Shown: positions 1 through 23,626 of the stretch, one piece after another | Position numbering within the stretch: position 1 is the stretch's first letter | Layout of the letters: each line of letters begins with the position of its first letter | The notes under the pieces: model-generated | What the model was told of the DNA's origin: nothing | What the model saw: only the letters and a program-made list of their open reading frames with translations | Databases searched by the model: none | Virus record (IMG/VR): IMGVR_UViG_3300015371_000715 | Location: 1 to 23,626 of that record | Reading direction: 5' to 3' (one strand) | Length of the DNA: 23,626 nucleotides | DNA from: a virus | Position numbers and translations under genes: made by a program

Positions 1-1
1 C

Positions 2-1111
2 TTTCTAAGGTATGATGTGGGCGGTAAGACGTACTCGATGATTGCAAAATTTCACAAAAAGAGCGAAAAAGTGCTTTGGGTAGCTTTCAACAACTATCCG
101 AAGAATATTCAGCCTGTGGAGGACGTAAAATTAGCTTATGACGACGAATCTTATCTCGGAACCGGCTACGCAGAAATGTTGCACGCATACCAGAAAGACG
201 TGTCTAATAATGTTAACTGGAGAACGAATAATCGCAACTACAATATGCTTGGAGTGTGGAGAGTCTCTCCTGAGAGTAAGCTTTCTTCGATCTTGGATTT
301 CTACCCAGGGGTTGCTGTACCTGCTAAGAAGGACGAAATAGAGCAGCTGAAGGCAGGTACGGACACGGGTTATAGCAACGAGCCAGATATGTTTATCATT
401 TCTGCTTCTAAAGAGCGGGCCGGAATAGATCCTGCGATGGGAGGAACAGGTGGTGGGATAGTGAATCCTAAGCGTGGGATTTATTCCGCCGCTGGCACAG
501 GAATGATAATGACTTCTCAGAACTCCAGAAATAACTTGCGCACTAGCGATATGAGAAGCGCGCATGTAAGGCTTGGAATCAAACTTCTTCAGCTATATTC
601 TCATTTTGGAATTGGATTTAAGGTCAAGAAGTACGGAAGTAGAGCTGAAAATCTTATAAAAGCTCTTGATGCTTTCAAGAAAGGGCAGCTTGGCTTACAG
701 CTTCGCAGCACTTCTGCGATGATGAATAGAGAGCTTGAGCGTCAAAATGCTATCCTTTTAACCGACAGGATGGAACGTTTCTACCAAGCACAAGCTCAGA
801 TCATTGAAGCAATAATGAATCCCCAGATTCCACCGCCTTTGAGAGACTATTACTCTCAAGCTTTGCTTGCAAACAAGCTTCTTATGCAAGATTTACTTCG
901 TAGCTTCTCTAAGGATAACACGGATGCTTTACTCCCAGATGTAAAACAACTAATAGCACAACTTCAACAAGCAGGACAGCAAGCGCAAGGCGCGCAAGGA
1001 GCAGGTAATGGCGGAAATCAAGCAGTTGGCGGACCTAATGGAGCTTCGGCCGTCCCTAGAGGAGCTTTACAAGGCGGAGGAGTTCCAGGTGCTGGTATCG
1101 GTCCTGTCTAG
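2..1111 (+). CDS. Portal protein, 5'-partial
   Basis: The frame is open to the left edge (codons TTT CTA AGG TAT GAT precede the first GTG at 17), so this is the C-terminal ~370 residues of a longer protein and 17 is not a true start. The segments YDVGGKTYSMIAKFHKKSEK and GTGYAEMLHAYQKDVSNNVN, followed by a long helical C-terminal half, match my memory of portal proteins of uncultured podovirus-like phages. The portal is the dodecameric ring at the capsid vertex through which DNA is packaged and ejected. The last ~50 residues are Gln/Gly/Ala-rich low complexity, which is common at portal C termini. Its position upstream of scaffold-like and capsid genes supports the call. The final 104 bases are shared with the next gene in another frame. 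Fairly sure of the family; the clip and wing domains cannot be delimited without a structure model. Confidence 0.75.
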   Translation, partial: FLRYDVGGKTYSMIAKFHKKSEKVLWVAFNNYPKNIQPVEDVKLAYDDESYLGTGYAEMLHAYQKDVSNNVNWRTNNRNYNMLGVWRVSPESKLSSILDFYPGVAVPAKKDEIEQLKAGTDTGYSNEPDMFIISASKERAGIDPAMGGTGGGIVNPKRGIYSAAGTGMIMTSQNSRNNLRTSDMRSAHVRLGIKLLQLYSHFGIGFKVKKYGSRAENLIKALDAFKKGQLGLQLRSTSAMMNRELERQNAILLTDRMERFYQAQAQIIEAIMNPQIPPPLRDYYSQALLANKLLMQDLLRSFSKDNTDALLPDVKQLIAQLQQAGQQAQGAQGAGNGGNQAVGGPNGASAVPRGALQGGGVPGAGIGPV

Positions 1112-1361
1112 TTTACAGGACTCGGTTAAGCAAGAGATTCTCAACACGACGCTAGAAAACGAGCCGAAAAGAGTAGGAGAACTTAAAATGGCTCGGTTGA
1201 TTGGTTCTCACAACGCTCTTGACAGAGTAATACATCTTCCAGTTTGGCTTCAAGAGCTTCAAAAGAACTTCGACAAACAACAAAGTAACATGCAAGCTTT
1301 CAAAGCTTCACAAGAGAGCGGTGATATTGGAGCCGCTGATGTAGACAGAAGGAGCAGATAA
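1008..1361 (+). CDS. Small helical protein overlapping portal gene
   Basis: A 117-residue, charged, predicted all-helical protein with no motif I recognise. It begins inside the portal gene and overlaps it by 104 bases in a different frame. The start ATG at 1008 is preceded by AAGGAG with about 7 bases of spacing, better than the next in-frame ATG at 1038. It ends in TAATG, so its stop shares a base with the start of the scaffold-like gene, which suggests translational coupling. A small protein between portal and scaffold genes is common in podovirus-like phages, but its role is unknown. Features include a Leu/Glu-rich N terminus (LRPSLEELYKAEEF) and a central VHLPVWLQELQKNFDKQQ-like helix. 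The protein is probably real because its composition stays balanced and coding-like beyond the overlap. Confidence 0.7.
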   Translation: MAEIKQLADLMELRPSLEELYKAEEFQVLVSVLSSLQDSVKQEILNTTLENEPKRVGELKMARLIGSHNALDRVIHLPVWLQELQKNFDKQQSNMQAFKASQESGDIGAADVDRRSR

Positions 1362-2080
1362 TGCCAATCCTACCTTGGATGAAAGGAAAAGCTAAAGAAG
1401 ACGGAACAGAGACTCTCGAAGTCAATCTTCCGAAAGAGACTCAGGATAAGCTTGACAAAGCTATCAGTGTAGGAGATGAGCTTCCAAAAATCAAGGAAAT
1501 GCTCTCTGGACTTGCTGGTATAACTGAGTTTGTTGCTGAGTCAAAGCGTGAAAGAGAAGCTGCCGCAGCAGCAGAAGCCGCTAAAAAGAACAAGCAAACA
1601 AGAGAAGAGACGGAAGAAGAGCTTCAATCGCTCATTCTTACTGATCCCGCGGCTGCCATAAACAAGGCAATTACGCCTCAATCTCAAGCGATTCTCTTAC
1701 TTCACGCTGCAAATCTACGCCGTGATGTCTTCGAGAATACGGAAAAGTTTCCGTATTACTCTGGAGAAGTGAAGTCAGAAGTCGATAAGCTTTTGACTGC
1801 TCAAGATCCAAAAGCTCAGATTGATCCTTCGGTTATTGAGAACTGCTATTACACGGTTCTCGGACGCCACTCGAAAGAGATCACCGAAGGCAAACTCAAG
1901 AATCGGTTTGCTAGTGCGAGCGGCAATGGTGGAACGAATGGTGGAAATATAACCTCTTCCACAGAAACTAAGCCGAAGCTTGAAATCAACGACGATATTC
2001 GTAGAGCGGCGAAGATTACAGGCGTAACGCCTGAAGTTTATGCCGAGATGCTTGTAGAGGATGGTATTGGTTATGTCTAA
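1361..2080 (+). CDS. Putative capsid scaffolding protein
   Basis: A 239-residue acidic, Ala/Glu/Lys-rich protein lying between portal and capsid genes, the usual position of a scaffold. Residues about 58-92 form an uninterrupted charged helix (ESKREREAAAAAEAAKKNKQ) likely to be a coiled coil. A Gly/Asn/Thr-rich linker at about 190-205 separates a short C-terminal helical unit (IRRAAKITGVTPEVYAEML). Scaffolding proteins are typically helical, oligomerise through coiled coils and bind coat protein through a small C-terminal helix. The start overlaps the previous stop (TAATG) and the end overlaps the next start by 8 bases. No protease motif is visible, so a fused maturation protease is unlikely. 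The call rests on composition and position, not on a diagnostic motif. Confidence 0.55.
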   Translation: MPILPWMKGKAKEDGTETLEVNLPKETQDKLDKAISVGDELPKIKEMLSGLAGITEFVAESKREREAAAAAEAAKKNKQTREETEEELQSLILTDPAAAINKAITPQSQAILLLHAANLRRDVFENTEKFPYYSGEVKSEVDKLLTAQDPKAQIDPSVIENCYYTVLGRHSKEITEGKLKNRFASASGNGGTNGGNITSSTETKPKLEINDDIRRAAKITGVTPEVYAEMLVEDGIGYV

Positions 2081-2786
2081 CTCCCCAGAGAAGACTCCAG
2101 AGCAGCTTCATGCTGAAGCGCAGAAGAAGATCGACGATCAAAGAGCAGCCGCAGCTGCTGCGATTCCTCCATCGGCTACATCGGAGGAGATTCACAATCT
2201 AGCTGGTGCTGTAACCGGAGCTGTAGCTGCTGCTGGAGTTCCTTTGGTGGATCTTGAAAGAACGATTGAAGAGATTCTCGCAAGGCGCAAGCGTGAAACA
2301 ATTGACAAATACATTCAGAAAGAGCCTGATTACAGCAAGCTTTCTGAATCTCAAATCTACAGTCCAGATGTATACATTCCTGTAATCGAGCATGATTTGC
2401 CTGATTACATGAACATGAAGCTCCAAGACACGGAGTATGTGTGCGTATGGGCAAACCGTGACCAACGGCGATTGGGAGAACTCTTCGCTCAAGGTTATGA
2501 ATTTTTAAAACGTGAACACGTCGCTAGAGAGTTTCAATGCCCACTGAAATTTGATAGCGAAGGAATGTACGTCTACCAAGACGTAGTATGTCTCCGAGTA
2601 CATAAAAGGATTCGCTATGCTAAGCTTAGAAGAATCCAGATGCTTTCTCAGCAACAGTTGAAGCCAGCCAATGCAAAAGCATCTGCAAAGGCTACGCTGA
2701 TGGAAAAAGTAATCCTTGGCGATCCTGCTCTGGATGCTGCATTCAGTAGCGGGGCTTACAAGTTTTACGACACCGAAACAACTTAA
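2073..2786 (+). CDS. Conserved phage head-region protein, unknown function
   Basis: A 237-residue protein with no clear function. I choose ATG 2073 over ATG 2061: the AGAGG at 2056-2060 directly abuts 2061, leaving no spacing, but stands 12 bases before 2073, and 2073 gives the compact ATGTCTAA overlap with the scaffold-like gene. The N terminus is helical and Ala-rich (residues 10-50). The middle has a tyrosine/aspartate-rich segment (EPDYSKLSESQIYSPDVYIP) and a well-formed globular region containing YVCVWANRDQRRLGELFAQG and a beta-rich stretch ending in VCLRVHKRIRYAKLRRIQM. I recall similar proteins between portal and capsid genes in metagenomic phages, always unannotated. A head-assembly or minor virion role is inferred from context only. 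Confidence 0.65.
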   Translation: MSNSPEKTPEQLHAEAQKKIDDQRAAAAAAIPPSATSEEIHNLAGAVTGAVAAAGVPLVDLERTIEEILARRKRETIDKYIQKEPDYSKLSESQIYSPDVYIPVIEHDLPDYMNMKLQDTEYVCVWANRDQRRLGELFAQGYEFLKREHVAREFQCPLKFDSEGMYVYQDVVCLRVHKRIRYAKLRRIQMLSQQQLKPANAKASAKATLMEKVILGDPALDAAFSSGAYKFYDTETT

Positions 2787-2807
2787 CTTGCGAAAGGATC
2801 AGATAAG

Positions 2808-3431
2808 ATGGCAGCGAATCTAGCAACACATACCCCAATCATGCAGGTGCAGAATAAGGCAAACACAACGCCTTTTACGAATGCCTTGCCTGAGAAAGCG
2901 GGGCAAACCTTCCTTTCCGGCTCACCTGTACAACTGAACGCGGGGTTTGTGCAAGCTTGGGACGGTACAACCGTGGCTGCCGGGATTCTCGGAGTCTCAG
3001 AGAGTTTTGGGCAAAATCTTGCTTCAAACGGCTTCGGTGCTCCTACTCCTCCGTGGGGTGGAATCACAGGAACTGGAGCTATAGGAACCTACGGTTCGGT
3101 TCCAAACGAGCCGCTTGCTGTAAACATCGCTCTTGGACAACCAGTGGCAGATGGAAGAACGTTGTTCATGGAGCCAAATCAAGACAACATCTTTGAGGCT
3201 CTGTTCGATAACTCAGCCGGTGCTGTAGCAGCTGACTGGACTCCTACAAACGCGGATGTGGGAGTGAACTACGGCATGACAAAAGATGCAAACAACTACT
3301 GGTACGTGGACAAGAATAAAACCGGCGGTTCGGCTGTTGTACAAATCGTCGGTCTTGATCCTGTCTACGGCGCCACTCTCAATGCTCCGGTCAAGTTTGT
3401 ATTCTTGACCTCTGCTGTCCAAGTCGCGTAA
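2808..3431 (+). CDS. Putative capsid decoration / head-stabilising protein
   Basis: A 207-residue beta-rich, Gly/Ala/Val-rich protein directly upstream of the major capsid gene, preceded by GAAAGGA. Its N-terminal half carries the pattern of decoration-type proteins: QTFLSGSPVQLNAGFVQAWD, then AAGILGVSESFG, resembling DUF2190-like and lambda gpD-like proteins in which a 'load then stay within a beta-tulip' motif appears (sPV.l..G.v..wdg...aGi). The later part (GQPVADGRTLFMEPNQDNIF and VVQIVGLDPVYG) is also beta-rich. Such proteins sit on the capsid surface and stiffen it against internal DNA pressure. The family assignment comes from pattern memory and position; it could instead be a minor head protein. 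Confidence 0.55.
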   Translation: MAANLATHTPIMQVQNKANTTPFTNALPEKAGQTFLSGSPVQLNAGFVQAWDGTTVAAGILGVSESFGQNLASNGFGAPTPPWGGITGTGAIGTYGSVPNEPLAVNIALGQPVADGRTLFMEPNQDNIFEALFDNSAGAVAADWTPTNADVGVNYGMTKDANNYWYVDKNKTGGSAVVQIVGLDPVYGATLNAPVKFVFLTSAVQVA

Positions 3432-3472
3432 AACCTTTTCGGGTAGTGTTTCTGGATTGAAGGAGTTCTAAG

Positions 3473-4432
3473 ATGCCACAAGTTAGAGCGAAGTTTCCTC
3501 AATTGATGCAGACAGGGCTGAAGAAGATTTACTTCGATGCTCTGGATTATCAATTGAAGGCATCTGACTATCCAAAAGTTTTTAACGAAATGACATCGGA
3601 TAGCCAGTATGAGCAGGAATTGGAAATGGCGGGTATCTCGGCTCTTGCTGAGAAGCCCGAAGATGCTTCTACTCAATACACCGAAATGAAGCAGGGCGGT
3701 TCAAAACGGTACCTCCACTTAACGTACTCTCTTGGAATTCGTACTTCCAAGGAGTTGTATGACGACGACAAGTACGGTTTGACGGGCAAAAAGAGTCCAC
3801 AGCTTCTTGCTCGCAGTGCTGCTTTCACACAAGAGATGATTGCTTGGAACGTCTTCAATCAAGGCTTCACGACAGCAATCACGACTGTAGACGGTCTGAG
3901 CCTCTTTAACAACCAGCACGCTCTTATTGGTGGTCCGCAAGCCACAGCGATTGCTCCTGGAGTAGCAGGAGTTATATCTCTGGCCGGCACGTACCCTAAT
4001 CGTCCGTCCGTGGATGTGGATTTTTCAGTAGCAGCATTGCAACTTGCTACTAACCACGCCGCTCGTATGATCGACAACATGGGATTCCCTATCCGTTTGC
4101 GTTGGGAGAATCTTATCACTCCTCCAGAACTTCGGTTCCTTGTTAGAGAGATTCTTGGATCTCCTGGCAAGCCTTATACTCCAGACAACACGATCAATTC
4201 TCTGTTGCCTGAAGACTATAAGAACATCGAAGTTCCGTGGCTCAACTCTCCTTCTGCCTTTTTCTTAGTAGCGGCTAAGGCAGATCATTCTCTTCGTGTT
4301 TATCACAGAGAGCGTCCGACCACCGAATTCGATGATGACTTCGATACGGACGCAATCAAACAGAAGACTCGTTTGAGAATGAGTGCCGGTGCTACACGCT
4401 GGCAGGGAGTTTGGGGAACTTTAGGTCCGTAG
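3473..4432 (+). CDS. Major capsid protein (HK97-like fold expected)
   Basis: A 319-residue protein with a strong ribosome site (GAAGGAG, 8 bases before ATG) that would form the icosahedral shell. Recognisable capsid features are an N-terminal arm and helix (residues 1-60), an extended E-loop-like stretch with the Gln/Gly/Ser-rich MKQGGSKRYLHLTYSLGI (72-89), the spine-helix region (LARSAAFTQEMIAWNVFNQG, 112-131) followed by TTVDGLSLFNNQHAL (137-151), and a beta-rich A-domain and C terminus ending RMSAGATRWQGVWG. The FNQGF...DGLSLFNNQH pattern recurs in capsid proteins I associate with the Mu gpT-like and related HK97-fold families. No N-terminal delta domain or protease site is obvious, consistent with a separate scaffold. 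It is the only gene followed by an apparent terminator-like hairpin, as expected for a highly expressed capsid gene. Confidence 0.85.
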   Translation: MPQVRAKFPQLMQTGLKKIYFDALDYQLKASDYPKVFNEMTSDSQYEQELEMAGISALAEKPEDASTQYTEMKQGGSKRYLHLTYSLGIRTSKELYDDDKYGLTGKKSPQLLARSAAFTQEMIAWNVFNQGFTTAITTVDGLSLFNNQHALIGGPQATAIAPGVAGVISLAGTYPNRPSVDVDFSVAALQLATNHAARMIDNMGFPIRLRWENLITPPELRFLVREILGSPGKPYTPDNTINSLLPEDYKNIEVPWLNSPSAFFLVAAKADHSLRVYHRERPTTEFDDDFDTDAIKQKTRLRMSAGATRWQGVWGTLGP

Positions 4433-4450
4433 AAGCTACTGGGAGCTTCT
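4431..4450 (+). other. Short hairpin abutting capsid gene stop
   Basis: AGAAGCT (4431-4437) and AGCTTCT (4444-4450) form a perfect 7-bp inverted repeat around ACTGGG. The stem starts within the TAG stop codon of the capsid gene. No T-run follows, so it is not an intrinsic terminator by itself. It could block 3' exonucleases or be incidental. Confidence 0.4.
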
Positions 4451-4455
4451 TGGAC

Positions 4456-4508
4456 AGCGGAGGGAGTCTGTGGCTACTGCTCCTCACATTTTCTCTCCGC
4501 TTTCTTTT
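4456..4508 (+). terminator. Possible Rho-independent terminator after capsid gene
   Basis: AGCGGAGGGA (4456-4465) pairs with TCTCTCCGCT (4492-4501), ten pairs including one G-U, and is followed at once by TTCTTTT (4502-4508). The 24-base loop is long for an intrinsic terminator and the T-run is interrupted, so partial read-through is likely. The location, in the longest intergenic gap of the window just after the capsid gene, fits a control point between abundant head and less abundant tail transcripts. Inferred by eye only. Confidence 0.4.
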
Positions 4509-4522
4509 CAGGAGAGCGAATC

Positions 4523-4780
4523 ATGCCATACGGATTGAGACACACGCATCTTACAGGTCCTTGGACCTATTGTATGAGATGTGACAAGAAGACCAAAATT
4601 GCTGACGCTAAGTGGCAACGCGGCTTACTTCTTGGGCCAGAATGTGTAGATAAGAAGCTTCTTGGAGAAAGAGAACCCAAGATAGCAGCTGTCTTAACAG
4701 ATGGTAAAATGGAGCTTGTACCCGTAGAAAAGCTTCGTAATCCTGACCACTTTGCGGTGGAGGAAGATTTTCTAATATAG
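4523..4780 (+). CDS. Small zinc-ribbon-like protein
   Basis: An 85-residue protein downstream of the capsid gene, preceded by AGGAGAG. Residues 16-41 read YCMRC, then 20 residues, then GPEC: the first zinc knuckle (C17, C20) is intact, but the second has Gly-Pro-Glu-Cys, where family members in other phages, as I recall them, have CxxC. Only three cysteines exist (17, 20, 41). His7 or His9 could supply a fourth ligand. The rest (LGEREPKIAAVLTDGKMELVPVEKLRNP) looks like the conserved tail of this small phage family. Its position after the capsid gene is common, but the function is unknown; a DNA- or protein-binding accessory role is a guess. Confidence 0.65.
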   Translation: MPYGLRHTHLTGPWTYCMRCDKKTKIADAKWQRGLLLGPECVDKKLLGEREPKIAAVLTDGKMELVPVEKLRNPDHFAVEEDFLI

Positions 4781-4793
4781 CAGTAAACTGCTA
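4778..4793 (+). other. Hairpin at stop codon, upstream of next ribosome site
   Basis: TAGCAG and CTGCTA (4778-4783 and 4788-4793) form a perfect 6-bp stem with a TAAA loop. It includes the stop codon of the zinc-ribbon-like gene and ends just before the AGAAGGGA ribosome site of the next gene. It may influence re-initiation or mRNA processing, but could be incidental. Confidence 0.3.
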
Positions 4794-4807
4794 GAAGGGA
4801 TTCACAC

Positions 4808-5494
4808 ATGCCCACAGACGGGTGGCTGACTCAAGACATGCCATTTCCTGACCAAGAAGTTTTTATAGGAGCTTCTGAGTTTAAGGATTTGGCGGCTCTT
4901 GGGACTTTCGCTTCTGCTGGTGCTGGATTGCTTACACTGAATCTATCAGCGGCACAAGCAGGAAACTTCTTTGTTAATGTAGCACCGCTGCTTAAAAGAA
5001 CAGGCGTCCTTGCTACTCCAAGCACATTTCAACAGCAATACGGTACTGCTGCTTCTCAACCTGGTCCAAGCTCGGTGGCTAATACTTCTGACGCGGAGGG
5101 AATGACAGGATTCCCGCCGTATACGACAGCACAGCTTCCGACTCTTGTTGGACCACTTACAGGAGCAAAAGCGAAAGGTATACAGATTAACTCTGTAGAT
5201 CTGATCTACGCTATAGCTGCCGTTAACGCTTCTTTAGCTCAAGTTGGACTTACTCGAACGGTTTTTGTGGATAACGTAGCTCCGGCAGTAACAAACATCA
5301 TTGCTCTTGGAGCCAACGGAATGCCTGTAGCGTTTCGAGCGAATCCATACGTTTTCAACGTTCCTGTAGCTGCTCCAGCTATGATTACCGCGAAGGATAC
5401 TTCTGTAATCCTGAACGTTAAGCTTACTGCTGGTGCTGCTGCTACGGCACAATTTTATGGAGCGGTTTTGAAGTGCTCCTTTAACTTCAACTAG
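4808..5494 (+). CDS. Beta-rich phage structural protein, unknown role
   Basis: A 228-residue Ala/Val/Thr-rich protein with a good ribosome site (AGAAGGGA, 7 bases upstream). The N-terminal ~100 residues are flexible and Ala/Ser/Gln-rich. The C-terminal half from TGAKAKGIQINSVDLIYAIA onward alternates like a beta-sandwich and ends AAATAQFYGAVLKCSFNFN, a pattern I associate with unannotated virion proteins coded near the capsid gene in metagenomic phages. A capsid-surface fibre or decoration, or a connector-associated protein, are all possible. No enzymatic motif is visible. The next gene follows after 13 bases, consistent with one late operon. Confidence 0.6.
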   Translation: MPTDGWLTQDMPFPDQEVFIGASEFKDLAALGTFASAGAGLLTLNLSAAQAGNFFVNVAPLLKRTGVLATPSTFQQQYGTAASQPGPSSVANTSDAEGMTGFPPYTTAQLPTLVGPLTGAKAKGIQINSVDLIYAIAAVNASLAQVGLTRTVFVDNVAPAVTNIIALGANGMPVAFRANPYVFNVPVAAPAMITAKDTSVILNVKLTAGAAATAQFYGAVLKCSFNFN

Positions 5495-5507
5495 AGAGGG
5501 GAGAATC

Positions 5508-5789
5508 ATGGCGATTCCTGTAACCAATAATTATACTGGCCGTATATGGCGGCTGGTTACTACTGGTACAACTCCTCTTGCAAATGCTAAAATCGAAGGA
5601 GGAATTTGGACTGGTGCCACAGCGGCAGATTTGTTTTCTATTGTGGACGTTGCTGGAAGACAGTACGATTGGCAATATCCGGCAGACGGTTCTGCTGTAG
5701 TCATCACGAAGTTAGGATGGCTCTCTGGTCCTATAACTATCACCTCTCTTCCTCGTGGAGAGGTGCATTTGTACATGGGCACACGTTAG
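5508..5789 (+). CDS. Small beta-sandwich-like virion protein
   Basis: A 93-residue protein rich in Trp, Tyr, Gly and Thr with alternating hydrophobic pattern and no charged helices, so probably one compact beta domain. Its layout (YTGRIWRLVT at the N terminus, IEGGIWTGATAADLFSIVD, AGRQYDWQY, and SGPITITSLPRGEVHLYM at the end) matches a recurrent small phage protein that sits near the connector and tail genes and has no known function. It is preceded by AGAGGGGAG with good spacing. Its place just before the nozzle-like gene suggests a tail or connector component. Function unproven. Confidence 0.65.
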   Translation: MAIPVTNNYTGRIWRLVTTGTTPLANAKIEGGIWTGATAADLFSIVDVAGRQYDWQYPADGSAVVITKLGWLSGPITITSLPRGEVHLYMGTR

Positions 5790-5826
5790 CGAGGCTCCAA
5801 GCTGAGGGAGTTAGGGGAAGCATCTT

Positions 5827-8358
5827 ATGGGCAAAGTAAACACTACTAAACTCGATAACGGAATGATTGGGCTGGAAATTATATATGGAGGCGAAGAATC
5901 ACCCTTTGGTGGGATTGATGCTTCTAAGGCTCCAAGGTATATTCAGCCGAATTGTTTCGCAGATGCTTCCAATTTTCTTCTTGTTGACAATGAGCTTTGT
6001 CTTTGCACGCTTACTTCAGAAGACACGAATACTCTTCCTCCGAATCCGGGTGTAACGTATCCGCTAACAGATTCTATGCCTGGGGTTCTACTCGGTGTGG
6101 GAAGACTTCCTTGTGAGAATACAACTAAGAATTGGGCACTTTATTGCTCACCTAGAGTTGATTCTGGAGGATTCTATCATTATAGACTTGTGCTTTGGGA
6201 GCAGGATACGGGAGCGACTGAGTACTATAATTTGCCTTACTATGTAAGAACCAAGACGGCAGGGCTAACAAACGCTACTGCGAAGCTTCTGATTCAGTAT
6301 AAGAACCCGTACACAGTGGTACAGTCGGTTCCTGAGTTCACGCTTCATAATGCTACTCCACCGTTTAATACTAACCTGACTTCTCCTATAGCTTATGATG
6401 GAAAATTCTACGAAGTAACCGGCTGGAATCTTCCGATTGCTGGTACAACAACAGCTCCTACTCCTGTACCACCGGGATTCTATGCTAACAACTTTTTTGC
6501 TAATTCTTACTCTGTAGGTTTTGTTACTGGTCCTGGTACTCCAGCGGCTGGCCCAGTATTTCTTCCTACGCCTGATAGTGCCTTAGGCCCGCCTGCTACG
6601 GGTATGGTTCCAAAAATAATCGCATACATAAACGCTAGAACTGATCTTCCATTTAAAGCTTCGAGTTCTTCTAATCCGCATGAGATTGTACTTACAGCTT
6701 TCACTCAAGTTGGTTGCCCTTCCGTAGACGGAGCGGCTGGAAATTCTCTTACCATCGGTGGAGGAACATACACGCAAGAATTTGGTTTTTACGCTGTTGT
6801 ACCTCCTGCGGCAGTAGGACGTGGATTTATACTGGTAGATCCTTCGAATGGGTATACAGACCCGAATCCGTTTTCTAATCCTTCTTTCACTATAAGTGTG
6901 GAAGACAATTTCGCAGGCGGTACAGATGCAGGACAGGTTATATATACAGATAAACCTATTCAACAGCTTACTTGGGAGACTGTAGGAGACAGGTTATTTC
7001 TTGCTGGCTGGCCTGCTGGCTATATGCTTCAGTTTGTCAATTCTACAAAGCAATTTTCTATCCTGACACAGTATCAAGGAGCGCGTACTTTGAAGAAGAT
7101 GGCGGGGCACTTAATTTCCGCCGGTATGATAAACTCCTTCGATCAAACTGAAACAAATACGCAGCTATGGTTTAACTGGAGTTCTGCTAGTGATCTTTCT
7201 GAATGGAATGCTCTTAATTCTGCTAATTTGAAAACTGGAGCAGGCGGAGCGCAATTAGCAGATATTTCGGATATGCTTACAGGACTAGTTGTAACCAATT
7301 CCATTGCTTTCATTCTTCGAGCGGATGGTCTAAGTTACGCTTCAGTTCTTCAAGGTGCTGCGGTTCCTTTTGACTTCAATCACGTTGCTCTCTGCAAAGA
7401 TGGACAAGGATGCCCTTCAACTGCTCTTTGGACGCAGTTTGACCAGCTTGGGTTCTATGTAGGAACTTCTAATGTTTTTATGCTTGCTCAAGGTCCACAA
7501 GCTGTCGGAGACAAAATTGTAGAAGAACTGTTTCCGGGTTTGATAACAGATTCTAACAGAATGAGTGACCCTCCTCCCCCATTTACTCTCACAGGAGCAA
7601 CTGACCCTCCAGCGCCGTATCAAGATAAGTTCTCGACAAAGATAAATGTCGAGCCTCTTACGCTTCCAGCTAACAACAGAATCGTTACCCAGTTTGCTAT
7701 AAATTCAAATGGCATTATCTGGTTGTATGATCCTAGTAGCGATTCGTGGATGAGACTTGATACAGGGCCAGATTTTCCGATGGAGAGTTATACCGATAAA
7801 TGGAGTATCTTGAAGTGCATTTCTCTCCCGCGGAATGCGATTACAGGTTACGACGGTTCATATCAAAGCAAAGAATCTTATGTGTACGGTCAGCGTATGA
7901 GTTCTGGAGTGCATCAAGCTCCTTATATGAAGCAGTTAATTCCTTGGGTTTCTCCTACTCAGCAAGCTACTGTACTCTTTCCGCAAGAAGAAATTATGCT
8001 TGGAAGAGACATAACAATTGATGCTCTTTACGTGCTTGCGAGTGGGATACCCGGTTTGGAAGTAGACTTTACTATTAGCGGTTGGCAGGGGAATCCTTCT
8101 ACTTTCATTCCAAATGCTTTCTCAGGAAGCATCATTTTCGATAATCAAGCTACTCCTTCTGTGTACGAAGAGTATCAAGTTTTTAACACAGACGGACAGC
8201 CTGTTACTCTGAAAGCTCCACAGCTCAGATTGAGAGTACCTCCACAAGCTGTAACCTATGCTCCTATAGTTCCGTATCCGATAAACTCGGATGCGTACTT
8301 CAAGCTTCCCAAACTTGTTATGTATGGCTCCTTTGATCCTAACCAGAGGCCAGTATGA
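5827..8358 (+). CDS. Large tail protein, nozzle-like (T7 gp12-type)
   Basis: An 843-residue beta-rich protein with AGGGGAAG upstream of ATG 5827. The N terminus contains GGIDASKAPRYIQPNCFADA and SNFLLVDNEL, resembling the 'GGi..s..p..i..n.f..a.N....' entry of tail nozzle proteins. The rest alternates short beta strands with Pro/Gly turns, including WNALNSANLKTGAGGAQLAD (about 460-480) and WLYDPSSDSWMRL (about 636-648), typical of a beta-propeller platform. T7 gp12 is a 794-residue hexameric nozzle that closes the tail and holds the fibres; the length and position close to an adaptor-like gene agree. There is no diagnostic catalytic motif. Alternatives are a tail-tube stabilising or baseplate-like protein. 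ATG of the next gene overlaps this stop. Confidence 0.55.
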   Translation: MGKVNTTKLDNGMIGLEIIYGGEESPFGGIDASKAPRYIQPNCFADASNFLLVDNELCLCTLTSEDTNTLPPNPGVTYPLTDSMPGVLLGVGRLPCENTTKNWALYCSPRVDSGGFYHYRLVLWEQDTGATEYYNLPYYVRTKTAGLTNATAKLLIQYKNPYTVVQSVPEFTLHNATPPFNTNLTSPIAYDGKFYEVTGWNLPIAGTTTAPTPVPPGFYANNFFANSYSVGFVTGPGTPAAGPVFLPTPDSALGPPATGMVPKIIAYINARTDLPFKASSSSNPHEIVLTAFTQVGCPSVDGAAGNSLTIGGGTYTQEFGFYAVVPPAAVGRGFILVDPSNGYTDPNPFSNPSFTISVEDNFAGGTDAGQVIYTDKPIQQLTWETVGDRLFLAGWPAGYMLQFVNSTKQFSILTQYQGARTLKKMAGHLISAGMINSFDQTETNTQLWFNWSSASDLSEWNALNSANLKTGAGGAQLADISDMLTGLVVTNSIAFILRADGLSYASVLQGAAVPFDFNHVALCKDGQGCPSTALWTQFDQLGFYVGTSNVFMLAQGPQAVGDKIVEELFPGLITDSNRMSDPPPPFTLTGATDPPAPYQDKFSTKINVEPLTLPANNRIVTQFAINSNGIIWLYDPSSDSWMRLDTGPDFPMESYTDKWSILKCISLPRNAITGYDGSYQSKESYVYGQRMSSGVHQAPYMKQLIPWVSPTQQATVLFPQEEIMLGRDITIDALYVLASGIPGLEVDFTISGWQGNPSTFIPNAFSGSIIFDNQATPSVYEEYQVFNTDGQPVTLKAPQLRLRVPPQAVTYAPIVPYPINSDAYFKLPKLVMYGSFDPNQRPV

Positions 8359-8750
8359 CAAAGAATCTTAGTTCACAGCATATGCAGGCTAAGATTAGCC
8401 CAGAGCATCTTAAATGGGCACAGTCTGTGGATAAGACTCTGAGTGCTGGTGTAGATATGGGAGTTCCGATAGGACAAGATCCAACAGGAGTATACAATGC
8501 GTTTGAACAAGGTAACTCAAACGGAACTCTCATCCGTATCGGAGCGACAGCCTCTACAGAAGCTATCAAGTGGTCAGGTATTGGAGTTGGAATTGTTATT
8601 CAACACGGTTTGGATCGTCAACCAATCGGGTTTAAAATTGTCGATAAGGATAAATCCGTCGATGTCTTCAGGACAGCTGTACCTACAGATACTACGATAA
8701 CACTAGCTCCGACCGACAATACGGCAAGTGTTACCGTGTACGTTTTCTAG
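8355..8750 (+). CDS. Small tail-region protein, unknown function
   Basis: A 131-residue protein whose ATGA start overlaps the stop of the nozzle-like gene, indicating coupled translation. The N-terminal third is helical; the C-terminal two thirds (HGLDRQPIGFKIVDKDKSVD, then DTTITLAPTDNTASVTVYVF) has the 'hgLgr.P.g..vvd...' pattern of a small beta-sandwich protein commonly coded beside adaptor and nozzle genes of podovirus-like phages. I know no assigned function. A tail accessory or fibre-anchoring role is inferred only from its place between nozzle-like and adaptor-like genes. Confidence 0.6.
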   Translation: MTKNLSSQHMQAKISPEHLKWAQSVDKTLSAGVDMGVPIGQDPTGVYNAFEQGNSNGTLIRIGATASTEAIKWSGIGVGIVIQHGLDRQPIGFKIVDKDKSVDVFRTAVPTDTTITLAPTDNTASVTVYVF

Positions 8751-8759
8751 GAGTCTGAG

Positions 8760-9518
8760 ATGCCAATGAAGGTTTCTACATTCTATCCTGCCATCAAGAG
8801 ACTTCTGATGGGGCGTACGGTTTCTGAAGCTATTATGGCTGAATCTGTGCGAAAAGGGATTCTGGAACTTACGGAGAATTACAAGTTTCAAGGACTCGAA
8901 GTTTCTGGACCTACGGTGAACTTCACGCCGTATGTTTCTTTTTACTCTCCTGACTACTTTCTGAAACCTGCTGATGCTGGATTGGAGCTTGAGAAAGTGG
9001 ATTCGTTCTATATATTCACTCAAGCCTTTGTTACTGTAACAAGCTCTAGCCAGAGTAATTCTGGTTTCAATCTCAAGTTTCGTACCGTAGATGATAACGA
9101 AGTTCTGATAAACATACCCGGTTTGCCTATGTTCTGGTCACGCTACAATAAACAGATTTGGATTGGAAGTATGCCAGATCAAGACTATCCTGTATACATG
9201 CGCTATCAGAAAGAACATCCTTTTCCTCTCGCTGGAGTAGCTCCTCCAACCACTCCTAACGCTGGTGATGATCCTGTACTTCTTCCTAACTCGTGGCAGG
9301 ACATATGCGAGTACGCCAGTGCAATGCGATGCGCTCAAGAAATAAACCTTTCTGGAAAAGTTACAGAATTGCACACTCGACTTTATGGAGATCAAAAGTT
9401 TCAAACTTCCGATGGAGTAGAAGGTTCGCCCGGTCTTATCTTTCAACGCACTTCTCAAAGAAACCGTGACCAAACTACCAGCCGTAAAAGCTTTCGGCTG
9501 AGAATGGGGATAGTCTAA
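8760..9518 (+). CDS. Head-tail adaptor-like protein (T7 gp11 / P22 gp4 type)
   Basis: A 252-residue protein preceded by AGGAG and ending in a TAATG overlap. Residues 21-52 hold a helix and turn (SVRKGILELTENYKFQGLEV), followed by a beta segment, then a highly patterned stretch: INIPGLPMFWSRYNKQIWIG and PDQDYPVYMRYQKEHPFP (117-157), and a helical C-terminal part (SWQDICEYASAMRCAQEINL...HTRLYGDQKF). Helix-beta insertion-helix with 'P...Y.vyY....p.p....d......P......l...A' is the signature of adaptor proteins that dock under the portal and join it to the nozzle. T7 gp11 has 196 residues, so this one is somewhat longer. A strongly basic tail (RNRDQTTSRKSFRLRM) ends the protein. Family placement is by pattern. 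Confidence 0.6.
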   Translation: MPMKVSTFYPAIKRLLMGRTVSEAIMAESVRKGILELTENYKFQGLEVSGPTVNFTPYVSFYSPDYFLKPADAGLELEKVDSFYIFTQAFVTVTSSSQSNSGFNLKFRTVDDNEVLINIPGLPMFWSRYNKQIWIGSMPDQDYPVYMRYQKEHPFPLAGVAPPTTPNAGDDPVLLPNSWQDICEYASAMRCAQEINLSGKVTELHTRLYGDQKFQTSDGVEGSPGLIFQRTSQRNRDQTTSRKSFRLRMGIV

Positions 9519-10327
9519 TGGCTACTAACAGCATGGTTCCATACTCAAATCCAGCCGGGAATAATCAAACAAGTCCAGCTTCTATGATTGGGAAGCCCGG
9601 AGCTTCTCCGGTTTCTTCTGCTCCGAAGATTCCCGGTTCTACTCTTGGAGGTGCTACTACTCCGGGTACTGGAGTAACTAATCCGTATATGCCAACTGGT
9701 GCTGTACCCGGTGCTGGTGGAGGTACAAGTCCTTTTCCTTCTGTGCCAATGCCAATGGGAGCAGGACAGCCAGGTTCTATGGCTTCTGTGCCAGTAGCAG
9801 GTGATACAGGTAAAGGAATGACTGACCTGCAAAAACAGTTTCAGGATATACTCGGAAAAGGTGTTGGAGGAGATTTAAACAAGTTTATTGAAGGTTTGGG
9901 TGGGACTCAGAGTGAAATCTTCAAACAGTTTCTTGCTAGTATGGCGCCGCAGAAAGCAGAGGAACAAGCCAATCTTATGCAGACTCTCGGTACTGCTGGA
10001 GTATCGCCCAATTCTACAGTTGCGGCTCTCGGATTAGCTGATCTCGGCGCAAAGAACTATGCCACCGAGTCTGGAATAGATGCTCAGCTTATGCAACACA
10101 ATCAGGATCTCCATGCGAGCATTATGCAGAATATGGAGGATCTTGCTTCCAAGGAAGTTGCTTCTTCAGGCTGGGATGTATTCGCTCAAGTCGCTGGTGC
10201 TGTAGGAAATCTCGCTGCTCCATTCATGGGTGGTGGAGGAATTGGTTCGCTTACAAAGCTTTTCGGCGGTGGAGCAAATAGTGCAGCAAAGCTTGCTGCT
10301 AATGCTGCTGCTTCAGGTGCAGGTTAA
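9518..10327 (+). CDS. Putative internal virion (ejection) protein A
   Basis: A 269-residue protein starting in the TAATG overlap with the adaptor-like gene. Residues 1-105 are a Pro/Gly/Ser/Thr/Met low-complexity region. Residues 105-220 are helical (LQKQFQDILGKGVGGDLNKF and QAELMQ-like helices). The end is hydrophobic and Gly/Ala-rich (AGAVGNLAAPFMGGGGIGSL, about 228-247), compatible with membrane insertion. This profile and its position as first of four such genes after the adaptor fit ejection proteins such as T7 gp14 or P22 gp7, which leave the virion ahead of the DNA and enter the cell envelope. There is no sequence motif that proves it. Confidence 0.5.
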   Translation: MATNSMVPYSNPAGNNQTSPASMIGKPGASPVSSAPKIPGSTLGGATTPGTGVTNPYMPTGAVPGAGGGTSPFPSVPMPMGAGQPGSMASVPVAGDTGKGMTDLQKQFQDILGKGVGGDLNKFIEGLGGTQSEIFKQFLASMAPQKAEEQANLMQTLGTAGVSPNSTVAALGLADLGAKNYATESGIDAQLMQHNQDLHASIMQNMEDLASKEVASSGWDVFAQVAGAVGNLAAPFMGGGGIGSLTKLFGGGANSAAKLAANAAASGAG

Positions 10328-10339
10328 AGGAGATTGAAA

Positions 10340-11812
10340 ATGCCTCCAATTAGTTCAAAAGGTGGAGCTGTAGCTGGAGCTGGTACAGTTCCTATGTCTC
10401 CCGGCTCAATTGCTATGCCGCCGGATGCTTTTAAATCTTTGTTTGGTTCTTCTCATCCGAATGTTACTACTCCAACTTTGGTTGGAGGACAAGACCCAAA
10501 TGATGTTTTGAAAGAGATGTTCAAGCCGATTGATCCTAATATAATCGAGCGTGCTATTACTCCAGTCCCATCTGGTCATGCTGCGGAGCTTCCTCCTTCT
10601 ATGACTACTCCTGTAGAAGGTTTTCAGCCTTATCCTATGAATAGGGAGCAGGTTGTAGGAGCTGGAAACGCTAGAGCAAGAGGCATTGGAAATGCTATAA
10701 CCGGCGTTGCTAATGCTATTGGTCAAGTTACAGTAGCAAAGCAGCAAAGAGATCAGCGTACTCTTGCTGGCAGCACTACTCGGTTGATTCAAGCTCAACA
10801 GGCTATAGATCAGGCGAATGAAGCTATGACTGATCCTAACCTTAGCCCTGAAGCTAGAAAGGGTCTTGAAGGTTCTATAGAAAAAAATACAAATGTAATG
10901 AACGATATTCTTGCTGATGACAAGACTCGGAAAGGAATTGAGAAAGGATACAACATCTCCTTCACCGACCCATCCAAGAATCAAACTCCAGAACACGGAG
11001 CAGTTCAGCAAGGGATAGCAGAAGCAAAGAAATCCTACGCCGAGCAGTTTACTTCTAAGATGCCTCAAGGAGTAAGCCCGCCTCAGATAGCTCAACAACG
11101 CTTGCAGATTGCTCAAGCTCAGCAAGCAGCTCAAACCGCTTCTGCTAAAGCAACGCTTTCTTACATGGCTACAATGCAACGGCTAGGTGTGGCTATGGAT
11201 ATAACCAAGTTGAAAGAGCTTGGAGAAAATGGGAGAAAGACGGCTGAACTGAATTTGAAGTGGGAGATGCAAACACGTGCTTTGAAAACCGCTGGCGAGT
11301 TAATGAACTTCAGATTCAAGAAAGAATTTGAGCTTGTCGGAGCTAGAGCGGATGCTGCTGTAACAGCTGCGGAAGATATTTGGGATTACAAGAATGCTGA
11401 CAAAGGAGTGATTAAAGCCAAGTGGGAAGCTTCTGATGTCAAGTATGCTAATGCCATTTCGGCTGGTTCAAACGCGGTTGATTCGATCTTGAACAATATG
11501 TCTCTAAACAAAGCTATCATTGATGCTGACCCTGTAATGAAGAAGAAGTTTGAAGATGCTCTTAAAACAGCTCAAGAGAGTGTTCTTCAGCTTACAGCTC
11601 AGCGTGAAGCTAACAGAAAGAATATGAAAGATATGTTTGGGCCTAAGTTTATAGGTGATCCTGGAGAAGATGGAGAAGAAGGAGAAGGCGGAGAAGCTAA
11701 AGGAACAACTCTTGATATGAATGACATTGGTACTTATCAGAAGGAAGCTTCCGATATTATCAATGACATTACTCAATCGGGGGACGTTAATATGTTTGGG
11801 AGTCCATTCTAA
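10340..11812 (+). CDS. Putative internal virion protein B
   Basis: A 490-residue protein. I prefer ATG 10340 over the in-frame TTG 10334 because AAAGGAG (10326-10332) lies seven bases before 10340 but touches 10334. Residues 1-100 are Pro/Gly-rich and flexible. From about 115 to 440 the protein is almost wholly helical and Ala/Gln/Lys/Glu-rich, with coiled-coil-like runs such as QQAIDQANEAM and IAQQRLQIAQAQQAAQTASA. An acidic Gly/Glu patch (DPGEDGEEGEGGEAKG) precedes the C terminus. Long helical proteins of this kind line the inner core and are ejected in T7-like and P22-like phages. The stop overlaps the next ATG (TAATG). No enzymatic motif seen. Confidence 0.5.
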   Translation: MPPISSKGGAVAGAGTVPMSPGSIAMPPDAFKSLFGSSHPNVTTPTLVGGQDPNDVLKEMFKPIDPNIIERAITPVPSGHAAELPPSMTTPVEGFQPYPMNREQVVGAGNARARGIGNAITGVANAIGQVTVAKQQRDQRTLAGSTTRLIQAQQAIDQANEAMTDPNLSPEARKGLEGSIEKNTNVMNDILADDKTRKGIEKGYNISFTDPSKNQTPEHGAVQQGIAEAKKSYAEQFTSKMPQGVSPPQIAQQRLQIAQAQQAAQTASAKATLSYMATMQRLGVAMDITKLKELGENGRKTAELNLKWEMQTRALKTAGELMNFRFKKEFELVGARADAAVTAAEDIWDYKNADKGVIKAKWEASDVKYANAISAGSNAVDSILNNMSLNKAIIDADPVMKKKFEDALKTAQESVLQLTAQREANRKNMKDMFGPKFIGDPGEDGEEGEGGEAKGTTLDMNDIGTYQKEASDIINDITQSGDVNMFGSPF

Positions 11813-14800
11813 TGGCAGAGACACAAGCAACTCCGCTCACCGAAGAGCAGATTTACCAAAATCTCAAGAAACTAGGTACGCCTCAACCTTGGGCGGCTAA
11901 GGTTCCAACCGACCCAGCTTATGATGTGAAGTCTCGTCCTCAAGAACGTACTCCAGAACAAATAGATGCTTCTCGGCGTCAATATGCTCACGAAATGGTT
12001 GCTAGTAGAGAAGGGGGAGGGGAAAGTAGTGGAACGGTTCCTACAAGCACTACTCCATCTGAGTCTGAAGATACTCCTGATACTCCTTTCACTTCTGTAA
12101 ATACTTCTCTCAGAGAGCAAAGACGTGAAGAAGTAGCTAGAACTAAAGCTAGAGTCGAAGCTGGTGCTGGAGCTGCGTTTGATTATGCTGATAAGATCAT
12201 AGAGCGCCAGCATGAAGCGAACTTCTATACTGATTTAAATAATATGAATCATGAGCAAAAGCTTATCGGATTAAAGAATCTAAAAGTAAATCCGTTCTTG
12301 CTTGATAGTGGTTATGATGGGATGATGAATTCTCTTGAACGTTGGAAGCATATAGCTTCTGATCCCAAAGTAGCTAAGATGACTCCAGAGCAGAAAGATA
12401 AAGCGGCTGAGAACTATTATAATATGATGCTAGTTCCGTTCTACGATAAAATGCACGCTGATGCTCCTCCGCTCGAACTGTGGAAGAAGCACGCTTATAC
12501 AGATGCTCTCAAATGGAATATGGATGACGCTTATCAGTCTCACTGGCGGCGTGGACTTTACGCTGGCTTTAGAAACTGGGAGAACATCTATAAATCTGGA
12601 ATTGCTACTATCGGCGGAGTTGTTCAAGATGGAATGAAGTTTGCAGAGAATCTTGGCTTCCAAGCTTCCTCTGAAGGAAGACCGCTTACACCAGAGCAGA
12701 AAGCTCCAGTAGAAGGAATCAAAGCTGATATAAAAGAGAAAGGAATCTTTCAACATCTAGCTGATAACGTCAAGGATATTCCTATTCTCGGTTCTACTTA
12801 TAAGTCTCTTGAGAGAGCTTCGTCTCACGATGCTTTCTGGCATGACATAAATCCATCGGAGGATTTTGTAGACAAGACAGCTTCTTGGATAGAAGAGCAA
12901 GCTATGATGCTGCCGTTCTATAAGTTTCTTGGAAAGTATAATGCAGCCGGAATCTCTATGATGGGAGAAGCTAATCTCACTAAAGCTCTCCTTGCTAAGC
13001 CGGGAGGAAAGCTTTTAGCAAGTGCTCTTATGGGTGGAGCCGAAGGTGCTGTATTCGGATACGCTATGAGAGATGATGACGATAAAAAGAACGCTTGGCA
13101 AGATGCTATCGGAAACGCCATCATTTCAACCATCTTTCATATTGGAGGAACTAAGATTAAGTCAATGAGTGACGCTGCTGCGGCTAGAAAAGAAGCACTT
13201 AATCTTGCTTCTAAAGGTATGAAGCCGGGCACTGAGGAGAATCTGCGTGGTCCTCTTGTAGATGGTCTAGCTTCTACTCAAGCGGTTGGCGGAAGACCGC
13301 TTGTAAATTCTGTTTTCAGAGAAGCTCTTTATCTCACTCGATCTCTTGAAGGGACAGATAAAGCTTATAGAAAATCTTTGTTTGAACGTAATATGAAAGA
13401 TGATCCTGCTAGGTGGGCTAGGATATATCAAGCTCATCATTACATTGATGCTTTGCTCGGAGGAAGAAAGCTTTCTGAACTTAGCAAAGAAGAAGAAGCT
13501 CATCTTATAAAGCAATTGCATGACGTATCTAGTGAAGCTTCTAAGAAAGTTGCAGGTACTTCTCAAGTTGCAGCGGCAGGAGGAAAGAAGACTGTTGAAG
13601 AAATGAAGAAGACTCCCGGAGGCAAGAGGACTATACAAGATATTGTGAATAAATGGAAAAAGAAGGATGCTGAAGCTGGTCTTCCTCCACGCCCGGATGA
13701 GCAGTATCAAGCTCTAGCAGAGCATGAAATCGCTGAGAAGCAAGCAAAAGCTGCTGCTAAGGCGGCAGAGAAAAGAGCGGCTGAGCCAATCTCTGATGCG
13801 CTTGACGTTCAAGCTGCGAGAGAGAAAGCAGAGTTTCCTCAGCTTCCAACTCAATTAAGAGGCTCGAAGCCGCGGTATGGATTTGGAAGCAAATTGTTCC
13901 AGCTTACCTTCAAAGATCCTAGAGATCTAGCAGCTTACACTCTAACTCAAGCTAAGGAAAACAAAGCTCACGGTGCTTTTGAAGCGTGGTATAAAGAGCA
14001 TCATCCTGGAGCAACTCCAGCTTCTATTGTAGAACACGCGCAAAGAGTACGAGATTACATCAAGAAGTTAGCGGCTGTTTCTAATCCGGGGGATGGTCCG
14101 TTAGAAGTTCCTTCTCAAGCTGCTAAACCGAAACCGCGAGCTTCTACCACAACTCCTCCTTCTGTAACTCAGCGTACTCGTTACGCTACAGATAAGTATG
14201 GCCAGCCTTCTGTTTCTTTTAACACAACTCATAGCTGGATTGTTTATGCCAAGCAAGCGGTTAAAGAATCCGGCAATAAGTGGAACTCGGCTGGAATTAA
14301 GAAGTGGTTGGATGAAATAGAACCGTCAGATTTTGCTAGAGACTTACATGAGCACTTCTTTCCTAAAGCTCTCAAGGACGCCGAAATCTACTTTGAGCAT
14401 GAGACAGAGAAGAGTCTTGGAAAACAAGATCCAAACTTTCTTGCTTTCATGTACAATTATAGAGATCAGATGCCCAGAGAGTTTGCTGAAAAGCTTTCTT
14501 CTGAGCTTGAAGATTCAATGAAGTTTGAGAAAGGTTTCAATCCTAAAGTGGATGTAGAAGAACAGAAGGATTTTTATGCCAAAGGCATGTGGAATCATGT
14601 AGCCGATTTTCTTCATTCTCCATCACACTTGGAAGAAGGAGAAACAAACATATATCGTACTACATATCAGAATTTGCAAACTCCTACGGTTTGGCAGCAC
14701 AAGCTTCATACCGAAGTTGTAGCTCAAGAAAAGAAGATGATTGAGGAGATGTTTAAAGGAAAACCTCAAGAGTATGAGAGTGCTATGGCTGCTTACAACG

Positions 14801-14922
14801 CAGCTTCTAGCGGCAGATCCACAGCCTTTAAGATGGGACTTCAGGATATTCGTAAAGAGAAGACCATTGAGATTGATGAAATTCTTACTCGGACAGGTGT
14901 GAGAGAAAGGATGGACTTCTAA
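11812..14922 (+). CDS. Large internal virion-like protein C
   Basis: A 1036-residue protein, mostly helical and charged, between two other ejection-type proteins. A possible coiled coil lies near residues 100-140. A long hydrophobic, Ala/Gly-rich segment at 364-418 (MMLPFYKFLG...ASALMGGAEGAVFGYA) could cross or insert into a membrane. A Lys/Ala/Glu-rich linker lies at about 610-670. Residues 684-755 form a compact unit with PRYGFGSKLFQLTFKDPRDL and a following YIKKLA helix, a module that I recall recurring in large unannotated phage proteins. No lytic transglycosylase signature (ES..D / GLMQ) is visible. T7 gp15 and gp16 occupy equivalent positions. The gene starts and stops in TAATG overlaps, so stoichiometry may be set by coupling. 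Confidence 0.5.
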   Translation: MAETQATPLTEEQIYQNLKKLGTPQPWAAKVPTDPAYDVKSRPQERTPEQIDASRRQYAHEMVASREGGGESSGTVPTSTTPSESEDTPDTPFTSVNTSLREQRREEVARTKARVEAGAGAAFDYADKIIERQHEANFYTDLNNMNHEQKLIGLKNLKVNPFLLDSGYDGMMNSLERWKHIASDPKVAKMTPEQKDKAAENYYNMMLVPFYDKMHADAPPLELWKKHAYTDALKWNMDDAYQSHWRRGLYAGFRNWENIYKSGIATIGGVVQDGMKFAENLGFQASSEGRPLTPEQKAPVEGIKADIKEKGIFQHLADNVKDIPILGSTYKSLERASSHDAFWHDINPSEDFVDKTASWIEEQAMMLPFYKFLGKYNAAGISMMGEANLTKALLAKPGGKLLASALMGGAEGAVFGYAMRDDDDKKNAWQDAIGNAIISTIFHIGGTKIKSMSDAAAARKEALNLASKGMKPGTEENLRGPLVDGLASTQAVGGRPLVNSVFREALYLTRSLEGTDKAYRKSLFERNMKDDPARWARIYQAHHYIDALLGGRKLSELSKEEEAHLIKQLHDVSSEASKKVAGTSQVAAAGGKKTVEEMKKTPGGKRTIQDIVNKWKKKDAEAGLPPRPDEQYQALAEHEIAEKQAKAAAKAAEKRAAEPISDALDVQAAREKAEFPQLPTQLRGSKPRYGFGSKLFQLTFKDPRDLAAYTLTQAKENKAHGAFEAWYKEHHPGATPASIVEHAQRVRDYIKKLAAVSNPGDGPLEVPSQAAKPKPRASTTTPPSVTQRTRYATDKYGQPSVSFNTTHSWIVYAKQAVKESGNKWNSAGIKKWLDEIEPSDFARDLHEHFFPKALKDAEIYFEHETEKSLGKQDPNFLAFMYNYRDQMPREFAEKLSSELEDSMKFEKGFNPKVDVEEQKDFYAKGMWNHVADFLHSPSHLEEGETNIYRTTYQNLQTPTVWQHKLHTEVVAQEKKMIEEMFKGKPQEYESAMAAYNAASSGRSTAFKMGLQDIRKEKTIEIDEILTRTGVRERMDF

Positions 14923-16871
14923 TGGGCGGTGGGATTGGTTCTGCTATAGGAGAGATGTTCTCTAGGCTTGGAACTAAGATTCCAGAGTTCCTTGGAAAAT
15001 CCGAATGGGGTTCTACTCTTCACGATATTGCTGGAGCTAAGGACGATTACTTTAGAACAGGCGGAGTAGCTGGACAGAAGCTCCAATCTATGCACATGGA
15101 GTTTCAAAGGATGAGAGCTGCAAGAGAGAAACAGCTTGACATTCCTTTGAACCAACTTCAAAATGATCTTTATAGTCATCCTACTTTGAGTAGGAAGATT
15201 ACAACTGATTCAACTTTAACAGATATTCATAGAGAGCTTAGATTGGCTAATCATCCTGCTGCGGCTACTGCTGCTAGCTTGCAAGGTCCACTCGGACATA
15301 ACGCTGGTAAGACTCTAGCTGAGATTGGACATTACAATATTGCTCAAGCTCGTGTTGAAGCTTCAGCTGCGGTTTTTGGTCCTAAGATGCAGAACGTTAT
15401 TCCATTGATTATGGATGCTTTTGATTCCGGTATTCCTACTCAGATTCATTGGGCAGAAGGAGCGATGAATCTCATCTCTAATGAAACTCACGATCTTACT
15501 ATGTCCAGACCACGTACAGCCGGTGGCTCAAAAGCAACAAGAGCCATAGCTACTGAAGTGTCTGGAACTAGAGAAAAGATTGGAAGAGCTTTCACGCAAG
15601 AGAATGTAATGCGTGAGAAGTTTGCTAAAATCACCGGACAACCGCCTAAGCTTCTTAAAGCTATAAACACAAAGCCGACATACGATAATGCGAAGGATTT
15701 AGAGCGTAATGTTCAAGGAGTCTTGAGAGTTGTACAACTTCCTTTGGTAGCTTTAAAACATCTCTCGACCGTCGGAAATCTTTCTTCGATGCACGCTACT
15801 GAGCTTGTAACCGGATTGCTTAAAATGAGCGATCCTGCTTTCAAAGCGCATCTTGATGCTAGTGCGATTCTTGGTTATACCGAACACGATATGCTTGACA
15901 AAGCTATAAATGGTCGGTTCGGTAAAGTAGCTCATTGGACAGGAAGCCCAACAGTTGGAGACTTATTCTATCGTTCTTATCATATGCCATTCTTTGATGC
16001 TGTACGTCACTGGCAGCTTTCTTTGAGTGCTAGTGTAGGCTATCATTCTGCTGCTAATTGGGCAGCTCAAGCTGTTCAAGGAGACAAGAGAGCCATAAGC
16101 TTGCTTGAAGAGGTCGGAATCAAGACCGCAGATGTTATAAAGCAGGGAGGAATTCTTACAAACGATCAGAAGATTCAAGCCATGTTTCATTTCACAAACA
16201 ATCGGTTCTTTATGGACAAGAGCATTGAGCGTAGCATGTTCTCTAATAAGAATGCTATCTGGCGCTCTGCTACCATGTACCATACGTTTGTGAATGCTCA
16301 ACAACGCTTTATCCGTAGAGAACTTATCCGTATGCTCAAGACAGAAGATTATACTGGGATAGCTCAATTCGCAGGTACTCTCGGAATCCTTTTTCCAGCA
16401 GTAGCTCCAATTTTGAAGAGTTTTGAGATTCTCGGTCGCACAGCTTCTCCTTCTCAAGCTGTAGCTTCTGCTGAAGACGATTATGAGAAGATTCTTCACG
16501 GTTCTTTCCGCGACAGAGCTTTAACCTACATTGATCTTTTGTCTCACTATGGAGCTTTTGGAATCTACTTCAATTATGTAGCTGCGGCTCGTACTAACAG
16601 ATTGGCTTGGGCTATGATGGGACCAACTATAGGAGTAGTTGGTAGAGGTGCTGCTGATATAGGTCAGATGCTTTTTGTAGCTAATAAAGCTCACAAGCAT
16701 AATGCTGCTCCTGTTGTGCGTGATCTTCTTGAAGACCTTGTTCCTATCGCTGGCAACATCATAGCTCATAAGATAGCTCCTACGGAAAAAGAGCAGAAAG
16801 CTGGAGTTCCTCAAAGAACTCCTCGTCCGAGAAGAGACAGAGGACGTGTAAAAAATCCGTGGCAGTATTAG
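14922..16871 (+). CDS. Large internal virion-like protein D with hydrophobic C-terminal third
   Basis: A 649-residue protein, last of the four ejection-type genes. The N-terminal half is helical and charged. From about residue 450 it becomes amphipathic: FTNNRFFMDKSIERSMF leads to hydrophobic stretches at 480-500 (IAQFAGTLGILFPAVAPILK), 543-557 (YGAFGIYFNYVAAA) and 561-588 (LAWAMMGPTIGVVGRGAADI). These could insert into the inner membrane as part of an envelope-spanning DNA channel, as proposed for ejection proteins of podoviruses. The C terminus is Arg/Pro-rich (RTPRPRRDRGRVKNPWQY), perhaps contacting DNA. The N-terminal GGGIGSAIGEMFSRLG is glycine-rich. No catalytic motif is apparent. Confidence 0.5.
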   Translation: MGGGIGSAIGEMFSRLGTKIPEFLGKSEWGSTLHDIAGAKDDYFRTGGVAGQKLQSMHMEFQRMRAAREKQLDIPLNQLQNDLYSHPTLSRKITTDSTLTDIHRELRLANHPAAATAASLQGPLGHNAGKTLAEIGHYNIAQARVEASAAVFGPKMQNVIPLIMDAFDSGIPTQIHWAEGAMNLISNETHDLTMSRPRTAGGSKATRAIATEVSGTREKIGRAFTQENVMREKFAKITGQPPKLLKAINTKPTYDNAKDLERNVQGVLRVVQLPLVALKHLSTVGNLSSMHATELVTGLLKMSDPAFKAHLDASAILGYTEHDMLDKAINGRFGKVAHWTGSPTVGDLFYRSYHMPFFDAVRHWQLSLSASVGYHSAANWAAQAVQGDKRAISLLEEVGIKTADVIKQGGILTNDQKIQAMFHFTNNRFFMDKSIERSMFSNKNAIWRSATMYHTFVNAQQRFIRRELIRMLKTEDYTGIAQFAGTLGILFPAVAPILKSFEILGRTASPSQAVASAEDDYEKILHGSFRDRALTYIDLLSHYGAFGIYFNYVAAARTNRLAWAMMGPTIGVVGRGAADIGQMLFVANKAHKHNAAPVVRDLLEDLVPIAGNIIAHKIAPTEKEQKAGVPQRTPRPRRDRGRVKNPWQY

Positions 16872-16886
16872 CAGAAAGGAGGAGAA

Positions 16887-17033
16887 ATGAGCGGACAGAG
16901 TGCAAACCTAACGCTGAAAGAGTCGAAAGCTTTGCAAGAGCGTGTTCAATGCCACCCTGAGAATCATCAGGGAAAGAAAGGCGGCGGAACTGCTTCGACG
17001 CCAATCGACAAGAAAGTAGCTCATCAGGGCTAG
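16887..17033 (+). CDS. 48-residue peptide gene before the ATP-grasp gene
   Basis: ATG 16887 follows the near-perfect ribosome site AAAGGAGGAG at ideal spacing, and the frame runs to TAG at 17031. The 48-residue product begins MSGQSANLTLKESKALQERV, has CHPENHQGKKGGG in the middle and ends TPIDKKVAHQG. It is hydrophilic and basic, with one Cys, three His and a Gly/Lys hinge, and no signal peptide or membrane segment. It starts 15 bases after the stop of the preceding protein and ends 12 bases before the ATP-grasp start, so it is almost certainly co-transcribed with that enzyme. I recognise no family. Possible roles are a small virion component, a regulatory peptide, or the substrate of the neighbouring ligase. 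Confidence 0.6.
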   Translation: MSGQSANLTLKESKALQERVQCHPENHQGKKGGGTASTPIDKKVAHQG

Positions 17034-17045
17034 AAAGAGGCAAGT

Positions 17046-18359
17046 GTGAAAGTAGCAATGTCTTCGTACACTGGAATTGGAGCATGGTTTGTGTTTCTGC
17101 TTACGGCGGAAGGACATGACGTGGACTATTATCTTTCCAAGCCAGAGTACGAAGACGTGCTAAAAGGAATCATTCATCCTCCAAAGCTTCTAAGTCTGGA
17201 TCATAGAAGGACGGTGGCTGGTTATGGTTATCCCTCCTATAAGTCTTACGACCTCTCGCTCTTTGATGTTACAGGGCGTCAAAAGCAAGCCGAAGCTTCA
17301 AGAGCGGAATGTCCTACTTTTGGAGACGGACAGTTGGAGCATCTACTTGAAGACGACAGGGAGTTTGGTATACAAACGATGGAGGAATGCGGTATCTGCG
17401 TTCCACCTTATACCAGATTTGACAATTCTTCGGAAGCGAAGGCTTTTATCAAGAAGTCGGATAAACGTTTTGTATTTAAACCATATGAAGGAGGAACAGG
17501 ATCTGAAGACAAGAGCATTACTTATGTATCGAAGGATGCTCAAGATATGCTTAAAGTTATTGACTCTTTATGGGAACGTTCTAAAAGACATCCTTTTATT
17601 CTTCAGGAATATGTTAAGGGGAAAGAAGTAGGTTGTGCCGGATACTTTAACGGAACCGACTTCTATCTTTTAACTGGCTCTCTTGAAGAGAAGAAGTTTA
17701 TGAATGATAATAAAGGTCCAAACACGGGATGCTCTGGAAATCTGATCTTTACCATGCACGAGCACATGCACTTATATAAAGAAGGGCTTGAAAAGGCTAA
17801 GCCCTTCTTAGCTAAAGCTGGCTTTCGAGGAATCATAGACTTGAACTCAATTGTAACAGAAGGAGAGTTCTATGGACTCGAATGGACGCCGAGATTTGGA
17901 TACCTTTCTGATCCTATTATTGCTAATATGTATGGTTCTGATTTTGGTGAATTGCTACATAAAGTAGCGGCTGGAGAAGTGCCGGAGCTTAAATGGGGTG
18001 GCGGTTCTATAGGAGTTTCGGTTACTGTTTCAATTCCACCTTATCCTACGGAGATTCGGATTCCTAAAGCCGAAGGAGTACCAGTGGAAGGGATTGATCC
18101 TGAAGATTACGAAACTCTCAAACAGATTTTCATGTACGATGTAAGACTGACTAAGGATAAGAAGAATTTAGAAACAAGCGGCAACTACGGTTATGTCTGT
18201 GCTCCGATTGGAGTGGGAGAAAGTATCTATGAAGCTTTTGCGGATTTTCATGCTATCTTTGATAAGATACAAATTCCCGACATGCAGTTTCGTACAGACA
18301 TTGAGAAAGTCGTAACCGAACGATTTTATGAACTTGAAAAGAACTCGTGGTTTTCGTAG
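17046..18359 (+). CDS. ATP-grasp ligase resembling PurD (GAR synthetase)
   Basis: A 437-residue protein starting at GTG 17046 with AGAGG five bases upstream. Residues 1-45 form a beta-alpha nucleotide-fold-like entry (KVAMSSYTGIGAWFVFLLTA). From about 90 the order of PurD follows: TFGDGQLEHLLEDD (91-104), FVFKPYEGGTGS with Lys145, FILQEYVKGKEVG (184-196, Glu188), KFMNDNKGPNTGCSG (217-231, compare PurD GPNTGGMG), GIIDLNSIV, and GLEWTPRFG (277-285, compare EFNVRFGDPE; Glu279 kept, Asn replaced by Thr). The C-terminal 110 residues match the PurD tail, including IQIPDMQFRTDIEK (408-421). PurD joins glycine to phosphoribosylamine using ATP. Here the PurD glycine-rich loop (GxGGREHA) and GPEAPL motif that hold that substrate are absent, so the acceptor probably differs. 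It sits among virion genes, not purine genes. Confidence 0.8.
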   Translation: MKVAMSSYTGIGAWFVFLLTAEGHDVDYYLSKPEYEDVLKGIIHPPKLLSLDHRRTVAGYGYPSYKSYDLSLFDVTGRQKQAEASRAECPTFGDGQLEHLLEDDREFGIQTMEECGICVPPYTRFDNSSEAKAFIKKSDKRFVFKPYEGGTGSEDKSITYVSKDAQDMLKVIDSLWERSKRHPFILQEYVKGKEVGCAGYFNGTDFYLLTGSLEEKKFMNDNKGPNTGCSGNLIFTMHEHMHLYKEGLEKAKPFLAKAGFRGIIDLNSIVTEGEFYGLEWTPRFGYLSDPIIANMYGSDFGELLHKVAAGEVPELKWGGGSIGVSVTVSIPPYPTEIRIPKAEGVPVEGIDPEDYETLKQIFMYDVRLTKDKKNLETSGNYGYVCAPIGVGESIYEAFADFHAIFDKIQIPDMQFRTDIEKVVTERFYELEKNSWFS

Positions 18360-18368
18360 GAGAAGAAT

Positions 18369-19286
18369 ATGCCACTTCCCGATCCAAGACAAACTCTTTC
18401 CGGTACGGCTACTGACTCGGATGGTCAGATTTGGATGTACGGTTCTTATAGAATTGAGTTCTTTCCAGCCCAAGGCTATCCGAATTTGAGTGAGTATTTT
18501 GTTGATAATGATACTCCTCTTTCTTCATTTCAAACAGTATTTACCGGGAACTTGGATGCGAGTGCCCATTTTTCTCAAACTGGTATTGTCAATAATAATC
18601 GTATTACTCCTGTAGGAAGCAAGTGGAGAATCTATATCTGCCCTCTTGCTACATCTGAGTGCGGAGTTTTCGATATGGCGGTTACAGCAGATGCCGACAT
18701 AACTGCTTTAATCAACGCCAACATTCAAGCTCCCCGCTTTCCGGCAATATATGGAAACTATGGGTACAACGATCTTGAAGCTCAGATACAGAGCACTCCT
18801 TCTAGCTGGTACTATAACGTAGTTCTCTTGTGTTTGAGAACTTACAACTACCAGACTCTAGCGTGGAACTGTGCTACTACAGCCACGATAGTACAACCAT
18901 TCCCCGGAGCAATAGGAGCTACGTTTGACGGTGGACAGAACGTACCTAATACCAGTCTTCCTCTAATACGCTATATCACTTTACCATTCAACGCTACAAT
19001 AACTAACTGGACTCTTGTTGGAGATTCGATTGGAGATTGTAGTATTGATTTATGGTTTATTCCCGGTAGTGCTCCACCGGCTGCACCGTCTATTCCGCTT
19101 GTTGGAAATAAGATTAGTGCTGCTGCTCCTATCAGTATGACTGGAGTACAGTCTAAGTCTGGAGATGCTACTGCAATTGCTACTTGGTCGAAGTCTATTA
19201 CAAAGTGGGGAACTCTAGCTTTTGTTATGACTTCAGTCAACTTCGTTCACACAATCTCTGTGGAGATTCAAGTATCAAGATCATAG
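18369..19286 (+). CDS. Tail adhesin-like protein, first copy of duplicated domain
   Basis: A 305-residue beta-rich protein, preceded by TAGGAGAAG, opening the adhesin cassette. Residues about 9-165 form a domain that is also found, by eye, at the N terminus of the last gene in the window: SGTATDSDGQIWMYGSYRIEF, the PVGSKWRIYICPLATSECGVF segment with a Cys-x6-Cys pair (C91, C98), NIQAPRF, then YGYNDLEAQI and WYYNVVLLCLRTYNYQTLAW. The remaining 130 residues look like a separate beta-sandwich (LPLIRYITLPFNATITNWTL onward). No signal peptide is present here, unlike the related gene. A short tail fibre, fibre cap or receptor-binding protein is the likely role, inferred from the position after ejection genes and the lack of enzyme motifs. 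Confidence 0.6.
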   Translation: MPLPDPRQTLSGTATDSDGQIWMYGSYRIEFFPAQGYPNLSEYFVDNDTPLSSFQTVFTGNLDASAHFSQTGIVNNNRITPVGSKWRIYICPLATSECGVFDMAVTADADITALINANIQAPRFPAIYGNYGYNDLEAQIQSTPSSWYYNVVLLCLRTYNYQTLAWNCATTATIVQPFPGAIGATFDGGQNVPNTSLPLIRYITLPFNATITNWTLVGDSIGDCSIDLWFIPGSAPPAAPSIPLVGNKISAAAPISMTGVQSKSGDATAIATWSKSITKWGTLAFVMTSVNFVHTISVEIQVSRS

Positions 19287-19295
19287 GAGGATGTT

Positions 19296-20291
19296 ATGGT
19301 TATTTACTGGGCGGGTGGAGAAGATTTGGACTTTCCGTTAATCGGTTCAGCAATTGTACAAACCGTCAGACGTACTCCTTGGGCACGTACTTCTATTCAG
19401 CAGCCTACAGGTGGGAACGGTTTATGTAAGTCAACCTCTTTTCCCGGTGGACCATTAACTACAGCATGGCTTTCCTTCCAAATGCAATGTAATGGAAGTG
19501 AAACTAACCATATGTTTATCGGACTTGCTGCTCCGCTCTCCTCTAAATGTATAGGGATCAGTGCGTCTAGTATTGGCACTAGGCTTTCTCTTTCTAAGTA
19601 CGATGGAGTAACAAGAACGGAGTTAGCGGTTGAAGGAGGAAACTCTATAGCCTCTGGTGTAATGACACGATATGACATGCAGATCATTAACTATGGAGCA
19701 TCAGCGACAGTTAATATCTATGTCAATCTTATGCTAGTTTTGACTTTCACCGGAGATGTGTCTGTTGTTGGTATGACAAACTTTGACTCTATTGTATTTT
19801 TCCCAGAAGTTCTCAACAACGGTGGAAATTTCTGGAACTTCTCTGAGCTTGTTGTCGCTGATTCAGATACGAGATCCATTGTAGGATTGCAAACTCTAGC
19901 ATTGACAGGGCAAGGTACAGTGAATAACTGGACTAACAACACATACACCAATATCAATGGAACTGCGTACTCTGATGCTAGTCCTGTTTCATCCAACACG
20001 GCTGCTCAAGATCAACAGTTTAATGTTACCGACCCTGCTGGTTCTGTAGTTTATACTGTCCTTGGTTGTGCAATTAGTGCTCGCATGGCTAAATCAGTAG
20101 GAGCGGCTATAAGCCAAATAAAACTTGGCTATAACCAAGGAGGTACTGTAGCATTTGGAGCTGGAGCAACAAAAACTGCTCCTGCTGGTTTTAATACTCT
20201 TTACCAAGTTGATATGGTAAATCCCATTACAGGGAATCCATTTCTTCAGAGTGAAATGAACGCACTACAACTTGATTTGCAGAGTGCATAA
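19296..20291 (+). CDS. Tail protein with probable lectin-like beta fold
   Basis: A 331-residue protein with TAGGAGG before ATG 19296. The first ~200 residues (from YWAGGEDLDFPLIGSA through MTRYDMQIINYG, VNIYVNLMLVLTFTGD to NFWNFSELVVAD) have the alternating pattern and Trp/Asn/Gly content of a concanavalin-like jelly roll, as used by phage proteins that bind surface glycans. The C-terminal part ends with YQVDMVNPITGNPFLQSEMN and ALQLDLQSA, matching the 'dP.TG.pwt..evnalq.g.' terminator motif that I associate with tail-tip and fibre proteins. The next gene starts two bases after this stop, so the two are probably translated together. Glycan binding is an inference, not shown. Confidence 0.55.
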   Translation: MVIYWAGGEDLDFPLIGSAIVQTVRRTPWARTSIQQPTGGNGLCKSTSFPGGPLTTAWLSFQMQCNGSETNHMFIGLAAPLSSKCIGISASSIGTRLSLSKYDGVTRTELAVEGGNSIASGVMTRYDMQIINYGASATVNIYVNLMLVLTFTGDVSVVGMTNFDSIVFFPEVLNNGGNFWNFSELVVADSDTRSIVGLQTLALTGQGTVNNWTNNTYTNINGTAYSDASPVSSNTAAQDQQFNVTDPAGSVVYTVLGCAISARMAKSVGAAISQIKLGYNQGGTVAFGAGATKTAPAGFNTLYQVDMVNPITGNPFLQSEMNALQLDLQSA

Positions 20292-20293
20292 AA

Positions 20294-21397
20294 ATGGCTA
20301 TTACTGCTCATCGTCAAGCTGTTGCTCTGGCAAGCACAGTCGCTATCACGATTGATCCGGGCGACTGTGTTCTTGTTTGGTCAAGTGGTCAAACTAATAA
20401 CCAACCTAATCAAAGTACACTTGCAGTGAAAGATGATGGTAATAATTATTACCAGCTAATCTGGTCTGGTCATTCAATTGGCTGGGAGGATATGTATTGT
20501 TGTGTAAATGCTAGAAATTCTGCTACACAAGTAACACTTACAACTCAGACTTCAAATGTATTACTTGTAGCAACTTATTCTACAAGCGTTGGAGTATTTG
20601 GATTAGGAGCTGCGACTGTTAATACTGCTGGTGGCGGTGGTTCAACTATATCATTCCCTATAACTACAACTCAAACTAACAGCATGATTGTATCTTTCTA
20701 TGAGTGGTATAACTCAGGAGCGGCAGTTAGTATCACTGCTGCTACTGGTGTACTTGATATACAAAGAACTTCAGCTGTTCCTAATATAGTAGGTTTAGGA
20801 GCCATCCACTTACAAGCAGCGGCTCCTGGTTCGTATACAAACACCGCTAATGCTGTAGGCGGAAATGCTACTAATCAAGTTCAAGTGAATGTTGAGTTGA
20901 TTACTTATGCAAATGCTCCAGCTATAAACGTCAGTAAGCTTGTAGACTATGCAGCTATTGGGACAGCGCCAGGCGTTGATGTAAGCAAGATTGTAGATTA
21001 TGTAGCTCTTAGTTCTCCAATTGGAGTTAGTATCTCCAAGCTAGTTGCTTATGCGGTTATAGGAGGACAGAATACGAATCCTCCTGTGTGGCCGAACATT
21101 CATTTTCCAGATGGGATTGTAGGAGTTCCATATTCCACAGATTGGGATTTAGCTCCTTCAGCTCCTCCCACTACCTATACAACAGTTATAGGTACTATCC
21201 CTCCCGGTACAACCTTAAACAATCTCGGACTTGATTTAGGAAGTATCGCTGGTACTCCTACGCTTGCTGGTACTTACATCTTCACTCTTCGAGCAACAAA
21301 CATTTTTGGAACCGCGGATAAGCAGTTCACGATTGTAGTTCATCCTACATCTTTCGTACCCGGTGTAGGTGCTGGATCGTACACTTACGCAGTGTAA
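20294..21397 (+). CDS. Tail protein with triple 17-residue repeat and Ig-like domain
   Basis: A 367-residue protein starting two bases after the previous stop with no good ribosome site of its own, so it is probably coupled. Residues 1-205 are a Thr/Asn/Gln/Val-rich beta region (VAITIDPGDCVLVWSSG, VTLTTQTSNVLLVATYSTSV). Residues 211-261 are three 17-residue repeats: INVSKLVDYAAIGTAPG, VDVSKIVDYVALSSPIG, VSISKLVAYAVIGGQNT. Residues about 263-350 resemble the putative Ig (He_PIG) family: GIVGVPYSTDWDLA, IPPGTTLN, GSIAGTPTLAGTYIFTLRAT. Such Ig domains occur in phage tail and fibre proteins and are thought to help hold the virion on surface polysaccharide. The mix of modules implies an exposed tail adhesin. 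Function inferred. Confidence 0.6.
   Translation: MAITAHRQAVALASTVAITIDPGDCVLVWSSGQTNNQPNQSTLAVKDDGNNYYQLIWSGHSIGWEDMYCCVNARNSATQVTLTTQTSNVLLVATYSTSVGVFGLGAATVNTAGGGGSTISFPITTTQTNSMIVSFYEWYNSGAAVSITAATGVLDIQRTSAVPNIVGLGAIHLQAAAPGSYTNTANAVGGNATNQVQVNVELITYANAPAINVSKLVDYAAIGTAPGVDVSKIVDYVALSSPIGVSISKLVAYAVIGGQNTNPPVWPNIHFPDGIVGVPYSTDWDLAPSAPPTTYTTVIGTIPPGTTLNNLGLDLGSIAGTPTLAGTYIFTLRATNIFGTADKQFTIVVHPTSFVPGVGAGSYTYAV
20924..21076 (+). repeat. Three tandem 51-base coding repeats
   Basis: Three consecutive 51-base units code for the 17-residue consensus 'v.vSKlVdYaaig..pG' in the Ig-domain tail protein. The units are diverged at the DNA level but conserved in protein pattern (S, K, V, Y, A/G kept), so selection acts on the peptide. 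Confidence 0.65.
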
Positions 21398-21408
21398 AGG
21401 AGACTCAA

Positions 21409-23626
21409 ATGAAAAAGCATCTTGCTTTCTTTCTTGGCATTCTTTTTTCCGCAGGATGCTATGCCCAAAACACAGTAGTTTCTGCTACGGTTGTGGATTC
21501 AGATGGTATAGCTTGGGCTAATGGTACATGGACAATGTCTATGACGCCTGGATCTTCAAACTCGAATCCTTCTAGTTATACTGTGGACGGTGTTCCTGTT
21601 TCTGCTTCAGTTATAAACCAAACCGGCACTCTTAACGGTAGCGGAGCTTTATCCGTTACGGTTTATGAAACCACTCACATCGCTCCCACAGGTAGCAGAT
21701 GGCTTCTTAATGTCTGTCCAAAATCTTCCGCTCCTTGTTCTCAGTACAGCTTCGCCGCTGTAGGGGCTTCGCAGAATATAAGCTCTCAGCTTACAGCTGT
21801 AATTACAGCCCCACGTTTCAATCCTGTTTCTAGCTCTTATGGCTATGCCGATGTAGAAGCTCAGGCTCCTTTAAAACCTGGAAGCACTTACTATAATGTT
21901 ACACTTTCTGCTCAACGTACTTATGACGGAGCTGCTTGGAGTAGTGGAAGTGGCGCAGGAGCAACTACTCCAGCAACTACTAAACTTCTTCAAGGTAACG
22001 GATCACCTAACGGAGTTATAGCTGGAACTCCACAAAGTATGGCTACAACTGCGATAGGAACTGATGCTACAAGCATGTTTCTTTCAAGTCTCAACCCAAC
22101 TAATCCTGGTACAAATAATTTTGTATTTGGTATACAAGCTGGTTCAAACATTTTCACCGCTGGTGTGAGTGGCTCAACATGGCTTGGTGGTAATAATGTA
22201 TTGTTAGGTACTCAAGCGGGAAAATCTTTAACCTCAGCGTCAGATAACGTATTGATTGGATACCAAGCAGGACAATTGTTACAAGGTGGCTCGTCTACTG
22301 GTTGTACCGCTAGCGGTGGATCAGAAGAAGATGGAATAGTTACAGCAGTTGGAGAAAACGCTGCTGCTGCTGTGAACACACCGACAGGCGGTGTTTGTCA
22401 AATGGACTCATCTTTCTATGGGCAAAAGGCAGGTGGAGCGGTTGCTACTTCCTATCAGGATACTTATATTGGAGCACATACTGGTGCGGGTACTTTTAAT
22501 ATCGGTACAAGTTTTGGCAGCACAATTTTAGGATCGTGGGCAGGTGCTCCTACTGCTGCTGTTACGACAGCAAATTATGATACATTTGTTGGAGCAGATT
22601 CTGCACAAGGTGCAGGGGGAACGTGGGCGCATGATACAGGTGTAGGTTTCTCTGCTTTATCTAAACTTGATGGAACAGCAATTAATACTGCTGATTGGAA
22701 CTCGACTCTCGGAGATTCCGCAGGATGCAGCATATCAAGCGGGCGCTACAACGTTTTCGTAGGTGGAGAAGCAGGCGGCTTTTTTGGAAACTGCGGTACT
22801 AATCCTATTACCGGCAGCGGAAATATCGGTATCGGACGGCAAGCTATGTATACTCAAGGGGCAGGTATTTCTGGTTCTAATAATACAATCATCGGAACTG
22901 GAGCGGCAACGAATCCAGTAGTTACTTCAGGTAGTAATAATGTCGCGATTGGTCCTGGAATGAAAGCAATGGGTGGAGCTTCTAATATAATTATGCTTGG
23001 AAATGCTACAGATATTCACGCAAACGGTACGGAAGTGGATCAAATCTTGATAGGTAACCAAGCAAATACTGTAGCTGGTGACCATGCAGATATTGCTATC
23101 GGTAAGCTTGCTGTAGCAGGAAATAGTCTCGCAATTGCTATCGGTAATCAAGCAGCAGCTAACAATAACAGAAGTATTGCGATTGGAAATCAGGCCACCG
23201 CTAGTTCTGATACGGATGTTGCTATAGGTACGGCTGCTATAGCATCTGGAGTAAACTCAATAGAACTAGGGGCGGGAACCTGCTCAATAGCTTCAAGTCT
23301 CTGTCTATATGGTACTAGAATAGCTAGTTCTGGTGGAGCAATTGTTGGAAATACATATAACACAGCGACTAATTGTGCTGTTAATTCTGTCTCTCCAGCA
23401 GCTTGTGTAGCAGCTCCAGCTGGTGCATTTGTAGTTCCAACATCTACCACAACCTACACAGTAAATACAACAGCCGTCACAGCAGCATCAAGAATCTTTC
23501 TTCAACCAATGTCTTTTGCTAGCAACCTTCCATCTACTCCAACATGCGTTGCTCCAGCAGTTACCAGTGCTGTAACTATCTCGGCAATTGTAGCTGGTAC
23601 AAGTTTTACTTTTGCATTGCCGAGTA
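21409..23626 (+). CDS. YadA-like tail adhesin with signal peptide, 3'-partial
   Basis: The frame from ATG 21409 (AAAGGAG, seven bases upstream) stays open to the right edge, giving 739 codons without a stop. Residues 1-19 look like a Sec signal peptide: KKH, a hydrophobic core LAFFLGILFSAG, then CYA before Q20; a lipoprotein site at C17 is less likely (FSAGC). Residues 25-185 repeat the domain of the first adhesin gene, with a matching Cys-x6-Cys (C103, C110). From about residue 262 to 626 there are some 15 repeats of the type NVLIGYQAG, SIAIGNQAT, DVAIGTAAI, the hallmark of YadA/haemagglutinin trimeric beta-roll heads. A following domain (GAFVVPTSTTTYTVNTTAVT...GTSFTFAL) looks like a C-terminal cap. 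Likely a trimeric receptor-binding or host-exported adhesin; no membrane anchor is seen so far. Confidence 0.7.
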   Translation, partial: MKKHLAFFLGILFSAGCYAQNTVVSATVVDSDGIAWANGTWTMSMTPGSSNSNPSSYTVDGVPVSASVINQTGTLNGSGALSVTVYETTHIAPTGSRWLLNVCPKSSAPCSQYSFAAVGASQNISSQLTAVITAPRFNPVSSSYGYADVEAQAPLKPGSTYYNVTLSAQRTYDGAAWSSGSGAGATTPATTKLLQGNGSPNGVIAGTPQSMATTAIGTDATSMFLSSLNPTNPGTNNFVFGIQAGSNIFTAGVSGSTWLGGNNVLLGTQAGKSLTSASDNVLIGYQAGQLLQGGSSTGCTASGGSEEDGIVTAVGENAAAAVNTPTGGVCQMDSSFYGQKAGGAVATSYQDTYIGAHTGAGTFNIGTSFGSTILGSWAGAPTAAVTTANYDTFVGADSAQGAGGTWAHDTGVGFSALSKLDGTAINTADWNSTLGDSAGCSISSGRYNVFVGGEAGGFFGNCGTNPITGSGNIGIGRQAMYTQGAGISGSNNTIIGTGAATNPVVTSGSNNVAIGPGMKAMGGASNIIMLGNATDIHANGTEVDQILIGNQANTVAGDHADIAIGKLAVAGNSLAIAIGNQAAANNNRSIAIGNQATASSDTDVAIGTAAIASGVNSIELGAGTCSIASSLCLYGTRIASSGGAIVGNTYNTATNCAVNSVSPAACVAAPAGAFVVPTSTTTYTVNTTAVTAASRIFLQPMSFASNLPSTPTCVAPAVTSAVTISAIVAGTSFTFALPS
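22192..23280 (+). repeat. About 15 YadA-type beta-roll repeats (coding)
   Basis: Short protein repeats of the form [N/D/S]-x-x-[I/L/V]-G-x-x-A recur at varying spacing: NVLLGTQAG, NVLIGYQAG, DTYIGAHTG, DTFVGADSA, NVFVGGEAG, NIGIGRQAM, NTIIGTGAA, NVAIGPGMK, QILIGNQAN, DIAIGKLAV, AIAIGNQAA, SIAIGNQAT, DVAIGTAAI, SIELGAGTC. Spacing tightens to 13-16 residues near the end, as in a regular left-handed beta-roll, and is looser with insertions at the start. Confidence 0.7.

Follow-up and report, generated by a model that had tools for sequence, protein, structure and literature searches.

The window, that is, the whole stretch of DNA analyzed here (23,626 nucleotides), represents, by its gene content, part of the genome of an uncultivated tailed phage, and it had no Rfam or tRNA matches. 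Its virion module contains a gene for a PurD-like ATP-grasp ligase that lies behind a long helical protein and a short basic protein and is followed by spike-type genes (Table 1). Close relatives of the ligase have an ATG at the site of its GTG start. The reading frame of the short basic protein, which the original prediction did not mention, has a good ribosome-binding site, AAAGGAGGAG, ahead of its ATG. PHROGs gave no useful match for either the ligase or this short protein.

Table 1. Positions of the ligase gene and of other virion-module features in the window
Feature	Position	Strand	Remarks
Major capsid protein, Mu gpT-like / phrog_371	3473..4432	+	Marker of the virion module
Helical protein, 649 aa, before the cassette	14922..16871	+	Putative ejection/internal-virion type, by position only; pLDDT 71
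Basic low-complexity protein, 48 aa, MSGQSANLTLKESKALQERVQ...	16887..17033	+	Conserved N-terminal segment, variable tail
PurD-like ATP-grasp ligase	17046..18359	+	437 aa, GTG start
Spike/fiber-type protein, 305 aa, DSDG domain	18369..19286	+	Without signal peptide
Spike/adhesin-type protein, at least 739 aa	21409..23626	+	Runs past the window end; signal peptide MKKHLAFFLGILFSAGCYA, DSDG domain, then head-type repeats

Genomic context and distribution of the ligase gene

The ligase gene had been placed in the virion module, between ejection and adhesin genes and outside any purine cluster. The late, virion-module position holds over the several phage lineages that were surveyed, but the term ejection came from position only; the 649-residue protein had no PDB match by Foldseek with E <0.001 and no family match, so that its assignment stays putative. 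In the lineage of the window, the gene order is a homologue of the 649-residue helical gene, the ligase, and then the spike-type genes. Contigs of this lineage were gathered by means of an unrelated virion gene (8760–9518), and the ligase was present in all 25 that reach past the helical gene (22 distinct ligases). A lineage of lake phages, whose contigs were gathered through a conserved stabilization-type gene unrelated to the ligase, carries it in the late module of 18 of 18 long contigs (13 distinct ligases). There the gene either overlaps a large, very variable gene or directly adjoins it, and it lies upstream of the fiber genes; in several contigs lysozyme-like genes also lie downstream of it. 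Judged by the appearance of the genes, placement is similar at L065, L067, L236, L144, and L145. At least two well-sampled phage lineages have the ligase as a core gene of their late/virion module.

The median identity of the ligase is 63%, compared with 26–34% for the adjacent ejection-type genes and less than 40% for the spikes; the gene that opens the module (17–1111) is conserved to a similar degree (61%). The notion that the ligase surpasses all other genes of the phage in conservation was dropped, as the capsid protein (82%) and the genes w2808 and w4523 exceed it. The dN/dS ratio (omega) of the ligase is about 0.04 in close pairs, indicating purifying selection. At L008:10001-11286 and L078, a frameshift in one contig breaks the ligase gene into two overlapping reading frames, and near relatives (L005) have intact copies.

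Scanning of viral contigs found seven close loci (62–66% identity) and, at the next step, 58 loci with identities as low as 28%. The lake-phage lineage comprises 49 loci, which are 67–73% related to an unannotated reading frame of MW202796.1, the sole clear member in the reference phage collection. A survey of 84,980 bacterial and archaeal genomes turned up five contigs from metagenome-assembled genomes (MAGs) with members or likely members; a sixth bacterial match, L147, was rejected as a true PurD. By these counts, the family is almost wholly phage-borne. A literature search found no published description of this ligase family.

Several other features of these genomes were observed. Spike/adhesin genes downstream of the ligase have, by a simple rule, a Sec-type signal peptide before the DSDG domain at 32 of 37 loci (for example, MKKLLALLGTLLCMGSVSFAQ; the loci include 21409–23626 of the window, L002:11318, L011, L024, and L053), and none of the 518 other virion genes from the same phages has one. 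Such a signal is odd on proteins of a particle that is assembled in the cytoplasm. A GNAT acetyltransferase gene (L009:10654-11100) is located amid the lake-lineage tail genes, a few genes upstream of the ligase. Three genomes, G004, G009, and G010 (L148–L150, L154–L156, L159–L161), encode GroES-type Cpn10 and an FtsK/SpoIIIE-like protein, with a DnaJ-like protein too in G004, and MW202796 has an annotated Cpn10 within its head module.

A small open reading frame lies upstream of the ligase at all 47 window-lineage loci (43 by script and four by inspection). Extra reading frames stand between the two genes at some loci, and at L055 the small one is about 0.9 kb upstream. The encoded proteins have 41–83 residues, are rich in Gly, Ser, Lys, and His, and have a recognizable N-terminus, M[SA]GQSA..LSLKEAKAMQERVQ in the closer half and plausibly related forms in the remainder; most close pairs differ by few amino acid changes. 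A scan with the peptide only found 26 loci, all 26 on window-lineage contigs, and the three new ones that were checked all have the ligase. The small protein was absent from the lake lineage and the other distant lineages inspected, where the ligase is 26–30% identical. Small basic proteins of another form, MPLK.G..KKT.SKNI......KPQKQAIAIALS, were seen near the ligase in both lineages (L060:5857-5994; L195:10226-10363; L213; L231).

Relation of the ligase to PurD

The motifs from which the ligase was originally recognized as PurD-like, K145, E188, G224–G228, E279–G285, and QFRTDI (414–419), are all found at those positions. In the Pfam scan, the 437-residue protein matched GARS_A above its cut-off (9.8e-11) and GARS_C below it (7e-5), and no GARS_N match was reported. 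PurD membership was judged by the curated equivalog model TIGR00877, which has a cut-off of 288 bits; the ligase scored 83.9 bits (9.6e-24), whereas true PurDs of bacterial genomes scored 413–582. These matches bear out the description of a PurD-like but diverged protein. A profile of the ligase family matched PurDs in the PDB at 1e-34 to 1e-16. The 437-residue reading frame encodes a real ATP-grasp enzyme, and its likeness to PurD is far above chance. Identity to PurD is 19%, at which level any prediction of substrates is loose.

An AlphaFold2 model of the ligase, built from an alignment of 47 family members, had a mean pLDDT of 92. By Foldseek and VIA-align, the model superposes on PurD over the full length; the best PurD structures aligned at 3.1–3.3 Å across 381–400 of the 437 residues (for 2yw2, 3.3 Å, 400 residues, Z 33.4). 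The next families, PurK, biotin carboxylase, PurT, and PylC, had Z values of about 23–24. The model shows the whole PurD fold. In an IQ-TREE phylogeny the phage ligases and PurDs formed separate clades (support 99/98 and 99/99), and this tree, having no outgroup, does not give their order of origin. The ligase either derived from PurD or arose alongside it in the explanation that we rate best, which as a whole we consider somewhat better than an even chance.

In PurD of A. aeolicus, ATP and Mg are bound by E100, K103, K143, E185, E192, and K214, and glycine by D212, R287, and E292 (PMC8880213). In a family-profile alignment to this protein, E100, K103, K143, E192, and K214 correspond to E102, R105, K145, E194, and K216 of the ligase, and E185 to Q187. 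Glu188, listed in the original prediction among the residues aligned with PurD by eye, is therefore not the equivalent of the ATP-binding Glu185. The glycine residues correspond to E214, R283, and S288, the last being A, C, S, or L in relatives. E102, R105, K145, K216, E279, R283, R416, and D418 are invariant in the family, and E194 is nearly so. By these alignments, the basic ATP-binding residues, the Mg-binding glutamate, and the acyl-phosphate arginine required of an ATP-grasp amide ligase are present.

Of the 111 columns conserved among 17 PurDs, the phage family retains 35. The changes include the GREHA and GPEAPL loops, FHAGT, the DPE of RFGDPE, and the replacements Y to D265, G to N267, and N to T281. 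The N-terminal loops, present in 16–17 of the 17 PurDs, are altered or absent in the phage sequences; GxGGREHA and GPEAPL, reported missing in the original prediction, are indeed missing, also across 52 aligned relatives. The sequence DDREFGI does differ from the GSKAFAK of PurD, but it is not a lost ATP contact, because E102 and R105, both invariant, occupy the positions of E100 and K103 in the alignment and can serve the same role; the contact has changed conservatively, from lysine to arginine. On lost ATP and phosphoribosylamine contacts, the original prediction went further than present knowledge allows.

R105, E214, D265, and N267 are invariant in all phage lineages sampled (the window lineage, 48 lake sequences, and seven from other lineages), and K217 and T281 are nearly so. 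At the R105, E214, D265, N267, K217, and T281 columns the 17 PurDs have K, D, Y/F, G, R, and N, respectively, with one alanine exception at the K217 column. A metal or substrate site different from that of PurD may be made up of D265-x-N267 together with E279-x-T281. As read from the alignments, another, equally invariant set of residues stands in place of the loops on the phosphoribosylamine side and of half the glycine pocket. R105, E214, D265-x-N267, and E-x-T-x-R provide a simple test that separates the phage family from PurD.

These results bear on whether the protein, though diverged, is still a genuine GAR synthetase, encoded by an auxiliary metabolic gene that raises the purine supply during infection. 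It has the PurD fold, family-level similarity, and an intact ATP site, and metagenome surveys place viral purD among the auxiliary metabolic genes (PMC11097641, PMC11360552, PMC12043954). Yet its 84 bits are far below the 288-bit cut-off, GxGGREHA, GPEAPL, FHAGT, RFGDPE, and E292 are lost, and D212 is changed to E. The late virion position is constant in two lineages, and each of the five MAG assemblies with members or likely members also encodes its own complete PurD, at 413–582 bits. No other purine genes were found by Pfam in most proteins of G004 and parts of G009 and G010 (genomes of 49–52 kb), nor in annotated MW202796. By score, motifs, and neighbors, we reject a purine auxiliary gene, a reading with very little probability left to it; the ligase family is not PurD, though the whole PurD fold is retained.

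Proposed function and comparison with known systems

The rebuilt substrate pocket and the constant place among particle genes suggest that the enzyme probably joins two molecules late in infection and does not serve purine synthesis. With some preference, though hardly with assurance, we propose a phage-specific, PurD-related amide ligase that acts on substrates other than those of GAR synthetase and has a late or virion product as acceptor. From the conserved residues and fold, a carboxylate would be phosphorylated with ATP and Mg2+ to an acyl phosphate, which would then be coupled to an amine to give an amide. The original prediction held that the enzyme still activates a carboxylate with ATP and joins it to a different amine. 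The residues for ATP and acyl-phosphate chemistry are kept and the pockets differ, as it implied; an unchanged carboxylate is unsupported, because the glycine side is altered too (D212 to E214, E292 to A/C/S/L). Since the ligase is fixed in the late/virion module, the acceptor is most likely a late gene product, presumably a virion or ejected protein. The position could, however, reflect the timing of expression and not a virion target.

The location amid virion genes would also suit a structural or ejected protein that has kept the ATP-grasp fold and lost catalysis. Such a protein would not need the ATP and acyl-phosphate residues, which are invariant or nearly so in lineages less than 30% identical, and we find this the least probable explanation of all. 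Alternatively, the enzyme might build an amide-linked group on, or transfer one to, a component of the host envelope, either the cell wall or a surface glycan, and so serve in lysis or in superinfection exclusion. This would agree with the presumed late expression and with the lake-lineage gene standing directly before fiber and lysozyme-like genes, and amidoligase/amidotransferase genes of other phages have been proposed to alter cell walls, according to work cited in PMC10580990. The window-lineage gene, however, precedes spikes and not lysis genes, and no amidotransferase, GS-like ligase, or transferase accompanies the ligase in the genomes scanned, which leaves an envelope target improbable.

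Most ATP-grasp amide ligases, including PurD, use small molecules, and the product could accordingly be a small-molecule amide, such as a precursor for modification of a DNA base or a fiber sugar. Against this, neither further base-modification genes nor late glycosylation genes were seen among the families listed for G004 (the complete Pfam list and the top 25 of 53 with PHROGs) or in parts of G009 and G010 (Pfam); we give this explanation the same low standing as an envelope target.

To return to an acceptor among late products, that of the window lineage may perhaps be the 48-residue basic protein, a candidate substrate or partner of the ligase. It cannot be a universal acceptor, since the lake lineage and other distant ones lack it. 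A narrower version is that the ligase and the 41–83-residue protein are a peptide-modification pair in the virion module, in which the PurD-fold enzyme would join an amine or amino acid to a ribosomal phage peptide that is then packaged or ejected; this we regard as unlikely, if less so than the small-molecule and envelope explanations.

A core late gene with a new, fixed signature hints at a covalent modification in the biology of the phage particle. Viral entries labeled purD in catalogues of auxiliary genes may not be purine genes.

Among known systems, PurD (TIGR00877; PDB 2yw2, 2xcl, 1vkz) shares with the ligase the full-length fold, the ATP-site residues, the GPNTG loop, the E-x-x-x-R-x-G strand, and the C-terminal R-x-D-I. 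The ligase differs in the loss of GREHA, GPEAPL, RFGDPE, and FHAGT, in its altered ligands of the glycine amino group (D212/E292), in D265/N267 for Y/G and T281 for N, in scoring far under the equivalog cut-off, and in its late phage module. PylC, PurK, PurT, and biotin carboxylase have the ATP-grasp core and carboxylate activation in common with the ligase, about ten Z units below PurD against the model. Graspetide (omega-ester peptide) systems likewise have a short precursor-like peptide, with a conserved N-terminus and a variable tail, by an ATP-grasp gene; their ligases are RimK-like and not PurD-like, and the window lineage differs from them in having no repeated core motif and in that the peptide is missing from other lineages of the family. 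Phage-encoded carboxylate-amine ligases are also known from the amidoligase clusters of LUZ24-like phages (COOH-NH2 ligase, Amidoligase_2, GATase, and ATP-grasp) and the amidoligase/GATase of OM43 phages. The amidoligase genes of UFV-P2 belong to its early/replication module and are accompanied there by an amidotransferase (PMC3890496). The ligase described here, by contrast, is of PurD type, stands alone, and is encoded in the late module.
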